DNA from: Streptacidiphilus albus JL83
GTDB lineage: Bacteria > Actinomycetota > Actinomycetes > Streptomycetales > Streptomycetaceae
Length of the DNA: 64,000 nt
Assembly: GCF_000744705.1 (NCBI RefSeq)
Contig: NZ_JQML01000001.1
Location: 8,752,017 to 8,816,016 of the forward strand
Direction: 5' to 3'
A model generated the notes under the pieces. That model was not told the origin of the DNA and made no database searches. It saw nothing but the letters and a program-made list of their open reading frames with translations. Below, piece after piece: positions 1 to 64,000 of the stretch. Made by a program: the position numbers and the translations under genes. Positions within the stretch are counted from its first letter, which is position 1; the number at the start of each line of letters is the position of its first letter.

Positions 1-70
1 CTGCGCGGCGGAGCGCATAGGGTGGTGACGAGCCGGAGGAACCGGTGCCCCCTGCGGAGGACTCCCAGTG

Positions 71-886
71 ATGGAACGCCAACTGACGCTGATGGCCGTG
101 CACGCCCACCCCGACGACGAGGTGCTGTCCACGGGCGGGGCGCTGGCCGCCGCGGCGGCCGAGGGAATCAGGACCGTCCTGGTCACCTGTACCAACGGTG
201 AGCAGGGCGACGGACCCGGCGGGGCGAAGCCCGGCACGCCGGGACACGACGAGGCGCAGGTGCGGGCGGTACGGCTGGCCGAGCTGAACGAGTCGGTCGC
301 CCTGCTGGGCATCTCCGACCTGGAACTCCTCGGCTACGCCGACTCGGGGATGGTCGGCTGGGCGGCGAACGAGAGCCCGACGGCCTTCGCCAACGTCCCG
401 CTCGAGGAGTCCGTGGGCCGGCTCGTCGCGCTGATGGAGCGTTACCGGCCGGACGTCGTGGTCACCTACGACGAGAACGGCGGCTACGGCCACCCCGACC
501 ACATCCGGGCCCACCGGATCACCGTCGCCGCGATCGAGGCGAGCGGGATCCCGGCGAAGTTCTACCACACGGCCATTCCCCGGGCCCGGTTCGCCGAGCT
601 CTTCGAGTACCTCCGCAGCAGCGGTGCGGACATCGGCGACTTCGAGCTGCCCGAGGACTTCGGCACCCCGGACGAGCAGATCACCACCTTCGTGGACGTC
701 TCCCGGGAGGTGGAGCGCAAGGTGAAGGCACTGGAGGCGCACGCCAGCCAGGGCGAGAACATCTTCCTGCTGCGGCTGCCGGAGGAGGGCAAGCACCGGG
801 CCCTGGGCCAGGAGTGCTTCATCCGGCAGTTCAGCAGCGTCCCCGTGCCGGAGCACGAGGACGACCTCTTCGCCGGCCTGCGCTGA
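71..886 (+). CDS. PIG-L / LmbE family zinc deacetylase
   Basis: This is a PIG-L superfamily hydrolase, the family that includes the mycothiol enzymes MshB and Mca. It carries the metal-binding AHPDDE motif near residues 12-17 and a second metal-site motif, HPDH, around residue 145. Members remove acyl groups from N-acyl glucosamine-type substrates in the cytoplasm. The 271-residue length is normal. A GGAGG ribosome site at 56-60 serves either GTG at 68 or the adjacent ATG at 71; ATG was chosen. The gene is convergent with the GH35 gene, with 13 nt between stops. That position suggests, but does not prove, a role in processing N-acetylated sugars from the neighbouring polysaccharide locus. A Mca-like mycothiol conjugate amidase is the alternative. 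Confidence 0.85.
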   Translation: MERQLTLMAVHAHPDDEVLSTGGALAAAAAEGIRTVLVTCTNGEQGDGPGGAKPGTPGHDEAQVRAVRLAELNESVALLGISDLELLGYADSGMVGWAANESPTAFANVPLEESVGRLVALMERYRPDVVVTYDENGGYGHPDHIRAHRITVAAIEASGIPAKFYHTAIPRARFAELFEYLRSSGADIGDFELPEDFGTPDEQITTFVDVSREVERKVKALEAHASQGENIFLLRLPEEGKHRALGQECFIRQFSSVPVPEHEDDLFAGLR

Positions 887-899
887 CCCGGGGGTCAGG

Positions 900-2747
900 T
901 CACCACTGCGGGACCGGGGAGCCGTCGCCGGCGCCCAGATCCGGTTCGTCCCTGAGTTCCAGCGCCTCGCCCGCCCGGTGCAGTTCCAGCACGACGACGC
1001 TGTTCCGGCCGGGCCGCCACAGCGGCGCCGGGGCGTACAGGGTCACCTGCGGGCCCCGGTCCCAGTAGCGGCCCAGGGCGAAACCGTTCAGCCAGACCAT
1101 GCCCTTGGTCCAGCCGGGGAGCGCCAGGAAGCCGTCGGCCGGCTCGTCGACGGTCAGCACCGCCCGGTGGAAGGCGGGGCCCGCCGGGGTCTCGGGTCCG
1201 AAGGACAGCGCCGTCAGGTCGGTGAGCGGCAGCGGCCGGATCTCCCAGTCGAACTGGTACTGGTTGTCCAGCCGCACCCCGCCGGTGATGCCCTTGCGGT
1301 CGGCCAGCAGCGGACCGTAGTTGATCCGGCCCTGGTTCTCGACCAGCAGGTCCAGCACCGCGCCGCCCGGCGGCACGGCCACGGTCAGGCTCTCGGCCGG
1401 GCGGTTGCGGTCCAGCACCCCCAGTTCCCGGCCGTCCAGGAAGACCTGGGCGCGGTCGGCCAGCCCGTCGACGGTCAGCTCCGCCGGGTCCAGCGGTCCG
1501 CGCAGCCGGGTGCGGTAGTGGATCAGCCCCAGCGACTGGCCCAGCGCCTCCATCGGCTCCGGTTCGAGGCGGTGGTGGACGGTGGAGAGCAGGTCGAGCG
1601 AGCCCAGCAGCGAGGCGGCGGCCCCGGTCCCGACCCGCTGCGGCGCCAGCCGGGGGAGAGTTGGTGGCAGCGGGTGGGGACTGGGCCCCAGATGACGCCC
1701 GATCACCTCGCGGAACCGGTGGAACTTCTCGGTCAGCTCGCCCGCCTCCCCGACCGGGGCGTCGTAGTCGTAGCTGGTGACGGTGGGCTGGTAGCGGTCG
1801 CCGTCGTGGTTGGCGCCGTTGTACCAGCCGAAGTTGGTGCCGCCGTGGCCCATGTAGATGTTGACCGACGCGCCCGCGCCCAGCAGCGTGTCCAGCACCT
1901 CGGCGGCCTCCCCGGCGTCGCGGACATGGTGCGGCTCGCCCCAGTGGTCGAACCAGCCGTGCCAGAACTCGGCGACGAACAGCGGTCCGGTCGGCTGGTG
2001 GCGGCGCAGCACGGTCAGCGCGGACTCCGGGCGCGAGCCGAAGGTGGCGGTGGCCGTGACCCCCGGGATCCGGCCGCCGAGCTGGAAGTTGTCGCCCGCG
2101 CCGTCGGCGGTGAACAGCAGGCAGTCAGCGCCGCGCCGGAGCAGGCCCCGGTGCAGGTGCTCCAGGTAGCCGGTGTCGTTGCCGTAGCTGCCGTACTCGT
2201 TCTCGACCTGGATGGCCACGATCGGTCCGCCGGCCCCGGCCTGGAGCGGCACCAGTACCGGCAGCAGGACGTCGAACCAGGCGTCCACGGCGGCCAGGTA
2301 GCGCGGCTCGCTGCGCCGCAGCCGGAGCCGCGGATCGGCCAGCAGCCAGCCGGGCAGCCCTCCGGCCTCCCACTCGGCGCAGATGAACGGGCCGGGTCGG
2401 ACGATGACGTCCAGGCCGAGGTCACCGGCGGTGCGGACGAAGGCGGCCAGGTCCTGGGGCCCGTCGAAGTCGAACTCGCCGCGCCGGGGCTCGTGGAGGT
2501 TCCAGGCGACGTAGGTCTCGACCGTGTTCAGGCCCATCGCGCGCAGCCGCAGCAGCCGGTCGCGCCACAGCTCGGGGCGGACCCGGAAGTAGTTGACGGA
2601 GCCGGAGACCACCTGGTGCGGTCGGCCGTCCCGGGTGAACGCGTCCCCGAGGACCTCCAGCCGGGGACGCGGTCGGGGGCTCGGCCCGGGATGCGGGTCG
2701 GGGCGCAGGAGGCCGTCGCGGTCGGCGGCGGGCGCGGTGGTGCTCAT
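900..2747 (-). CDS. Glycoside hydrolase family 35 beta-galactosidase
   Basis: This is a 615-residue GH35 enzyme that releases terminal beta-galactose by a retaining mechanism. The N-terminal barrel has NTVETYVAWNLHEP (about 74-87), RPGPFICAEWE (about 117-127), the acid/base motif QVENEYG (Glu184) and the nucleophile motif VAEFWHGWFDHWG (Glu260). Beta-sandwich domains follow, ending with motifs such as WTKGMVWLNGFALGRYW. No signal peptide is seen, so it is probably cytoplasmic and acts on imported oligosaccharides. The ATG at 2747 is preferred over an upstream TTG because GGAG lies about 8 nt before it. It is last in the operon that starts with the binding protein at 7239. Confidence 0.93.
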   Translation of the reverse strand: MSTTAPAADRDGLLRPDPHPGPSPRPRPRLEVLGDAFTRDGRPHQVVSGSVNYFRVRPELWRDRLLRLRAMGLNTVETYVAWNLHEPRRGEFDFDGPQDLAAFVRTAGDLGLDVIVRPGPFICAEWEAGGLPGWLLADPRLRLRRSEPRYLAAVDAWFDVLLPVLVPLQAGAGGPIVAIQVENEYGSYGNDTGYLEHLHRGLLRRGADCLLFTADGAGDNFQLGGRIPGVTATATFGSRPESALTVLRRHQPTGPLFVAEFWHGWFDHWGEPHHVRDAGEAAEVLDTLLGAGASVNIYMGHGGTNFGWYNGANHDGDRYQPTVTSYDYDAPVGEAGELTEKFHRFREVIGRHLGPSPHPLPPTLPRLAPQRVGTGAAASLLGSLDLLSTVHHRLEPEPMEALGQSLGLIHYRTRLRGPLDPAELTVDGLADRAQVFLDGRELGVLDRNRPAESLTVAVPPGGAVLDLLVENQGRINYGPLLADRKGITGGVRLDNQYQFDWEIRPLPLTDLTALSFGPETPAGPAFHRAVLTVDEPADGFLALPGWTKGMVWLNGFALGRYWDRGPQVTLYAPAPLWRPGRNSVVVLELHRAGEALELRDEPDLGAGDGSPVPQW

Positions 2748-2894
2748 GGTGCGGTGCTCCAAGGGTGCGGTGCGCCAAGGGTGCGGTGCGCCAAGGGGGA
2801 GGCGGACGCGGCGGGCGTCGCCGTCAGGTCGATCCGGTCGAGGCCGGTGCGGACGGGCTCTCCGGGCGCTGGTGCGGGGGCCGGGGAGTCCGGA

Positions 2895-3950
2895 TCAGGC
2901 CGAGGAGTCCAGGGCCTGCGGCGTGGTGCCGTGCTGGAAGGGCCGACCGGTGGCGAAGCGCTCCAGCTCGTCCACGGCCGCGTGGCCGAGGCGGCGCAAC
3001 TCGTTGCCGAAGGAGCCGGCGATGTGCGGGGTGAGGAACACGTTGGGCAGGTCGTAGAGCTCCGCCTCGGTGCCGGGGTCGGCGACGTCGATCACGGCCT
3101 GCAGCCGCCCGCGCTTCAACTCGGCGACCAGCGCCGGGCCGTCGACCAGGTCGCCGCGGGCGGTGTTGATCAGGGTGGCTCCGTCGCGCATCAGCGCCAG
3201 CCGCTGCTCGTTGATCATGCCCCGGGTCTCGGCCAGTGCCGGGGCGTGCAGGCTCACCACGTCCGAGAGCCGGCACAGCTCGTCCAGCGGGACCAGCCGG
3301 GTGCCCAGGGCCTCGGCGGCGGCCGGGTCCAGGGTCGGGTCGTGCAGCAGGATCTGGTAGTCGAAGCTGCGCAGCAGCTCGATCACCCGGCGCCCGATGT
3401 GGGAGGCGCCGACGATGCCGATGGTGCGCCGGTAGTTGCCGATGTGGCGCCAGTCCTGGCGCAGTCCGGCGGTGCTCCGGGTGCGCCGGTAGTGCTCGCG
3501 GATCTGCAGCACCTGCTTGTTGACCGACAGCACGGCCGCCAGGGTGTACTCGGCGACCGGCAGGGCGTTGGCCCAGGCCGCGCTGGAGACGGCGATCCCG
3601 CGCTGCCAGGTCGCCCGGGTGACGATGCCCTTGACCGACCCGGCGGCATGGATCACGGCCCGCAGCCGGGGGGCCCGGTCGAGGAAGGGGCCGTCCAGCA
3701 CCGGCGCGCCCCAGCAGGTGAGCAGCACCTCGGCCTCGGCCAGGGCCCGGGGCGGCAGTTGGGCGGCGGTGTAGGCGAGGACGGGCGAGTCCCAGCGGGC
3801 CAGCCGGTGGATCCGGTCGCGGGCCTGCTCGTCGAAGACGTCGGTCGGATCGAGCAGGTCGTCCATCACCAGGAGGACACCGGGGCGGTGCGGCGACGGG
3901 GGCGGCCCCGGGTCCGCGAGCGGCGCGGGGGAGAGCGGTGAGGCGTTCAT
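2895..3950 (-). CDS. D-isomer specific 2-hydroxyacid dehydrogenase family protein
   Basis: This is a 351-residue NAD(P)-dependent oxidoreductase of the D-2-hydroxyacid dehydrogenase family. The Rossmann segment has a variant glycine motif, GIVGASHIGRR, where most members have GLGxIG. The catalytic Arg lies in NTARGDLVD and the His in LTPHIAGS near the C terminus. It is encoded between the sugar permease and the GH35 gene on the same strand, so it probably reduces or oxidises a sugar-acid intermediate released from the imported oligosaccharide. The substrate cannot be read from the sequence. Confidence 0.88.
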   Translation of the reverse strand: MNASPLSPAPLADPGPPPSPHRPGVLLVMDDLLDPTDVFDEQARDRIHRLARWDSPVLAYTAAQLPPRALAEAEVLLTCWGAPVLDGPFLDRAPRLRAVIHAAGSVKGIVTRATWQRGIAVSSAAWANALPVAEYTLAAVLSVNKQVLQIREHYRRTRSTAGLRQDWRHIGNYRRTIGIVGASHIGRRVIELLRSFDYQILLHDPTLDPAAAEALGTRLVPLDELCRLSDVVSLHAPALAETRGMINEQRLALMRDGATLINTARGDLVDGPALVAELKRGRLQAVIDVADPGTEAELYDLPNVFLTPHIAGSFGNELRRLGHAAVDELERFATGRPFQHGTTPQALDSSA

Positions 3951-3984
3951 GGGTGCGGGCTCCTGCGGTGGCTGCGGGGTGGGC

Positions 3985-4920
3985 CTACTTGATGCTGCCG
4001 CCGGTCAGACCGGCCTTCCAGAACCGCTGGAGGCAGACCATGACCACGATCAACGGGATGACGGCGAGGGCCGATCCGGTGAGGGCGACGGGCAGCAGCT
4101 GGGGCGAGTCGCCCTGGCTCTGCGCGGAGACGTACATGTTCCAGAGGCCCAGCTGCACCGGGTAGAGGTGGTCGTTGGTGAGCATGATCAGGGCGAGTTG
4201 GAAGCCCTGCCAGATCCCGGTGAAGGCGAAGATGGCGATGGTGGCGAAGCCCGGCATCAGCAGCCGCATCGAGATCGAGCGGAAGATCCGCCCCTCGCCC
4301 GCGCCGTCGATCCGGGCGGCCTCGACCACCTCGTCGGGGATGTACGAGGAGCTGAAGACCCGGGCCAGGAACACCCCGGCCGGGTTGACCATCGAGGGGA
4401 TCAGGATCGCGAACACGGTGTTGACCAGGCCCAGCTTGGAGAAGACCAGGTACTGGGGGAGCATCAGCACCGGCATCGGGATCAGGCTGCCCACCAGCAC
4501 GGTCATGAACAGCGGCTTCTTGAAGCGGAACTCGAACTTGTCGAAGGCGTAGCCGGTGGCGCAGCAGATCAGCGCCTGGAGCGCGGCGCCGGCCAGCGCG
4601 TACAGCAGGGTGTTGCCGTACCAGCGCAGGTAGATGCCGCCGTCGTAGCTGAAGACGGCGCTGATGTTCTGCCAGAGGTGGAAGCCCTGGACCGAGAAGA
4701 GCGAGGTCCCGTCGATGCCGGCGGTGTCCTTGTTGATCAGGGACAGCATGGCGACCAGGGGCATGATGCTGTAGAGCACGTAGAGCCCGAGGACGACGTT
4801 GACCAGGGTGCGGGCGCCGCGCCGGGTCGGCGCCCGGTCGGGGCGGGCGCTCGCCGGCGCCGACCGGACGGTGCGGACGGGCCCGGGCTCGGTGACGGGG
4901 GTGGCGCGGGTCGCGGTCAC
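3985..4920 (-). CDS. Carbohydrate ABC transporter permease (MalG type)
   Basis: This is the second inner-membrane permease of a CUT1-type sugar importer, 311 residues with about six hydrophobic segments. The cytoplasmic EAA loop, EAARIDGAGEGRIF, contacts the ATPase. The start is GTG at 4920, which overlaps the stop of the upstream permease as GTGA and follows a perfect AGGAGG, so the two are translationally coupled. The frame stays open further upstream but that part is out-of-frame permease-1 sequence. No ATP-binding gene is present in the operon. As is usual in Streptomyces, a shared MsiK-type ATPase elsewhere probably powers it. Confidence 0.94.
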   Translation of the reverse strand: MTATRATPVTEPGPVRTVRSAPASARPDRAPTRRGARTLVNVVLGLYVLYSIMPLVAMLSLINKDTAGIDGTSLFSVQGFHLWQNISAVFSYDGGIYLRWYGNTLLYALAGAALQALICCATGYAFDKFEFRFKKPLFMTVLVGSLIPMPVLMLPQYLVFSKLGLVNTVFAILIPSMVNPAGVFLARVFSSSYIPDEVVEAARIDGAGEGRIFRSISMRLLMPGFATIAIFAFTGIWQGFQLALIMLTNDHLYPVQLGLWNMYVSAQSQGDSPQLLPVALTGSALAVIPLIVVMVCLQRFWKAGLTGGSIK

Positions 4921-5885
4921 TGGGTCCTCCTGCGGGAGACCCAGCGCATCGCGACGAACGACAGCGAGCCGACGAAGAGGGCGAGCAGGACCGACGCGGC
5001 GGCGGTGGCGCCGTAGTCGAGCTTGTAGAAGGCGCTGTCGTAGATGTACATCATCGGGGTCCAGGTCAGTGGGATCGCCGGGGTCGACAGGTTCAGCAGG
5101 AACGGCTCGGTGAACAGCTGGAGCGTCCCGATCAGGGCGAACATGCCGTTCACGCCCACCATGCCGGCGATCTGCGGGAGTTTGATGCTCAGCGCGGTGC
5201 GGACCTCGCCGGCCCCGTCGACCAGGGCGGCCTCCAGGTTGTCGCGGGGGATCGCCTGGAGCGCGGCGTAGAAGACCAGGGTGTTGTAGCCGACGCCCTC
5301 CCACAGGCCCAGGTTGACCACGGCGGCGACCGCCCCGGGCAGGTGCAGGATGTCGAATCCCACACCGACGTGGTGCAGGGCGCCGACGACCGGGCTGATG
5401 CCCGGGGTGTAGAGGTACAGCCAGACCATGGCCGCGATCAGACCGGGCACGGCGTGCGGGATGAACAGTCCGGTCTGGACCAGCTTGCGGGCCCGGGCCA
5501 GGGTCGAGTCCAGCAGCAGGGCCAGCGCCAGCGCCACGCCCAGGACCAGCGGGATGAAGAGCAGGCAGTAGAGGACGATGACCAGGAAGCCGCTGCGGTA
5601 GGCCGGGTCGGCCAGGACGTGGGTGTAGTTCGCCAGGCCGGCGAACACGCTCCGGGCCGGGCCGAAGCCGGTGCGCCGGGTCTGGAAGAAGCTCAGGTAG
5701 ACCGCGTACCCGGCCGGGACCAGGATGGCGAAGCCGAACAGGGCGAAGAAGGGTCCGGTGAAGGCGAGGACGGTGCTGCCGCGCGGGGAGCTGCCGCTGC
5801 GCCGGGGCCCCGGCCCGACCGGGCCGCTCCGCAGCGCGGACCCGGCGCGGGCCCGCCGCGCTGCGGGGGAGGTGCTGACTGCCAT
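4917..5885 (-). CDS. Carbohydrate ABC transporter permease (MalF type)
   Basis: This is the first permease of the importer, 322 residues. A basic, Gly/Pro-rich N-terminal tail of about 38 residues precedes the first membrane helix (VLAFTGPFFALFGFAILVP). The EAA-loop motif EAALVDGAGEVRTALSIKLP is clear. It lies 19 nt downstream of the binding-protein gene and overlaps the second permease by 4 nt. The family normally moves di- to oligosaccharides. With the lyase and beta-galactosidase in the same locus, an unsaturated or galactose-containing oligosaccharide is the likely cargo (inference). Confidence 0.94.
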   Translation of the reverse strand: MAVSTSPAARRARAGSALRSGPVGPGPRRSGSSPRGSTVLAFTGPFFALFGFAILVPAGYAVYLSFFQTRRTGFGPARSVFAGLANYTHVLADPAYRSGFLVIVLYCLLFIPLVLGVALALALLLDSTLARARKLVQTGLFIPHAVPGLIAAMVWLYLYTPGISPVVGALHHVGVGFDILHLPGAVAAVVNLGLWEGVGYNTLVFYAALQAIPRDNLEAALVDGAGEVRTALSIKLPQIAGMVGVNGMFALIGTLQLFTEPFLLNLSTPAIPLTWTPMMYIYDSAFYKLDYGATAAASVLLALFVGSLSFVAMRWVSRRRTQ

Positions 5886-5904
5886 GGTGATCGGGTCCTC
5901 GTGG

Positions 5905-7239
5905 TTACTGCGCGACCGTGTATCCGTCGGACTTGAGGTCGCTGAGGGTCTGGGACTGCGTGGAGGTCAGCGCGTCGGTGAGCGTCCCGCCGACGAGGAC
6001 CTTCTGGTTGTCCGCGGCGAGCAGCTTGTTGGTGTCGACCATCAGCGGCCCCCAGGTCCAACCGGGCCTGATGCTCCGGGCGGCGGTGCCGAACAGCGCG
6101 TACAGGTCCTGGCCGCCGAAGTAGGCGGCGTAGTCGGCCTTGAAGGCGGTGGTCGCGGTGGGCGCGTTGGCCGCGTCGGCCGGGTAGAGGCTCGGCCCGT
6201 CGGTGCCCAGCTTGGTCTTGAGGGCGTCGGCCGAGGTGGCGTACCACTGGGCGAACTCCTCGGCGGCGGCGGTGTTCTTGTTGTCGGTGGTGATCGCCAG
6301 GCTGGAGCCGCCGTCCATGCCGGTGGCCGGCTGCCCGTCCCAGCTGGGCAGCGGTGCGGCGGCCCACTGTCCGGTGGACTTGGGGTCGTTGACGACGAGG
6401 GTGGAGACCGAGGAGGCGGGCAGGATCTCGGTCAGCACGCTGCCGTCGGCTACCGCCGGGGCGAGCGACGGGTCGGCGACCAGCTTGTCCGAGGCCAGGC
6501 CCTTGGTGATCAGGTTCTGCCAGTAGGAGGCGACCTGCTCGGTCGGCGCGTCGGTGAGCGTGGTCCTCCAGGAGCCGTTGCTGTCGGTGAACCACTGGGC
6601 GCCGTTCTGCCAGGCCAGCGCCTGCTCCGCGGCGGCGTCGTCCGGCGAGAAGTTGACCAGCACGGACTTCGGGTCCTGGGCCTTCAGCTGCTGGGCCTCG
6701 CTCTGGAACTGGGCCCAGGTGGTCGGCACCGCGAGGTGGAACTTGGCGAAGAGGTCCTTGCGGTAGACCAGGACGACCGGCTCCACGTCGAAGGGCAGCG
6801 CCCACTGCTTGCCGCCGAGGGTGACCAGGCTCATCGCGGCCGGGGAGAAGTCGCTCTTCAGGCTGGAGTCGAAGGAGGAGCTGAGGTCCTTGAGGTCGCC
6901 CTGGCTCGCGAACTCCGGCAGGGCCTGGTACTCGCAGTTGAAGACGTCGGGCGCGTTGCCGGCCTTCGCGGCGTCCAGCACCTTGGTGTAGCCGCCGTTG
7001 CTACCGCCGGTGATCTTGGTGAAGTTCACGTGGACGTCGGTGTGGGTGGCGTTGAACTCCGCCACCACCTGCTGGGCGTTGCCGGTCCAGGACCAGAAGC
7101 TGATCGTCACCGGGGACTTGGACGAGGGCGCCGCGGCGCTCGACGTGCCGCTGCCGCAGGCGCTCAGCGAGACGAGCGTCGCGCCGGCGAGGAGGGCGGC
7201 GGCGCCGGTGCGGGCGGACCGGGCGAGGGATCTGGCCAT
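5905..7239 (-). CDS. Sugar ABC transporter substrate-binding lipoprotein
   Basis: This is a 444-residue extracellular solute-binding protein, family 1. The N terminus is a lipoprotein signal with lipobox LSAC and the modified Cys at residue 28, followed by a flexible Ser/Ala linker. The mature part starts with a typical TISFWSWTGNAQQVVAEFNATH strand-helix region. It captures the oligosaccharide outside the membrane and hands it to the two permeases encoded directly downstream. It heads the operon. Its 137-nt upstream region carries one copy of the 19-nt motif shared with the lyase gene. Confidence 0.95.
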   Translation of the reverse strand: MARSLARSARTGAAALLAGATLVSLSACGSGTSSAAAPSSKSPVTISFWSWTGNAQQVVAEFNATHTDVHVNFTKITGGSNGGYTKVLDAAKAGNAPDVFNCEYQALPEFASQGDLKDLSSSFDSSLKSDFSPAAMSLVTLGGKQWALPFDVEPVVLVYRKDLFAKFHLAVPTTWAQFQSEAQQLKAQDPKSVLVNFSPDDAAAEQALAWQNGAQWFTDSNGSWRTTLTDAPTEQVASYWQNLITKGLASDKLVADPSLAPAVADGSVLTEILPASSVSTLVVNDPKSTGQWAAAPLPSWDGQPATGMDGGSSLAITTDNKNTAAAEEFAQWYATSADALKTKLGTDGPSLYPADAANAPTATTAFKADYAAYFGGQDLYALFGTAARSIRPGWTWGPLMVDTNKLLAADNQKVLVGGTLTDALTSTQSQTLSDLKSDGYTVAQ

Positions 7240-7360
7240 GGGGAGGCTCCCAATCGGATGACACTGGCCTGGGCCAGGGGTGAGGGGGGATCAGCGGCCC
7301 GGTGGGGGCGGGCCTGCTGATCGGTCATCATGGAGTGGGGTTTTCCTAGAGTCAACAGTA

Positions 7361-7379
7361 AAAACCAATCAGTCAATCA
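7361..7379 (-). promoter_or_regulatory. Candidate operator, copy 1, upstream of the transporter operon
   Basis: Read on the minus strand this is TGATTGACTGATTGGTTTT. It matches the site at 8669-8687 (plus strand) at 17 of 19 positions. It lies about 120 nt before the binding-protein start and overlaps the stop codon of the regulator gene. An unusually AT-rich stretch surrounds it. The only sugar-type regulator between the two copies is the gene at 7377-8501, which is the obvious binder (inference). Confidence 0.6.
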
Positions 7380-8501
7380 ATCCACAGAGCTTGGTCGGGC
7401 AGCGACCAGCGCGGCCCCGCAGGAGTCCCGCACCTTGAGCTCCGGCAGCAGCTCGATGTGGGTGCGCTGGCGGGCCGGGTCGGCGATCCGGAGCAGCAAC
7501 TGGTTGGCGGCGGCCTCGCCGACCGCGTGCTTGAGCGGGGCGACGGCGGTCAGCGGGACGTCCGCGACCGCCGCCAGCTCGTCGTCGTAGCTGACCAGGG
7601 CGAAGTCCTGGGGGACCCGGATGCCCTCGGCCGCCAGCCGCTGGAGCAGGTTGACGGCGTCGGTGTCGGTGTGGACGAGGGCCGCCCGCACCTCGCCGGA
7701 CTGGATCAGCGCCAGCAGCCTGGGCAGTTCCTCCTCGAAGGACTCGGTCCGGCCGGCCCCGACCGGGGCCGCCTTCCCGCGCAGGTCGTCCTCGGGCAGG
7801 TCCAGCGCCCGCATCGCCGCGGCGTAGCCGAGCCGGAGGGCGGGCTCGGTGTGCGAGGCGCGGAGCAGCAGCGCGATCCGCCGGTGGCCGAGCCCGGCCA
7901 GGTGCCGGACCGCCATGGCCGCGCCCTCGGCGTGGTCGGAGCCCACCCGGTCCAGCTCGGTGCCGGGGCTGCCCACCGGTACCCGCCGCTCCAGCAGCAC
8001 CGCCGGGACCTGAAGGCGGGTCAGCTCCTCGCACTCGGCGCCGGTCGGGCCGCCCGGCTCCCAGCTGGGGGTGAGCAGCAGCCCGTCCGCCCCCGCCCGG
8101 ACCATGTTCGCGACCTGCTGGGCGAAGCGCTCGGAGCTGTACTCGGTGATGCCCACCAGCAGCCTGGTGCCCGCCGCCGCGGCGGCGGCCCGGGCGCCCT
8201 GGATGACCCCCTGGTAGAAGTAGCCCGCGACCGGCACCACCATGCCCAGCAGCGGACCGGACGCCGCCGCCGGGGCCCGGCGGGCCAGCCGGGCGTCCCT
8301 CGCGTTCAGCGTGGCCGTCGGCCAGCTCACCTTGCCGTGCAGCCGGCGCAGCCGACCGACCTCGGCCAGGGCGATCACGTCCCGGCGGATGGTCTCCAGC
8401 GAGCTGCCGACCTCCGCCGCCAGTTCGGTCACCCGCATGCTGCCGTGCCCCCGCACGATCTGCAGGATCCGCTCGTGCCGCTGCTCCACGCTCTCGCGCA
8501 T
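7377..8501 (-). CDS. Hybrid transcriptional regulator: DeoR-type HTH with LacI-type sugar-binding domain
   Basis: This is a 374-residue regulator. Residues 1-60 form a DeoR-like winged helix (RHERILQIVRGHGSMRVTEL, then SLETIRRDV). The rest is a periplasmic-binding-protein-like sensor typical of LacI proteins (GMVVPVAGYFYQGVIQGA at about 85-102, VSYDDELAAVADVPLTAV near the end). The DeoR-head/LacI-body arrangement is found in actinobacterial sugar regulators. ATG at 8501 is chosen because GGAGGGG lies 6-8 nt upstream; a longer frame reaching 8552 lacks such a site. It sits between the transport operon and the lyase and probably represses both until an oligosaccharide binds. Confidence 0.88.
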   Translation of the reverse strand: MRESVEQRHERILQIVRGHGSMRVTELAAEVGSSLETIRRDVIALAEVGRLRRLHGKVSWPTATLNARDARLARRAPAAASGPLLGMVVPVAGYFYQGVIQGARAAAAAAGTRLLVGITEYSSERFAQQVANMVRAGADGLLLTPSWEPGGPTGAECEELTRLQVPAVLLERRVPVGSPGTELDRVGSDHAEGAAMAVRHLAGLGHRRIALLLRASHTEPALRLGYAAAMRALDLPEDDLRGKAAPVGAGRTESFEEELPRLLALIQSGEVRAALVHTDTDAVNLLQRLAAEGIRVPQDFALVSYDDELAAVADVPLTAVAPLKHAVGEAAANQLLLRIADPARQRTHIELLPELKVRDSCGAALVAARPSSVD

Positions 8502-8668
8502 GACACTTCCCCTCCACAGGCCGGCGCTGTCTGCGCCCGACCCCGGCAGCATAGCGATGCGTGTGGATTTTCTGACCGAGTTGGGTCCATCTGTGTGAAC
8601 CCCCTGGACCCGGGTCGGGGGTGCGGCCCGGGACCGGCGGGGAGCGGGGCTGCTGACCGAATAGTGAC

Positions 8669-8687
8669 TGATTGACTGATCGGTCTT
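8669..8687 (+). promoter_or_regulatory. Candidate operator, copy 2, upstream of the polysaccharide lyase
   Basis: This is TGATTGACTGATCGGTCTT, matching the minus-strand copy at 7361-7379 except for two T/C differences. It ends inside the -35 box of the promoter proposed at 8686-8715, so a bound repressor would block RNA polymerase. Confidence 0.6.
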
Positions 8688-8715
8688 GACGGTGTGTGAA
8701 AAAGCTTCCTAGGCT
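8686..8715 (+). promoter_or_regulatory. Candidate sigma-70 type promoter of the lyase gene
   Basis: TTGACG (8686-8691), an 18-nt spacer, and TAGGCT (8710-8715) fit the actinomycete housekeeping consensus TTGACn/TAgnnT. Transcription would start near 8722, giving a leader of about 178 nt before the ATG at 8900. Nothing else obvious lies in the 8502-8899 intergenic region. Confidence 0.5.
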
Positions 8716-8899
8716 CCGGTCGCCGCCACCGGCTGTCGAGGCCCTGTCCCGGCAGCCGGTGGCACATCCGGGCAATCCCTCCCCTCAGACCCCGGGCGCG
8801 GGGGCAGTCCCCGTCGGCGCGGCTCCGTCCGCCGCCGTCCTGCCGTCCCGTGCCCGGTCCGGACAACGCCGTCCCGCCCCCGCCGTGAGGAGCACCCCC

Positions 8900-11899
8900 A
8901 TGAGCCCCGCCCACGCATCCGGCCCCGCCACCCCCGACCCGACCCCGGCCGCTGCCGGGCCGACCCGCAGGAGCGTGCTGGCCCTCGGCGGACTGGCGTT
9001 CGGCGCGCTCGCACTGCCGCTGGGCCTCCCGCAGTGGGCCGCGGCGGCCACCGACCCCTACGCCGCCCTGCGGACGGCCTGGACCGGGTACCTCTCCGGC
9101 GGGGCGATCGACCCGACCAACCCGGTCTACGCCCCGGCGCTGGCCGGCCTGAGCAACCTGGCCCAGGCGTACCTCGGCTCCGTCCAGACCGGCGCGGGAT
9201 CCGGCTCGCTCTGGGCCGACCTGCCGCTGGGCGCCGTCTCCGCCAACATCACCAGCACCTTCGGCCGACTGCGGACCCTGGCCCTGGCGTACGTCACGCC
9301 CGGCACCGGCTGCACCGGCAGCGCGACCCTGGCCCGGACCGTCACCGCGGGCCTGGACTTCATGGCCGCCGGCGCCTACGCGCCCGCCGTCGCCCCCTAC
9401 AACAACTGGTGGGACTGGCAGATAGGCAGCTCCCAGGCGCTCGGTGACACCGCCGTGCTGATGTACGGTCAGCTGACGGCAGCCCAGATCGCGTCCTACT
9501 GCGCGTGCATCGACGCCTTCGTGCCCGACCCCACCAAGCAGCTGATCATCGGCTCCGGCAGCACCACGTCCACCGGGGCCAACCGGCTGGACGAGTGTCG
9601 GGCGGTGATCGTGCGCGGCGCGCTCGGCGGGAGCGGCACGAAGATCGCCGCCGGGGTGGCCGCCCTCTCCCCGGCGCTGCCGGACGTGATCTACGGCGAC
9701 GGCCTCTACGCCGACGGCTCCTTCCAGCAGCACGGCGGCGTCGCGTACACCGGCACCTACGGCGCGATCTTCTTCACCGACATCGTCGCCCTGGTGCTGA
9801 TGCTCCAGGGCTCGGCCTGGGCGGTCACCGACTCCGACCTGGCGCAGGTCCTCACCGGCGTCGCCAACGGCTTCGTGCCCGTGGTCCACAACGGGCTGAT
9901 GCTGGACGCCGTCCGCGGGCGGGCGGTGTCGCGCTACAACGAGACCGACGCCAGCGATGGATTCGCCGCCGCCATCACCCTGCTGAACTGGGCCAGCGCG
10001 AGCACCGACAGTGCTCAGGCCGCCAGTTGGCAGTCGGTCGCCAAGGGCTGGCTGCAGCGCAACACGGTGGTCACCGTCGCCTCCACCACCAGTGCCATCG
10101 TCAACAACACCACCGGCGCGACGGTGACCGTCTCCGGAGCCTCCGTCGCCTCGGTCGCGCTGGCGGAGTCGGTCCTGGGCGACTCCTCCATCGCCGCGGC
10201 ACCCGAGCCGACCGTGCACCAGCAGTTCCCCAACATGGCCCGGGCCGTCCACCGGCGGCCGGGCTGGGCCTACGCGCTGTCGATGTGCTCGCGCTCCGTC
10301 CAGCGCTACGAGGTGATCAACGGCGAGAACCTGCACGGCTGGTACACCGGCGACGGCATGGGCTACCTCTACCTGGACAGCGACATCTCCCAGTTCGACG
10401 ACGCCTTCTGGGACACCGTGAACGCCTATCAGCTGCCCGGGACCACCGTCGACACCGGTACCCTCGCCAACTCGGCCGGGGCGACCACCAAGCCGAACAC
10501 CACCTGGGTCGGCGGATCGGTGCTGGCCGGCAGCTACGGGGCCGTCGGCATGCAACTCCAGGCCTGCTCGACCGATCTGACGGCGGTGAAGTCCTGGTTC
10601 TGCCTGGACGACGCCGTGGTCGCCCTGGGCGCCGGGATCACCTCCACCAGCGGCAACCCGGTGGTGACCGTGGTGGAGAACCGCAACCTGCACGCGGGCG
10701 GCAGCGCCACCCTGTCGATCAACGGCACCGCCCAGTCCACCGCGCCGGGCTGGACCAGCACCGTCAGCGGGGTGCACCACGCCTCCGTCGGCGGCGTCGC
10801 GGGCTACTGCTTCCTCTGGCCGACCGGGGCCAACAACGTCCAGTTCGCGCTGACCGAGCAGACCGGGAACTGGAGCAGCGTCAACTCCCTCGCGCCCACC
10901 ACGCTGGCCGACGACAGCCGGCCCTATCTCAGCATCGTCTGCGGCCACGGGGCCGACCCCAGCGGCGCCACCTACTCCTACGTGCTGCTGCCCGGGGCGA
11001 CCGAGGCCCGGACCGCCGCCTACTCGGCCGCGCCCCCGGTGAGCGTCCTGGCCAACACCCCCCAGGTGCAGGCGATCATCGACTCCGCCCTGGGGGTGAC
11101 CATGGCCAACTTCTTCGCCGCCGGAACCGCGGGCACGCTCACCGTCAACGCCCCGGCCTCGGTCTCCACCCAGACCTCGGGCACCACGCTGACCATCGCG
11201 GTGGCGGACCCCAGTTGGTCCTCGGCCACCGTGCAGGTCGGCGTCTCCGTCCCCGGCTACACCTCGGTCGTCTCCGCCGACCCCACCGTCACCGTGCTCT
11301 CCACCTCGGGCGGGAGCGTCCAACTGCTGGTGGAGACCGGCGGATCACGCGGGGCCAGCCACAGCGTGACCCTGTCCGGCACCGGCGCCGCACCCGCCCC
11401 GGCCACCGCGACGCTGCTCGCCCCGACCGACAACGCCTATGTGCGCGGCGGGAGTTACGCGTCCCAGAACTTCGCCGGCAGTACCACCATGGCCGTCAAG
11501 AACTCCACCGGGGCCTACGACCGGATCGCCCTGCTGAAGTTCTCCACCGCCGCGATCAGCGGAACCGTCGCCCGGGCGATCCTCTGGGTCAACGGCTACG
11601 TCGCCGACTCCGGCGGCAGCCAGACCGGCCTGACGGCCTACGGCACCAGCACGGACAGCTGGACCGAGGCCGCCGTCACCTTCACCGACGCACCCGCCCT
11701 CACCACGGCCTACGGCAGCGGCCAGCTCAGCGACACCGCCGACTGGGTCGGCCTGGACGTCACCGCCCTGGTCGCGGCCGGCGCCGACGGCCTCGCCTCC
11801 GTCGGCGTCTCGCAGCCGAGCGCGGGGCTGGCCGTCCTGCTGGCCACCAAGGAGGGGAGTGCGGCCACCGCCCCGGTGCTCCAGGTGATCACCCACTGA
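8900..11899 (+). CDS. Tat-exported polysaccharide lyase family 8 with C-terminal DNRLRE domain
   Basis: This is a 999-residue secreted lyase of the hyaluronate/chondroitin/xanthan lyase family (PL8), cutting uronic-acid polysaccharides by beta-elimination. A twin-arginine signal (TRRSVLALGG, Arg23-24, then a hydrophobic stretch ending AAAA near 50) directs export. The alpha/alpha toroid has NNWWDWQIG (about 168-176) and TGANRLDE. The catalytic His/Tyr segment DGSFQQHGGVAYTGTYG lies near 271-287, and RGRAVSR follows. Beta-sandwich domains come next, and about 835-999 is a DNRLRE/CBM-like domain. The frame is open upstream, but ATG at 8900 has GAGGAG 8 nt before it and starts the signal peptide. 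Whether hyaluronan, chondroitin or xanthan is the substrate is unresolved. Confidence 0.92.
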   Translation: MSPAHASGPATPDPTPAAAGPTRRSVLALGGLAFGALALPLGLPQWAAAATDPYAALRTAWTGYLSGGAIDPTNPVYAPALAGLSNLAQAYLGSVQTGAGSGSLWADLPLGAVSANITSTFGRLRTLALAYVTPGTGCTGSATLARTVTAGLDFMAAGAYAPAVAPYNNWWDWQIGSSQALGDTAVLMYGQLTAAQIASYCACIDAFVPDPTKQLIIGSGSTTSTGANRLDECRAVIVRGALGGSGTKIAAGVAALSPALPDVIYGDGLYADGSFQQHGGVAYTGTYGAIFFTDIVALVLMLQGSAWAVTDSDLAQVLTGVANGFVPVVHNGLMLDAVRGRAVSRYNETDASDGFAAAITLLNWASASTDSAQAASWQSVAKGWLQRNTVVTVASTTSAIVNNTTGATVTVSGASVASVALAESVLGDSSIAAAPEPTVHQQFPNMARAVHRRPGWAYALSMCSRSVQRYEVINGENLHGWYTGDGMGYLYLDSDISQFDDAFWDTVNAYQLPGTTVDTGTLANSAGATTKPNTTWVGGSVLAGSYGAVGMQLQACSTDLTAVKSWFCLDDAVVALGAGITSTSGNPVVTVVENRNLHAGGSATLSINGTAQSTAPGWTSTVSGVHHASVGGVAGYCFLWPTGANNVQFALTEQTGNWSSVNSLAPTTLADDSRPYLSIVCGHGADPSGATYSYVLLPGATEARTAAYSAAPPVSVLANTPQVQAIIDSALGVTMANFFAAGTAGTLTVNAPASVSTQTSGTTLTIAVADPSWSSATVQVGVSVPGYTSVVSADPTVTVLSTSGGSVQLLVETGGSRGASHSVTLSGTGAAPAPATATLLAPTDNAYVRGGSYASQNFAGSTTMAVKNSTGAYDRIALLKFSTAAISGTVARAILWVNGYVADSGGSQTGLTAYGTSTDSWTEAAVTFTDAPALTTAYGSGQLSDTADWVGLDVTALVAAGADGLASVGVSQPSAGLAVLLATKEGSAATAPVLQVITH

Positions 11900-11939
11900 C
11901 GGAAGGTCCGACCCGCGCGGCCCGGCGGCCCGGCTGCCG

Positions 11940-11958
11940 CTGACCGGACCCCGGTCAG
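11940..11958. terminator. Short hairpin between convergent genes
   Basis: CTGACCGG-ACC-CCGGTCAG is a perfect 8-bp stem with a 3-nt loop. It sits between the lyase stop (11899) and the Rpf-like gene stop (11955) and overlaps the latter. It could end transcription from both sides, although no T-run follows. Confidence 0.45.
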
Positions 11959-13079
11959 AGGAAGTCGGGCCAGGCCCAGCCGAGGTAGGTGCCGCCCCAC
12001 TGGGCGGTGAGGTGGGCGACGGTGGTCTCGCCGACGTAGTCGCCGTCGTCCGGGTAGTTGGTGGTGACGATCTGTCCGTCGTCGCCGACGACGATGGCCA
12101 CATGCCCGTACGGCTGGTCCGGCATCCGCCAGAAGACCAGCGCGCCCACCGGCGGGGTCAGGTCGGAGGCCGGGCCCTTCATCGAGGACGGGGTGCCGTT
12201 CCAGTTGTCGATGGCGTAGGTCCAGCCGGAACTGGAGCGGCCGTAGGCGCGGGCGACGAAGTTGTCACAGCGGTCGTACCACCCGGCGGTGTGGGCGGCG
12301 ACCTGCTGCAGCGCCCAGTCGGCGGCGGCCTGCGCGACCGGCGAGGGGTGGTTGCGGTTGGTGACCGGGGTGGGCGCGGTGTGGCGGGGGGCGGCAGTGC
12401 CGCCGGTGCGCCAGTAGAGGTGCTCACCGGGGCGGATCAGGTTCGGGTTGCCGCCGATGGTGCCCCGGTTCTGCTGGTACAGGGGCTCCCAGCCGCCCGG
12501 GACCGCCAGCTCCTGGGCGACGCCGGAGAGGGTGTCCCCGGGACGGACGGTGTGCTCGCGGGTGGTGCCGCCCGCCGCGCCGGCCTTCTTGGCGGGGGCG
12601 GGCTGCTTCTTCGCCGGCTGCTTCGGCTGCGTCGTCGCCCTGGCCGGCGCGGCTGCGCCGTTGGTCCGGGTGAGTCCGGTGCGGACCGAGCAGACCGGCC
12701 AGGCGCCGGGGCCCTGCTCCTGCAGCACCCGCTGGGCGATGCCGATCTGCTCCGCCTCGGTCGCCCGGTTCGGGGTGGCGGCGAAGTGGGCGCCGCCGTA
12801 GGCGTCCCAGGTGGCGGTCGAGATCTGGAGCCCGCCGTAGGCGCCGTTGCCGGTGTCGGCGGTCCAGTCGCCGCCGGACTCGCAGACCGCGACCTTGTCC
12901 CAGGTCGCGGTGGCCGTGGCCGTCGCGGCGGACGCCGTGGTCGAGGCGGCCGCCTGGCCGGTGCCGGCGGCCAGGACCGGGATGGAGACGCCCAGCGCGG
13001 TCACGCCGGCCGCTTTGGCCAGGGTGGTGCCCGTGCCGGCGGGCTGCGGTCTGCGGTGGCGCCCGGTGGTACCGGCCAT
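11955..13079 (-). CDS. Secreted Rpf-like transglycosylase with LysM and CHAP/NlpC-like domains
   Basis: This is a 374-residue cell-wall enzyme. After a signal peptide (about 1-46) comes a resuscitation-promoting-factor transglycosylase domain (TWDKVAVCESGGDWTADTGN, GAYGGLQISTATW), with the catalytic Glu in CESGG. A Lys/Pro/Ala linker and one LysM (HTVRPGDTLSGVAQEL) follow. The C-terminal CHAP-like amidase has a Cys in YDRCDNFVARAYG and a His in YGHVAIVVGDDG. It should bind and remodel peptidoglycan, as in spore germination. ATG at 13079 is preferred to GTG two codons upstream because AGGGAG lies about 5 nt before the ATG. Unlike the LysM gene at 16 kb, no ydaO riboswitch is seen upstream. Confidence 0.9.
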   Translation of the reverse strand: MAGTTGRHRRPQPAGTGTTLAKAAGVTALGVSIPVLAAGTGQAAASTTASAATATATATWDKVAVCESGGDWTADTGNGAYGGLQISTATWDAYGGAHFAATPNRATEAEQIGIAQRVLQEQGPGAWPVCSVRTGLTRTNGAAAPARATTQPKQPAKKQPAPAKKAGAAGGTTREHTVRPGDTLSGVAQELAVPGGWEPLYQQNRGTIGGNPNLIRPGEHLYWRTGGTAAPRHTAPTPVTNRNHPSPVAQAAADWALQQVAAHTAGWYDRCDNFVARAYGRSSSGWTYAIDNWNGTPSSMKGPASDLTPPVGALVFWRMPDQPYGHVAIVVGDDGQIVTTNYPDDGDYVGETTVAHLTAQWGGTYLGWAWPDFL

Positions 13080-13275
13080 GTTCACTCCCTGGCGGTCGAG
13101 ATGCGGCTTGACGCGTCGTCACCGACGACGGCGCGGCAGCCTGACATTCTGCTCCTCGTAGGGTGACAGCGCGGTGTCCGTGCTGTCGAGAGTGCCTACC
13201 GGGCCCGCGACTGCCGGGAGTGACGCCTGGGCGTTCCGCGCCCGCGCTCGGCGGCCGTCGGTCGGCGGCCGTCGG

Positions 13276-14424
13276 TCAGCGGAAGCGGGAGCTGGGGACC
13301 GGCCCGGGGGAGCGGAGCCGGTCGCGGGAACCGAGGAACCAGGTCGGACCGACGGCGGCGGCGAAGGCGGCGAACGCCTCGTCGCTGTCGGCCGGGGTGC
13401 CGCCGTCGCCGGGGTCGGCCGAGGGATCGGCCTGGACGACGGCGGCGGCCAGGGCCTCGGCCGGGCGGTCGTCGGCGTCGAGCCCCTCGGCCCGGCCGCT
13501 GCGGTCGTACCGCTGCTGCGCACCCCAGGGGGCGACCGCGGTCTGGTGCAGCAGGGCGATGCTGTCGGCCGTGACCGGCGGAGCCTCGGTCCAGCAGCTC
13601 GCGTGCTCGTGCAGCACCTGGCCGGGCGCGCGCTCGACCAGCTGGGCGGCGATCGCGCCGGTGTCGTCGAGGGCGTCCAGGCGGTAGGCCACGACGACCG
13701 TGTTCCCACGCCCGGGGGCGAACGGCTCGGCGGGCAGGCCCAGCACCTCGGCGGCGGCGAGTCCCAGGATCAGGCTGTCCCGGTCCGGCAGCAGCGACAC
13801 CGACTCGGGCCGTGCACCGGCCGCCGCCAACGCGGCGCGCAGCCGCAGCAGTCCGCGCAGGCAGAGGGAGTAGGAGTCCTGCAGCCAGGCGTAGCGACCG
13901 TGCATGCCGGCTTCGAAGCCGAAGGGGGAGAGCGTCCCGAGCAGCGATCCGCCGATGACGAACTGCCAGCCGCGCAGGTCGGTGCGGTCCAGCGGGGCGG
14001 CGGTCCCGGCACTCGCGGCCCGCTCCACGGTCCGCGAGATCCGGGCGTGCACCGGCAGCCACATCTCGTCCTCCGGCGTCGAGAGCCGTGCGAACTGGCT
14101 GCGGGTCAGCGGCAGGTCCCCGGCCATCACCGCGTTGAAGACCAGGAGGTAGCGGTCGGGCCAGTCGGTCAGCGAGGCCTCGCGCGCGGCGAGGACGTCG
14201 GCGGCCTCCCGGTTCCGGTCCTCGCGCTCGTAGGCGGCGACCAGTTCGCGCAGCACCCCGGCCGACTCGGGGAGCAGCCGCAGCGCCTCGCGCAGGGCGG
14301 GGACGGCCAGGTAGGCGATGCCGCGTTCGATGCAGGCGTAGCCGAAGTCGTACAGCGCCTTCGGGCTGCCGGGTTCGGCGGCCAGCTGCGCCGAGGCCTG
14401 CCGCAGGTCGTCGAAGCCGGCCAT
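13276..14424 (-). CDS. TPR-like protein of unknown function (N terminus frameshifted)
   Basis: This is a 382-residue cytoplasmic protein. Its first 150 residues resemble tetratricopeptide helices (SPKALYDFGYACIERGIAYLAVPALREALRLLPES, then ELVAAYERED). The remainder, with motifs such as LLGTLSPFGFEAGMHGRYAWLQDSY, is not assigned to a family. ATG at 14424 is only the first canonical start in this frame. Sensible helical sequence continues in frame to about 14580 without a start codon, and a good N terminus lies in another frame (see 14425-14645). The intact protein is therefore probably about 70 residues longer. Confidence 0.6.
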   Translation of the reverse strand: MAGFDDLRQASAQLAAEPGSPKALYDFGYACIERGIAYLAVPALREALRLLPESAGVLRELVAAYEREDRNREAADVLAAREASLTDWPDRYLLVFNAVMAGDLPLTRSQFARLSTPEDEMWLPVHARISRTVERAASAGTAAPLDRTDLRGWQFVIGGSLLGTLSPFGFEAGMHGRYAWLQDSYSLCLRGLLRLRAALAAAGARPESVSLLPDRDSLILGLAAAEVLGLPAEPFAPGRGNTVVVAYRLDALDDTGAIAAQLVERAPGQVLHEHASCWTEAPPVTADSIALLHQTAVAPWGAQQRYDRSGRAEGLDADDRPAEALAAAVVQADPSADPGDGGTPADSDEAFAAFAAAVGPTWFLGSRDRLRSPGPVPSSRFR

Positions 14425-14645
14425 GGTGGCGGCGCGCTCCAGTACCCCGGCGAGGCCGGCCGGGGGGAGGGAGTCGGCGACCGGACGGAGCCGGCGGAGC
14501 GCGGCCGGGATGTCCCCGGAGTCCAGGGCCTCGTTCGCCAGGCCGAGCTCGGGCGCTGCGGCGGGCCCGGTGGCGGCGGGATCGGTGGGGCGGGATCGGT
14601 GGGGGCGGCGGGGGTCTTCCGGATGCGGTCACTGCGAAACTTCAT
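14425..14645 (-). other. Frameshifted N-terminal extension of the TPR-like gene
   Basis: Reading from ATG at 14645 gives MKFRSDRIRKTPAAPTDPAP. The frame then turns into Pro/Arg/Ser-rich nonsense. Adding one C to the minus-strand run GCCCCACC (plus-strand G4 at 14587-14590) restores a continuous frame into the CDS ending at 13276. The adjacent near-repeat has five Gs at 14601-14605, which supports loss of one base here. Confidence 0.6.
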
Positions 14646-14704
14646 GGACGCGATGATCGCGCACGGGTGATCGGGCCGACAATCCAATAATGCCCGGCCC
14701 CCGG

Positions 14705-15655
14705 TCAGTTGTCCGTGAGGCGTTCCAGCAGCTGCTGGAAGTCGAGGTCGACGTCGACGCGGATCGCCCGGCCCTCAGGCGCGGTGAGGCGGGTGAGGGT
14801 GCCGGCCCGCCACCAGTAGACCGACGGGCTGACCGCGCCCGGGGCCTGGGCGAAACCGGTGGCGGCGAAGCGGGCCATGGCGTTCAGGGTCGGCACCACG
14901 CTGCGGCCGGTGATCACGTGGAAGGCGAACTGGTGGCGGAAGGGCATCGCCACCAGAGCGCCCTCGGGGCCGAGTTCGGCCTCCTCGTAGACCGGGGCCA
15001 CCTCGTCGAGCAGCAGGACCAGGCTGGGCAGGAAGTAGGACTCCCCTTCGAGCACATGGAAGCGGGCGCCGTCGTCCTCGGTGACGGTGCGGTGCCGCTT
15101 CACCGGGATCCGGCGCAGGTTGGCCAGCGCGCGGACCCGCAGCGGGGCCGGCTCGCCCAGCGTGGCGAGGCCCCGCTCGTTCAGCACCTGGACGGTCTCC
15201 GGCAGGTCCAGCGCGAGGACTTCGAGCAGATCCGGCGTCAGTTCGGGGCCGTAGGCGTAGCCGCCGTCCAGGTGGGCCATGTCGATGCCGACGATCCTGG
15301 GGAAGAGCCGGGCCAGCAGCCGCTCCCGGGGCATGGTGGTCAGCACGTCCGGGCCGTCGACCGAGCGCAGGATCTTGTCGACGTGGTCCCGCACCAGCAA
15401 CGGCCAGGCCCGGGTGCCACGGCGGTCGTGGTGGCAGGTCGCGGCGAGGTTGGCCAGCCCGAACCGGCGGCCGGTGCTGTCGGTGACGTGCGCGGGACCC
15501 ATGGTGACCTCAAGCCCCTGCTCGGCGAAGGCCTCCCGGACCCGGGAGCGGAGAAAGGCCGCCTCGGTCTCGGAGAGGAGGGCCAGCGCGGAGTCGCGCG
15601 GCAGGTCGGCCGCATCGCGCTTCGGGCGCTTGGATTTGCGCCGGAATATCCCCAT
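14705..15655 (-). CDS. Conserved-looking hypothetical protein (DUF1444/YtpQ-like at best)
   Basis: This is a 316-residue soluble protein with no signal peptide or membrane helix. It starts with a basic patch (MGIFRRKSKRPKR). Motifs include RDHVDKILRS, RIVGIDMAHLDGGYAYG and GALVAMPFRHQFAFHVI. The order (N-terminal helix, a middle RLFP segment, a C-terminal strand region with a MPFRHQ motif) vaguely recalls DUF1444 proteins, but this is a weak impression. ATG at 15655 follows AGGGGG at a good distance. It is followed by the TPR-like gene on the same strand, 60 nt away. Confidence 0.75.
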   Translation of the reverse strand: MGIFRRKSKRPKRDAADLPRDSALALLSETEAAFLRSRVREAFAEQGLEVTMGPAHVTDSTGRRFGLANLAATCHHDRRGTRAWPLLVRDHVDKILRSVDGPDVLTTMPRERLLARLFPRIVGIDMAHLDGGYAYGPELTPDLLEVLALDLPETVQVLNERGLATLGEPAPLRVRALANLRRIPVKRHRTVTEDDGARFHVLEGESYFLPSLVLLLDEVAPVYEEAELGPEGALVAMPFRHQFAFHVITGRSVVPTLNAMARFAATGFAQAPGAVSPSVYWWRAGTLTRLTAPEGRAIRVDVDLDFQQLLERLTDN

Positions 15656-15834
15656 GACGTCCCCCTGGACACGGCTGTACCGACCGTCGAGCTCCGAAGA
15701 TCATAGCGAGGGCGGTGGGCCAGAACCTGCGGAACGGGTGGGAGGTCAGACGTGTCGGGCGGACTCGTGAGGAGCGTCACAAAGGGTTGATGTTTGAAAC
15801 CGGATCTGTCTAGCGTGCAGCCATTCGCACTAAG

Positions 15835-16022
15835 CGGAACCAGTACCTCCGGAACGCCGAACCCTGCCGCCGGAGGCACTGGCACCAGAGCACGCGCCAC
15901 GGCAGGGGCGGGGGAACCAAGTAAGTCGCCGCGACCTCGGGGTCGCGGCTCGGGGTGAAGCCGTGCTGTGCACGGCCGGGCAACTCCAGCCCGAATCCGA
16001 CAGCTCACTTCGTAGGCGTGGG
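15835..16022 (+). ncRNA. c-di-AMP (ydaO/yuaA) riboswitch
   Basis: The leader of the LysM gene carries the ydaO-class signature: CCGAACCC and CCGGAGG elements near the 5' end, CGGGGTGAAGCC in the middle, and the 3' hallmark CCGAATCCGACAGCT with GTAGGCG at about 15991-16018. Paired GC-rich stems lie between (for example CGCGACC/GGTCGCG around 15930-15948). This class binds cyclic di-AMP and in actinomycetes controls Rpf, LysM and other wall hydrolases, usually switching them off when c-di-AMP is high. It ends about 17 nt before the gene start. Confidence 0.9.
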
Positions 16023-16038
16023 AGAGGAAAACTTCACC

Positions 16039-16947
16039 ATGCTGCTGTCCGGTAACGGGCGCCACCGCGCCACCCGTCGTACTGCCACCCAGCGCCTCGT
16101 CTCCGGAGCCGGCATCGCCGGCATCGTGAGCCTCGGCATTCCGCTGGCCGCCGCCACCGGTGCCTCCGCCGCCCCGGCCACCGCCGCCACCGTCGCCGAC
16201 GTGACCGCCGCCACCACCTCCGCCGCCGCGCCTGCCGCGGTCGACGCCGTGCCCACCTCGGCGAGCACCAGCACCGCCCCGGCGACCTACACGGTCGTCT
16301 CCGGCGACTGGCTGTCCAGCATCGCCGAGAAGGAGAACGTCTCCGGCGGCTGGCAGGCGCTGTACAACCTGAACAAGGCCACGCTCACCCAGGGCCCGAA
16401 CCTGATCTTCCCCGGCGAGCAGCTGGTCCTCAGCGGCACCGCCGCCTCGGACTCGTCCAGCCAGTCCAGCGCCGCCACGACCACCACCTCGTCGAGCGAC
16501 GACTCGTCCGGCTCGCAGAGCAGCGACGCCTCGTCCGACTCCGGTTCCTCTTCCTCTTCCGCCGGCTCCGCCGACACGGGTAGCAGCGACGACTCCGGCA
16601 GCAGCGACTCCACCGCCGCCACCACGTCGAGCTCCAGCTCCACCGACGCCTCCACCTCGAACGAGGACCCGCAGGCGATCGCCGCCCAGATCGTCCCCGC
16701 CGACCAGCTGGCCTCCTTCGACGAGATCATCTCGCACGAGAGCGGCTGGGACGTCACCGCGACCAACCCCTCCTCCGGCGCCTACGGCCTGCCCCAGGCC
16801 CTGCCCGGCGACAAGATGGCCTCGGCCGGCGCCGACTGGCAGACCGACGCGACCACCCAGCTGGAGTGGGCGCTCAACTACATGAACACCACCTACGGCA
16901 GCCCGAACCAGGCCTGGGCCTTCTGGCAGGCGAACAACTGGTACTAG
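16039..16947 (+). CDS. Secreted LysM protein with C-terminal transglycosylase-like domain
   Basis: This 302-residue exported protein has a signal peptide (about 1-47, ending ASAAP). A LysM (YTVVSGDWLSSIAEKENVSGGW, about 92-113) follows. Next is a low-complexity Ser/Asp/Thr linker of about 80 residues. The C-terminal SLT-like domain has a catalytic Glu candidate in IISHESGWDVTATN and the end NQAWAFWQANNWY. It probably binds and cuts peptidoglycan at the surface. ATG at 16039 is set by GGAGAGG about 12-18 nt upstream and the start of the signal peptide. Expression should be controlled by the c-di-AMP riboswitch directly upstream. Confidence 0.92.
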   Translation: MLLSGNGRHRATRRTATQRLVSGAGIAGIVSLGIPLAAATGASAAPATAATVADVTAATTSAAAPAAVDAVPTSASTSTAPATYTVVSGDWLSSIAEKENVSGGWQALYNLNKATLTQGPNLIFPGEQLVLSGTAASDSSSQSSAATTTTSSSDDSSGSQSSDASSDSGSSSSSAGSADTGSSDDSGSSDSTAATTSSSSSTDASTSNEDPQAIAAQIVPADQLASFDEIISHESGWDVTATNPSSGAYGLPQALPGDKMASAGADWQTDATTQLEWALNYMNTTYGSPNQAWAFWQANNWY

Positions 16948-17027
16948 TCCGAACCTCGGTGACTCCCCGTCAGGAAGGCGCGTAGTCGCCTTTCATGGGG
17001 GACGCCTCGGCGGAAGCCCCAGTCCCG

Positions 17028-17064
17028 GCCCGGCCCGGCGCGCTCCATGCGCGCCGGGCCGGGC
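17028..17064. terminator. Strong GC hairpin downstream of the LysM gene
   Basis: A perfect 16-bp stem (GCCCGGCCCGGCGCGC and its complement) with loop TCCAT lies about 80 nt after the LysM stop. There is no T-run, which is common for actinomycete terminators. Confidence 0.7.
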
Positions 17065-17095
17065 GTCGTCGTGCCCGGGGGGCCGACGGCGCCCC

Positions 17096-17115
17096 ATGGC
17101 ATCACGTGGTGCCAT
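17096..17115. promoter_or_regulatory. 20-bp near-perfect palindrome upstream of the RHH gene
   Basis: ATGGCATCACGTGGTGCCAT is symmetric except for one T/G pair, with a CACGTG centre. Part of it (ATGGTGCCA-like) recurs at 17158-17166, next to the start of the ribbon-helix-helix protein gene. It could be an autoregulatory operator. Confidence 0.45.
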
Positions 17116-17176
17116 CTCGGCGCGATATGAGCCATGAGGACTTGCCATGGAGCCAAAATGGTGCCAAGCTCAAGCC

Positions 17177-17692
17177 ATGGAACTCACCCCTTATGTCGAA
17201 AGCCTCCGCCGCGAGCTGACGACCGCAGCCGAGGTCGGCGGCGAGGACGTCCGCGCGCTCGCCGACCGGCTCCTGCAGCCCCTGGACGCGGCGGTCCGGC
17301 TCACCCTGCTGGAAGCGCTCTCCACCGCCGCCGACGAGATCTCCGCCGAGCTCGCGCCCGGCAGCGTCGACGTCCGGCTGCGGTCCGGTTCCGCCGCCTT
17401 CGTCGTGACGCCGCCGCCCGCCGCTCCGCCGGCCGCCGCCCCCGGGCCGGTCGACGTGCGGATGCCGCTGGCCGACGGCGACGACTCCGCCATGGTCCGG
17501 ATCAACCTGCGACTCCCCGGCAACCTCAAGGCCATGATCGAGGACGCCGCCGCAGCGGGCGGCCTCTCCGTCAACGCCTGGATCGTCCGGGCCGCCGCGG
17601 CGGGGCTCGCCGGCGAGGCCCGCACTGCTGTCCGGCCCGCCGCCCAGAACCCCGGGCAGGTCAGTCAGACCTACACCGGCTGGGCCCGCTGA
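17177..17692 (+). CDS. Ribbon-helix-helix (HicB/Arc-like) DNA-binding protein
   Basis: This is a 171-residue protein. The N-terminal 70 residues are helical (ELTPYVESLRRELTTAAE). A Pro/Ala linker leads to a C-terminal Arc/HicB-type ribbon-helix-helix (MVRINLRLPGNLKAMIEDAA, then LSVNAWIVRAA). Such proteins bind DNA as dimers. The ATG at 17177 is used; an upstream ATG at 17147 would add ten residues. It precedes the DUF4097 gene by 94 nt on the same strand, a pairing common in Streptomyces, so it probably regulates that operon. No strong ribosome site is visible. Confidence 0.8.
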   Translation: MELTPYVESLRRELTTAAEVGGEDVRALADRLLQPLDAAVRLTLLEALSTAADEISAELAPGSVDVRLRSGSAAFVVTPPPAAPPAAAPGPVDVRMPLADGDDSAMVRINLRLPGNLKAMIEDAAAAGGLSVNAWIVRAAAAGLAGEARTAVRPAAQNPGQVSQTYTGWAR

Positions 17693-17704
17693 CCACCGCA
17701 GTCC

Positions 17705-17740
17705 CGCGCACCGAGCACCGCGCACCGAGCACCACGCACC
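17705..17740 (+). repeat. 14-bp tandem repeat between RHH and DUF4097 genes
   Basis: CGCGCACCGAGCAC occurs twice in tandem (17705-17718 and 17719-17732) with a degenerate third unit after it. It is non-coding. Confidence 0.8.
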
Positions 17741-17786
17741 GGGCCGCACCCACGGACGACCACACCCCATTGCGAAGGAACCCGAG

Positions 17787-18677
17787 ATGTCGCTCTCGAA
17801 CTTCAACACCCCGTCGCCGATCGCCGTCACCCTGGACCTCTACGTCGCCGACGTCCGCATCGTGGCCGGCGACCGCGCCGACACCGTCGTCGAGGTCCGC
17901 CCGAGCGACCCCGACCGGCCCGCCGACGTGAAGGCCGCCGAGAACACCCGCGTCGAGTACGACGAGGCGGCCCGCACGCTCAGCGTCGTCAGCCGGAAGC
18001 CCCGCAGCCGGTTCGTGAGCTTCAACAAGCGCCCGGAGTCGGTCGAGGTCCTGCTCCAGCTGCCCACCGACTCCGACGTGAGCGGCGAGGCCTCGCTGGG
18101 CGACTACCGCACCGAGGGCGCCCTCGGCGCGGTCACGCTGAAGACCGACCTCGGCGCGGTCCGGACCGCCGAGACCGGCCCGCTGAACATCCGCACCGGG
18201 CTCGGGGAGATCGCCGTCGATTCGGTGAGCGGCTCCGCCCAGGTGCACAGCGGGTCCGGCGAGATCCGCATCGGCGCCGTCGACGGTTCCGCCGACGTCT
18301 CCGCCAGCAACGGCAACATCCGGATCGGCGTGGTCACCGGTGCCGCGAACGTCAAGGTCGCCAACGGCGCCCTCTCCGTCGACCGCGCGCTGTCCGACCT
18401 CACCGCCGCGAACTCCAACGGTGAGGTGCGGATCGGCGAGGTCGTGCGCGGCAAGGTCAACGCCACGACCAAGAACGGCCGGGTCGACATAGGCGTCCGT
18501 GAGGGCAGCGCCGCCTGGCTGGAGCTGAACACCGCCGTCGGCCGCGTCTACAACGAGCTCGACTCCGCCGACGCCCCCGACGCCGGCGAGCCGGTCGACA
18601 AGGTCGAGATCCACGCCGGCACCAAGCTGGGCGACGTCGTGGTCCGCCGCACGCCCCGGCTGGAGGACAAGGCCTGA
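17787..18677 (+). CDS. DUF4097 family beta-strand repeat protein
   Basis: This is a 296-residue protein of repeated short strands with alternating Gly/Asn turns (SGSGEIRIGAVDGSADVSAS, NGNIRIGVVTGAANVKVANG, NSNGEVRIGEVVRG). It fits a DUF4097-type right-handed beta-solenoid. There is no signal peptide. The molecular role is unknown for the family; in Streptomyces it often follows an RHH regulator, as here. GAAGGA lies just before the ATG. Confidence 0.88.
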   Translation: MSLSNFNTPSPIAVTLDLYVADVRIVAGDRADTVVEVRPSDPDRPADVKAAENTRVEYDEAARTLSVVSRKPRSRFVSFNKRPESVEVLLQLPTDSDVSGEASLGDYRTEGALGAVTLKTDLGAVRTAETGPLNIRTGLGEIAVDSVSGSAQVHSGSGEIRIGAVDGSADVSASNGNIRIGVVTGAANVKVANGALSVDRALSDLTAANSNGEVRIGEVVRGKVNATTKNGRVDIGVREGSAAWLELNTAVGRVYNELDSADAPDAGEPVDKVEIHAGTKLGDVVVRRTPRLEDKA

Positions 18678-18689
18678 ACGCCGCCGGCG

Positions 18690-19043
18690 TCAGCGCCGAA
18701 GCAGCTGTTGGACGGTGGCCAGCGTGACGTCGACGGTGTCGCTCCAGGAGCAGACCTCCAACCACGACAGGAAGCCGTCCTCGGCGAAGACCAGCACCTC
18801 ACCGGGGCAGTCGCCGTCCTCCAGGTACAGCTGGAGCTCGGCCGCCACCACCGTGCCGGGGCCCGACGGCGCCGACTCGACGGAGGCCGTGTCGAGTTCG
18901 AAGTAGGCAGTGCCGCAGCCGCACCTGCAGCGACCGGATACCAGCAGGTGGGGGATCTGCCGACGCAGCACGGCATGGGCCGGATCGGCCTCGTCGAGGA
19001 GAGCGTCGAGCACGAAGGCCACGTCGGCGGGCAGGGAGTCCAT
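18690..19043 (-). CDS. Small hypothetical protein with CxCxC cluster
   Basis: This is a 117-residue acidic protein beginning MDSLPADVAFVLDALLDEAD. A Cys cluster, CRCGCGTAYFELD, lies around residues 44-56 and could bind a metal. The C-terminal half is strand-rich (VVAAELQLYLEDGDCPGEVL, SWLEVCSWSD). The family is not recognised. ATG at 19043 is chosen over longer frames whose extra N terminus is Arg/Gly-rich. It is convergent with the DUF4097 gene, 12 nt away. Confidence 0.7.
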   Translation of the reverse strand: MDSLPADVAFVLDALLDEADPAHAVLRRQIPHLLVSGRCRCGCGTAYFELDTASVESAPSGPGTVVAAELQLYLEDGDCPGEVLVFAEDGFLSWLEVCSWSDTVDVTLATVQQLLRR

Positions 19044-19132
19044 CACGCGATCACCGTATCGGCCGCCCCCGACGCCCGCACCGAGCCGCCGCTCCCCGAG
19101 TTCCCCTCCCCGCGATACGCGCCGGAGGGGTC

Positions 19133-20164
19133 TCACTGGCTCGGGCGTGGCAGGCCGGTGCGCTTGGCGGTGGCCAGGATCGGGGTGGTCTCGACGGTGG
19201 TGATCCGCTCCAGGGCGCCGAGGGTCTCGGTCAGGAACGCGTACAGGGCGCTGAGGTCGGTCACCGCCACCGCCAGCAGGAGATTGGCGGGGCCCGTGGT
19301 GGCGGCGGCGAAGCGGACCCGGGGGTGGCGGCCCAGGGCTTCGCCGGTGGCGTCCAGCGCACCGGGGCTGACGGAGAGCCAGAGCAGCGCCTCGGCATGG
19401 CAGCCGAGGAGTGCCAGGTCCAGCTCGGTGGCCAGCCGGACCACACGGCCGTGGATCAGCGCGTCCACCCGGCGCCGGACGGTGAGCGGGCTGAGGCCGG
19501 TCCGGGCGGCCAGTTCGGTGTAGCCGGCCCGGCCGTTCGCGCTCAGGGCCTCGATCACGGGGTCGTCCGTCCGGGCCGCTTCGAACCGGTCCTGTCCGAT
19601 CAGGGGTTCCGTCGGCCCGGGGGAGTCGGCCGAGGCCGAGAACCGGTCGGCCGAGAGCGGGTCGGCCGCGTGCAGCCGGGCGGTCTCCTCCTCGGTGAGC
19701 AGGTCGGTGCTCCAGGCGAACGAGGTCGGGAAGACCCGGAGCAGCGTGTGCGAGGTCCAGGAGGCGACGGCGGCGGTCGCGGGGAGGTCGCGCAGCAGCA
19801 GACCGTTGCGGGCCTCGGGACCGTCCAGGAAGAGGATGGTGCTGATCTCGTCGCCGCCGCCCAGTACGTCCACCCAGACCGTGTCCGGCCTGCGGGCCAG
19901 GGTGGTGGCCACCGCCCGGACCCGGTTCGGACGGCAGCGGACCCGCAGCGCCAGCGGGATCAGGGAGGGGAACCGGACGGGATTGCGCACCACGGTGGCC
20001 CGCAGCGTGCCGTCGGCGTACAGCGGACCGACCCGGCGGACGACCGTGCGCTCGGACAGGTCCAGGCAGTGGGCGAGGGTGCGCCAGGAGGCGCGCGGCG
20101 CGATCAGCAGCGCGGCGGCGATCCTGCGCTCGGTCTCGTCGAGGGATTGGCGCACATTCGCCAT
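19133..20164 (-). CDS. Lrp/AsnC family regulator with two AsnC modules
   Basis: This is a 343-residue duplicated Lrp-type regulator. The first HTH is at about 8-60 (LDETERRIAAALLIAPRASW, SERTVVRRVGPLYADG). A second HTH lies in the middle (DDPVIEALSANGRAGYTELA, SPLTVRRRVDALI). Each is followed by a ligand-binding AsnC beta-alpha-beta region. Such doubled forms are frequent in actinobacteria. It is divergent from the carboxylesterase at 20287 across 122 nt, so it is likely to regulate that gene and itself. Confidence 0.88.
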   Translation of the reverse strand: MANVRQSLDETERRIAAALLIAPRASWRTLAHCLDLSERTVVRRVGPLYADGTLRATVVRNPVRFPSLIPLALRVRCRPNRVRAVATTLARRPDTVWVDVLGGGDEISTILFLDGPEARNGLLLRDLPATAAVASWTSHTLLRVFPTSFAWSTDLLTEEETARLHAADPLSADRFSASADSPGPTEPLIGQDRFEAARTDDPVIEALSANGRAGYTELAARTGLSPLTVRRRVDALIHGRVVRLATELDLALLGCHAEALLWLSVSPGALDATGEALGRHPRVRFAAATTGPANLLLAVAVTDLSALYAFLTETLGALERITTVETTPILATAKRTGLPRPSQ

Positions 20165-20286
20165 TCTAGGTGGACCGGGCGTCTGCTTTCCTGCGCCCAG
20201 GGCGTCAATGCTGGCCCACTCATGGCGTCGGGCCGTAGACCTGAGCTGTCCGAGGGACAAGGGAGAAGGACCGAGAGGGGACAGCC

Positions 20287-21693
20287 GTGACGAACACGAC
20301 GGGCGGAGTGGGCGGAACGAACGGCAGTGGAACGGGTCCGGTGGTCGCCACCGGCAACGGTCTGCTGCGCGGCAGCTCGGAGGGCGCGGTGGCGGCCTTC
20401 CGGGGGATCCCGTACGCGGCCTCGCCGGTGGGCGCGCTGCGGTTCGCCGCGCCGAGCCCGCAGCCGGGCTGGAGCGGGGTCCGGGACGCGGTGCGCCCGG
20501 GGCCGGCGGTGCCGCAGGGGCCGTCCCGGCTGGAGGCCGTGATGGGGGAGCGGGTGCCGGACTGGGACGAGGACGGGTGCCTCACCCTCAATGTCTGGAC
20601 GCCGAGCGAAGCCCTGCCCGCCCCGGCCGGCGCCCCCGCTGCCGGCGCACCGGCCCCCGCCGCCGACGGCGTCCGGCCGCGCCCGGTGCTGCTGTGGTTC
20701 CACGGCGGCGGCTTCAGCAGCGGCAGCGGCGGTTGGGACTGGTACGACGGCGCCCGCCTCGCCGACCTCGGCAACCTCGTCGTGGTCACCGCCAACTACC
20801 GCCTGGGGCCGCTGGGTTACCTGTACCTGCCGGAGTTCGGGGTGGACAACGCGGGTGCCCGCGACCAGGGCGCGGCACTGCGCTGGGTCCGGGAGAACAT
20901 CGCCGCGTTCGGCGGCGACCCGGAGTCCGTCACGGTCGGCGGCCAGTCGGCCGGCGCCTACTCGGCCCTTGCCCTGGCGCTGGACCCGGCCACCGGCGGT
21001 TCGATCCGCCGGGTGATCGCCCAGAGCGGCCCCTGGGGCCTGCCGCCGCAGGACCCGGCGACCGCCGACGCGGCCGCCACCGCCTACCTGAGCCTGCTCG
21101 GCATCGCCCGGGACCGGAGCGGCTTCGAGCAACTGCGCACCCTGCCGGTCCAGCGGCTGCTGGACGCCTACCGCCGACTGGGGGCCGAGCGCAGCACGCC
21201 CGGCGACCCGACCCCGCCGATGTACCCGGTCCTCGGCGGAGCGGGAGTCCCGCAACCCCTCCTCCCGGCGGCTGTCGCCGGTGGCCTGGGCGGCAAGGAC
21301 CTGCTGCTCGGCACGGTCGCCGACGAGATGACGGCCTTCGGCCACCGGGGACCGGGGAGCGAGGCCGCCACGCACCGGTTCTTCGGCGTCGGCACCACGG
21401 AGCTGGCCGAACACCGGGCCGCCCAGGGCACTCCGGCCCACGTCTACCGCTTCGCCCGTCGGCCGTCCGCCGACGTCCTCGGCCTCGGCGCCACGCACTG
21501 CGCCGAACTGCCCTTCCTCTTCGGCACGTTCGACGCCTACCCGGCCGCCCCGATGCTGGGCGCGGTCAGTGCGTCGGACCGTGCGCTGGCGGACGCCTTC
21601 GGCGGCGCGCTCGCCGCGTTCACGGCCACCGGCGCCCCGGGCGGCGACTGGGCGCCGTACCGGACCGCTGCCGACGTCGCCCGCCTCGGCTGA
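20287..21693 (+). CDS. Type B carboxylesterase / lipase family protein
   Basis: This is a 468-residue alpha/beta hydrolase. Family motifs are present: GIPYAASPVGALRF, the oxyanion loop LLWFHGGGFSSGSG, the nucleophile elbow GGQSAGAYS, and the catalytic His in GATHCAELPFLFG. No signal peptide is seen. A Pro/Ala insertion of about 25 residues precedes the oxyanion loop. GTG at 20287 follows AGAGGGGACAGCC. The natural ester substrate is unknown. Its neighbour is the divergent Lrp-like regulator. Confidence 0.92.
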   Translation: MTNTTGGVGGTNGSGTGPVVATGNGLLRGSSEGAVAAFRGIPYAASPVGALRFAAPSPQPGWSGVRDAVRPGPAVPQGPSRLEAVMGERVPDWDEDGCLTLNVWTPSEALPAPAGAPAAGAPAPAADGVRPRPVLLWFHGGGFSSGSGGWDWYDGARLADLGNLVVVTANYRLGPLGYLYLPEFGVDNAGARDQGAALRWVRENIAAFGGDPESVTVGGQSAGAYSALALALDPATGGSIRRVIAQSGPWGLPPQDPATADAAATAYLSLLGIARDRSGFEQLRTLPVQRLLDAYRRLGAERSTPGDPTPPMYPVLGGAGVPQPLLPAAVAGGLGGKDLLLGTVADEMTAFGHRGPGSEAATHRFFGVGTTELAEHRAAQGTPAHVYRFARRPSADVLGLGATHCAELPFLFGTFDAYPAAPMLGAVSASDRALADAFGGALAAFTATGAPGGDWAPYRTAADVARLG

Positions 21694-21776
21694 CCGGCGC
21701 CACCGGTCGGTCCAACTGCTGCTGCCACCGGGCACGTTGGCGGTGGCCTGCGGCAGCGGGCTGATACCGTGCTCCC

Positions 21777-23159
21777 GTGCTGACACAGGCCGTCGGAGCG
21801 GCGATCGAGTGGGTAGTGGCGGCGCTGGCGGGCCGGGCTGCCCCTGAGTCCATCCCCGCCAGACTCGCGCCCCGGCTGACGGTGCGGGGCGACCTGGCGG
21901 CGTTCTTCGCCGCCAACCAGCGGTTCGCCGCATTCCGCGAGCACGGTGCGGAGATCGTGAACGTCGAGCCGCGCGGCCCGTGGGCGGCCCGCGCATCGGT
22001 CCGCACCGGCCCGCAGCTGTGGGAGTTGGACATCGCGGTCGAGCAGGATCCGCCCCACCGGATCCGCAGCTTCCAGCCGCGGCCGGTCACTGCGGACGGC
22101 TTCGACTGGGAGCTGCTCGCGCCCGGCCTCCGTGAGCACGACCGGGTGGAGTCCGAGCTGCCCGGACCGCTGTCCGGCCGGATCCACCAAAGACTCCTCT
22201 CCGCCGTCGACGCCGGCTGCGCCGTCGGGCTGGCGGCCGCGCTGTCCGTCGACGGACACGTCGTCCACCGCGAGTACCTGGGTGTCTCGGATCTCCGGGA
22301 CAGACGGCCGCTGGACCGGGAATCCGTGTTCCAGGTCGGATCGGTGACCAAGACCGTGACCGCCCTGGCCGTGCTCCGGCTGGTCGAGCAGCGAGTCGTC
22401 GACCTCGATGCGCCGGTCCGCGCGTACCTGCCCGCCGGGCCGATCCTGATCCCGGCGGCTCCTGGCGATCCGGAGCCGACCGTCGCCCAACTGCTGCTGC
22501 ACCGAGCGGGCCTGACCAAGACGATCGGCCGCCAGCGCCCCCGGGACGGCGACCGGCTGAGCGCTGCCGTGCCGCAGCTTCCCCTGGCCTGGGCGCCGGG
22601 AGAGCGGCCGGAGTACTCCAACATCGGCTTCCAGCTCCTCGGCGAGCTCGTCCGGACCGTCAGCGGGGAGAGCTTCGCGGACTTCGGCACCCGGGAGGTC
22701 CTGGAGCCCTTCGGCCTCAGCCGCGCAGGCCTGGCCGGCCCGGACGGCTCGACCCGCGCCCCCGCCACCGTCACCGGCCACCGGGTCGCGGCGGGCCGGG
22801 TGGAGCCCGCACCGGCTCCGGCGCCGCAGTTCCCCGGCTCCGGCGGCATGACCGCCACTGCCCAGGACCTCGTCACTCTGGCCGGACACTTCACCGACGC
22901 GACCGACCCGCTGATCCGTACCGCCCTGGCCCTGACCACCCCGGCCGGAGGCGCAGTCAGGTTCGCCCCGGGCATCGCCCTGCTCGACCGCGCCCACGGG
23001 ACCGCGCTCTGGCGTGGCGGTGCGACCTCCGGGTTCACCGCCGAAGTCCTCGCCGCCCTGGACGGCTCGGCAACCGTGGTCCTCCTGGCGAGCAAGTCAC
23101 CACCGGACGGCGTCAAGGCGCTCGCCGCCGAACTGGCGGACGAGCTGCTCCGGCGCTAG
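21777..23159 (+). CDS. Serine hydrolase, beta-lactamase/esterase (class C-like) family
   Basis: This 460-residue protein has an N-terminal domain of about 130 residues (PARLAPRLTVRGDLAAFFAA), then a class C beta-lactamase fold. SxxK is SVTK (about 188-191), the YxN motif is YSN (about 280), and a third motif of the HxG kind is not obvious. Such proteins are usually esterases or D-Ala peptidases rather than resistance enzymes. The start is GTG at 21777 with only a weak ribosome site. It lies 83 nt after the carboxylesterase on the same strand, possibly cotranscribed. Confidence 0.85.
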   Translation: MLTQAVGAAIEWVVAALAGRAAPESIPARLAPRLTVRGDLAAFFAANQRFAAFREHGAEIVNVEPRGPWAARASVRTGPQLWELDIAVEQDPPHRIRSFQPRPVTADGFDWELLAPGLREHDRVESELPGPLSGRIHQRLLSAVDAGCAVGLAAALSVDGHVVHREYLGVSDLRDRRPLDRESVFQVGSVTKTVTALAVLRLVEQRVVDLDAPVRAYLPAGPILIPAAPGDPEPTVAQLLLHRAGLTKTIGRQRPRDGDRLSAAVPQLPLAWAPGERPEYSNIGFQLLGELVRTVSGESFADFGTREVLEPFGLSRAGLAGPDGSTRAPATVTGHRVAAGRVEPAPAPAPQFPGSGGMTATAQDLVTLAGHFTDATDPLIRTALALTTPAGGAVRFAPGIALLDRAHGTALWRGGATSGFTAEVLAALDGSATVVLLASKSPPDGVKALAAELADELLRR

Positions 23160-23186
23160 GGGTGCTCGGCCAGGTCCTCTCGTGGG

Positions 23187-24131
23187 TCACGTGGCGGCCA
23201 TCAGGAAGTCCTCTCCGCTCGACGGGCGGAGGCCGTCGGTCCGATCGGCGAAGTAGCGTTCGGCGAGCCCCCGGCCGGAGACGTGCCGGACGTCCTCGAA
23301 ACCGGCGCCGCGGGCCAGCGCGAGCATCTCCTGCGGAGTGTAGAAGCTGACGAAGGGTGTTCCGGCTGCCTGCGCCTGCGGCTTGGTCGCCTCCAGTGCC
23401 GGGCGGTCGGCCTCGTCGAGGAGTTCGGTCGGCAGCGTGAACGTCATGGCGAGCCTCGAACCGGGGGCGAGCCCCGCGAGTCGGCGCAGGGTCGCCGTAG
23501 TGGCGTCCTTGGAGAGGTACATGGTGACGCCGGTACAGGCGACCAGCGCCGGCCGGGCCGGGTCGAAACCGGCGGCGCACAGCTGCCCCCACCAGTCCCC
23601 GCCCGCCTCGAAGTCGACCGGTACCAGGCGAAGCCAGTCCGGGACTCCGTAGCCGAGCTCGACCAGCCGGCGGCGCTTCCAGGACTGGGTGCCCGGCTGG
23701 TCGATCTCGAACACCCGCAGCCGGGAGCCGAACTCCGGCCTGCGCTGGGCGAAGGTGTCCAACCCTGCCCCCAGGACGACGTACTGGGCGACGCCCCGGT
23801 CGGCCGCCTCGACCACCAGGTCCTCGACAAAACGGGCACGGGCCACGATCGCTGCCCGGAACCCGCTGGTGCCCTGCGGGTCCATGTCCGGACGCCGCCG
23901 CCAGCCGTCGTCAGGGGCCACCAGCCGAAGGCCGACCTCGTCCTCGAACACATGGGCCGGCGGGTCGGCCTGCACATGCAGCGCCCGCCAGAGCGCCACC
24001 CGCACGGCGCTGCTGTCCAGTACCTCGTTCTGTCCGTCCGCCACGATGTGCCCACTTTCTCCGTCGGTCCCCGGCCAGAACACGGACCTGCCCGCAGCCT
24101 TCCGCCGGGGGTCACGGACGGCTGCCGCCAT
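23187..24131 (-). CDS. Class I SAM-dependent methyltransferase (TIGR00027/leucine carboxymethyltransferase-like)
   Basis: This is a 314-residue (maximum) methyltransferase. The SAM-binding strand-loop is QYVVLGAGLDTFAQRRP. Other family marks are RLRVFEIDQPGTQSWKRRRL, LVACTGVTMYLSKDAT and SFYTPQEMLALARGAGF. The family O-methylates small acids; the substrate here is unknown. The start is uncertain: ATG at 24131, or GTG at 24044 (VADGQNEVLDSSAVRVALWR), from which similarity to the family begins. It is convergent with the serine hydrolase, 27 nt away. Confidence 0.88.
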   Translation of the reverse strand: MAAAVRDPRRKAAGRSVFWPGTDGESGHIVADGQNEVLDSSAVRVALWRALHVQADPPAHVFEDEVGLRLVAPDDGWRRRPDMDPQGTSGFRAAIVARARFVEDLVVEAADRGVAQYVVLGAGLDTFAQRRPEFGSRLRVFEIDQPGTQSWKRRRLVELGYGVPDWLRLVPVDFEAGGDWWGQLCAAGFDPARPALVACTGVTMYLSKDATTATLRRLAGLAPGSRLAMTFTLPTELLDEADRPALEATKPQAQAAGTPFVSFYTPQEMLALARGAGFEDVRHVSGRGLAERYFADRTDGLRPSSGEDFLMAAT

Positions 24132-24172
24132 CGTCCCGCAACTGGCGCTCCCGCACCCGGTGGCCGTCGGCG

Positions 24173-24215
24173 ACCCGGACTCCGCCGTGGTCCACGACCA
24201 CGGCGGAGTCCGGGT
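24173..24215. terminator. Perfect 20-bp hairpin after the toxin-immunity pair
   Basis: ACCCGGACTCCGCCGTGGTC pairs perfectly with 24196-24215 across the 3-nt loop CAC. It lies downstream of the gene ending at 24295 and upstream of the methyltransferase, so it probably ends the toxin-immunity transcript. Confidence 0.7.
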
Positions 24216-24294
24216 GCACGACTTCTTCGGGACCCGCCCCCGACCGGATCCCTGCCCTTGCCGATCGCCCCGTCCCCGCAGGTGAGGTGCCGGC

Positions 24295-24963
24295 TCAGTC
24301 CACCAGGTCCGGCCAGGTGTTCAGGTTCCCGTCGTCGACGGCCAGCTCGTGGTAGCCGAACCGCTCGCCGAGCGTCAGCAGGCGCTGGTACCTGACCTCG
24401 CTGATGGGCATGAAGTACGCCTTCAGCGCCCGCAGCAGGAGCCGGAACCCGAGGTCGGGGTCGACCTCGACGACCACCCGGCGCAGTGCCGGGACCAGGT
24501 CGGGCAGCGGAGCGGCGTAGCCGCTGGTGACCACGGCCTCCGCCAGCGCCGGGCCGACCCCGTCGAGCTCGGCCAGTACGGCCTCCCGCAGCCCCGCGTC
24601 GGCCGGCTCGCCGGAGATCCGGAAGGTCCTGTCCCGGCAGGCGCCGGCGACGTCCGCGAGTTGTTCGAGCCAGTCACGGATGCCGGTCCCCTCACCCGCC
24701 GGGTCGAAGCGTGCCTCGGCGGCCCCCAGCCACAGGGTGCGGAGGGTTTCGTCGGGAAGGGGAGAGTCCAGCAGCAGCCGCACGTCCGCGAGCAGCCAGT
24801 TGCTGAGCCAGGGCCCGTAGCGCTCCCCCAGCCGCGCGGCCAGGGCAAGGGTCGAAGCCTGGTCATGCCGCTCGGGCAGCCCGAAGTACTTCGCGAAGCC
24901 GGTCAGGCCGAAGTCGTACAGGTCGGTCCCCTGACCGGTCGTGCTGGTGTTCCTGCTGGTCAT
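24295..24963 (-). CDS. Candidate immunity protein for the RNase A-like toxin
   Basis: This 222-residue soluble, mostly helical acidic protein has no recognised domain. It begins with a short disordered stretch (MTSRNTSTTGQGTD) followed by LYDFGLTGFAKYFGLPERHD. It starts 10 nt downstream of the toxin fragment, with AGGAG overlapping the toxin stop. This toxin-then-immunity order and tight spacing are the basis for the call. The family of the protein itself gives no function. Confidence 0.65.
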   Translation of the reverse strand: MTSRNTSTTGQGTDLYDFGLTGFAKYFGLPERHDQASTLALAARLGERYGPWLSNWLLADVRLLLDSPLPDETLRTLWLGAAEARFDPAGEGTGIRDWLEQLADVAGACRDRTFRISGEPADAGLREAVLAELDGVGPALAEAVVTSGYAAPLPDLVPALRRVVVEVDPDLGFRLLLRALKAYFMPISEVRYQRLLTLGERFGYHELAVDDGNLNTWPDLVD

Positions 24964-24973
24964 GCTGCTGCTC

Positions 24974-25460
24974 CTACTTGGGGTACGCCGTGTAGACGAC
25001 GTACTTCTCCGGGTGGCCCTTGCCGACGTACTTCAGGAATACCAGCACGGTGTTCCCGGTCGCGGTGCCGACCTCGTTGCCGCCACGGACGAACGAAGTC
25101 CCGAGGGATGCGCCCTGGTCCCGGACCTGCCAGCTGATCGGGAGCAGGTCGTCCTGCGGGTTGAAGGCACCGCCGCGCTTGGACTGGGCGATCAGCCAGT
25201 CCTGCAGCCGCTTCACATTGGCGGGCTTGGACATCCACCCCTGGAAGGCCTTGTTCACCGCGGTGACGGCGGTGTCCTGACTGTTCCACCGGGTCGCCGT
25301 ACCGTCCTTCTCCGCCTTCGCCTGCAGCTTCTGGTCGTCGATGTTCACGTGGTCGCCGATGGTGTGGGCACCGCCCACGCCCTCGTCGTTGACGAGGTCC
25401 AGGCAGTTGTGGACCAGCACGTCCTGGCCTGCGGTGGTCCGCACGTAGAAGGCGTGGAGG
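24974..25460 (-). pseudogene. C-terminal fragment of a polymorphic toxin: end of HINT domain plus RNase A-like CdiA-CT domain
   Basis: The reading starts in the last strand of a pretoxin HINT domain (HAFYVRTTAGQDVLVHNC). It continues into about 130 residues that fit the bacterial CdiA-CT RNase A fold: VGGAHTIGDHVN with a candidate catalytic His, a middle helix FQGWMSKPANVKRLQDWLIA, and the terminal NTVLVFLKYVGKGHPEKYVVYTAYPK. Intact toxins have long secretion/RHS or YD-repeat regions before this; none is present. Upstream of about 25460 the frame is non-homologous Trp/Arg/Gly-rich sequence without a good ribosome site. It therefore looks like an orphan or silent toxin cassette. Confidence 0.7.
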
Positions 25461-25650
25461 CTGGAAGGCGTCCTCGACCAGGTGCACCTCGCCCCCGACC
25501 GGCGGGACCACCCCCGCCATCCGGCCATCCGACCATCCGGCCAGTGGTACCAACGCCCCGACGGTCCAACGGCGCCGGCTCCGGAGACGCACATCACACG
25601 CCGTCCCCGGCTCGGCTCTGCTCACCCGCGGCGCTGTCCGCCCGACGCAG

Positions 25651-25682
25651 CGAGGGGTTCCTCCTCACGGAGGAACCCCTCG
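25651..25682. terminator. 14-bp perfect hairpin terminator
   Basis: CGAGGGGTTCCTCC-TCAC-GGAGGAACCCCTCG lies 33 nt beyond the stop of the peptidoglycan-binding gene on the minus strand. Confidence 0.8.
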
Positions 25683-25714
25683 CACCGGGCCTGTTGTTCG
25701 GTACTGCCCGTCGT

Positions 25715-27241
25715 TCAGTACTGGTAGTAGCCGATCAGGTTGCCGCCGGCCGACACCGCGTTGGTCTGCACGACCGTGCCCGTGTCGTAGGCGTTGATCA
25801 TCTCTCCGTTGCCGATGTAGACGCCCACGTGCTCGGTGTCCGAGGCGCTGGCGCCGAAGAACACCAGGTCGCCCGGGACGGGGGAGCTGACCTGCGTCAT
25901 CTCGCTGATCTGGTCGTCGGTGTTGCCTGCCCCCAGTACGTCCTGACCGTAGGCCAGGTCGTACACCCAGCGGGCGAACCCGGAGCAGTCCAGGCCGATG
26001 GCGCCCGGGTCGGTGCAGCTCAGCGACTGCGGGTCGCCCACACAGGTACCGGTCGACGGGCCGGGCAGCGACTCGTGGCCGCCGCCCCAGACGTACTGGA
26101 TGTCGCCGCCGGGCCAGCCGCCGTCCCAGCCGGGCTCGGGGTCACCGTTCTCGATGTCCTGGGCGTAGCTGATGATCTGCGACAGCACGCCGCCGGTGGG
26201 CGGCGGCGGAGGGGGCGTCGGGCTGCCGTCCAGTGAGGCCTTGGTGTTGGGTCCGACGATGCCGTCGGCGGACAGGCCGTGGCTGGTCTGGTAGTTCTCG
26301 ACTGCGGTCAGGGTGGCGGGGCCGAAGTCGCCGTCGACGCCGAGGCCTGCTCCGTGAGTGTTGAGCAGGTCCTGGAGTTCGGTGACGCAGCCGTCGATCT
26401 CGCCCTCGGTGATGTCCGTCGGGCACTGCGCCGACGTCAGCGCGATCGGCGCGGGGACGGAGGAGGTGGTGCCGTCGAGCGCGGCCTTGGTGTTGGGTCC
26501 GACGATGCCGTCGGCGGAGAGGCCGTGGCTGGTCTGGTAGTTCTTGACTGCGGTCAGGGTGGCCGGGCCGAAGTCGCCGTCGACGCCGAGGGCCGCGCCG
26601 TGGGTGTTGAGCAGGTCCTGGAGTTCGGTGACGCAGCCGTCGATCTCGCCCTGGGTGATGTCCGTGGGGCACTGTGCGGACGTCAGCGCCATCGCGGTGG
26701 GAAAGGAACCGGTGGCGGCGAGCGAGGCCTTGGTCAGCGGTCCGACGATGCCGTCGGCGGAGAGGCCGTGGCTGGTCTGGTAGTTCTTGACTGCGGTCAG
26801 GGTGGCCGGGCCGAAGTCGCCGTCGACGCCGAGGGCCGCGCCGTGGGTGTTGAGCAGGTCCTGGAGTTCGGTGACGCAGCCGTCGATCTCGCCCTGGGTG
26901 ATGTCCGTCGGGCACTGCGCGGACGTCAGCGTGATCGGTGCGGGGGTGGCCGCCATCGCGGGTGCAGCGGCGACCAGGCCGAAGCCGACTGCTGCGGTGG
27001 TCGTGGCCACGGCGAGCCAGGCTCTCAGCCGGGGGACGCGGGACCGGCGCCTCCGCGCGGGCGGGGCACCGGGGAGGGCGGAGCCGACAAGGGGGACAGG
27101 AGCGGCATGGGCGCCTTCACTTTCGCTGGATGTCAGTGGAGTTGGTGCGGGTGCTGCGGAGGGAGGACTGCCTGAGCCGGCTGCTGGGTCGGCGTCCGCC
27201 GAAGGCCGGTGCGCGTCGGCGATGTTGTCGCTGTTCCTCAC
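25715..27241 (-). CDS. Secreted protein with three peptidoglycan-binding repeats and NlpC/P60 peptidase domain
   Basis: This is a 508-residue exported wall hydrolase. A long basic N-terminal tail (about 1-70, with RRRRSRVPRLRAW) precedes the hydrophobic signal segment and the AMAA cleavage region. Three almost identical PG_binding_1-like units follow, each with CPTDITQGEIDGCVTELQDL, LGVDGDFGPATLTAV and GLSADGIVGP. After a Pro linker comes an NlpC/P60 domain: catalytic Cys in GLDCSGFARWVY, His in DTEHVGVYIG, and the end MINAYD. The start is GTG at 27241 with a weak ribosome site; an internal start nearer the signal peptide is possible. Confidence 0.88.
   Translation of the reverse strand: MRNSDNIADAHRPSADADPAAGSGSPPSAAPAPTPLTSSESEGAHAAPVPLVGSALPGAPPARRRRSRVPRLRAWLAVATTTAAVGFGLVAAAPAMAATPAPITLTSAQCPTDITQGEIDGCVTELQDLLNTHGAALGVDGDFGPATLTAVKNYQTSHGLSADGIVGPLTKASLAATGSFPTAMALTSAQCPTDITQGEIDGCVTELQDLLNTHGAALGVDGDFGPATLTAVKNYQTSHGLSADGIVGPNTKAALDGTTSSVPAPIALTSAQCPTDITEGEIDGCVTELQDLLNTHGAGLGVDGDFGPATLTAVENYQTSHGLSADGIVGPNTKASLDGSPTPPPPPPTGGVLSQIISYAQDIENGDPEPGWDGGWPGGDIQYVWGGGHESLPGPSTGTCVGDPQSLSCTDPGAIGLDCSGFARWVYDLAYGQDVLGAGNTDDQISEMTQVSSPVPGDLVFFGASASDTEHVGVYIGNGEMINAYDTGTVVQTNAVSAGGNLIGYYQY
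26239..26930 (-). repeat. Three near-identical DNA units coding the peptidoglycan-binding repeats
   Basis: The units of about 204 nt (near 26239-26441, 26485-26687 and 26728-26930) recur at spacings of 246 and 243 nt with very few differences. Recent internal duplication or gene conversion is implied. Confidence 0.85.
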
Positions 27242-27268
27242 CTCGCATCCGAAGTCGGCAGACGCCCG

Positions 27269-27760
27269 TCAGCAGGCCCATGTCCAGATGTTGCTCACGA
27301 TAGACGTGTCCATGCCGAAAGAGATGTCGCTGATGTTCGGGTAGGACGTGTCGTCCGGGACGCAGAAGTTGCCGCCCGAGTAGTCGAGGCCGCTGAAGAG
27401 GACGACGCCCATACCGCTGGTGGCGGCGTTGTCGACCGAGGACACGCAGTCGGCCCAGGTGCCGTTGGGGCAGGAGGCGTGCGGGAGGACGTACCAGCTG
27501 GGGATGTTGTCGGAGATCTTCCCGGGGCCGTCGTTGAAGTTCGGGTTCTTCCAGATGCAGAGGTAGCCGGCCGAGCAGCCGGTGATGATCGTGGGACGGA
27601 GGGCGTTCAGCCCTCGGCCGGTGGTCCTGCCGACTGCCGTGGGGGCGTCGGCGTGCGTCGATCCGGCCGGGGTCGCGGCCGAGGCTCCGGCCGCGGTCCC
27701 GATGCCGGTGGCCAGGGTGAGACCGGCCGCGGCAAGACTGACGATGAGTCGATTGCGCAT
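27269..27760 (-). CDS. Peptidase inhibitor family I36-like secreted protein, paralogue 1
   Basis: This is a 163-residue exported protein. The signal peptide (MRNRLIVSLAAAGLTLATGI, cleavage near ASAA) is followed by a spacer and a Cys-containing beta-gamma-crystallin-like domain: CSAGYLCIWKNPNFNDGPGK, SWYVLPHASCPNGTWADCVS, ATSGMGVVLFSGLDYSGG, ending WTWAC. This matches the I36/SMI inhibitor family of Streptomyces. GGAAGGG lies before the ATG. It is the downstream copy of a pair flanking a lipoprotein gene (see 28834-29337). Confidence 0.88.
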   Translation of the reverse strand: MRNRLIVSLAAAGLTLATGIGTAAGASAATPAGSTHADAPTAVGRTTGRGLNALRPTIITGCSAGYLCIWKNPNFNDGPGKISDNIPSWYVLPHASCPNGTWADCVSSVDNAATSGMGVVLFSGLDYSGGNFCVPDDTSYPNISDISFGMDTSIVSNIWTWAC

Positions 27761-27779
27761 GGTGGTTCCCTTCCGGAAG

Positions 27780-27806
27780 GGCCGCGCACCGCTCCGGTGC
27801 GCGGCC
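27780..27806 (-). promoter_or_regulatory. Hairpin in the leader of I36 paralogue 1
   Basis: A perfect 12-bp stem (GGCCGCGCACCG, loop CTC, complement) starts 19 nt before the ATG. The same position before paralogue 2 has an imperfect version. It could also serve as terminator for the lipoprotein gene upstream, but conservation before both paralogues favours a leader role. Confidence 0.5.
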
Positions 27807-27828
27807 GGTGCTGCCGGGACCGGCCTGG

Positions 27829-28776
27829 TCAGGCCGGTGCACCGGCCCGTGCCGCCGCCTGCTCGCGGGCCTGCCACGCCCGGTCGAGCAGGACCAGGGT
27901 CGCCGCGGGCTGCTTCGTCAGGAAGGCGGCCTGCTGCTGGGCCAGCGTCCGCCGGAGTCCGCTGCGGGCGTCGCAGACGAGGTCATCCCTGGCGTCAGCG
28001 CTCTGACGGGCCGCCAGCGTCTTCCCGCTCACTCCGGTCGAGGCCAGCGACTGGATCGAGCCGATGAGAGCAGCGGGGGTCCGCGCACTCTGGCCGCTCG
28101 CGACCATGCACCGCTGCCAGGCCCCGATGGCGGTCTGGTAGGAACGGTCGGAGCCCAGGAAGCCTTCGAGCAGCTGCTGCACATCCTGGGGTACGGCCGC
28201 GCTCTCCATGGCGGCCTGGATACTGCCGTAGAGCTCGTCCCGTGCCTGCCCGAGGCAGCCACCGGTCCCGAAGGCGACGGTCGCGCCGCTGGGCAGGGCC
28301 AGGGCGATCCTCTGGTCGGCCGACCCGTTGAGCGCGGTCAGGTAGCGGGCCTGCTGCGCCGGAGCCAGGCCGCGGACGTAGAGGTCCTGCGCCGGGGTCG
28401 CGCCGGCCACCGAGCCCGGGGTCACCCCGTAGCTGGGCGGCGAGGCGGTCCCGTCCACGTCGGCCGTGGTCACGTCGGCCGCGGGTTCCGGGCCGGCGCT
28501 GGTGATCAGGTAGTGGTACCCGAGTCTCGCCATGCACTGCTGCACCAGCACCTGTTGGGCGCCGAACAGTGCCCAGCTCTGGCGCATGCTGGTGGAGTCG
28601 CTGGTGATCACCGCGTCGGCGTCCTGCAACTGCTGCGCCGGGGCCGGGGCGGCGGCCGGCCGCGGCGCCGGGTGCGTCGCACACCCGGACGCCGCAGCCA
28701 GGGCGGCAGCCGACACCGTCGCGGCCAGAAGCCGTGCCATTCCGCGGAGGGCTCCGCGTCGCGAACGGATTTCCAT
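27829..28776 (-). CDS. Lipoprotein of unknown function between the I36 paralogues
   Basis: This is a 315-residue predicted lipoprotein. A basic start, a hydrophobic stretch and the lipobox AASGC place the lipidated Cys near residue 32. The mature part is helical and has several Cys residues (QQCMARLGYHYL, GGCLGQARDELY, WQRCMVASGQ, DLVCDARSG). Many Streptomyces have similar Cys-rich surface lipoproteins without known role. It lies between the two I36 genes on the same strand and may be cotranscribed with the downstream one. Confidence 0.78.
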   Translation of the reverse strand: MEIRSRRGALRGMARLLAATVSAAALAAASGCATHPAPRPAAAPAPAQQLQDADAVITSDSTSMRQSWALFGAQQVLVQQCMARLGYHYLITSAGPEPAADVTTADVDGTASPPSYGVTPGSVAGATPAQDLYVRGLAPAQQARYLTALNGSADQRIALALPSGATVAFGTGGCLGQARDELYGSIQAAMESAAVPQDVQQLLEGFLGSDRSYQTAIGAWQRCMVASGQSARTPAALIGSIQSLASTGVSGKTLAARQSADARDDLVCDARSGLRRTLAQQQAAFLTKQPAATLVLLDRAWQAREQAAARAGAPA

Positions 28777-28833
28777 GGTCAGTCGCCGATCCTCCGGTTG
28801 TTCCTCAGGTGACGAGCGGACTCAGCAGGCCAC

Positions 28834-29337
28834 TCAGCAGGCCCAGGTCCACTCGTTGCTCTCGATGCTGTCGTTGGCGGCGTCCCCGTTGCTGTACGAG
28901 TTGTTGGCGAGGTCCGAGTAGGTCTCGTTGTCCGAGACGCAGGCGTGGTCGCCGTTGTAGCCGGTGCTGCTCCAGACCTCGACGCCCATGCCGCTGGTGC
29001 CGGCGTTGTCGAGCGAGGAGGCGCAGTTGGCCCAGGTGCCGTTGGGGCAGGACGAGTGGGAGAAGACGAACCAACTGGGGTTGTTGCCGGAGAGCTTCCC
29101 GGGGCCGTCGTTGAAGTTCTCGTTGTTCCAGAAACAGAAGTACGTGGCCGCGCAGCCGGGCTCGATGGCCGGGCGGACGGTGGCGGCGGTCCTGCCCGTC
29201 GCCGTGGAACTGGCCGAGCCGAATCCGGCCCCAGCCCCCGCCGACGGCGTCGCGGCCGAGGCCGCCTCCGCCGTCCCGATGCCGGTGGCCAGCATGAGGC
29301 CGGCCGCCGCGAGGCTGACGATGAGTCGATTGCGCAT
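28834..29337 (-). CDS. Peptidase inhibitor family I36-like secreted protein, paralogue 2
   Basis: This 167-residue protein has almost the same signal peptide as paralogue 1 (MRNRLIVSLAAAGLMLATGI). The crystallin-like domain has the same plan: CAATYFCFWNNENFNDGPGK, SWFVFSHSSCPNGTWANCAS, GTSGMGVEVWSSTGYNG, and WTWAC at the end. Middle residues differ, so the two may target different proteases or sites. ATG at 29337 has the same ribosome-site context as paralogue 1. Confidence 0.88.
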   Translation of the reverse strand: MRNRLIVSLAAAGLMLATGIGTAEAASAATPSAGAGAGFGSASSTATGRTAATVRPAIEPGCAATYFCFWNNENFNDGPGKLSGNNPSWFVFSHSSCPNGTWANCASSLDNAGTSGMGVEVWSSTGYNGDHACVSDNETYSDLANNSYSNGDAANDSIESNEWTWAC

Positions 29338-29357
29338 GGGTGGTTCCCTTCTGGAAG

Positions 29358-29384
29358 GGCCGCACATCACTCTGGTGCGCGGCC
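29358..29384 (-). promoter_or_regulatory. Hairpin in the leader of I36 paralogue 2
   Basis: GGCCGCACATCA-CTC-TGGTGCGCGGCC is a 12-bp stem with two mismatched positions. It sits at about the same distance from the start codon as the hairpin of paralogue 1. No upstream minus-strand gene needs a terminator here. Confidence 0.5.
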
Positions 29385-29753
29385 GACGCCGCAGGGTGCT
29401 CTGGTTCCCCTGGCGATCGGTGTGCCGTTCCGGCTCGGGTTCCCCCGCCCCGGGTGGCACCTCCTGGGACCGACCCTGCGCGTTCCGGCCAACCACCGGC
29501 TAACCGCGGCTAATTGGCAGCTAACCCGGCCGCGAGGGGCGGCCCGGGTCGGAGCCGGCAGGGTCCACGGCGTTCGGAGGACCCGTCGGAGCGTCCCGCG
29601 AATCCGTCCCCCGAACCCATGTCCCTGCAGGTCGGTGGCTTGACGTCCCACAATCTGGGCAGTTGGGCAGCGCCTTGTGGCGAGGTGGCGCCGACCGGCG
29701 CAGGCTCGGAGCCGCAAGCCCTGCGCCACCACCGAACCGGAAGGGACCGACTG
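29385..29753. other. Intergenic stretch with no supported gene
   Basis: Open frames here are compositional shadows. The promoters of I36 paralogue 2 and of the small gene at 29754 should lie in it, but no clear boxes were found. Confidence 0.6.
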
Positions 29754-29906
29754 ATGCACCTGCTTCACCAACGGCTGACGGGACGCAGCCGGAGCGCCCG
29801 GACGACGCTCCGCTCCGGGCCCGTCGGCGTTCCGCCGGCATCCAGGGCCGACGACCCGGACAGCGGCTGGCCCGCCGGCCTGCACCGGGCCCGGCGCCGC
29901 CGCTGA
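29754..29906 (+). CDS. Small basic 50-residue protein
   Basis: The product starts MHLLHQRLTGRSRSAR and ends LHRARRRR; it is strongly basic. No family is recognised. Support comes from a good ribosome site (GGAAGGGA about 8 nt before ATG) and from the very strong hairpin that begins 1 nt after its stop. It could be a nucleic-acid-binding peptide, a leader peptide for the SARP gene, or a chance frame. Confidence 0.45.
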   Translation: MHLLHQRLTGRSRSARTTLRSGPVGVPPASRADDPDSGWPAGLHRARRRR

Positions 29907-29907
29907 T

Positions 29908-29969
29908 CCCGACCGCGGGGCCGGTACGCCGACCGCGAAAGCGGTCGGCGTACCGGCCCCGCGGTCGGG
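29908..29969. terminator. Perfect 29-bp inverted repeat with GAAA loop
   Basis: The arms 29908-29936 and 29941-29969 are exact complements closed by a GAAA tetraloop. It lies just after the small gene at 29754 and 69 nt before the SARP gene, so it insulates that gene from upstream transcription. Confidence 0.85.
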
Positions 29970-30038
29970 CCGAACGATTAGCATGCAGAGCGACGGGCCT
30001 CGGCGGGAGGCCGCTGCCGGGCAGCCTCAGGGGGACGC

Positions 30039-33000
30039 ATGCCGGGTCGAATGCGCTATGCCCTGCTCGGAGACGTGACGCTGGAGCAGGAGGGGACCGC
30101 ACAGCGGGTGCCCGGAGCGCTGCCGCGCACCGTGCTGGCGATGCTGCTGCTGAACGCCAACCGGCCGGTGGGGGTCTCGGCCATCGCGGACGTCCTGTGG
30201 GGAGACCAGCTGCCGGCCTCGGCGATGGCCTCGCTGTACAACAGCGTGCTCAGGCTTCGTCGGCTGCTCGGCCCCGAGGGCGCGACGCGGCTGCGGTCGG
30301 TGTCGGCCGGATACCTGCTGGAGGTCGGGGACGGAGAACTCGACCTCCAGGTGTTCAAGGACCTGTGCGGCCGTGGCCGTGAGGCGCAGGCCGCCGGGCA
30401 GTGGGCCGCTGCCCGGGAGAGGCTGGCGGCGGCACTGGAGCTGTGGCGCTGCGAGCCGCTGGCCGATGTCGAGCGCCCCGCGCTGGAGCAGGCGGAGCGG
30501 CAGCACCTGCACGAGCTGCGGCTGCAGGCGCTCCAGGGCCGGATCGAGGCGGATCTGCGACTGGGCCTGCACACCGCGGTCGTGCCGGAGCTGCGGGCGC
30601 TGACCCGCCGGTATCCGCTGACCGAGGCCTTCCACGCGCAGCTGGTACTCGCCCTGTACCGCAGCGGTCGGCCGGGCGACGCCCTGAACGTCTATCAGGA
30701 GGCCCGCGCCGTACTGCAGGAGGAGCTGGGCGCCGACCCCGGTCCGGAACTGCGGCGACTGTACGAGCACGTGCTGCACCACGATCCGGCACTGGACCTT
30801 CCGGGCGGACGGGCGGAGCAGGGGGCGGCCGCGATCACGGAGAGCGCGATCACGGCCACCGCGATCACGGAGGCCGCGAGGAGAGACGGGGCCCGGCACC
30901 AGTTACCCGTCGACACCCGCGTGTTCACCGGCCGGAGCCAGGAGCTGGACCGCCTCGTCGGCCTCGCCGCCGGAGCCGGGGCCGCTGCCGCCGCCGGGGC
31001 CGTTGGTGTCGTCGAGGGCGGCAGCGCCGGGGCGGTGGTGATCCTGGCCATCGACGGGATGGCCGGTGTCGGCAAGACCGGCCTGGCCGTCCACGCCGCG
31101 CACCGCCTGCGCGCGAGCTACCCCGATGGGCAGCTGTTCATCGACCTGCACGGGCACACCCCGGGGCTGGACCCGCTGACTGCCGAGGACGCCCTCGAAC
31201 AGCTCCTGCACGCGCTGGGCGTGGCGCCGCAGCTGGTACCCAAGAACCTGGACGAGCGCGCGGCCCACTACCGCCACCGGCTGGCCGACTCCCGGGTGCT
31301 GATCGTTCTGGACGACGCCTGCAGCACCGCGCAGGTGCGGCCGTTGCTGCCCGGCACTCCCGGCTGCCTGGTCCTGGTGACCAGCCGCAAGCGGCTGACC
31401 GGGCTGGACGACGCGCACTCGGTGGCCCTGGACGTGCTGCCCGAGGCCGACGCGGCCGCGCTGCTGCACGAGGTGGCCGGCCCCGGCCGGATCACCGCGG
31501 ACCTCGCGTCGATCAGCGAACTCCTGTCGCTCTGCGGCAGCCTGCCGCTGGCCGTCCGGATCACCGCGGCCCGGCTGCGGCACCAGCGGAACCTGTCGGT
31601 GCCGGAGCTGGTGGAGCGGCTCCGCGACGAGAGTGCCAGGCTCTCGCAGCTCCAGGACGAGGACCGGAGCCTCGTCAGCGTCTTCGAGTGCTCCTATCGG
31701 GCCCTGCCCGCCGCTGAGCAGCGGCTCTTCCGCCTGCTCGGACTGGTTCCCGGCCCTGACTTCGACGTCCGCGCCGCCGCCCGGCTCGCCGATGTCGACC
31801 AGCGGGCCGCCGAAGTTCTGCTGGAGTCCCTGCTCGGCCACAACCTGCTCACCCAGCGCACCCCCGGGCGGTACCGCTTCCATGACCTGGTCCGTCTCTA
31901 CGCCCGGATGCGGGACGGCGGCCAGGTCGCGGCGGTCGAGCGCGAGGCCGCCGTCGAGCGGCTGCTGGACCACTACCAGCAGGCCGCGGACGCCGCCGAC
32001 CGGCGTCTCGCCCGCCAGTCCCACCCCGGAGCGGTTCCGACCGCGGCACCGACCGCCGCCTCTACCGTGGTGTCAACCAGCACCTCGCCCGCCGCCGAGC
32101 CCTGGCTCTCCGACCGCCCCCAGGCTCTGGCCTGGATGCGCACCGAGCGGGACAACCTGCTCGCGGCGCTGTCCTACGCCGCACGCCGCCAGCACCCTCG
32201 GGTGCCGGCCCTGACCGCTGCCCTGGCGGCTTTCCTGCAGGAGGAAGGCCCCTGGGAGCAGGCCGCCGTGCTCTTCCGCACCGCGCTGACCACGGCCCGG
32301 GCCCGTGGCGACCGGCTCGGTGAGGCGGACGCGCTCTGGGACCTCGGCAAGGTTCGGCACACCACCGGGGACCTGTCCGTCGCGGCCGGGTTCCACGAGC
32401 AGGCACTGGCGATCTACCGGAGCCTCGGCAACCGACTCGGCGAGGCCAACGCCCTGCACGACCTGGCCCGCACCCGGCACGCGGCCGGTGACTTCGCGGT
32501 CGGCGCCGACCTGCAACGGCAGGCGCTGGAGCTCTACCAGTGCCTCGGGCACCGCCACGGGACGGCGGTCTCGCTGTACTCGCTCTGCCGGGAGCGGATC
32601 GTCGCCGGCGACTTCTCGACCGGCGCCGACCTGCTGGAGCGGGCGCTCGCCATCTACCGGAGCCTCGGCGACCGCCTGGGCGAGGCCAACTCCCTCTGGG
32701 GGCTGGGCCGGGTGCGGCTAGCGACCGGCGACTACCCGGCCGCCGCCGCTCTGCACGAGCGGGCGCTGACGATCTACCAGGAGCTCGGACACCAGCGCAA
32801 CCTGGCCTACGCCCTGATGGGGTTGGGCCGGGTGCGGCTGGCGACCGGCAGCCACGCGGCCGCGGCCGACCTGCTCCACCGGGCCCTGGCCATCCACCAG
32901 GACATCGGCGACCGGCTCGGCGAGGTGAACACCCTGCACGAGATGGGCCGGCTGGGGCTGGCGACCCGCGACCACCCGGCCGCAGCCGAGCACCTGGGCC

Positions 33001-33521
33001 GGGCCCTGGCGATCTACCGGGACGTCGGCGACCGCCAGGGCGAGGTCGACGTGCTCAACAGCCTGGGCGCGCTCAGCTGCGCGACCTCCGGAGCACGGGC
33101 GGCGCTGTCGCTGTACGAACAGGCCCTGGAGCTCGCCCGCCGGATCGACAGCCCGCTGGACGAGGCCCGGGCGCTGGAGGGCGCCGCCCGCTGCACCGCC
33201 CGGCAGGGCGACCCGGAGGCCGCCCTGCCGCTGCTCCGCCGGGCGGTGACGCTCTACCAGGGCATCGGAGCCGCCGAGGCCCAGTCGGCGGCGGCGCAGC
33301 TGGCCGTTCTGGAGAGCGATGCCCGCTACGTCGGCGGCTCACCGCTCTGCATCCCGCAGAAGGACCTTGACCTGCTCAAGCGCCAGGGGACGGCACGGCG
33401 CGGCGGGACGGTTCCGCGCGTCGACATGACATACCTGCACACGGACAGTCCGCTGGCATGGCCGCGGTGGGACTCCGGTGACGGTCCCGTCGAACCGGCC
33501 AGTGGGGCGGCAGGGGGCTGA
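30039..33521 (+). CDS. AfsR/SARP family transcriptional regulator with NB-ARC and TPR domains
   Basis: This is a 1160-residue large SARP. Residues 1-95 form the OmpR-like winged helix (RYALLGDVTLEQEG, VSAIADVLWGDQLPASAM). About 100-250 is the bacterial transcriptional activation domain (LDLQVFKDLCGRGREA, to GADPGPELRRLYEHVL). A short repeat, AITESAITATAITEAA, links to the NB-ARC ATPase with Walker A GMAGVGKT (340-347) and LIVLDDA. TPRs fill about 750-1080 (GDRLGEANSLWGLGRVRLAT). AfsR-type proteins activate antibiotic or developmental genes. No biosynthetic gene is adjacent, so its target is open. ATG at 30039 begins the HTH directly. Confidence 0.93.
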   Translation: MPGRMRYALLGDVTLEQEGTAQRVPGALPRTVLAMLLLNANRPVGVSAIADVLWGDQLPASAMASLYNSVLRLRRLLGPEGATRLRSVSAGYLLEVGDGELDLQVFKDLCGRGREAQAAGQWAAARERLAAALELWRCEPLADVERPALEQAERQHLHELRLQALQGRIEADLRLGLHTAVVPELRALTRRYPLTEAFHAQLVLALYRSGRPGDALNVYQEARAVLQEELGADPGPELRRLYEHVLHHDPALDLPGGRAEQGAAAITESAITATAITEAARRDGARHQLPVDTRVFTGRSQELDRLVGLAAGAGAAAAAGAVGVVEGGSAGAVVILAIDGMAGVGKTGLAVHAAHRLRASYPDGQLFIDLHGHTPGLDPLTAEDALEQLLHALGVAPQLVPKNLDERAAHYRHRLADSRVLIVLDDACSTAQVRPLLPGTPGCLVLVTSRKRLTGLDDAHSVALDVLPEADAAALLHEVAGPGRITADLASISELLSLCGSLPLAVRITAARLRHQRNLSVPELVERLRDESARLSQLQDEDRSLVSVFECSYRALPAAEQRLFRLLGLVPGPDFDVRAAARLADVDQRAAEVLLESLLGHNLLTQRTPGRYRFHDLVRLYARMRDGGQVAAVEREAAVERLLDHYQQAADAADRRLARQSHPGAVPTAAPTAASTVVSTSTSPAAEPWLSDRPQALAWMRTERDNLLAALSYAARRQHPRVPALTAALAAFLQEEGPWEQAAVLFRTALTTARARGDRLGEADALWDLGKVRHTTGDLSVAAGFHEQALAIYRSLGNRLGEANALHDLARTRHAAGDFAVGADLQRQALELYQCLGHRHGTAVSLYSLCRERIVAGDFSTGADLLERALAIYRSLGDRLGEANSLWGLGRVRLATGDYPAAAALHERALTIYQELGHQRNLAYALMGLGRVRLATGSHAAAADLLHRALAIHQDIGDRLGEVNTLHEMGRLGLATRDHPAAAEHLGRALAIYRDVGDRQGEVDVLNSLGALSCATSGARAALSLYEQALELARRIDSPLDEARALEGAARCTARQGDPEAALPLLRRAVTLYQGIGAAEAQSAAAQLAVLESDARYVGGSPLCIPQKDLDLLKRQGTARRGGTVPRVDMTYLHTDSPLAWPRWDSGDGPVEPASGAAGG

Positions 33522-33607
33522 ACCGAGCATTCCGCCGTTCAGGTGCGTTGCCGCAGCTCGGACTTGGGGAGGACCGTCCGGGTTCGGGCGTGGGGTCAGG
33601 GAGGTCA

Positions 33608-33720
33608 CTGACCGTGTGCGGTGGCGAGGGAGAGGACGGCGGTCAGGTCGTGGGTGGGGCGGCGGGTGGCGATGTAGCCGTCGGGGCGGATGAGGACGAG
33701 TTCGTCGCTAGCCGAGTGGC
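33608..33720 (-). pseudogene. C-terminal scrap resembling a FAD-dependent monooxygenase
   Basis: The minus-strand frame ends SDELVLIRPDGYIATRRP, then about 16 more residues to the stop at 33608. The ELVLIRPDGYIA motif is the usual last strand of aromatic-hydroxylase-type FAD monooxygenases. Upstream of about 33720 the similarity stops abruptly. Only about 35 codons remain. Confidence 0.45.
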
Positions 33721-33849
33721 CCGCCCGCGAACGACCGCACCGAGCTCGCGCGCCTGCTCGCGCGCCTGCTCGCGCGCCTGACCGACGACTTGACTGCCCA
33801 GCTCGACGCCGTCGCTGCGGCCGTGACCCCGGACGAAGACGAAGACTGA
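33721..33849 (+). pseudogene. C-terminal helix scrap with three 12-bp repeats, perhaps of a MarR-type regulator
   Basis: The plus-strand frame reads NDRTELARLLARLLARLTDD and continues to the acidic end PDEDED with stop at 33847-33849. CTCGCGCGCCTG is repeated exactly three times at 33745-33780, coding for repeated L-A-R-L. It looks like the last helix of a MarR-like protein, but it is too short for a firm call. It abuts the monooxygenase scrap head to head, as a rearrangement scar would. Confidence 0.3.
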
Positions 33850-34081
33850 ACCACCGCCGCGCCGCCCCGCGACAGTGCCGCGCCCGTGTAGCCACTCGGT
33901 GCACCCTTTCTGGGGTGCCTTGGCAGATATATCACCTGGATGAGTGAAGAGGTCGGACGCTGGAACCGTTCTGCACGAGCTGGAGCCGTACTGTCGGCCG
34001 TGTCACCCCGGACCCCGGTGGATCTCCGATCACCCCACCCGCCCGCGGTCGAACGCGGGCCGCTGAGCCGGGAGCCACTCT

Positions 34082-34498
34082 ATGGGCGCAAGCCCCGTGC
34101 CGGTCGAGGATTCCTGCGAGCCGCCAGGGCACGCCCTCACCCGGCAGGTGAAGGGCGTCACCGTGGTGGAGTTCCACGGCGCCATCGACATCGCCGCCGC
34201 CTCTCAGGTCGCCGCGAACCTGCACGCCGTCACGGCAGTCCCCGGGGCCCGGGTCGTGGTGGACCTGCGCCCGGCGGCGTTCCTGGACTGCACCGCCCTG
34301 GGCGTCCTGTGCACCGCCCGGCACCAGGCCCTACAGGGCGGGGGACACCTGGGGGTGGTGTGCCTACGCCTGTGGCACCTGCGGATCCTGCGGGCCACCG
34401 GACTGCACCACGTCCTGCAACCGGTCACCACCCTGCAGCAGGCCCTGGACCACGCGCTGCGCCACCGGTCTCCTGACGGCACGACGGAGCTGCTGTGA
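34082..34498 (+). CDS. STAS domain anti-sigma factor antagonist-like protein
   Basis: This 138-residue protein has a STAS fold: GVTVVEFHGAIDIAAASQVA, then VVVDLRPAAFLDCTALGVLC. The residue normally phosphorylated is Ser in a DS(S/T)G motif; here it is DCTAL, so Thr or no phosphorylation is possible. Such proteins free sigma factors from RsbW-like kinases or act in stress signalling. GGGAG precedes the ATG at a good distance. No kinase or sigma gene is adjacent. Confidence 0.85.
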   Translation: MGASPVPVEDSCEPPGHALTRQVKGVTVVEFHGAIDIAAASQVAANLHAVTAVPGARVVVDLRPAAFLDCTALGVLCTARHQALQGGGHLGVVCLRLWHLRILRATGLHHVLQPVTTLQQALDHALRHRSPDGTTELL

Positions 34499-34683
34499 AC
34501 AAGGGGCCTCCACAGCCGGTCGGGCAGTGCCTCGTGATGTTCGGACGGGATCGGCGACGGGGGTTGTCCGTCGACGGTAGGAGTCTGCGCGGCGACGTCG
34601 GCGAGAAGACAGGAGAGACCACCTGCTTCCGCCGCAACGCGCGTGACGCCCGCCGACCCCTCGCCCCGCTCGGCCTCACGTGA

Positions 34684-35298
34684 TCACAGAACGGAGCGGA
34701 TCGACGCTGTCCTGCCCGACCGGTGTCCGGACATGGCGGGGGACGGACCCCGGCGAAGCTGCAGCTGGCGGCGGACGAGTCGGTCTGAACGGTCGACCTC
34801 TGCCCGGGAGGCGCGTGGTGCCAGTGGCGAGAGCCCACTGCCCGACATCAGCGTGACCGTCATGTCCTTGAGGCTGTGCGTCTCGACTCTGGTGTATGTC
34901 CGCTCAAGGGCTCGGACGTCCTGCCCGGGGAGGCTCGGGAAGGGGTTGCCGGGCAGTACGCCGAGGGTGACCACCCAGACCCGACGGGCGTGCTGACCGG
35001 CGGCGCAGGTGCTGGGGTTGGCGCACTCATCGGCCCACAGGTTGTCGAGCTGGGTGGCGGTCCGCGTGACCAGGACATCCCGCAGCTCGATGCTTCCGGG
35101 GAGGTAGTAGCCGACGCCCAGGTCGACCGAGCGGTAGGCCAACCGACCGCGCAGATGGACCACGGCGTCGCCGGGCCGGTAGCCGTCCTCGATGATCTCT
35201 GCCGCTCCGGGGAAGTCGACGGTGCGGTTGGAGAGGTGGTAGTCCATGATGGCTTGCGCGCTCTGTCGCACGCGCTCATCGAGCGGGGAATCACCCTA
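34684..35298 (-). pseudogene. Truncated C-terminal part of a glycosyltransferase-39-like membrane protein
   Basis: The frame from just after an in-frame stop at about 35299 reads DERVRQSAQAIMDYHLSN, then GYRPGDAVVHLRGRLAYRSV, LRDVLVTRTATQLDNLWADE and RRVWVVTLGVLP, ending with DMTVTLM near 34860. This matches the soluble C-terminal end of Streptomyces GT39-type proteins. The 10-12 membrane helices that should precede it are absent. The last 55 codons are Arg/Ser-rich and probably not original. It is judged a remnant. Confidence 0.5.
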
Positions 35299-35412
35299 AC
35301 GAGTCTTCGAAGTCGAGCGGGGCCGGCCGGCCCAGCTCGGCGATGAAGAGTCGTTCCCCGAGCTCCCCCGAGCGCGGTGACGGCCGCTGCGCCCGCCGCC
35401 GCGCCGGGGCGG

Positions 35413-37779
35413 TCACTCGAAGTGGAGGCCGGACGGGCGCATGGTCCGGAGCAGGACCGGGAGGCTGAGCAGGGTGACCAGCAGTACCGCCGCGCCGGCC
35501 AGGGCGACCATCGCGGCGACGCCGGGCCAGTCGTAGCCGACCGGGAGCTGGGCCAGGTGCAGCAGGGCCCCACCGAGGGCCAGGCCGCCGCCGACGGCCA
35601 GCAGCAGGCCGATGGCGACCGGCACCGCGCTCTGCCACAGCACCGACAGTGCGAGCGTCCGACGGCGGGCGCCGACGGCGAACAGCGCGGCCAACGAGCG
35701 CTTGCGTTCTCTGAGTTGCTCCAGCTGGCCGACCAGCAGGCTGCCGGCCACCAGCAGCAGGGTGAGCGCCGCGCCGGCGAGCAGGGCATGGGTGACCGAG
35801 GTGAAGTCGTGGTTGGTGTCGGACGAGTCCGGGAACGAAACGGTCGCCCACGGCGAGAGCAGCGCCACGGTGGTGCGGAGCTGGTCCTGGACGTCGGGGC
35901 CGGTCGGGTCGAGTCCGACGAAGATCGCGCCTGTCCCGCTGGTCAGCAGTGCGCCCGGCACCGCTCCCGGGGTGGCGAAGAGCATGCCGATGCCCATGCT
36001 GTCCGGATCGGCTGCGGGGTCGGTCTGGTGGACGGTTGCGGTCACTGCGGGGATCCGCCAGTCCGGGCCGTCGGCCATGGACCCGCCGAGGCTCTGCGTG
36101 CTGACGACGGTCCCCCGACGGTCCAGCAGCGCGGTGTTGTTGTAGCCGGAGCCGAGCGCGACGAAGGAGTCACCGTCCTTGCAGCTGGGCAGCACCGCGA
36201 AGGTGGCGAGGGTCTGGCAGTCGGCGACGCGCAGCAGCGAGCCGTTCGCGTTGCCCGGCCCGGTGAGGTAGAAGTCGTGGACACCGGCCGCCGTGGCCAC
36301 CTCCGGGCTGCTGCGGATCTCCGCCGCGTACTGTGTCAGCTGCTGGGAGGGCGTGCCCGGGAAGGTCACCTCGGCAGGGACGGCAGCAACGGCCGGGGCG
36401 GCCGGGCTGCCGCTGCGGGGGCCGGCGACCGACGCCGACAGTTGTGCGGACGGGGTGAAGCTCGACTGAATGCCGAGGAACAGGGTCTGCAGTGCGATGG
36501 CTCCGGCGACGGCGACCACGATGCCGCTGACCGCCCCGGCCGCCGGGCCCGAGCCGAGCTGCAGTCTGCGGACCGCGAGCTGCCAGGAGAGGGAGCCGCC
36601 CGGGACGCGCCGGGTGGCGGCCTCGACCAGCCAGGGCAGCAGCGCGGAGACGCCCGCCAGCAGCAGGAGCATCCCGACGGCGGTCAGCAGCATCCCCTGG
36701 GTCTGCTGGATGCCCTGCGGGGACCGCAGTGCCAGGGCCAGCACCCCCAGCCCGACCACTGGCAGCAGCGCCCGCCACCAGAGTCGGCGCTTCCGCGCAA
36801 CGCTGCGGCGGACCGCCCCGAGCGGGTCCAGCGACACCCGGTGCATCGCCAGCTGGGTCACCGCGATCGACAGTGCCGGGACCACGACCACCACCAGCGC
36901 CGCGATCACCGGCTGCGGACTGACGTCCTGGGCGTAGAAGCTGAGCCCCTCGACGCTGAAGTTCTGCAGCAGCCGACGGCCGATCAGGAAGAAGAGCAGG
37001 CCGAGCACCAGGCCCACCACGGCTCCGCCGAGCGACTCCCCGGCGGCTGTCCGCGCGGTCATCCGCCGGTCCGCGCCGGAGAGCCGCAGCGCGGAGAGCC
37101 GCCGGTCGCGCTGGTCGCCGCCGAAGCGGGCGGCCGCGCCCACGAAGACCACGACCGGGGTCAGCATCACCACGAACCCGACCAGGATCAGCAGCACCAG
37201 CAGCGGATTCAGCGCTTTGCTGGTGAAGGGGTGCCCGAACTCGTCGATCCGGACCGCGCCGTCGGCGAAGGAGAGGCTGTCGCTGCCGACGATGTACGAC
37301 AGTTGGGCGGGGCCGAGCAGTCCCGCCTCGCCGATGGTGCCGACCGGCGTGTAGTGCAGCCGCGCCCGCAGCAGTCCGCTGCCGTTTGCCCGCAGCAGGC
37401 TCGCGAGCGCGGGGGAGACCACCATCTGCCCCGGCCCCGGGTAGTGGGCCACACCCGGCGGGAGCGGGGCGTCGACGCCCTCCGGCTGTACCGCCCGCCC
37501 GCGGATGTCCTGCCCCCGGAAGACCGTTGAGGTATCCGCGATCAGCACGGTCCGGTCGCTCGCCCGCATCGACGTCGAGCCGTAGAGCATGTCGTACTGA
37601 CTGTGGATACGGGCGTCGCGGTGCTGCTCCATGCCCGGGACGGAGGCGGTGAGCAGCAGCAGGGCGACGCCGAGTCCGATCGCTACGGCGGAGAGCAGCA
37701 CCCGGACCAGGGGGTCCCGGCCACCGGTGAACGCCAGTCGCAGCCCCAGGGCGTACTGGTCGAGCCGACGTCCGCTCAT
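35413..37779 (-). CDS. FtsX-like ABC transporter permease
   Basis: This is a 788-residue permease with two FtsX modules. One N-terminal helix (VRVLLSAVAIGLGVALLLLT) and an extracellular domain are followed by three helices (about 215-330) and a central helical pair. A second extracellular domain (about 475-660) and three terminal helices (from HALLAGAALTLLLVAGSLLV) complete it. Such permeases work with a LolD/MacB-type ATPase, which is not adjacent. ATG at 37779 is used; 39 extra upstream codons lack support. A GTATAC-rich operator-like region lies 110 nt upstream. Confidence 0.88.
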   Translation of the reverse strand: MSGRRLDQYALGLRLAFTGGRDPLVRVLLSAVAIGLGVALLLLTASVPGMEQHRDARIHSQYDMLYGSTSMRASDRTVLIADTSTVFRGQDIRGRAVQPEGVDAPLPPGVAHYPGPGQMVVSPALASLLRANGSGLLRARLHYTPVGTIGEAGLLGPAQLSYIVGSDSLSFADGAVRIDEFGHPFTSKALNPLLVLLILVGFVVMLTPVVVFVGAAARFGGDQRDRRLSALRLSGADRRMTARTAAGESLGGAVVGLVLGLLFFLIGRRLLQNFSVEGLSFYAQDVSPQPVIAALVVVVVPALSIAVTQLAMHRVSLDPLGAVRRSVARKRRLWWRALLPVVGLGVLALALRSPQGIQQTQGMLLTAVGMLLLLAGVSALLPWLVEAATRRVPGGSLSWQLAVRRLQLGSGPAAGAVSGIVVAVAGAIALQTLFLGIQSSFTPSAQLSASVAGPRSGSPAAPAVAAVPAEVTFPGTPSQQLTQYAAEIRSSPEVATAAGVHDFYLTGPGNANGSLLRVADCQTLATFAVLPSCKDGDSFVALGSGYNNTALLDRRGTVVSTQSLGGSMADGPDWRIPAVTATVHQTDPAADPDSMGIGMLFATPGAVPGALLTSGTGAIFVGLDPTGPDVQDQLRTTVALLSPWATVSFPDSSDTNHDFTSVTHALLAGAALTLLLVAGSLLVGQLEQLRERKRSLAALFAVGARRRTLALSVLWQSAVPVAIGLLLAVGGGLALGGALLHLAQLPVGYDWPGVAAMVALAGAAVLLVTLLSLPVLLRTMRPSGLHFE

Positions 37780-37889
37780 ATCGCACCCGCCAGGCAGCGG
37801 TTGCGGCGACCGGGACGGTCGTTCAGCAGGACGAGAGACAGGCGCGGAGGGAGGCCGGGAGGGGTGGGACCAAGTGACATGCGGGGAAC

Positions 37890-37921
37890 TATACACATGA
37901 TGTATACCGACACGTGTATAC
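37890..37921. promoter_or_regulatory. GTATAC-type inverted repeats upstream of the FtsX gene
   Basis: TATACACATGATGTATA (37890-37906) is close to a palindrome, and GTGTATA (37914-37920) repeats its arm. Such interlaced GTATACA half-sites are typical of GntR/TetR-type operators. It is the only AT-rich island in the 37780-37977 gap and is likely the FtsX promoter region. Confidence 0.5.
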
Positions 37922-37977
37922 GGCTGGCGCCGGGACCTGCCCGGCGTCGGGGCAAACAGCCCCTGGCGGTGCCCCGG

Positions 37978-40737
37978 TCACGCCTGACGGTCGCCGGTGC
38001 CGCCGCCGGTCTGCTGTTGTCGCAGGTCCGAGGCGACGGACTCGATCCTGGCCAGCTGCGCCGCGTACCGGTCGGGGTCCGCGTCCCGCAGGCGCCGCAG
38101 GACGCCGGCGGCTTCGTCCAACAGGGCCAGGGTCGGCGCCTGCTCGGGACGTTGACCGTGCAGGTTCGCGAGATCGACCAGCACTTGGGCCAGGTGGGGG
38201 AGATGGGTGTCCGGGTCCTCGGCGGCCAGCCGCCGTCGCAGGTCCGCGCAACGCGCGAGCGCAGCCACGGCGTCGTCGAACCGCTCCGGCTGCTGACCGT
38301 AGGCCAGCCCGAGGCCGTCGAGCACGTCGGCGAGCTCACTTTCGTACCCGTTCCCTGAGCCCGCCAACGTCTCAACGACCTGCAACGCCTCCTCGTACAC
38401 GGGCACGGACTGCTGCGAGAGCCCCTGAACGTAGAGCAGGACCGCGAGGTGGAGCAGCGCGTCCAGGAGACTGGGCCGGTGTTCCACGGGGTTGGCCAAG
38501 GCCAGCTCCCGGTAGAGGACCACCGCTTCCCGGGTGGCCCGCTCCGCCTCGGCGGCTTCGCCGATCCGGCTGAGCCTGTGGCCCAGATTGGCGAGCGCGC
38601 GTGCGTAGTCCGGGCCGTAGCCCTTCGGCGCCTGCTCGAACTGGGTCTTGCGTATGGCCACCGCCTGCCGGGTGCGCTCGACCGCCTCCTGATGCCGGTC
38701 GTGCCGCGCGAGGGCGCCAGCCAGGTTCTCCAGCGCACCTGCAAGCTCCGCCCACCAGCCGGGGTGATTATTCTCCCACTGCTCGGACACCGCGACGGCT
38801 TCTTCGGCGATGCGGAGCCGCTCGGCGGGTGCGAGACCCCGCCGACCCGCGAGGTTCGCCAGGACCCGGCTCAGCAACCACGGAGGATCACCGGTGGCCC
38901 CGTCCCCGGGCAGGTCGCGCAGGATGTCCGCCGCTTCCTGGGTCGCCGTCAGGGCGACTGCGGGCCGACCCGTGAGCTCCAAGTGGATGCCCAGACTGTC
39001 CAGGGCGTCGGCCAGCCGAATCAGCAGCGCCGTGCGTTCCCCGTCGACCGCTCCGTCCACAAGTCCCCGGTACAGGTCCGCGGCGCGCTGCGCCGCCCGG
39101 ATGCCCTCCTCGTGCAGGGAGGCGTTGAACAGCCTCATGCTGACCTCGCGCTCGATGTCGGCCTGCCTGCGGGCGGTGGCGGCCGAATCCAGCAGCGCCG
39201 GTTCGAGCGCCAGCATCACGGCGGCGATGCCGACGTCGAGTTCGCTGTCACGTGGGGGGAAGCGCGCGGCGATGGTCAGAAGTGACACCAGGTCGATCCC
39301 GGGCAGGGCGGGGAGCGCGGCCAGGACGGCGCCGCCCGCGGCAAGGGCGAGCCAGGGCCGTCTGCGCAGCAGCGGCGAGAGGTGGTCCTGGGCGACGTGC
39401 GGCCAGCGCCGCCCGGTCTCGACGAGCACCGTGCACAGGTGTCGGAGCCAGTCAGGGGCGGTCGCGGTCTCCGCTACGTCCAGCAGCCGGTCGAGCGCAC
39501 CCCGGGTCCAGTGATCCGGCGCCTGGCGTCCGGGGCGCCCGGGCGTGCACAGCGCGAGGAAGTCCTCGCCGAGCCGGTCGGGGTAGAGCGGTTCAAGGAA
39601 GCCGTCCTCGTCGCCGGACGGGTACACCAGGGCGTGCGCCTTGAGCAGCACCCCGGGGGTACGGAGGGTCTCGACCCTGGCCTTGGCCAGGACCGTGCAG
39701 GCCTCGTCGTAGGGCAGCCGGCCGACCAGGGTGGCGACGTACACGACCTGAGCCATCTCGTCGGCGTTGAGGGCCGCGTGCCCTTTGCCACCCGCGTGGG
39801 CCTCCTCCCAGTGGTTCCGCTCCCGGTCGAGCAGGTACGCGGACAGCGCCGAGGGGTCGGTCGGGGGCTGCTCGTTGCGGTCCAGGGCGTGCACCGCGGC
39901 CAGGGCGGCCATGTGGACGGTGAGCATGAGGCCGTAGCGCTCGTCGCCCAGGTCCGTGGGCACCTCGGCAGCCTCGTGGCCCCGGACTCCCAGAGCGTCG
40001 GCGAAGCGCCGGCGCGCAGCCAGGTACGCTGCGTGGCGGTCGTCGGCCGCACCGCCGGCGAGGGGCGACAGCAGCTGTTCGTCGGGGATCAGACCCCTGG
40101 CGCGCAGGCTGTCACGCAGGCTGCTCCACCACCCTGCGTTCGCCCGCGCGACCATCAGCAGGCGCAGCCGCCCCCGGAAGCGGGCGGCGACGTCCTCAAC
40201 GACCGTCTTCATCACGCCGACGGGCCACCGCTCGGTGTAGTCGACAACGACAAGCGCCGGCCGGCCAGGGGCCTCGACACCCGGCGAGGCGAGGCTCGTC
40301 CCGCCGGGCGTCGCTTCCCATCTGGACCAGTCCGAGGGCAGCTCGGCCGCCAGCTCCAGCACCAGTCGCGTCTTGCCCTGGCCCCCGGGGCCGTGCAGCA
40401 GGCGGGCGGCCCGGTCCGGCCCGGCGGGGTCGGTGCACCAGCGCACCAGCTCCGCCACCTCCTGCGCCCGGCCGGTGAACGGCACCTGCCGATTCCTGGC
40501 GAGCAGCAGCCCGCTCGGGCTGCCGGTCCAGCGCCCGCCGGGCGGAGCCGTCCGGCCGTCCGGCAGGGGAGTGATCCGGTACGCGGCGGTGCCTTCGTAG
40601 CGGTTGATGACGTTGGTGGCTCCGTCGCCCGTACTGGCGATGCCGTTGTTCACGTCGGCGAAGATCGAGCCGGTCGCGGCCGGGTCGGGCGGCGCCTCTG
40701 CAGGCGCCGGCCCGGAGCGCTTCCGGTATCTGCTCAT
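37978..40737 (-). CDS. P-loop NTPase (STAND-like) with C-terminal TPR repeats and N-terminal NNGIASTGD tag
   Basis: This is a 919-residue cytoplasmic protein. The N-terminal tag NNGIASTGDGATNV spans about 30-43. An NTPase domain follows with Walker A GPGGQGKT (116-123) and Walker B-like LVVVDY (about 162-167). A winged-helix-like middle and a hydrophobic patch (LALAAGGAVLAALPALPGID) come next. TPR helices then run to the end (YARALANLGHRLSRIGEAAE, VDLANLHGQRPEQAPTLALL). This is the architecture of actinobacterial signalling or conflict ATPases. Its ATG overlaps the partner stop as ATGA, so the two are coupled. The partner carries two copies of the same tag. Confidence 0.85.
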   Translation of the reverse strand: MSRYRKRSGPAPAEAPPDPAATGSIFADVNNGIASTGDGATNVINRYEGTAAYRITPLPDGRTAPPGGRWTGSPSGLLLARNRQVPFTGRAQEVAELVRWCTDPAGPDRAARLLHGPGGQGKTRLVLELAAELPSDWSRWEATPGGTSLASPGVEAPGRPALVVVDYTERWPVGVMKTVVEDVAARFRGRLRLLMVARANAGWWSSLRDSLRARGLIPDEQLLSPLAGGAADDRHAAYLAARRRFADALGVRGHEAAEVPTDLGDERYGLMLTVHMAALAAVHALDRNEQPPTDPSALSAYLLDRERNHWEEAHAGGKGHAALNADEMAQVVYVATLVGRLPYDEACTVLAKARVETLRTPGVLLKAHALVYPSGDEDGFLEPLYPDRLGEDFLALCTPGRPGRQAPDHWTRGALDRLLDVAETATAPDWLRHLCTVLVETGRRWPHVAQDHLSPLLRRRPWLALAAGGAVLAALPALPGIDLVSLLTIAARFPPRDSELDVGIAAVMLALEPALLDSAATARRQADIEREVSMRLFNASLHEEGIRAAQRAADLYRGLVDGAVDGERTALLIRLADALDSLGIHLELTGRPAVALTATQEAADILRDLPGDGATGDPPWLLSRVLANLAGRRGLAPAERLRIAEEAVAVSEQWENNHPGWWAELAGALENLAGALARHDRHQEAVERTRQAVAIRKTQFEQAPKGYGPDYARALANLGHRLSRIGEAAEAERATREAVVLYRELALANPVEHRPSLLDALLHLAVLLYVQGLSQQSVPVYEEALQVVETLAGSGNGYESELADVLDGLGLAYGQQPERFDDAVAALARCADLRRRLAAEDPDTHLPHLAQVLVDLANLHGQRPEQAPTLALLDEAAGVLRRLRDADPDRYAAQLARIESVASDLRQQQTGGGTGDRQA

Positions 40738-41237
40738 CGCGGCTGGTTCTGAATGTTGACCGTGCGGCGGCCGGTGCTGGCGATCCCCGGGTTGTCCTGG
40801 GTGAGGCGGACCGCCCCGGACCCCTGGGGAGTGCCCGCGGCGGTGCTGGACTCGGGGGCGGCCTGGAGCAGGCCCGGTGGCGGCTCACCGGCGCCCTGCC
40901 AGTTGCGGGTGTCATCGCCCGTGCTGACGATACCCTTGTTCGCGCCCTCCACGATCACCTCACCGGTGCTCGGCGACTGCGGCGCACCGGAGTGGGCCTC
41001 GCCCTCGCCGTCCGTCGCGGATCGCTCCCCGGGGGGCGGCGCGGTCGCATACACCTTGGCCCACAGGCCGACGACCCCGCCGGCAACGCTGCCCGCAGTG
41101 ACGCCCCAGAGCGTGCGCCAGTCAGGCGTTTTGACCAGGCGCACCGGAATGCAGCGCGTCACCAGCAAGCCGACGACCAGACAGACCACCACGGCCAGCA
41201 GTAGGCCCACCAGCCAACGCAGAACTTTGCGGCGCAT
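40734..41237 (-). CDS. Two-helix membrane protein with two C-terminal STG(D) tags; partner of the NTPase
   Basis: This 167-residue protein has membrane helices at about 9-28 and 42-62, then a Pro/Gly/Ser-rich cytoplasmic or extracellular tail. The tail has two related tags: ANKGIVSTGDDTRN (99-112) and DNPGIASTGRRTVNIQ (148-163). The downstream NTPase begins with a third copy. A strong AGGAGG precedes ATG at 41237. It probably anchors the NTPase at the membrane through tag-tag contact (inference). No known family was recognised. Confidence 0.8.
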   Translation of the reverse strand: MRRKVLRWLVGLLLAVVVCLVVGLLVTRCIPVRLVKTPDWRTLWGVTAGSVAGGVVGLWAKVYATAPPPGERSATDGEGEAHSGAPQSPSTGEVIVEGANKGIVSTGDDTRNWQGAGEPPPGLLQAAPESSTAAGTPQGSGAVRLTQDNPGIASTGRRTVNIQNQPR

Positions 41238-41603
41238 GCTGCCTCCTTGCCCGCTGCTCGTGCTCAAGGCCCATTGTGACACCCGTTCGGCCCAATGAGG
41301 TGACGGGGGGTCAGAGCGACCGCCGCTACTGGGGCGTGGTCCCGCGTACGGCGTCAGTGCCAGGATGATCGACCACAGCCAGGCGCCGCTGTCCGCCCTG
41401 ATCACCGAAATCTCCGGGCGCCCAGCGACAGCCGCCCCGACCGCGAGGCACACGTCCGCGCCGCACACGAGGGACCATGGCGACGACCACCTGGGACGAG
41501 ATCGCGCGCAGCCGCGCCGCCCAGGGCGGCCGAGGCCCGACAGCTACGACGATCAGGGCCAGGGACCGACGACACCCTGTAGGCGGATCATCCCTCCTCT
41601 GCC
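41238..41603. other. Intergenic stretch with no supported gene
   Basis: Short frames such as one from ATG at 41365 (MIDHSQAPLSALITEISG) start plausibly but become Pro/Arg-rich. No ribosome site, repeat or RNA signature was convincing. The promoters of the divergent operons should lie here. Confidence 0.5.
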
Positions 41604-41795
41604 GTGTTCGGGGCGGCGATGTGCATGCCATCGGCGCCGATCTGGTCGAGCCGGTCCCGGATCCACATCGCCGCAGTACAGTCCAAGACGTACCGGGCGA
41701 TCAATCTCGCGGCGACCGGTCGCTACGTGAAGATCGAGGCGGATGGAAGCACCGCTTGGACCACGACCAATGAAGCCGAGGTGCGTGGACCGTAA
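41604..41795 (+). CDS. Small hypothetical protein coupled to a lipoprotein gene
   Basis: This 63-residue frame ends AINLAATGRYVKIEADGSTA plus about 14 residues. Its TAA stop overlaps the ATG of the next gene (TAATG), which supports real translation. The N-terminal third is less convincing and there is no clear ribosome site. No family is recognised. Confidence 0.35.
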   Translation: MFGAAMCMPSAPIWSSRSRIHIAAVQSKTYRAINLAATGRYVKIEADGSTAWTTTNEAEVRGP

Positions 41796-42184
41796 TGCTT
41801 CCGCAACACACCACCACCGGCGGTCGGGGGCGGACACGGTCGACCGGGGTGGCCCTGGCCGCGTGTGGCCTGGCGGTCCTCGGGCTCACGGCCTGCGAGC
41901 CCAGTTCCCAACTCACCATCCACAACGAACTGAAGGAGCAGGTCCGGATCAGTCACCTTGCTGTCGGAAGGCCCGGAGCAACGGCCGTCAGCGAGAACCC
42001 CGGCGTTGTACTCCCGGGGGCGAGGAACCCGTGGGCGATCAACCTCGGTATTTCCAGTGGATGCCACGATGACATCGAGTACATCGCGACGACGCCGTCC
42101 GGGAAGACCTACACCTACGGTCCGCCGGTGTGCGTGGGCGGGACCTGGACCGTCAAGGACGGCTCGGGTTCGTCCGGAGGGTAG
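41795..42184 (+). CDS. Small lipoprotein of unknown function
   Basis: This is a 129-residue exported protein. The basic N terminus, hydrophobic stretch (GVALAACGLAVLGL) and lipobox LTAC place the lipidated Cys near residue 34. The mature domain is strand-rich (QLTIHNELKEQVRISHLAVG, then DDIEYIATTPSGKTYTYG) with two further Cys residues that could pair. It overlaps the previous small frame by 1 nt. It lies between the two NTPase operons but on the opposite strand. Confidence 0.75.
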   Translation: MLPQHTTTGGRGRTRSTGVALAACGLAVLGLTACEPSSQLTIHNELKEQVRISHLAVGRPGATAVSENPGVVLPGARNPWAINLGISSGCHDDIEYIATTPSGKTYTYGPPVCVGGTWTVKDGSGSSGG

Positions 42185-42582
42185 CTGACCGCTGCTGCGA
42201 CTTCGGCGGAGTCGGTGGCCGGGCCACCGCGACGTGGCTCCCGGCGGTCGAACCGGCATCAATTCGTACTGGAGGCACCGTCCTTGTTGCCGTCGCCCGG
42301 GCCGCCGCGAGCAGTGGCAGGGCTTTCCGGCGCGGGGCGTTGCTGGGCACGACACCGATGTGAGCCACTGACGACCCCGCGGCCCCCGCAGTAGCACCGG
42401 ATGCCCGGCTCAGCGCGAAGCGCCCGCCCCGCAGTTACCCGCGTGAGCTGAAGGTCACCCAGCCCCGGCACGCCAAGCGCGGCTCCGCCTGGGACACCGG
42501 CCATGGTCGAACGGAACGCGGTCGCGACTGCGAAGGCCACGCCGACCTGCACGGACGGAACTCCGGCAGGGGGTCACGGCAG
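42185..42582. other. Intergenic stretch with no supported gene
   Basis: All frames here have unlikely composition. No hairpin, repeat or RNA motif stood out. Confidence 0.55.
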
Positions 42583-43437
42583 TCACGGGCCGGGTTCGGT
42601 GGCTCCTCCACCTTCGTGTTGGGGCCGTGCGACCTGCCCGCTGGTCGATCTCCGGCCATCGGGGTCCTGGCCGACCGAGCGGGGGCCGGGCGTGTGGCTG
42701 GCCCCTTCGCGGGACCCCGGAGGAGTGTCGGCCGCTGCGCCCAGGAGGAGGTACAGGTCGGGTCCGGCGGGCCGTACAGGCAAGCGCGCGCGGCTCTGCA
42801 GGACGACGCCGAGGACACCGGTCGCCACGAACATCACTGCGGCGAGCAGTAGACAGTAGAACCCGAAATCCGAATGGACGGGCATGTCCCTCCGCTCTTC
42901 GGAGAAGGCCCCGACCCTGACGTCGGTCCTGTAGTAGTACGGCTGGAACAGCGCCGCGTTCACCATCAGGAGGACCAGGGCGGCGACGCCGTACCACGCA
43001 GACCAACGGGCGCCTGCCCGCATGGGGTCCTCCATGGCGGAAGCCGGCAGTCGGCGCTCGGGCGATGCCGTGCGCACGGGCACGTACGCGGCGGAGCCGA
43101 AGCTGATCCACCTCGAAGCCCCCCGCCAGTCCCTGCGGGACGGAGGCGCCCACCTCCCGCGCAACGCCCCGAACCACTGCCCACCGGCGACCAGCAAGTA
43201 GAGGGGGCCGATCAGGCCGAACCACGGATCGGTCCACGCACTGTAGGTGAAGCCGCTCCCGTCCAGCGGCGACACTGCCCCCAACCACGGCGTCACCAGG
43301 CTCAGTAACGCCGCCGGCATCGCCGCTACGAACCCCCAGGCCCACCAGGGCGCCCAAGCGAGCCCCTGCTCCGCCGCCGAGCCAGGCCCGGGCTCAGACG
43401 GCCCAGGAGGGGCGGGAGCAACGTGCCCATCAGCCAT
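42583..43437 (-). CDS. Integral membrane protein of unknown function
   Basis: This 284-residue protein has four hydrophobic segments. One pair lies around 30-50 and 70-90 (WWAWGFVAAMPAALLSLVTP, WFGLIGPLYLLVAGGQWFGA). The second pair lies around 150-220 (YGVAALVLLMVNAALFQPYY, FYCLLLAAVMFVATGVLGVV). Both tails are Pro/Gly-rich and disordered. It has no tag of the kind in the flanking NTPase operons. ATG at 43437 is preferred to an upstream frame start. Its position between two NTPase operons on the same strand may be coincidental. Confidence 0.7.
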   Translation of the reverse strand: MADGHVAPAPPGPSEPGPGSAAEQGLAWAPWWAWGFVAAMPAALLSLVTPWLGAVSPLDGSGFTYSAWTDPWFGLIGPLYLLVAGGQWFGALRGRWAPPSRRDWRGASRWISFGSAAYVPVRTASPERRLPASAMEDPMRAGARWSAWYGVAALVLLMVNAALFQPYYYRTDVRVGAFSEERRDMPVHSDFGFYCLLLAAVMFVATGVLGVVLQSRARLPVRPAGPDLYLLLGAAADTPPGSREGASHTPGPRSVGQDPDGRRSTSGQVARPQHEGGGATEPGP

Positions 43438-43703
43438 GGCGCTCTCCAAAGGCTCAACCCGCCGTCACCAGTCAGGTGAGGCAAGCAAATCCATCGGCCG
43501 CCCGGGAGAGCCGCCCCCGATCGACAGCCCCGGCCGCACGCCGGTGATGCTAACGCATCCCAGTCTGCGATGGCTGATCTGCTGATGGTTGGTCATTTCA
43601 GCTGCCACGCTGCCCTGTAGGTGTCATGAACCCCCTTCCAGGCCGGCCCTGGCCGCGGGTTGGCACGCGTGCGGGGTGCCGCGGAGTGCGGGGCGCGGGA
43701 TGG

Positions 43704-43840
43704 CCGATGCTCGTTGCGCGGGGGTGCGGATCGATGCCGGCAGCGGTCAGGATCTCCCGGACCGTGGAGGAGGCGATCGGATGCCCCAGGCGGGCGAGTT
43801 CGCTCTGGATCCGCCGGTGGCCCCACTGGGGGACGGTCAC
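43704..43840 (-). mobile_element. IS3/IS481-like transposase fragment (HTH part only)
   Basis: The minus-strand frame reads [20 protein letters not shown], then [19 protein letters not shown]. This is the typical HTH-21 segment that precedes the DDE integrase core. Both the N-terminal part and the catalytic core are missing, so the element is dead. It overlaps the last codons of the NACHT gene. Confidence 0.7.
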
Positions 43841-46014
43841 GGCATGGGAGTGGGGTCGGCCGGGCGGCGACCGGTATGAGGGCGGCTAAGGTTGTGGCGT
43901 ACCCGGACGCCGTGGACGAGACGGTCCTGGAGCCGGGCGTGGCGGAACTGGTAGACCGCGCCGACCTGGCGCAGGACGCCCCGCTCGTGGGCGTCCTTCA
44001 GGAATGCGGCCGCTGCCCAGGGCAACTGTCCCGTCAGCGGGAGCCAGATGCGACCGAAGACCACCCACTGGCCCCAGCCGGTCAGGGCCAGCGCGCCCCC
44101 GACCGCGATGACGGTGCCGGCCACGATCCCGAATTCAACTCCCTGAGCAGCACCCTGGAGGAGCCCGTTGACGGTCCCCAGCGCGATTCCGCTGACGAGG
44201 CCCGTCACCAGGAACTGGGCCAGGACTGTTGTGCGATTCGCGTTCAGCAGCGCAAGGGGGCCTTCGGCGGCCTCCGTCCTTATCGGAGCTTCCAACCAGG
44301 CGAGCAGGGCCATCGTGAGGCTCAGCAGCAGCACGCACGCGAGCGTGCCGACCAGTCCGGCTACGAACCCTGCCAGCAGCGCGTTCACCAGTCCGCCGGG
44401 GAGCCTGTCCCAGAGGTCGAAGATGATCCCGTCCGAGGCCACGAGTCCGCCCAGGCCCACGAATCCGCCCGCCGCTCCGAGGACCAGCCCGTCCCTGAAC
44501 CTGAGGGCGAAGGCCTTCCGTACCTGCTGCGGTTTGTGCCAGGAGGCTCCCCTGATCCGCAGCCGTACCCGTGACGGCTCGACCGCTCCGAGCCTGAGCC
44601 GCAGTGTGTGGATGAGCGCGAACGCCGCCCCCACCACTGTCGCGCGGGCGCCGATGAGCTCCAGGGCGAACGGGAACGGGACCCCCATGCCGGTCCACAG
44701 GAGCACCGTGGCCGCCATGAGACTGTCTGTCACTGCGAAGGTCAGCCCGACCACGAGCCCGACTACGAGAACGCGCTGGATTCGGCCCAGGGCGGCGCCG
44801 ATCTCCCACCAGGCGAGCTCGCGGCTGTTGCCTCTCCGCCTCAGATGGTCCGCCAGGTAGCCGAGCACGTGTTGGGCGCGTTCCGGGTCCCAGCGGGACG
44901 GGTCATCGGGCCTGGCGTACACGGTCGGGACGAAGCGGTCGAGGAGGTGGTTCTCCAGGGCTCCGGCGCTGAGGAGCGGTTCCTTGAGCAGCTCCGAGGA
45001 GCGGCGGCCGGAGCCGCCGCTGTACACGGTCCGGGCGATGCCGACCATCAGCGGGGTGCTGAGTACTTCGGTGAGGCTGGTGCTCGCAGGGCTTCCGGGG
45101 CGCTGGCGCAGTTCGTCCAGGACGGGATCCCACGCGCGCTCGTTGGCGCGGGAGAGGTAGGCGGTCGCCTTGTCCAGGGGGAGGCCGAGCAGTTCGACGG
45201 CTGCTGCGCAGGACAGCGGACCCGTGCGTGCTACGGCGTCCTCATACTCTTTGCGGCGGCTGGTCAGCAGCAGGGGCAGGTCGGATGTCCTGCTGAGTTC
45301 TGCCAGTGCCTTCAGACGCAGTTCTCCAGCGATCTCGTCGAACCCATCCAGGATGGGCAGGATGCGGCGGTCCTCGACCAGCTCGGCTGCCATCGGCGCC
45401 GCCAGACCCGCGTGGTCGCGCAGCAACTGGCGGGTCATCCACTTCTTCAGCGGGACGGTCGGGTTCCAGGACCCGATACTGAAGACGACCGGGACGGCCC
45501 GGGTGTGTTCGCGAGTCCCGTCCTCCTTCTGTTTCGCCAGCAGATCCAGGGCGAACCGCTGCGTCAGCACGCTCTTGCCAGAGCCTCCGGGGCCCAGCAG
45601 CACCAGGCGGTGAGACGGGATCCTCTCGTACACCGCGCAGAGGTCCCCGCGCCCGTTGGTCAGATCGAGAGGTTCAGCTGGGTCCGTGAGCGGGACCTTG
45701 CGGATGGCTGCCCACTGGGCGGTCAGCTCCAGCGGTGCTGCCTGCCACAGCACGGGCAATCGGACAGGTGCGCTCATCTGCAGCTTGTCCTCCTCCGCTG
45801 CGAGGCGCCGACGGACCAGCTTCGCCAGTTCAGCTGCTGCCGCGTCCTGCTCGTCCGTCTGCAGTTGCGGAAGCACCGTGACGTTCACGATGTCCCCGGT
45901 GTGGACCACGCTGTTGGTGATCTCCATTGCGCTGACCGCTCGATCGCCCGAGGCCGTGACGGCGGTGTGGGCCGGCCCGTGTCCCTCGGGTTCGGGTGGG
46001 GTGGGCACGGTCAC
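43837..46014 (-). CDS. Membrane NACHT-domain NTPase with N-terminal VVHTGD tag
   Basis: This is a 725-residue protein. The N-terminal tag [15 protein letters not shown] lies at about 33-47. The NACHT ATPase has Walker A GPGGSGKS (141-148), Walker B ILDGFDEI (221-228), and [13 protein letters not shown] as sensor region. The C-terminal 350 residues hold about seven membrane helices (for example [20 protein letters not shown]). They end in [12 protein letters not shown], the usual end of this family. The last 25 residues or so run into IS-derived sequence. The GTG start overlaps the partner stop as GTGA. NACHT proteins of this type are signalling or defence ATPases; the trigger is unknown. Confidence 0.85.
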
Positions 46015-46433
46015 GTGCCAGCAGGGCGGGAGTCACCGGTGGTGATCGATCCGTTGGCCGTCTGGACCGCCACCGAGCGGGAGCCGGAGGCGGTGATGGT
46101 CACCGTGGCCTGCGCAGCGGCCGGGCGGGGCCAGGCCGCGATCTCGGCGGCGAGGTCCGGATCGCCCCGCAGGGCGTCGCCGACCGCGACGCGCAGCAGC
46201 GCCTGCAGATCGTCATCGGCCAGGCACCCGGCAAGCCTGTCGACGGCGCCAGCCACGGTACCGGGGCCGCTGTCGGTGCCGCGGGTCAGGCGGCGGATCA
46301 GGCGCTGGCCCAGGGAGACCGTGGCATCGGCGGCCTGCTCCTCAGCGCGGGTCAGCACGGCGGCACCGTAGGCGCCCACGGCTGCTGCCATGTACGGCGT
46401 GATCTCCTGCGCAAGCGTGACGGCATCGACCAC
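46011..46433 (-). CDS. Small helical partner of the NACHT protein, with C-terminal SITTGD tag
   Basis: This 140-residue protein is mostly helical (EITPYMAAAVGAYGAAVLTRA, then LADDDLQALLRVAVGDALRG). A short strand region at 107-135 contains ASGSRSVAVQTANGSITTGD. The tag matches the one at the N terminus of the NACHT protein encoded next, with 4-nt overlap. The start is GTG at 46433 after GGGGGGAG. Similar small proteins precede NTPase genes in other actinomycetes, probably as adaptors (family memory, not searched). Confidence 0.8.
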   Translation of the reverse strand: MVDAVTLAQEITPYMAAAVGAYGAAVLTRAEEQAADATVSLGQRLIRRLTRGTDSGPGTVAGAVDRLAGCLADDDLQALLRVAVGDALRGDPDLAAEIAAWPRPAAAQATVTITASGSRSVAVQTANGSITTGDSRPAGT

Positions 46434-46640
46434 GGTGCTCCCCCCACAACCCGGGTTCTGGGCGTGCGCCGCCTGCTGCGGTGCACCGCCCGGGCGTTCA
46501 GGGTAGCCACAGCCATTCCACGCAGTGGTGCCGTTGCTCAGATCTATGGCACTGTTCCTGCCTGATGCCGGGGAAAGCGTGTCAGCGGCCTGATCCGCCG
46601 GCTCCGCGAACCGGCCAGGTGATCATTTGTCAGACAGGCT

Positions 46641-47957
46641 CTAGCCCGGCTGGGAGAGCTCGCCGGCGGTGCCGTGCCGCAGAGGGCGCGTCGTCCGGTC
46701 GGGGGAGGACGGTTGCCCGCTTCCGCCCCCGGTGGCGGTGGGCCGCCCCCGCCCGACGTACAGGTAGGCGCCCAGCGCGGCGACCAGGCAGGCCGCCGCG
46801 CCCACCGCCAGTCCGATCCGGGGATCGGTCAGCGAGATGACCACCCCGATCAGTGGTCCGCCGATCGGGGTGGTCCCCTGGAAGGCCACCTGCCACAGCG
46901 CGACCACCCGGCCGCGCATCTCCGGCCGCGCGGCCAGCTGCACGGTCGAGTTGCCGATGGCGATGAACGAGACGCTCGCCCAGCCGACGAACAGCATCGC
47001 GGCGTAGGCGAGGGCCAGCGCCGGAGCGAACGCGGTGACGAGTATCCCGAGGCCGAAGCCGGTGGAGGCGACGATCATGGGCCGGATCCCGGTGCGCCCC
47101 CGGGCTGCGGTGAACAGTCCGCCGATCACCGCACCGATGCCCATGGCTGCGGTCATGAACCCGTAGGTCTCCGAGTTGCCGTGGAAGGTGTGCGAGGCGA
47201 GCACCGGCAGCGACACCTGGAACTCGTAGGCGAGCAGCCCGACCAGGCCCATCATCGCCAGCGGCACGGCGATCGAGGGGACGCCCGCCGCATAGCGCAG
47301 TCCCTCGCGCAGCTGTCCGGCCACCCTGGGCGCGGGCGGGCTCGGCCGCAGCGCGGAGCGGTCCATCAGCAGCAGGGAGGCGACCACCGCGACGAAGCTG
47401 GCGGCGTTCAGCAGGAAGCACACGCCGGTACCGACGGTCGCGATCAGGATGCCGCCGAGTCCGGGGCCGACCGCCCGGGCAGCGTTCACGGTGACCGAGT
47501 TCAGCGTGATCGCGTTGCGCAGCTCGTCCTTGCCGACCATCTCCCGCACGAAGGACTGCCGGGCGGAGTTCTCGAAAGCGTTGTTCAGCCCGAGGACCAC
47601 CGCCAGCAGGCAGACCTGCCAGAACCGCACGGTGTCGAGAACCACCAGCAGGCCCAGCACCAGCGCCTGGACCCCCATCGCGACCTGGAGCCAGATCATC
47701 AGCCGACGTTTGTCGGAGCGATCCGCGATCACTCCGCCGTAGGGCCCCAGGAGCAGCACCGGCAGGGTCTGCAGGGCGACGGCCAGGCCCAGGTCAGTAC
47801 TCGAATGGGTGAGCTGCAGCACCAGCCAGGACTGCGCCGTCATCTGCATCCAGGTGCCGATGAGCGAGACGGACTGGCCGGTGAAGTAGAGACGATAGTT
47901 CGGGATCCTGAGCGAGGAGAACGTCACCCGCCAGAACCCGCCGGACTGCTGAGCCAC
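46641..47957 (-). CDS. MFS transporter (MFS_3/EntS-like exporter)
   Basis: This is an approximately 438-residue, 12-helix major facilitator. It has NYRLYFTGQSVSLIGTWMQM at the first helix and the loop motif GGVIADRSDKRRL between helices 2 and 3. The second half begins near residue 220. The family exports siderophores, macrolides or other small molecules. The start is probably GTG at 47957, 6 nt after AGGGAAGG; GTG at 47963 is the alternative. It borders the NRPS region and could export its product. Confidence 0.9.
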   Translation of the reverse strand: MAQQSGGFWRVTFSSLRIPNYRLYFTGQSVSLIGTWMQMTAQSWLVLQLTHSSTDLGLAVALQTLPVLLLGPYGGVIADRSDKRRLMIWLQVAMGVQALVLGLLVVLDTVRFWQVCLLAVVLGLNNAFENSARQSFVREMVGKDELRNAITLNSVTVNAARAVGPGLGGILIATVGTGVCFLLNAASFVAVVASLLLMDRSALRPSPPAPRVAGQLREGLRYAAGVPSIAVPLAMMGLVGLLAYEFQVSLPVLASHTFHGNSETYGFMTAAMGIGAVIGGLFTAARGRTGIRPMIVASTGFGLGILVTAFAPALALAYAAMLFVGWASVSFIAIGNSTVQLAARPEMRGRVVALWQVAFQGTTPIGGPLIGVVISLTDPRIGLAVGAAACLVAALGAYLYVGRGRPTATGGGSGQPSSPDRTTRPLRHGTAGELSQPG

Positions 47958-48178
47958 TGCCACCCTTCCCTGGCGACGGGGCGCCCGCTGCCGCGGTCAG
48001 CCTACCCACGTCGGTCCCGCCACCGTCGCCGCCCCCACCACCATCACCACCGTGTCGGGGAACCCCGGCGGCGTCTCCCAGTAGGGGTCACCGAGCGCCG
48101 TGGCGCGGTGGAGTGCGCCGCTCCGCCCTCCGGCAGAGGCGAGTGCGAGCAGCCCGGCCGCGCCGGCGAAGGCGGTAC

Positions 48179-51082
48179 TCAGCCGCCGCCGACCAGCTCG
48201 GAGAGCCCCCTGCGGTCGGCACGGTCCAGCTTGTCCAGCAGGCTGGCCACGTGCTTCTCCACTGTCCGTGGGGAGATGAACAGCAGCTTGGCGATCTCCG
48301 GGTTGCCCCGGCGTTCGCCGAGCAGCATGAGTACTTCGAACTCACGGGCGGTGACGCCGCGGCTGGAGAACTGCGCGGGCACGGCGCTGTTGCCGGTCCG
48401 GCGCTGCATCACCCGGGCACCCGTCTTGCGCAGCAGCGTGCGGCAGGCCCCGGCGATGCCGGCCACATCGGCGCTGTGGAAGTGCTGCTCGGCGGCGCGC
48501 AGCCAGTCGACCGGCTCACCCCACCCGTCGGCGAGCGCCGCCTCGGCGACCAGCCGCAGGGCGAGATGGCGGGCCATCGGGTAGGGGGCCGCCGCGGCCT
48601 GGGCCTCGGCCATCTTCACCGCCGCCAGCGGATCACCTTCCCGGCCCAGCAGCACCGCCTCCGCCGCCAGCACGAACTGCAGGTTCCAACGCAGGTGGGA
48701 GGCCTCGGCGGCGCGGGTCTCGGCGAGCTCCGCCCGACCTGCGCGGTCGGCCAGCACCTCCAGCAGCAGGCCCAGTCCGTAGCGGCCCGACTGGTAGTAG
48801 ATCGTCGGGTGCGTGCGCTCCCACTCGCGGATGCGCGCCATCTCCGCCTCCGCGCCCGGCCGGTCCTCGCCCAACAGTGCGCAGATGGCGCGGTGGCCGA
48901 AGACGACCGGAGCGTGGAAGGACTGCTCCCCACCGAGCCGGCGGAACTCGGCCAGCATCCGGCGCATCCCCTCCTGGCGCCCCTGGTGCGCCTGGACCGC
49001 GATCTTGATGACCAGGGAGAACTGCGCCTCGCTCTCCTGGTGCATCCGGGTCGTCGATTCCAGCAGCTGTTCGGCCAGGCTCTCGGCCTGACCGAACTCG
49101 CAGAAGAGCACCTGTTGCATCGCCACGGTGGCGTCCGCCTGCGCTCCGGCGGTGATCGCGCCCAGGCTGAGGGCTGCTTCACGGGCGAGCATGATCTGCT
49201 CGGTGTCCCCGGTGCGCATCAGTTCGTTGGTCGCCAGCCGGATCTGCGCCCGCAGCCGCCAGATCGGCAGCCCGTACGCGTCCGCGGTCGCGAACATGCT
49301 GCGCAGATGGACGTCCGCGTCCTCGAAGCTGCGCCGCCGGGCGAGCAGGGCGAGCACCTGACGGCCCTGGCAGGCGGTGGCCGGCAGGGGGATCTCCTCG
49401 GCGATCCGTACCGCCCGCAGCGCCAGTGCCTCGGCCCGGGCCGCACGGTCGTCGCCCTGGTTGTCGGCCAGCGTGAACAGGTGCGCCTCGACCACGTCCA
49501 GCGGTGCGAATTGGGCCGGTGACGGCGATTCGGCCAGCAGCCTGCGGGCGATGGCCACCTGCTCTGCGGCCTTCTCCCAGTGGCCGCCGACCACGCAGAC
49601 CCAGGCCAGCCGGGTCAGCAGTTCGGCCCGCTGGGCCGGTGCGAGCAGCGTGGAGCCGTAGAGGTCGACGCCCCGGCGCAGTGCCTGATCGACGTCGCCG
49701 GCCTCCGTCAGGGCGTAGAGCAGCGACTCCAGCGCCTCGGCGCGCTGGACCGCGTGGGACTGGGCCGGGATCAGCTCGATCGCCCGGTTCAGCAGGCGTT
49801 CGGCCGAGGCCGCCGCGCCGTCGGCCAGGGCCCTGCGTCCGGCCACCGCGAAGAGCAGTCCTGCGGCGGGCTCGTCGCCGGCCGTGAGCCGCAGCGTGGC
49901 GGCCAACTGGCACAGTTCGCCGGGCATGTCGGGGTAGAGCGACTCCACGGCTGCCGCCGCGGCGGCAGCCAGGGACCGGCGCTTGGCGGGCATGACCTGG
50001 ATGGCGAAGGCTTCGGCGGTCCACGCGTTGCGGAAGGTGCACCAGTCGGGCGAGCTGCGCGACGGCTCCAGCAGCTGTGCCTCGGAGCCGACCTGGACGA
50101 GGGTGTAGAGCTCGTCGTCGGACAGGCCGCACATCTGCTGGAGTACGTCCAGCGGGAACCGTCGCCCGATGACGGAGGCGGCTTCGAGGGCGTGGTGCCA
50201 CTGGGGTCCCAGCCGCCGGGCGCGGTCGATCACGCTGGCGGCCACCGTGGACGGGACGTTGCGCGGCACGCCGTCGACGACCTGCCATCCGGCGCCGGAG
50301 CGGACCAGCGCTCCGGCGTCGATGCCGCCGCGCAGCAGCTCCTCCACGACGAAGGGGTTGCCGTCGGCGCCCTGGGTGAGCCATCGCAGCAGGCTCTCCG
50401 GCAGCTCGTCGGCGGCGACGCCGAGCGACGCGGCAGCGAGCTCGCAGACCTGATCGTCGGTGAGTGGACGGAGCTCCATCAGCTGTGCCGCACGGTCGCG
50501 CGCGCTGGACTGGGCCAGGCTCAGTGCGGGCGAGGGTGTGGACCGGATGGTGGCCAGCAGCAGGACCGGCTGCCCGGACAGGTTGTCCACCAGGTACTCG
50601 AGGATGCCCATGGTCTCGGCGTCGCAGTCCTGCAGGTCGCTCAGGCAGATCAGGGCTCCGCGGCCCCGGCCGACGACGCTCAGCAGTCGCAGGATCGATT
50701 CTGCAAGCACGATCGGGGAGTCGTCCTCCCGGTGTCCCGCGCCCTCGCTCCACTCGGGGATCAGCCGGCCCAGGGCGGCCCGGTACGGAGCCAGCGCAGG
50801 GTCGTCCGGCACTCCACCGGCGCGCATCAGCGAGAACAGCGCCTCGGTGAGCGGACGGAAGGGAACCGTCGCGCCGGCCTCGGTAGCCCTGCCCCGGAGC
50901 ACGGCCATCCCGCTGCGGGTTGCGTCGGCGATGCACTCGTGGACGAGCCGGGACTTACCGAGGCCGGCTTCGGAGACCACGAAGACAGTTCCGCCGTGTC
51001 CGGTTCGGGCACCGGACAGAGCGTTGTGAAGAGCACTCAGTTCTGCTGCACGACCGACCACACTCGGTGACGAAACCTGCAC
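48179..51082 (-). CDS. LAL-type LuxR family regulator with N-terminal AAA ATPase
   Basis: This is a 967-residue large ATP-binding LuxR regulator. Walker A is in VVSEAGLGKSRLVHE (about 36-50). The ATPase and helical/TPR-like middle are typical. The C terminus is a LuxR HTH (TAREFEVLMLLGERRGNPEI, then SPRTVEKHVASLLDKL). LAL proteins usually activate adjacent secondary-metabolite clusters. GTG at 51082 is used; no strong ribosome site is visible. It is on the same strand as the MFS and the tRNA-transferase-like gene. Confidence 0.92.
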   Translation of the reverse strand: MQVSSPSVVGRAAELSALHNALSGARTGHGGTVFVVSEAGLGKSRLVHECIADATRSGMAVLRGRATEAGATVPFRPLTEALFSLMRAGGVPDDPALAPYRAALGRLIPEWSEGAGHREDDSPIVLAESILRLLSVVGRGRGALICLSDLQDCDAETMGILEYLVDNLSGQPVLLLATIRSTPSPALSLAQSSARDRAAQLMELRPLTDDQVCELAAASLGVAADELPESLLRWLTQGADGNPFVVEELLRGGIDAGALVRSGAGWQVVDGVPRNVPSTVAASVIDRARRLGPQWHHALEAASVIGRRFPLDVLQQMCGLSDDELYTLVQVGSEAQLLEPSRSSPDWCTFRNAWTAEAFAIQVMPAKRRSLAAAAAAAVESLYPDMPGELCQLAATLRLTAGDEPAAGLLFAVAGRRALADGAAASAERLLNRAIELIPAQSHAVQRAEALESLLYALTEAGDVDQALRRGVDLYGSTLLAPAQRAELLTRLAWVCVVGGHWEKAAEQVAIARRLLAESPSPAQFAPLDVVEAHLFTLADNQGDDRAARAEALALRAVRIAEEIPLPATACQGRQVLALLARRRSFEDADVHLRSMFATADAYGLPIWRLRAQIRLATNELMRTGDTEQIMLAREAALSLGAITAGAQADATVAMQQVLFCEFGQAESLAEQLLESTTRMHQESEAQFSLVIKIAVQAHQGRQEGMRRMLAEFRRLGGEQSFHAPVVFGHRAICALLGEDRPGAEAEMARIREWERTHPTIYYQSGRYGLGLLLEVLADRAGRAELAETRAAEASHLRWNLQFVLAAEAVLLGREGDPLAAVKMAEAQAAAAPYPMARHLALRLVAEAALADGWGEPVDWLRAAEQHFHSADVAGIAGACRTLLRKTGARVMQRRTGNSAVPAQFSSRGVTAREFEVLMLLGERRGNPEIAKLLFISPRTVEKHVASLLDKLDRADRRGLSELVGGG

Positions 51083-51197
51083 GCTGGCACATTACCCCCA
51101 AACCCCTGATCGCACCCCTGTTCGGCCGAACTTGTGCGAGTCAGGGGGCCGGCGGCGGCTCGGGGGTCCCCACCGTCCCCGTCAATCGCACCACGGG

Positions 51198-51962
51198 TCA
51201 GCCGAACGGCAGGGGGCGGACGGAGAGCACGCCCTCGCGCGGTGTCAGCGGCATGTCCACCGACAGCAGGGCCTCCAGGTACTGCTCGCGGCGGATCGGC
51301 GAAGTGCCGAGCGCCGCTGTGTAGTCGTGCAGGACCTGAAGGTCGATCAGGTCCGCCTGGCCGAGCAGCCGGCGACTGAGGTCGGCGAAGGCCACCCGGG
51401 TCGCCCGCGGGCGTCGTTCGAACGCCGAGTCGACGCTGAAGACATTGCCCATGCCGATCCCGAAGAGGCCTGCGATCAGTCTGTCCTCGGACCAGACCTC
51501 GATGCTGTGCGACCAGCCGGCCCGGTGCAGGGCGATGAGCGAGGCACGGAGGTCGTCCGTGATCCAGGCGGCGTCGGCTTCGGCCCGGCAGGCGTCGAGG
51601 ACCTCGGCGAAGGCGTGGTTGCCGGTGACGATCCAACGCGGGCCGTCGGACCGGCTGTGCCGCAGGTGCCCGGCCAGCTGGATCGACCCGACCCGCACCA
51701 CTGGCCGCTCGGCCGGGTTCCACCAGGTGACCGCGTAGCCGTCATCGCTCTCGGCCGCAGGGAAGGCGGTGATCCGCCGGTCGGCGACATGCTGTTCGTA
51801 GAGGGTCCGCCTGGTGACTCCGGCCTGGACCGGCTGCTGCCGGGGGAAGGGGAAGGCGCCGTGGCGGTGGGCCTCCAGCAGGCGGTGGGGCTCGGTGGAG
51901 CCGCCGACCGCGATGGGTAGGTCGAGCGCGGCTGCGGAGAGATCGACCTGCTCCCAGGCCAT
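51198..51962 (-). CDS. Leucyl/phenylalanyl-tRNA--protein transferase (Aat) homologue, divergent
   Basis: This 254-residue protein follows the Aat fold: HGAFPFPRQ (Aat GxFPW), YAVTWWNPAERPVVRV, WSHSIEVWSEDRLIAGLFGI, GNVFSVDSAFERRPRATRVA, and LIDLQVLHDYTAALGT with IRREQYL. The Aat GESMF motif is SVDSAF here, so the catalytic site differs. Normal Aat attaches Leu/Phe from tRNA to protein N termini. A copy beside an NRPS could acylate a peptide or amine using aminoacyl-tRNA. ATG at 51962 starts the recognisable fold; TTG at 52025 would add 21 residues. Confidence 0.8.
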   Translation of the reverse strand: MAWEQVDLSAAALDLPIAVGGSTEPHRLLEAHRHGAFPFPRQQPVQAGVTRRTLYEQHVADRRITAFPAAESDDGYAVTWWNPAERPVVRVGSIQLAGHLRHSRSDGPRWIVTGNHAFAEVLDACRAEADAAWITDDLRASLIALHRAGWSHSIEVWSEDRLIAGLFGIGMGNVFSVDSAFERRPRATRVAFADLSRRLLGQADLIDLQVLHDYTAALGTSPIRREQYLEALLSVDMPLTPREGVLSVRPLPFG

Positions 51963-52039
51963 CTCGCCCTTCAACGTGGGTCCTTCATGATCTTGTCCAA
52001 GGGATTGAGTGTGCGGATCGTCCAAGGCGGTGCCGTCGA

Positions 52040-52255
52040 TCAGCCGTTGGCGGTGCCGCCGTCGGCCGGGGCGACGGTGCTGGTGGGCGCCGGAGTGGGG
52101 GTGGTGCCGTCCGCCTGGATGACGCAGGACTGGGCGCGGCCCGCGCAGTGGGCGGTCGTGCCGAGCGATGCCACCGTTGCTCCGGTGAGCGCCGCGAAGC
52201 CCAGGACCGTCATCGCCACGATCGACCGGGCCCGGGTCCAGGTGTTGTTCGCCAT
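52040..52255 (-). CDS. Small secreted peptide of unknown function
   Basis: This is a 71-residue product. It starts MANNTWTRARSIVAMTVLGF with a signal-like helix, then AHCAGRAQSCVIQADG with two Cys that could form a disulfide, and a Thr/Pro/Ala tail. AGGGAG lies 9 nt before the ATG. It is 78 nt upstream of the Aat homologue on the same strand. No family is recognised. Confidence 0.65.
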   Translation of the reverse strand: MANNTWTRARSIVAMTVLGFAALTGATVASLGTTAHCAGRAQSCVIQADGTTPTPAPTSTVAPADGGTANG

Positions 52256-52616
52256 GTCCGTGTCTCCCTCATCCGCTTGTCCGCCTGCTGATGGACACAG
52301 CCTGGCCGCGGCGGAGGAGGGGGTCATACGTATGTCTCACCCATATTTGCGGGACGCGTACGCATTCGCCCACCCATGCCGTCCCGGAGTGGGTGGCTGC
52401 GACTCGGCCACGGCTCTGGCAGGGGCCGGAGCCTCATTGCCCGGGCGGCCCGCCGGGCCGGCGGAGTCCGCTGCAGAGGGGGCCGTAGCCGGTACGTGCC
52501 CGGTACGTGCCCGGTCCGGAACATGGGTGTCCGGTACGCATGTACGCCGTATCGGAAGCCCGTTGACTCTCTCCCAGCAGGCGAGCCGACCGGGGAACAC
52601 ACTGGGAGCGTAGAAA
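52256..52616. promoter_or_regulatory. Divergent promoter region with palindrome and repeated CCGGTACG boxes
   Basis: This 361-nt gap separates the secreted-peptide gene (minus) from the LuxR-type gene (plus). CATACGTATG at 52325-52334 is a perfect palindrome. CCGGTACGTGC occurs in tandem at 52489-52499 and 52500-52510, and CCGGTACG again at 52531. These are candidate sites for one of the LuxR-type regulators. Confidence 0.5.
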
Positions 52617-53612
52617 ATGCTGACCACTCTGGGGATTGATTCCGTGGCCAAGAGCGTCTATCTGGCGATGGTGGCCCAGCCGCACGCGGAGATACCGAAG
52701 CTGGCCGAGGAACTGGACGAGAGCGACGACGCGATCGCCGGGGCGCTGGAGCAGCTGGCGAACCTGTCGCTGGTCGCCCCGGGCGCCGGCGCCACCGGAT
52801 GGCTGCCGGTGGCGCCCGAGTTCGGCCTCGCCTCACTGCTCGCCCGGCAGCAGGCGGATCTGGCCCGGCATCAGCTCCAGGTCGACGACAGCCGGCGGGA
52901 GGTCGCTCAGCTGCTGGCCAGCCACGGCCGCCGCTCGCAGGGGCAGGTCCCCGGGGTGGAGTGGCTCTCCGGTGAGGCGGCGGTCTGGCAGCGGGTCGCC
53001 GAGCTGGCCGACGGCTGCCAGGAGGAGGCGCTCTCCCTGGGCCCGACGGAGCGGTTGACGGAGTCGGTCATCGAGGCCGCCCGGCCGGTGGACGAGGCCC
53101 TGCTCCGGCGGGGCGCGCGGTCGCGCTCGATCCTGCTGGAGAGTGCCCGCAACGACAACTCCTCCATGCCCTACCTGCGGTGGAAGATGGAGGCGGTCGG
53201 CGGTGTGCGGATGCTGCCGTCGCTGCCGGTATGGATGATGATGATCGACCACCGGTATGCCGTCGTGCCGGTCGCCAACGGCCGCTCGGTCGTGGGCGGC
53301 CTGGTCTGCACCGCCGAGTCGATCATCAGCGCGTTCGCGGCGCTGTTCGCCACGCTGTGGAAGGAGGCACTGCCGCTGACCGAGGCCCGCCCGCGCACCG
53401 GCGGCCGGCTCTCGCTCCAGGAGCAGCACATCCTCCGGCTCTGGGCTCAGGGCCTCACCGATGCCTCCGCGGCGCGGCAGATGGACGTCTCGCTGCGCAC
53501 GGTGCGTCGGCTCTCCGACAAGCTCACCGAGCGGTTCGGTGCCCACAGTCGGTTCCAGCTCGGGGCGATGGCGATCGCCGAGGGCAGCATCCGCGCCGAG
53601 GACATGATCTGA
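52617..53612 (+). CDS. LuxR family regulator with TrmB-like N-terminal domain
   Basis: This is a 331-residue regulator. The N-terminal winged helix (SVAKSVYLAMVAQPHAEIPK, then ESDDAIAGALEQLANLSLV) and middle phospholipase-D-like sensor (ARSRSILLESARNDN) match helix-turn-helix proteins of the TrmB/LuxR kind. The C-terminal LuxR HTH is LSLQEQHILRLWAQGLTDAS, then SLRTVRRLSDKLTERFG. ATG has GGGAG at 52604-52608. Many NRPS/lanthipeptide clusters have such regulators. It is convergent with the NRPS end. Confidence 0.9.
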   Translation: MLTTLGIDSVAKSVYLAMVAQPHAEIPKLAEELDESDDAIAGALEQLANLSLVAPGAGATGWLPVAPEFGLASLLARQQADLARHQLQVDDSRREVAQLLASHGRRSQGQVPGVEWLSGEAAVWQRVAELADGCQEEALSLGPTERLTESVIEAARPVDEALLRRGARSRSILLESARNDNSSMPYLRWKMEAVGGVRMLPSLPVWMMMIDHRYAVVPVANGRSVVGGLVCTAESIISAFAALFATLWKEALPLTEARPRTGGRLSLQEQHILRLWAQGLTDASAARQMDVSLRTVRRLSDKLTERFGAHSRFQLGAMAIAEGSIRAEDMI

Positions 53613-53726
53613 CGGTCGGTCCGGGTCGCCATCGGCCAGTGGCCGGACAAGGGATGTCCGGCCACTGGCTGCGCTGTGCTCCGGCGCCGACCGGCCCTGA
53701 CTGGTGCGGCTCTGACTGGTGCGGCC

Positions 53727-56700
53727 CTAACTGGCCCGGCCGAACTGGGCCGAGAGCGAGGCCATCATGATCTCGGCCATGGCGGTGCCGAGTTGGGCCG
53801 GGGTGGGATTGCTGAAGAGGGTGCGGACGGGGAGGTCGATGCCGAGCGTCTTCCGGATGCGGCTGGTGACCTGGGTGGCGAGCAGGGAGTGCCCGCCGAG
53901 TTGGAAGAAGTTGTCGTGGATGCCGACGGGGTCGATGCCGAGCAGGTCGGACCAGATGGCGGTGAGTGCCCGCTCGACCGGGGTGCGCGGTGCGGTGTAG
54001 GCGGCGTCCAGTTCGGGCCGCTGGTGGTCGGGGGCGGGGAGGGCCTTGCGGTCGATCTTTCCATTGGGGGTCAGCGGCATTCGGTCCAGGACGACGAACG
54101 CCGCCGGGACCATGTAGTCGGGCAGGTGGCGCTGCAGGTGCGCGCGCAGCTCGCCGGCGGTCGGCCCGGACGGGTCGCTGCCGGGGGCCGGGACCAGGTA
54201 CCCGACCAGGCGCTTGCCGCCGGGGGCGTCCTCGTGGACGACGACGGTGACGGCGGTGATGTCCGGGTGGGTGAGCAGGGTGGCTTCGATCTCGCCCAGT
54301 TCGATCCGGAAGCCGCGCAGCTTGACCTGGTTGTCGATCCGGCCCAGGAACTCCAGCTGCCCGTCCGGACGCCGGACGACCAGGTCGCCGGTGCGGTAGA
54401 CGCGCCGGGTCGAGCCGTCGTGGCCCCGGTACTCGGGGAACTTCTGCGCGGTCAGCTCCGGCTGGTGGAGGTAGCCGCGGGCCAGCCCGGCGCCGCTGAT
54501 GAGGAGCTCGCCGGGGACACCGACGGGGACCGGGCGGTTGTGCCGGTCCACCACGTGGACCTGGGCGTTGGCCATCGGGCGGCCGATCGGGGGGAGCGGG
54601 TCGCCGGGGGTGACCTCGGTGGAGGTGGCCAGCACGGTCGCCTCGGTGGGCCCGTAGAGGTTGACGACCCGGAACGGCAGGCGGACTCCGGCCGGCAGGC
54701 GCAGCTGGTCGCCGCCGGTGGCGATGTACTCGATGCTGCTGCCGTCCCAGGGGAGGGCCGCGAGGGCCTCCAGCATCGGGGTGGACAGGAAGGTGCCGCG
54801 GATGTGCTGGTCCTGGAGCCACTGCTGGAGCAGGGTGGGGGAGAGGCGGACGGAGTCGGTGGTGATGCAGCAGGTGGCTCCGGCGGCCAGGGCGGGCCAG
54901 AGCTCCAAGGCGGAGGCGTCGAAGGCGACCCCGGCGAGCAGGGCGACCCGGTTCCCCGGTTCCAGCGCGAAGGTGTCGAGCGTCCAGTGGACGAGGTTGA
55001 CGAGGCTGCGGTGCTCGATCTGGACGCCCTTGGGCCGGCCGGTCGAGCCTGAGGTGTAGATGACGTAGGCCAGGTTGTCCGGTCCGGCGGCGGGGACGGG
55101 GTTGCCGGTGCCGTCGGTTGCGGGCCAGTCCTGGTCGACCAGCAGCCGGGGCACGCCGGACGGGAGCCGGTTCGCGTGGTCGGTGTGGGTGATGACCAGG
55201 GGCGCGGCGGTGTCCTCGATCATGTAGGTGAGACGGTCGACGGGGTTGCCCGGGTCGAGCGGGACGTAGGCGGCACCGGCCTTGAGGATGCCGAGGACGG
55301 CGCAGAGCAGTTCAGGGCTGCGGTCCAGGCAGACTGCGACCAGGCTGTCCGGAAGGACTCCGAGCCCGCGCAGGTGGTGCGCCAACTGGTTCGCGCGCTC
55401 GTTGACCTGGCGGTACGTCAGGATCGTCCCGGGGCTGTGCACGGCGACGGCGTCAGGGGCGGAGGCCACCCGCTGCTCGAAGAGCTGGTGGACGGTGGCG
55501 GTGTCGGGGTAGCGGGCGGCGGTGCGGTTCCACTCGACGGTGAGCTGCTGCCGCTCCGGCTCGGTGAGCATGTCCAGCTCGGACAGCGGGGCCCCCGGTG
55601 TCGCCGTGGCAGCAGCCAGCAGCGACCGGAAGTGTCCGACCAGACGGGTCACCGAGGCCTGGTCGAAGAGGTCGGTGCGGTACTCGACCGAGGCCCGTAG
55701 ATCGCCCGCCGCTGCGTCGTGGACGGTGAGGGTCAGGTCGAACTTGGCGCTCGGAGCAGTGACCGTCCGGGGTTCGACGGTCAGTCCGGGGAGGTCCCAG
55801 GCGTGGGTGTCGGGGGTGTTCTGGAGGACGAACATGGTCTGGAAGAGGGGGTTGCGGGAGAGGTCGCGGTCGGGGGCCAGTTCTTCCACCAGTCGTTCGA
55901 AGGGCAGGTCCTGGTGGTCGTAGGCGCCCAGCGCGGTGTCCTTGACCCGGTCCAGTAGCTCGGTGAAGGTCGGGTCGCCGGACAGGTCGGTGCGCATGAC
56001 CAGGGTGTTGACGAAGAATCCGATCATGTCCTCGATCTCGGCCCGGTTCCGGCCCGCGATCGGCGTCCCCACCGCGATGTCCTCCTGACCGCTGTACTTC
56101 GACAGCAGCAGCTGGAACACCGACAACAGCGTCATGAACAGACTCGCGCCACTGCCGGCGGCAGCCTCCCGCACCCGCTGCGCGATGTCGGCCGGGATGG
56201 TGAACAGCACGGTTCCGTCGTCGATGCGCTCTGCGGACCGCCGGTGCTGGTTGGGCAGTTCGAGGGGTTCCAGGCCGGTGAGGTGGTCGCGCCAGTAGCC
56301 GAGCTGCCGGTCCAGGGTGTCGCCGGTCAGCCACTGCCGCTGCCAGAGCGAGAAGTCGGCGTACTGCACCGGCAGCGCGGGCAGCACGGCCTCCCGCTGC
56401 TGGAGGGCGGCGCTGTACAGCTCCCGCAGTTCACGCGCCAGGATGGCCTCGGACCAGCCGTCGGCGACGATGTGATGGACCGTCAGCATCAGGTACTGGT
56501 CCTCGTCGGCGAGTCGGACCACGTCCGCGCGCAGCAACGGTCCGGCCGCCAGGTCGAACGGTCGGCGGCCCTCGGCCGCGACGAGCTGCAGGGCCGCGGC
56601 CTCGCGGGCGTCGGCGTCCGCGATGTCCCGCAGATCGTGCAGGGCGGGGGCCAGTGGCCCGGGCGGGTCGATGAGCTGCGCGGGCCGGCCGCTGTCGTCG

Positions 56701-56798
56701 GCGACGAACCGGGTCCGCAGGATCTCGTGCCGGGCCACCAGCGCGCTGAGCGCGGTCGCCAGCGCGTCGGTGTCGAGCAGGCCCTTGACGCGGAGCAC
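53727..56798 (-). CDS. NRPS, C-terminal part (condensation-adenylation-carrier, module 3)
   Basis: This 1023-codon frame has a condensation domain (LTVHHIVADGWSEAIL), an adenylation domain (YVIYTSGSTGRPKGVQIEH, NGKIDRKALP) and a terminal carrier domain (LGGHSLLATQVTS). The GTG at 56798 is not a true start: in-frame sequence before it reads LSFAQQRLWFLDQLKPGG, the first motif of the same C domain, back to about 56878. The gene is almost certainly the continuation of the NRPS frame upstream. The A-domain pocket reads about D-A-L-F-A-G-L-V-L-K, which was not matched to a known amino acid. No thioesterase follows. Confidence 0.88.
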   Translation of the reverse strand: MLRVKGLLDTDALATALSALVARHEILRTRFVADDSGRPAQLIDPPGPLAPALHDLRDIADADAREAAALQLVAAEGRRPFDLAAGPLLRADVVRLADEDQYLMLTVHHIVADGWSEAILARELRELYSAALQQREAVLPALPVQYADFSLWQRQWLTGDTLDRQLGYWRDHLTGLEPLELPNQHRRSAERIDDGTVLFTIPADIAQRVREAAAGSGASLFMTLLSVFQLLLSKYSGQEDIAVGTPIAGRNRAEIEDMIGFFVNTLVMRTDLSGDPTFTELLDRVKDTALGAYDHQDLPFERLVEELAPDRDLSRNPLFQTMFVLQNTPDTHAWDLPGLTVEPRTVTAPSAKFDLTLTVHDAAAGDLRASVEYRTDLFDQASVTRLVGHFRSLLAAATATPGAPLSELDMLTEPERQQLTVEWNRTAARYPDTATVHQLFEQRVASAPDAVAVHSPGTILTYRQVNERANQLAHHLRGLGVLPDSLVAVCLDRSPELLCAVLGILKAGAAYVPLDPGNPVDRLTYMIEDTAAPLVITHTDHANRLPSGVPRLLVDQDWPATDGTGNPVPAAGPDNLAYVIYTSGSTGRPKGVQIEHRSLVNLVHWTLDTFALEPGNRVALLAGVAFDASALELWPALAAGATCCITTDSVRLSPTLLQQWLQDQHIRGTFLSTPMLEALAALPWDGSSIEYIATGGDQLRLPAGVRLPFRVVNLYGPTEATVLATSTEVTPGDPLPPIGRPMANAQVHVVDRHNRPVPVGVPGELLISGAGLARGYLHQPELTAQKFPEYRGHDGSTRRVYRTGDLVVRRPDGQLEFLGRIDNQVKLRGFRIELGEIEATLLTHPDITAVTVVVHEDAPGGKRLVGYLVPAPGSDPSGPTAGELRAHLQRHLPDYMVPAAFVVLDRMPLTPNGKIDRKALPAPDHQRPELDAAYTAPRTPVERALTAIWSDLLGIDPVGIHDNFFQLGGHSLLATQVTSRIRKTLGIDLPVRTLFSNPTPAQLGTAMAEIMMASLSAQFGRAS
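55800..56155 (-). repeat. C-domain DNA nearly identical to 58955-59312
   Basis: About 350 nt encoding SGASLFMTLLSVFQLLLSKY through NPLFQTMFVLQNTPD are almost the same in the condensation domains of modules 2 and 3. Recent gene conversion or module duplication is implied. Confidence 0.85.
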
Positions 56799-59700
56799 GA
56801 AGGGGATCAGGTACTCGGCGCCTCCGGGCTTCAGCTGGTCGAGGAACCAGAGGCGTTGTTGGGCGAAGCTGAGGGGGGTGGGGTGTGGGTGTGGGTGGGG
56901 TGAGGGGTGTGGGGTGGTGGTTTGGGTGGGTGGGTGGTGTGGATGGTGGTGGCGAGTTGGGCGGGGGTGGGGTTGGCGAAGAGGGTGCGGAGGGGAGGTC
57001 GATGCCGAGGGTTTTGCGCAGGCGGCTGGTGACCTGGGTGGCGAGGAGGGAGTGTCCGCCGAGTTGGAAGAAGTTGTCGTGGATGCCGATGGGGTCGATG
57101 CCCAGGAGGTCGGTCCAGATGGTGGTGATGGTGGTTTCGGTGGGGTTGGTGGGGGCGGTGTAGCCGGTGTCGAGGTCGGGGCGGTGGTGGTCGGGGGCGG
57201 GGAGGGCTTTGCGGTCGATTTTTCCGTTGGGGGTGAGCGGGAGGGTGTCCAGGGTGGTGAAGGTGGCGGGGACCATGTAGTCGGGGAGGTGGTGCTGGAG
57301 GTGGGTGCGCAGGTCGGTGGTGGTGGGTGCGGTGCGGTCGGTGGGGACGAGGTAGGCGGCGAGGCGTTTGTCGCCGGGGGTGTCCTCGCGGACGGTGACG
57401 ACGGCGGCGGTGACGGCGGGGTGGGTGAGCAGGGTGGCTTCGATCTCGCCGAGCTCGATGCGGTAGCCGCGCAGTTTGACCTGGTTGTCGATGCGTCCGA
57501 CGAACTCCAGCTGTCCGTCCGGGCGCCACAGGGCCAGGTCCCCGGTCCGGTAGACCCGGTGGCTGGTCCCGGCGATCACCCGCTCGGTGAACCTCTCCCG
57601 CGACAGCTCCGGCTGGTTGAGATACCCCCGCGCCAACCCGGCTCCGCCGATGAGCAGTTCCCCGGGGATTCCCACCGGGACCGGGCGGTCGTGCCGGTCC
57701 ACCAGATAGACGCTGGAGTTGGCGACCGGGCGTCCGATCGGCGGGACCGGGTCCCCCGGGGTGACCTCGGTCGAGGTCACCAGCACCGTGGCCTCGGTCG
57801 GGCCGTAGTTGTTGTAGACCCGGAACGGCAGCGGGGAGTCGGCCGGCAGGTGGAGTTGGTCGCCGCCGGTGAGGACGTAGTCGAGGGAGGTCGTGCTGTC
57901 CCAGGGAAGCGCGGCCAGGGCTTCGAGCATGGGCGTGGGCACGAAGGTGCCCCGGATCCCCTGCTCCTGGAGCCACTGCTGGAGCAGGGCGGGGGTGAGC
58001 CGGACGGTGTCGGTGGTGATGCAGCAGGTGGCCCCGGCGGCCAGGGCGGGCCAGAGCTCCCAGGCAGCGGCGTCGAAGCCGACCCCGGCGAGCAGGGCGA
58101 CCCGGTCGCCGGGTGCGATGGCGAAGGTGGTGGCCGTCCAGTGGACGAGGTTGCCCAGGCTGCGGTGCTCGATCTGGACGCCCTTGGGCCGGCCGGTGGA
58201 GCCGGAGGTGTAGATGGTGTAGGCGAGGTCCTCCGGCCCGGCCCAGGGCTCGGGGTCGGTGACCGGCTGCCGGGCGACCACGGCCCAGTCCTGGTCGATC
58301 AGCAGCCTGGGGGTGGTGGCCGGCAGCCGGTCCGCATGCTCGCTGCGGGTGATCACCACCGGAGCGGAGGAGTCCTCGACCATGTAGCCGAGCCGGTCGG
58401 CGGGGTGGTCAGGGTCGAGCGGCACATAGGCTGCGCCGGCCTTCAGGACGCCGAGGAGCGCACAGATCAGCTCCGGGCTGCGGTCCAGGCACACGGCCAC
58501 CAGCGCACCGGGGCCGACCCCCTGCGTGCGCAGCTGGTGTGCCAGCTGATTGGCCCGCTCATTGAGCCGACGGTACGTCAGTGACCGGCCGCCGTCGCGG
58601 ACGGCGACCGTGTCGGGGTCGACCGCCACCCGCTGCTCGAAGAGCCGGTGCACGGTCGAGGTCTCGGGGTAGTCGGTGGCGGTGTCGTTCCAGTCGACCA
58701 GTATCTGCTGCCGCTCGGCGGCGGTCAGCAGCTCCAGCTCGGACAGCCGGGCCTGCGGGGTCGCGGCGACGGCCGCCAGCAGCGTCTGGAAATGTCCGGC
58801 CACGCGCTCCACGGTGGGCCCGTCGAACAGGTCGGTCGCGTAGACCAGGGTCCCGCCGAGGGAGCCGTCGCGCTGCTCGGTGAGGAACAGGGTGAGATCG
58901 AACTTGGCGTCCTGGGCCTCGACGCCGATGGGTTCGACGGTCAGTCCGGGGAGGCTCCAGGTGTGGGCGTCGGGGGTGTTCTGGAGGACGAACATGGTCT
59001 GGAAGAGGGGGTTGCGGGAGAGGTCGCGGTCGGGGGCGAGTTCTTCCACCAGTCGTTCGAAGGGCAGGTCCTGGTGGTCGTAGGCGCCCAGGGCGGTGTC
59101 CTTGACCCGGTCCAGTAGCTCGGTGAAGGTCGGGTCGCCGGAGAGGTCGGTGCGCATGACCAGGGTGTTGACGAAGAATCCGATCATGTCCTCGATCTCG
59201 GCCCGGTTGCGGCCGGCGATCGGCGTCCCCACGGCGATGTCCTCCTGGCCGCTGTACTTCGACAGCAGCAGCTGGAACACCGACAACAGCGTCATGAACA
59301 GACTCGCGCCGCTGCCGGTCGCGGTACTGCGCAGCCGACCGGTGAGCTCCTCGGGGACGGTGAACGTCAGTACCCCGCCATCACTGCTGCGGACCGGTGG
59401 GCGACGGCGGTCGGTCGGCAGCTCCAGCGGCTCCAGGCCCGTGAGCACACCGCGCCAGTAGCCCAGCTGGCGGTCCAGCAGGTCACCGGCGAGCCATTCC
59501 CGCTGCCGGACCGAGAAGTCGGCGTACTGCACCGGCAGGGCGGGCAGCCGGGCCCCGCGCTGCTCCAGCGCGGCCGCGTAGTGCTCGTGCAGCTCCCTGG
59601 CCAGGATGCCCTCCGACCAGCCGTCGGCGACGATGTGGTGCACGGTGACCAGCAGGTAGTGGTCCTCGTCGGCGATCCGGGCGAGCACCGCGCGCAGCAG

Positions 59701-62559
59701 CGGTCCGGTGGCCAGGTCGAACGGGCGGACGGCCTCGGTTTCGAGCAACCGCCGCGCCGCGCTCTCGCGCTCCGCGTCGTCGCCGACGCCGCGCAGGTCG
59801 TGCAGGCCGGCCGCCACGGGCCAGGGGCCGTCGACGATCTGCTGAGGACGGCCGTCCTCGTCGGCGACGAACCGGGTCCGCAGGATCTCGTGCCGGGCCA
59901 CCAGTGCACTCAGCGCGGTCTCCAGCACGGCGGTGTCCAGCGGGCCGCGCACGCGCAGTCCGAAGGGGATCACGTACTCGGCGCTGCCGGGCGCCAGTTG
60001 GTCGAGGAACCAGAGCCGCTGCTGGGCGAAGGAGAGCGGCAGCGGGCCGTCCGTGCGCGGGGCCGGCGTGATCGCGCCGAGCCCGGCGCCGGCGTCCGCG
60101 CCGCCGACGGCGGCGGCGAGCAGGGCCGGCGTGGGTGCGTCGAAGAGGGCGCGGACCGGCAGGTCGACGCCGAGGTCCTGGCGCAACCGGGAGGTGACCC
60201 GGGTGGCGAGCAGGGAGTGCCCGCCCAGCTCGAAGAAGTTGTCGTGGACGCCGAGCGAGTCGATGCCCAGCACCTCGCACCAGATGGCGGTGACGGCGGC
60301 TTCGGTGGCGGTGGTGGGGGCGGCGTAGCCGCTGTCGAGGTCGGGTCGGTGGTGGTCGGGGGCGGGCAGGGCCCTGCGGTCGATCTTTCCGTTGGGGGTC
60401 AGCGGGAGCCGGTCCAGCGTGGTGAAGGAGGCCGGGACCATATGGCCGGGGAGGTCCCGCAGCAGGTGTGCGCGCAGGTCGCCGATGGTGGGCGCGGTCT
60501 CGTCGGCGGGGACGAGGTAGGCGGCGAGGCGCTTGTCGCCGGGGGTGTCCTCGCGGACGGTGACCACGGCGGCGCCGACGCCTGGGTGGGTGAGCAGGGT
60601 GGCTTCGATCTCGCCCAGCTCGATCCGGTAGCCGCGCAGCTTCACCTGGTCGTCGATGCGGCCCAGGAACTCCAGCTGCCCGTCCGGACTCCAGCTGACC
60701 AGGTCGCCGGTGCGGTAGACGCGGGCACCGGGCTCGGTGGAGAACGGATGCGCGACGAACCGGGCCTCGGTCAGCTCCGGCCGGTTGAGGTAGCCCCGGG
60801 CCAGTCCGGCCCCGCCGATGAGCAGCTCGCCGGGCACCCCGACCGGGACGGCCCGGTTGTGCCGGTCGACCACGTACACGGTGCAGTTGGTGATCGGTGC
60901 GCCGATCAGCGGGAGGCTCTCGCCGGTGGTGGTCCCGGCCGAGGTGACCAGGACCGTGCATTCGGTGGGCCCGTAGTTGTTGACCACCCGGAACGGCAGT
61001 GCGCCCTCCTCGGGGAGGTGCAGCTGGTCGCCGCCGGTGAGCAGGTATTCGAGGCTGCTGTCGGCGCTCCAGGGGAGGGCGATCAGGGCTTCGAGCATCG
61101 GGGTGGGGACGAAGGTGCCGCGGATGGACTGGTCCTGGAGCCACTGCTGGAGCAGCGGCGGGCTGGTGCGGACGGTGTCGGGGGTGATGCAGCAGGTGGC
61201 TCCGGCGGCCAGCGCGGGCCAGAGCTCCCAGACGGCGGCGTCGAAGCCGACCCCGGCGAGCAGGGCCACCCGGTCCGCCGGGCGCATCCCGAAGTTCCCG
61301 ACCGTCCACTGGATGAGGTTGACCACGCCCTGGTGCTGGATCTGCACACCCTTCGGCCTGCCGGTGGAGCCGCTGGTGTAGATGACGTAGGCGAGGTCCT
61401 GCGCGGTCGCGGCCGGGGCCGGGTCGTCGGCCGGCTGATCGGCCGGGGTCGGCCAGTCGCGGTCGGTCAGCAGGCGCGGCGTCGAGCCGGGGAGCAGCTG
61501 TGCGAGCCGGGTGTCGGTGACCACCAACGGGGCGGCGCTGTCCGCCAGCATGTAGGCGAGCCGTTCGGCCGGGTAGTCGGGGTCCAGCGGGATGTATGCG
61601 GCGCCCGACTTGAGGATCCCGAGCAGCGCGCAGATCATGTCCGGGCTGCGGTCGAGGCAGACGGCGACCAGGCTGCCCCGGCCGATGCCCCGGTCGAGCA
61701 GGTGGTGGGCAAGCAGGTTGGCGCGCTCGTTGAGCGCGCGGTAGCTCAGCTCGCCGGTCCCGGTGGAGAGGGCCACCGCCTCGGGGTGCAGGGCGGCGCG
61801 CTCCTCGACCAGCTGGTGCACGGTCTTGGTGTCGGCGAAGTCACCGGCGGTGTCGTTCCACTCGACCAGGATCTGCCGCCGCTCGGACTCGGTGAGCATG
61901 TCCAGTTCGGAGAGGCGGGCGCCGGGCTCGGCCGCGGCGGCGGCCAGCAGCGTCCGCAGGTGACCGACCAGCCGCTGGGCCGCGGGCCGCTCGAACAGGC
62001 CGGGCCGGTAGCGCAGCGTCGCGTGCAGGCCCTCGGCGGTCTCGGTGACCTCCAGGGCCAGCTCCGCGTCCTCCGCTCCCTCGGCGCCGCCGGTCAGGAC
62101 GGATCCGCCGTCCGCCCGGCGCAGCGCGAACGCCGGGTGGCGGCGCAGGTCGCAGCCGTCCGGGAACGCCTCGGCCAGTTGTGCGAGCGGCAGCTGCTGC
62201 GGACCGGCCGCCGCGAGGACGTCGCGCACCTGATCCACCAGCCCGGTGAAGGCGGGGTCCCCGGCCAGGTCGGTGCGGACGATCACACCGGCGCGGACGG
62301 CGACGTCCTGCCGGCCGGTGTAGCGGGCCAGCAGCAGCTGGTACGCCGACAGCAGGGCGACGGACAGGTCCGCACCCCGGTCGGCCGCGATCCGGGTCAG
62401 TCGGCCGGCGAGGCCGGAGGGGAGGTCGAAGGCGATCGTTCCGCCTGCGAGGGGCGACCCGGACCGGCGACGGTCAGTGCGCAACTCCAGCGGCTCAAGG
62501 CCCGCCAGTGTCTGCTTCCAGTAAGCCAACCGGTGATCGGTCACCGTCTCACTCCCCAC
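56431..62559 (-). CDS. NRPS, N-terminal part (partial C, A-T, C-A-T; modules 1 and 2)
   Basis: Modules in order: a half condensation domain lacking its HHxxxDG half (starts RLAYWKQTLAGLEPLELRTD); A1 with pocket about D-A-W-F-L-G-N-V-L-K; carrier GGHSLLATRVTS; full C domain with VTVHHIVADGW; A2 with the same pocket; carrier GGHSLLATQVTS. Both codes are one residue from the Leu signature DAWFLGNVVK. True coding ends near 56992 (GIDLP), after which the frame is wrong to 56431. The start is GTG at 62559 (AGGA upstream) or GTG at 62544 (GGGGAG upstream). It is divergent from the glutamate mutase operon. Confidence 0.9.
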   Translation of the reverse strand: MGSETVTDHRLAYWKQTLAGLEPLELRTDRRRSGSPLAGGTIAFDLPSGLAGRLTRIAADRGADLSVALLSAYQLLLARYTGRQDVAVRAGVIVRTDLAGDPAFTGLVDQVRDVLAAAGPQQLPLAQLAEAFPDGCDLRRHPAFALRRADGGSVLTGGAEGAEDAELALEVTETAEGLHATLRYRPGLFERPAAQRLVGHLRTLLAAAAAEPGARLSELDMLTESERRQILVEWNDTAGDFADTKTVHQLVEERAALHPEAVALSTGTGELSYRALNERANLLAHHLLDRGIGRGSLVAVCLDRSPDMICALLGILKSGAAYIPLDPDYPAERLAYMLADSAAPLVVTDTRLAQLLPGSTPRLLTDRDWPTPADQPADDPAPAATAQDLAYVIYTSGSTGRPKGVQIQHQGVVNLIQWTVGNFGMRPADRVALLAGVGFDAAVWELWPALAAGATCCITPDTVRTSPPLLQQWLQDQSIRGTFVPTPMLEALIALPWSADSSLEYLLTGGDQLHLPEEGALPFRVVNNYGPTECTVLVTSAGTTTGESLPLIGAPITNCTVYVVDRHNRAVPVGVPGELLIGGAGLARGYLNRPELTEARFVAHPFSTEPGARVYRTGDLVSWSPDGQLEFLGRIDDQVKLRGYRIELGEIEATLLTHPGVGAAVVTVREDTPGDKRLAAYLVPADETAPTIGDLRAHLLRDLPGHMVPASFTTLDRLPLTPNGKIDRRALPAPDHHRPDLDSGYAAPTTATEAAVTAIWCEVLGIDSLGVHDNFFELGGHSLLATRVTSRLRQDLGVDLPVRALFDAPTPALLAAAVGGADAGAGLGAITPAPRTDGPLPLSFAQQRLWFLDQLAPGSAEYVIPFGLRVRGPLDTAVLETALSALVARHEILRTRFVADEDGRPQQIVDGPWPVAAGLHDLRGVGDDAERESAARRLLETEAVRPFDLATGPLLRAVLARIADEDHYLLVTVHHIVADGWSEGILARELHEHYAAALEQRGARLPALPVQYADFSVRQREWLAGDLLDRQLGYWRGVLTGLEPLELPTDRRRPPVRSSDGGVLTFTVPEELTGRLRSTATGSGASLFMTLLSVFQLLLSKYSGQEDIAVGTPIAGRNRAEIEDMIGFFVNTLVMRTDLSGDPTFTELLDRVKDTALGAYDHQDLPFERLVEELAPDRDLSRNPLFQTMFVLQNTPDAHTWSLPGLTVEPIGVEAQDAKFDLTLFLTEQRDGSLGGTLVYATDLFDGPTVERVAGHFQTLLAAVAATPQARLSELELLTAAERQQILVDWNDTATDYPETSTVHRLFEQRVAVDPDTVAVRDGGRSLTYRRLNERANQLAHQLRTQGVGPGALVAVCLDRSPELICALLGVLKAGAAYVPLDPDHPADRLGYMVEDSSAPVVITRSEHADRLPATTPRLLIDQDWAVVARQPVTDPEPWAGPEDLAYTIYTSGSTGRPKGVQIEHRSLGNLVHWTATTFAIAPGDRVALLAGVGFDAAAWELWPALAAGATCCITTDTVRLTPALLQQWLQEQGIRGTFVPTPMLEALAALPWDSTTSLDYVLTGGDQLHLPADSPLPFRVYNNYGPTEATVLVTSTEVTPGDPVPPIGRPVANSSVYLVDRHDRPVPVGIPGELLIGGAGLARGYLNQPELSRERFTERVIAGTSHRVYRTGDLALWRPDGQLEFVGRIDNQVKLRGYRIELGEIEATLLTHPAVTAAVVTVREDTPGDKRLAAYLVPTDRTAPTTTDLRTHLQHHLPDYMVPATFTTLDTLPLTPNGKIDRKALPAPDHHRPDLDTGYTAPTNPTETTITTIWTDLLGIDPIGIHDNFFQLGGHSLLATQVTSRLRKTLGIDLPSAPSSPTPPPPNSPPPSTPPTHPNHHPTPLTPPTPTPHPPQLRPTTPLVPRPAEARRRRVPDPLRAPRQGPARHRRAGDRAQRAGGPARDPADPVRRRRQRPARAAHRPARATGPRPARSAGHRGRRRPRGRGPAARRGRGPPTVRPGGRTVAARGRGPTRRRGPVPDADGPSHRRRRLVRGHPGA
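56871..56995 (-). other. Two apparent single-base losses that split the NRPS
   Basis: At about 56991/56992 one C (plus strand) is missing compared with the parallel carrier-domain sequence near 53833, changing the frame after IDLP. In the G-rich linker, probably the G6 run at 56873-56878, a second base is missing before LSFAQQRLW. Adding both restores one continuous NRPS of about 2,940 residues. Confidence 0.75.
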
Positions 62560-62700
62560 ATCGTCGGTCCTGCGTCGGTCATACGGCGACGCTAGGCGGC
62601 CCTCGCGGACGGCCCCAGTGGTCGGAAGTGCCAAGCCGGCCGGTGGTCACAACTACCCAGTTCCGGGCGGCGGTTGCGCTGGACACCATGAGATCCGTCG

Positions 62701-62724
62701 CTGGTGGACACCCTGGTGGACACC
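62701..62724 (+). repeat. 12-bp perfect tandem repeat upstream of the glutamate mutase operon
   Basis: CTGGTGGACACC occurs twice in tandem, with CTGGACACC at 62679-62687. It lies 32 nt before the GTG at 62756 in the NRPS/glutamate mutase divergent region and may bind a cluster regulator. Confidence 0.6.
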
Positions 62725-62755
62725 GGAGCCTGTCAACGAGAGAGGTAGGTCGGCT

Positions 62756-63241
62756 GTGCCGCGTCAGCAGCCCCCGAGCATCGAGCGCCCACCCCGCGTC
62801 GTGCTCAGTACGATCCCGTCCGATTCGCACACCTGGAACCTGCTGTTCCTGCAGCTGCTGCTGGAGGAGCACGGCTGCGACGTCGCCAATCTCGGCGCCT
62901 GTGTCCCGGTGGAGACCCTGGTCCGCGAGTCGGTGCAGTACCTGCCCGACCTGATCGTGGTGAGCACCGTCAACGGGCACGGTCTCCACGAGGGCCTGGA
63001 CATCGCCTGGGCCGTCCGCGGCAGCAAGGAGCTGCGGCACGTCCCGCTGGTCATCGGCGGCAAGATCGACACGTCCGGATCGCAGACAGCGGCGGACTTC
63101 GGACCGTTGCTGGACGCGGGATTCGACGCGGTGCTGGTCGGCGGGACCGCGGTGCCGGACCTGCTCTCGCTGCTCGACCGGCTCCCCCCGGCGGAACCGG
63201 CTGCGGCCCCGCAGAGAGCCTACGCCGATGCCAACGTCTGA
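62756..63241 (+). CDS. glmS: Glutamate mutase small, B12-binding subunit
   Basis: This 161-residue protein has a cobalamin-binding fold: VVLSTIPSDSHTWNLLFLQL holds the DxHxxG-type motif as DSHTWN (Asn instead of Gly), followed by HGCDVANLGACVPVETLV and later LVIGGKIDTSGSQ and AVLVGG. With the large subunit it converts L-glutamate to (2S,3S)-3-methylaspartate. GTG at 62756 follows AGAGGTAGGT. The next gene starts inside its last codons (14-nt overlap). A copy in an NRPS cluster usually supplies a methylaspartate residue or a beta-amino acid precursor. Confidence 0.88.
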   Translation: MPRQQPPSIERPPRVVLSTIPSDSHTWNLLFLQLLLEEHGCDVANLGACVPVETLVRESVQYLPDLIVVSTVNGHGLHEGLDIAWAVRGSKELRHVPLVIGGKIDTSGSQTAADFGPLLDAGFDAVLVGGTAVPDLLSLLDRLPPAEPAAAPQRAYADANV

Positions 63242-64000
63242 GCCCGCGGCCCCCGGTGGCGCCTTCCACGACTTCCTGGAGGCGGCCCGCCGCCGCGGCG
63301 ACCTGGTCGTCCAGCCGCGGATGGGATTCAGCGACACCGCCCGGATGCGGGCGGGGCTGATCGCCACCAGGAACGCGGATGCCGTCACCGTCGGCACCCT
63401 GACGCTGGACAGCTTCACCCGGGTCGGGGACTTCGCCGCCGCCGACCGTGCGCTGCGCCAGGGCCGGCCCCTCAACGGCTACCCGATCGTCAGTCACTCC
63501 ACGTCCACGACGAGGACCATGGTCGAGGGGGTGTCCGGGCCCGGGTTCCCGATTCAGGTCCGGCACGGGTCGCCGCTGCCGGGCCGGATCTTCGACGCCC
63601 TGATCGACGCCGGGATCGACGCCACGGAAGGCGGACCGATCTCCTACTGCCTGCCCTACAGCCGCACCCCGGTGCAGAAGTCGGTGGAGGCGTGGAAGGA
63701 GGCCTGCGGCAAGCTCGCCTCGCTGCGGGACCGGGGCGTGGAGCCGCACCTGGAGAGCTTCGGCGGCTGCATGCTCGGGCAGCTGTGCCCGCCCTCGCTG
63801 CTGATCGCCATCACGGTGCTGGAGGGCCTGTTCTTCCGCCAGCACGGGATCCGCAGCCTCTCGCTGAGCTACGCCCAGCAGACCAGTGCCGAGCAGGACG
63901 AGGAGGCTGTGCTCGCGCTGCACGAGATCGCGGCCGACCTGCTGCCGAACGCCTCCTGGCACGTGGTGGTCTACGCCTACATGGGCCTGTACCCGAGCAC
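63228..64000 (+). CDS. glmE: Glutamate mutase large subunit, cut by the window end
   Basis: The 257 codons seen start MPTSEPAAPGGAFHDFLEAA and include VQPRMGF, NGYPIVSHSTSTTR, TEGGPISYCLPYSRTPVQKS, HLESFGGCMLGQLCPP and SLSYAQQTSAEQDEEAV. These are all typical of methylaspartate mutase subunit E. The gene is incomplete: the frame is still open at 64000 and the family is usually 420-480 residues long. ATG at 63228 overlaps the small-subunit stop, so both are translated together. Confidence 0.92.
   Translation, partial: MPTSEPAAPGGAFHDFLEAARRRGDLVVQPRMGFSDTARMRAGLIATRNADAVTVGTLTLDSFTRVGDFAAADRALRQGRPLNGYPIVSHSTSTTRTMVEGVSGPGFPIQVRHGSPLPGRIFDALIDAGIDATEGGPISYCLPYSRTPVQKSVEAWKEACGKLASLRDRGVEPHLESFGGCMLGQLCPPSLLIAITVLEGLFFRQHGIRSLSLSYAQQTSAEQDEEAVLALHEIAADLLPNASWHVVVYAYMGLYPS

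Follow-up and report, generated by a model that had tools for sequence, protein, structure and literature searches.

The systems closest to the locus reported here are the BASS/Bell-NLR pairs of Dyrka et al. (2020, J Mol Biol), which we follow through excerpts of four further papers (PMC7889193, PMC8086366, PMC12261475, PMC9815663). As described in these excerpts, the effector carries a motif at its C-terminus and the adjacent NLR carries one at its N-terminus (PMC7889193, PMC8086366). CHAT and TIR effectors bear BASS motifs too, and both BASS and fungal motifs of the same arrangement can be converted to prions, according to the excerpted review, which describes the function of amyloid signaling by microbial NLRs as a major blind spot (PMC7889193).

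We have analyzed two gene pairs from Streptacidiphilus albus JL83 (GCF_000744705.1; genome 9.9 Mb), in a window by which we mean the whole stretch of 64,000 nt examined (NZ_JQML01000001.1, positions 8,752,017-8,816,016). The host of both pairs is a filamentous soil bacterium. The excerpted accounts place BASS/Bell-NLR pairs likewise in filamentous actinobacteria and, like both operons here, they have adjoining or overlapping genes, a small effector with a C-terminal motif that is sometimes repeated, and a like motif at the N-terminus of the NLR. An earlier note on this DNA had considered a shared tag between otherwise unrelated partners to be, as far as it could tell, no standard annotation; novelty in kind finds no support, as the arrangement is already described for BASS motifs in the parts of PMC7889193 and PMC8086366 consulted. 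The kind of system is in the literature, and what we see is very probably the known bacterial amyloid-signaling arrangement.

Results

Organization of the two operons

Operon 1 comprises partner 1 (40734..41237, minus strand; 167 aa, with an ATG start and AAGGAGG upstream of it) and a predicted STAND-type NTPase with C-terminal TPRs (37978..40737, minus strand; 919 aa), joined by an ATGA overlap. Operon 2, at a distance of ~5 kb, comprises a Bell-like partner (46011..46433, minus strand; 140 aa, GTG start) and a NACHT protein (43837..46014, minus strand; 725 aa), joined by a GTGA overlap. These junctions bear out the layout first read from the sequence, with the small partner first, the NTPase second and a 4-nt overlap in both operons.

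Partner 1 has a strong N-terminal transmembrane helix by hydropathy (residues 9-27), a second stretch at about 44-62 that appears weakly hydrophobic by eye and lies below the hydropathy cut, and a tail rich in Pro, Ser and Gly that bears two tags; this architecture is repeated in the locus of a 51% orthologue and in loci L183 and L184. We regard it as a candidate membrane effector with the tag present twice. Pfam returned three DUF matches with E 0.06 or worse, and partner 1 is absent from the 25 matches listed (E up to 0.31) for a home-made Bell profile that was built from 26 such proteins. A search of 394 genomes with its sequence recovered the orthologue at E 7e-10, the next match at 3.6e-5 and most others near 1e-3, several of them with stops; because the matches beyond the window and the orthologue were weak, the family was traced via the NTPase.

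The NTPase of operon 1 has a Walker A motif (GPGGQGKTR, residue 116) and a Walker B motif (LVVVDY, residue 162). TPRs are present in Pfam and there is no NACHT match; of the 39 aligned family members, 28 have an nSTAND_NTPase5 match at E <= 0.01, and the protein of the window has just an AAA_16 match under the cut-off. A model of its core aligns with NRC2 (Z 13.1), NLRC4 (Z 12.1) and ORC/Cdc6 (Z 13-14), and since the ORC/Cdc6, RFC and NLR rows of the fold search lie within about 2 Z of each other, membership of the STAND group rests on these rows jointly with the nSTAND_NTPase5 matches. With a profile of the NTPase, the 60 solved-structure matches listed, out of 65, bear TPR or other helical-repeat names, most covering the TPR part alone. 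Sequence and model together point to a STAND-type NTPase with repeats, which is what the BASS arrangement has on its NLR side. Among known defense systems, PADLOC offered only weak matches, the best being to Cas2-type models on the NTPase (E 0.018), and NCBIfam gave nothing credible (best E 0.043).

The Bell-like partner of operon 2 has matches in 32 of 149 other genomes and none in Pfam at E <= 1. Hydropathy with a cut of 1.3 finds no transmembrane window in it, and no relative of solved structure was found by sequence (best E 0.47); a low-confidence model built with no alignment (pLDDT 49) has five helices followed by three strands. Its neighbor carries a NACHT domain above the Pfam cut-off (E 1.8e-8), giving the pair its NLR, and seven hydrophobic windows beyond that domain (residues 414-644). 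Operon 2 has the look of a standard BASS pair of the Bell-type/NACHT sort.

Five tags in two cognate sets

Five tag copies are distributed across the four genes, with a length of about 20-30 residues in both operons. Copy 1 of partner 1 (40893..40970, minus strand; ...EVIVEGANKGIVSTGDDTRN...) has GIVSTGD at residue 102 of 167, and the C-terminal copy 2 (40743..40829, minus strand; ...QDNPGIASTGRRTVNIQNQPR) has GIASTGR at residue 151 of 167, while the N-terminal tag of the operon 1 NTPase (40600..40683, minus strand; ...FADVNNGIASTGDGATNVIN...) has GIASTGD at residue 32. The C-terminal tag of the Bell-like partner (46020..46091, minus strand; TASGSRSVAVQTANGSITTGDSR) has GSITTGD at residue 128 of 140, and that at the N-terminus of the NACHT protein (45871..45954, minus strand; 23 residues) has SVVHTGD at residue 35. 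The tag may resemble BASS1. The placement given in the earlier note, C-terminal on the partners and N-terminal on the NTPases, holds as stated, except for copy 1 of partner 1, which is found ~60 residues ahead of the C-terminus.

Searched against the whole genome, profile A2 found the five tags alone at E < 1 (7e-10 to 1e-6; next match E 4.45, with 150 of 182 candidates scored), namely copies 1 and 2 of partner 1 at 7.3e-10 and 1.5e-8, the tag of the operon 1 NTPase at 1.3e-7, the NACHT tag at 1.8e-7 and that of the Bell-like partner at 9.5e-7. As all five are rows of A2, a fairer test is profile A3, which contains no sequence of the window, although it includes three tags from the locus of the 51% orthologue. 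Its six matches in the genome are headed by four of the five tags, with copy 1 of partner 1 (E 2.5e-4) and the Bell-like partner (6.1e-4) ahead of a weak pair, copy 2 (0.21) and the operon 1 NTPase (0.23); the next match has E 2.66, and the NACHT tag was missed, with 150 of 244 candidates scored. A profile made from Bell operons of other genomes alone ranked the Bell-like partner (E 1.3e-6), partner 1 (copy 1, 7.9e-6) and, weakly, the operon 1 NTPase (0.048) as the top three of 739 window frames, among which it likewise missed the NACHT tag. The claim that related tags occur on four proteins of two operons is confirmed, with all five copies ranking first by A2 and four of the five, two of them weakly, by A3.

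Pairwise scores within operons are 39-49, equalled or bettered by 0 to 2 of 2000 shuffles: copy 2 of partner 1 scores 39 against copy 1 and 42 against the tag of its NTPase, and the NACHT and Bell-like partner tags score 49 (0/2000). Between operons the scores fall to 20-31, values reached by 37 to 546 of 2000 shuffles. The strong match within operons and the weak match between them therefore indicate that each operon has its own cognate tag, the two being loosely related as a family, and the idea of one tag shared across both operons, from which the inquiry started, is rejected pairwise while the loose family is retained. The same scores bear on whether either sensor might fire either effector, the two operons forming one network. 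That the tags of the two operons come from a single loose family, and are the sole tags in the genome at E < 1 by A2 (150 of 182 candidates scored), about 5 kb apart, would suit such a network, but the gap between the two score ranges suggests insulation and we think cross-firing quite unlikely.

Tags match within pairs across related loci

A collection of 111 NTPase-TPR loci, 23 of which had no partner under the selection rule, provided 88 pairs, reduced by NTPase identity to 62 with the window included; the retained partners of L025, L116 and L135 look mis-called and count against the result. Tags at the partner C-terminus and NTPase N-terminus differ among the 62 loci, yet agree inside pairs, with a mean score of 53.4 against 28.5 when permuted (sd 1.25; 0/10,000 permutations reach the observed value). 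The 24 membrane-type pairs were chosen by hand; inspection brought in L015, L011 and the window, and L135 was excluded as a mis-call. These 24 and the other 38 each gave 0/10,000 separately. The Bell set began with 30 loci including the window, of which 27 were at E <= 1e-8; dropping eight (1 fused, 1 without a stop, 6 without a downstream frame) left 19 pairs, for which the means are 59.3 and 41.7 permuted (0/10,000). The genes overlap by exactly 4 nt in 46/62 NTPase-TPR and 14/19 Bell-type pairs.

In single pairs, 38 of 62 pass a cut-off set by residue shuffles at their 99th percentile and 24 fail, and the cognate ranks first among all partners in just 16/62 NTPase-TPR and 5/19 Bell-type pairs. 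Where the cut-off is passed, the match starts a median of 7.5 residues from the NTPase start and ends a median of 5 from the partner C-terminus. The BASS placement, on the C-terminal side of the effector and the N-terminus of the adjacent NTPase, is found in both operons and in their relatives. A second copy of the tag is present in 13/21 partners with at least two transmembrane windows versus 4/41 others, two of these four (the window and L015) resembling the membrane type.

A further tag profile search covered 101 genomes and, in genomes other than that of the window, gave 28 matches at E <= 0.05; the five weaker ones (E 0.015-0.043) were left out of the count. Of the 23 at E <= 0.0053, 17 have a further tag on the same strand at a distance of up to ~400 nt and 6 lie in Bell genes; ten come from the five genomes that gave profile rows, and the other 13 divide into 8 paired and 5 in Bell genes. 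The check proposed with the original observation, whether profile hits cluster in gene pairs, is answered in its favor, as none of the 23 is scattered in an unrelated gene, and the claimed tie of each partner to its own NTPase at these ends recurs in tens of loci.

Overlapping genes are inherited jointly, and this co-inheritance could account for part of the matching. Carried further, the tags might be a conserved linker or localization signal, alike within pairs through co-inheritance and making no contact, but an inner stretch of the partners (-165 to -90) has no such likeness to the NTPase N-terminus (0/62 over the shuffle cut-off) and the same tag family is found on different gene types. 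Moreover, the NTPase N-termini (48 residues, tag and linker) form 16 clusters at the threshold applied, with the partner match kept in the permutation test, and therefore the tags change in step; we judge this explanation highly improbable.

Discussion

Model of tag signaling

We propose, with good though incomplete confidence, that each operon encodes a two-gene alarm of the BASS kind in which sensor and effector communicate by tag templating. The second gene would provide the sensor, a STAND NTPase of TPR or NACHT type, and the first gene the effector. On meeting its trigger, phage or other, the sensor would oligomerize and bring its N-terminal tags together; the gathered tags could then fold as a small cross-beta stack and template the like tags in the effector tail, such that the effectors cluster and become active, probably at the membrane, and the cell probably dies or stops growing. 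The amyloid fold, the templating, the cell death and the trigger are what we infer. Operon 1 is, in our reading of its sequence, a variant of this scheme that pairs a small putative membrane effector bearing two tags with a STAND-TPR sensor.

The tags had been envisaged as strands that dock the NTPase onto its partner. This was right in outline, in that they link each partner to its own NTPase. The two tags of a pair, however, resemble each other instead of being complementary, and homotypic stacking therefore suits them better than a one-to-one docking strand. Ordinary docking, with an NTPase strand paired to a partner strand in a stable stoichiometric complex that does not polymerize, would find a suitable geometry in tags near free ends and would produce pair-specific matching as well. 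We nevertheless consider it unlikely, given like sequences on both sides, the frequency of two copies in membrane-type partners and the published conversion of BASS and fungal motifs so arranged into prions (excerpts of PMC7889193).

A broader and more tentative possibility, which we would entertain without favoring, is that operon 1 belongs to a large undescribed branch of tag-templated signaling in actinobacteria, with STAND-TPR sensors, membrane or helical effectors, many mutually matched tag types beyond the ten known families and doubled tags on membrane effectors. On this reading the tag logic would also serve pairs in loci without a recognized NTPase (L183, L201); if true, short templating tags would amount to a code for wiring in general that is not peculiar to NLRs. 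The titles and abstract openings surveyed mention no double-tag membrane effector next to a STAND-TPR NTPase, a variant which the tables of Dyrka et al. (2020) may include.

The tag profile A2 finds just two such pairs in this genome, ~5 kb from each other. Their tags are related yet distinct, and the effector is of Bell type in one pair and a candidate membrane protein with two tags in the other; tag specificity, cross-talk and second-copy use could all be tested here in one strain. Tag pairs changing in step across the family form a natural candidate set of orthogonal pairing tags.

Comparison with known systems

Operon 1 departs from the BASS/Bell-NLR pairs in its membrane effector, unmatched among the 25 listed matches of the home-made Bell profile, and in its STAND-TPR NTPase, which has AAA_16 under the cut-off in place of a Pfam NACHT match. 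In HET-S/NWD2 of Podospora anserina, as outlined in the excerpt of PMC9815663, the effector carries motifs r1 and r2 and the neighboring NLR an N-terminal r0. Operon 1 has the same 2:1 ratio of motif copies on effector and NLR, whereas sequence, domains and kingdom differ, and the membrane action that is known for HET-S is proposed for operon 1. Neither partner 1 nor the Bell-like protein has a Pfam HeLo match at E <= 1; a distant fold may escape a sequence profile.

Effector-associated and bacterial Death-like domains are folded domains, unlike the short tags. They are homotypic modules on a sensor and a separately encoded effector, as the tags are here (excerpt of PMC8195603). The STAND NTPase core is common to Avs/bNACHT proteins and the operon NTPases, Avs3 and Avs4 being among the Foldseek matches to the operon 1 NTPase model with low TM-scores. 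The characterized antiviral STANDs, as presented in the part of PMC10907252 consulted, have their effector domains fused at the N-terminus, whereas in both operons the putative effector is a separate, tagged gene.

Gene organization of the two operons

Operon 1 opens with partner 1, a candidate small membrane effector (40734-41237, reverse strand) whose ATG start is preceded by AAGGAGG, and continues across an ATGA junction into a 919-residue NTPase (37978-40737, reverse strand). A strong transmembrane helix spans residues 9-27 of partner 1, a second and weaker helix may be present, and the tail bears two tags; the NTPase carries its tag at residue 32 and a Walker A motif at residue 116. Operon 2, on the same strand, joins a Bell-like partner of 140 residues (46011-46433), which ends in the tag, to a 725-residue NACHT protein (43837-46014) through a GTGA junction; in the NACHT protein the tag lies at residue 35, and seven hydrophobic windows come after the NACHT domain. 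A check of two frames between the operons gave no Pfam match. The reverse strand there holds a 288-residue membrane-protein frame with four hydrophobic windows (42583-43449), which matches nothing in Pfam at E <= 0.01, and an 80-residue frame directly downstream of the NACHT gene, which it overlaps by 4 nt (43601-43840). The latter gives a weak transposase-type helix-turn-helix match (HTH_21, E 0.0029, below the cut-off) and may be what is left of a mobile element.

Pfam detects TPRs in the operon 1 NTPase, with AAA_16 below the cut-off, and nSTAND_NTPase5 is matched at E <= 0.01 by 28 of the 39 aligned members of its family. The fold matches of the core model (pLDDT 88.6) include ORC/Cdc6 and NLR structures (7jgr, Z 13.8; NRC2, Z 13.1, rmsd 5.3 over 270; NLRC4, Z 12.1, rmsd 4.9 over 319); the protein is most naturally read as a STAND NTPase.

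Specificity and pairing of the tags

A tag profile found five places at E <= 1e-6 in the 9.9 Mb genome, all in the two operons, its sole further match having an E of 4.45 (150 of 182 candidates scored). Because this profile included the five window tags themselves, the search was rerun with a profile of 13 foreign tags; the top four places were again in operons 1 and 2. Two of the four are weak matches, with E about 0.2, and this profile did not recover the tag of the NACHT protein (150 of 244 candidates scored). As 150 first-look candidates were scored each time, a tag elsewhere in the genome could have been missed. With a profile of Bell operons from other genomes alone, the top three of the 739 window open frames are the partners of both operons and the operon 1 NTPase, the last at a weak E of 0.048; the NACHT frame is absent from the matches.

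The earlier note had proposed a tag common to both operons. This holds at the family level and no further, pairwise tag scores being 39-49 within operons versus 20-31 between them; each operon has a cognate tag of its own, and the two tags belong to a single loose family.

Beyond the window's own genome, 28 tag matches were found at E <= 0.05 (101 genomes). Seventeen of the 23 at E <= 0.0053 have a same-strand neighbour match within about 400 nt, and the other six lie in Bell-gene places; for the 13 matches from genomes without a row in the profile, the corresponding counts are eight and five.

Of 150 genomes from its family, 44 (the window's own counted) contain a match to the NTPase at E <= 1e-20, and 327 of 417 pattern matches in a larger collection encode a relative of it; the best 80 of these 327 were retained. 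From 111 loci 88 pairs could be defined, and 62 were left once close NTPases had been removed. The cognate tag score, between the partner C-terminus and NTPase N-terminus of one gene pair, averages 53.4 versus 28.5 for permuted pairs (sd 1.25; 0 of 10,000 permutations as high), and 38 of the 62 pairs exceed the 99th percentile of residue shuffles. The cognate is the top partner in 16 of 62 and within the top five in 42; tag types recur, many of the loci having one in common. Matching persists separately in 24 membrane-type pairs, picked by hand, and in the remaining 38. Clustering the NTPase N-termini at the chosen cut yields 16 groups, of which six hold more than a single sequence; mis-called starts or partners may account for some singletons. 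The 19 Bell-type pairs, including the window's, score 59.3 versus 41.7 when permuted (0 of 10,000), with the cognate on top in five.

Effector types and apparently exchangeable modules

Partners of the NTPase-TPR family are either helical proteins, some weakly resembling the Bell profile (best E 4.4e-6), or small membrane proteins. A second tag copy is present in 13 of 21 partners scored as membrane type versus 4 of 41 others, and two of those four (the window's and that of locus L015) resemble membrane proteins that the hydropathy cut failed to flag. The 51% orthologue, assigned to Streptacidiphilus anmyonensis, has a partner of like kind with two tags; together with the genus set, this orthologue points to Streptacidiphilus as the host genus of the window. 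At locus L184 a double-tag membrane effector adjoins an NB-ARC-like gene (named by eye); at L183 the gene after another such effector encodes a protein that bears a tag at its N-terminus and a transmembrane helix, with no obvious NTPase (frames at about 216-1743 and 1079-2483). Since double-tag effectors stand beside such differing genes, tag, effector and sensor look like exchangeable modules.

Locus L201 (reverse strand) holds a pair without a recognised NTPase, in which a long protein bears the C-terminal tag VYLGGSNRGVISTGG and the next frame, of 169 residues, bears the N-terminal tag IHIGGDNSGIVSTGS; this pair touches the question of such tags acting outside NLR pathways. The partner upstream of the L109 NTPase has two different tag types in tandem, NSATVSTGD and GRVYQAGQD, the latter being the type on its cognate NTPase, and is possibly a bridge between two pairs.

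Proposed mechanism and comparison with known systems

Gene order, tag places, tag matching, the STAND-like core, the transmembrane segment and the doubled tag are the observed basis of the mechanism we propose. Bacterial amyloid signalling sequences (BASS) and the HET-S/NWD2 motifs are described as the means by which an activated NLR transmits an amyloid fold to its effector; the outcome for HET-S is a pore-forming toxin, and for bacteria is left open there (PMC7889193, PMC9815663). For operons 1 and 2 the amyloid fold of the tags, the outcome and the trigger are inferred. Operon 1 has the same count as HET-S/NWD2, two tags on the effector and one on the sensor, and our guess is that the doubling eases nucleation.

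The same papers report BASS mainly from filamentous actinobacteria and cyanobacteria, and record CHAT and TIR (non-Bell) effectors and two- or threefold motif repeats (PMC7889193, PMC9815663). The kind of system is thus already known, but neither a doubled-tag membrane effector beside STAND-TPR NTPases nor the breadth of tag types in STAND-TPR pairs was found described in the portions of literature surveyed, the founding BASS paper lying outside them. For this reason we regard operon 2 as a likely member of BASS and call operon 1 a variant of that kind.
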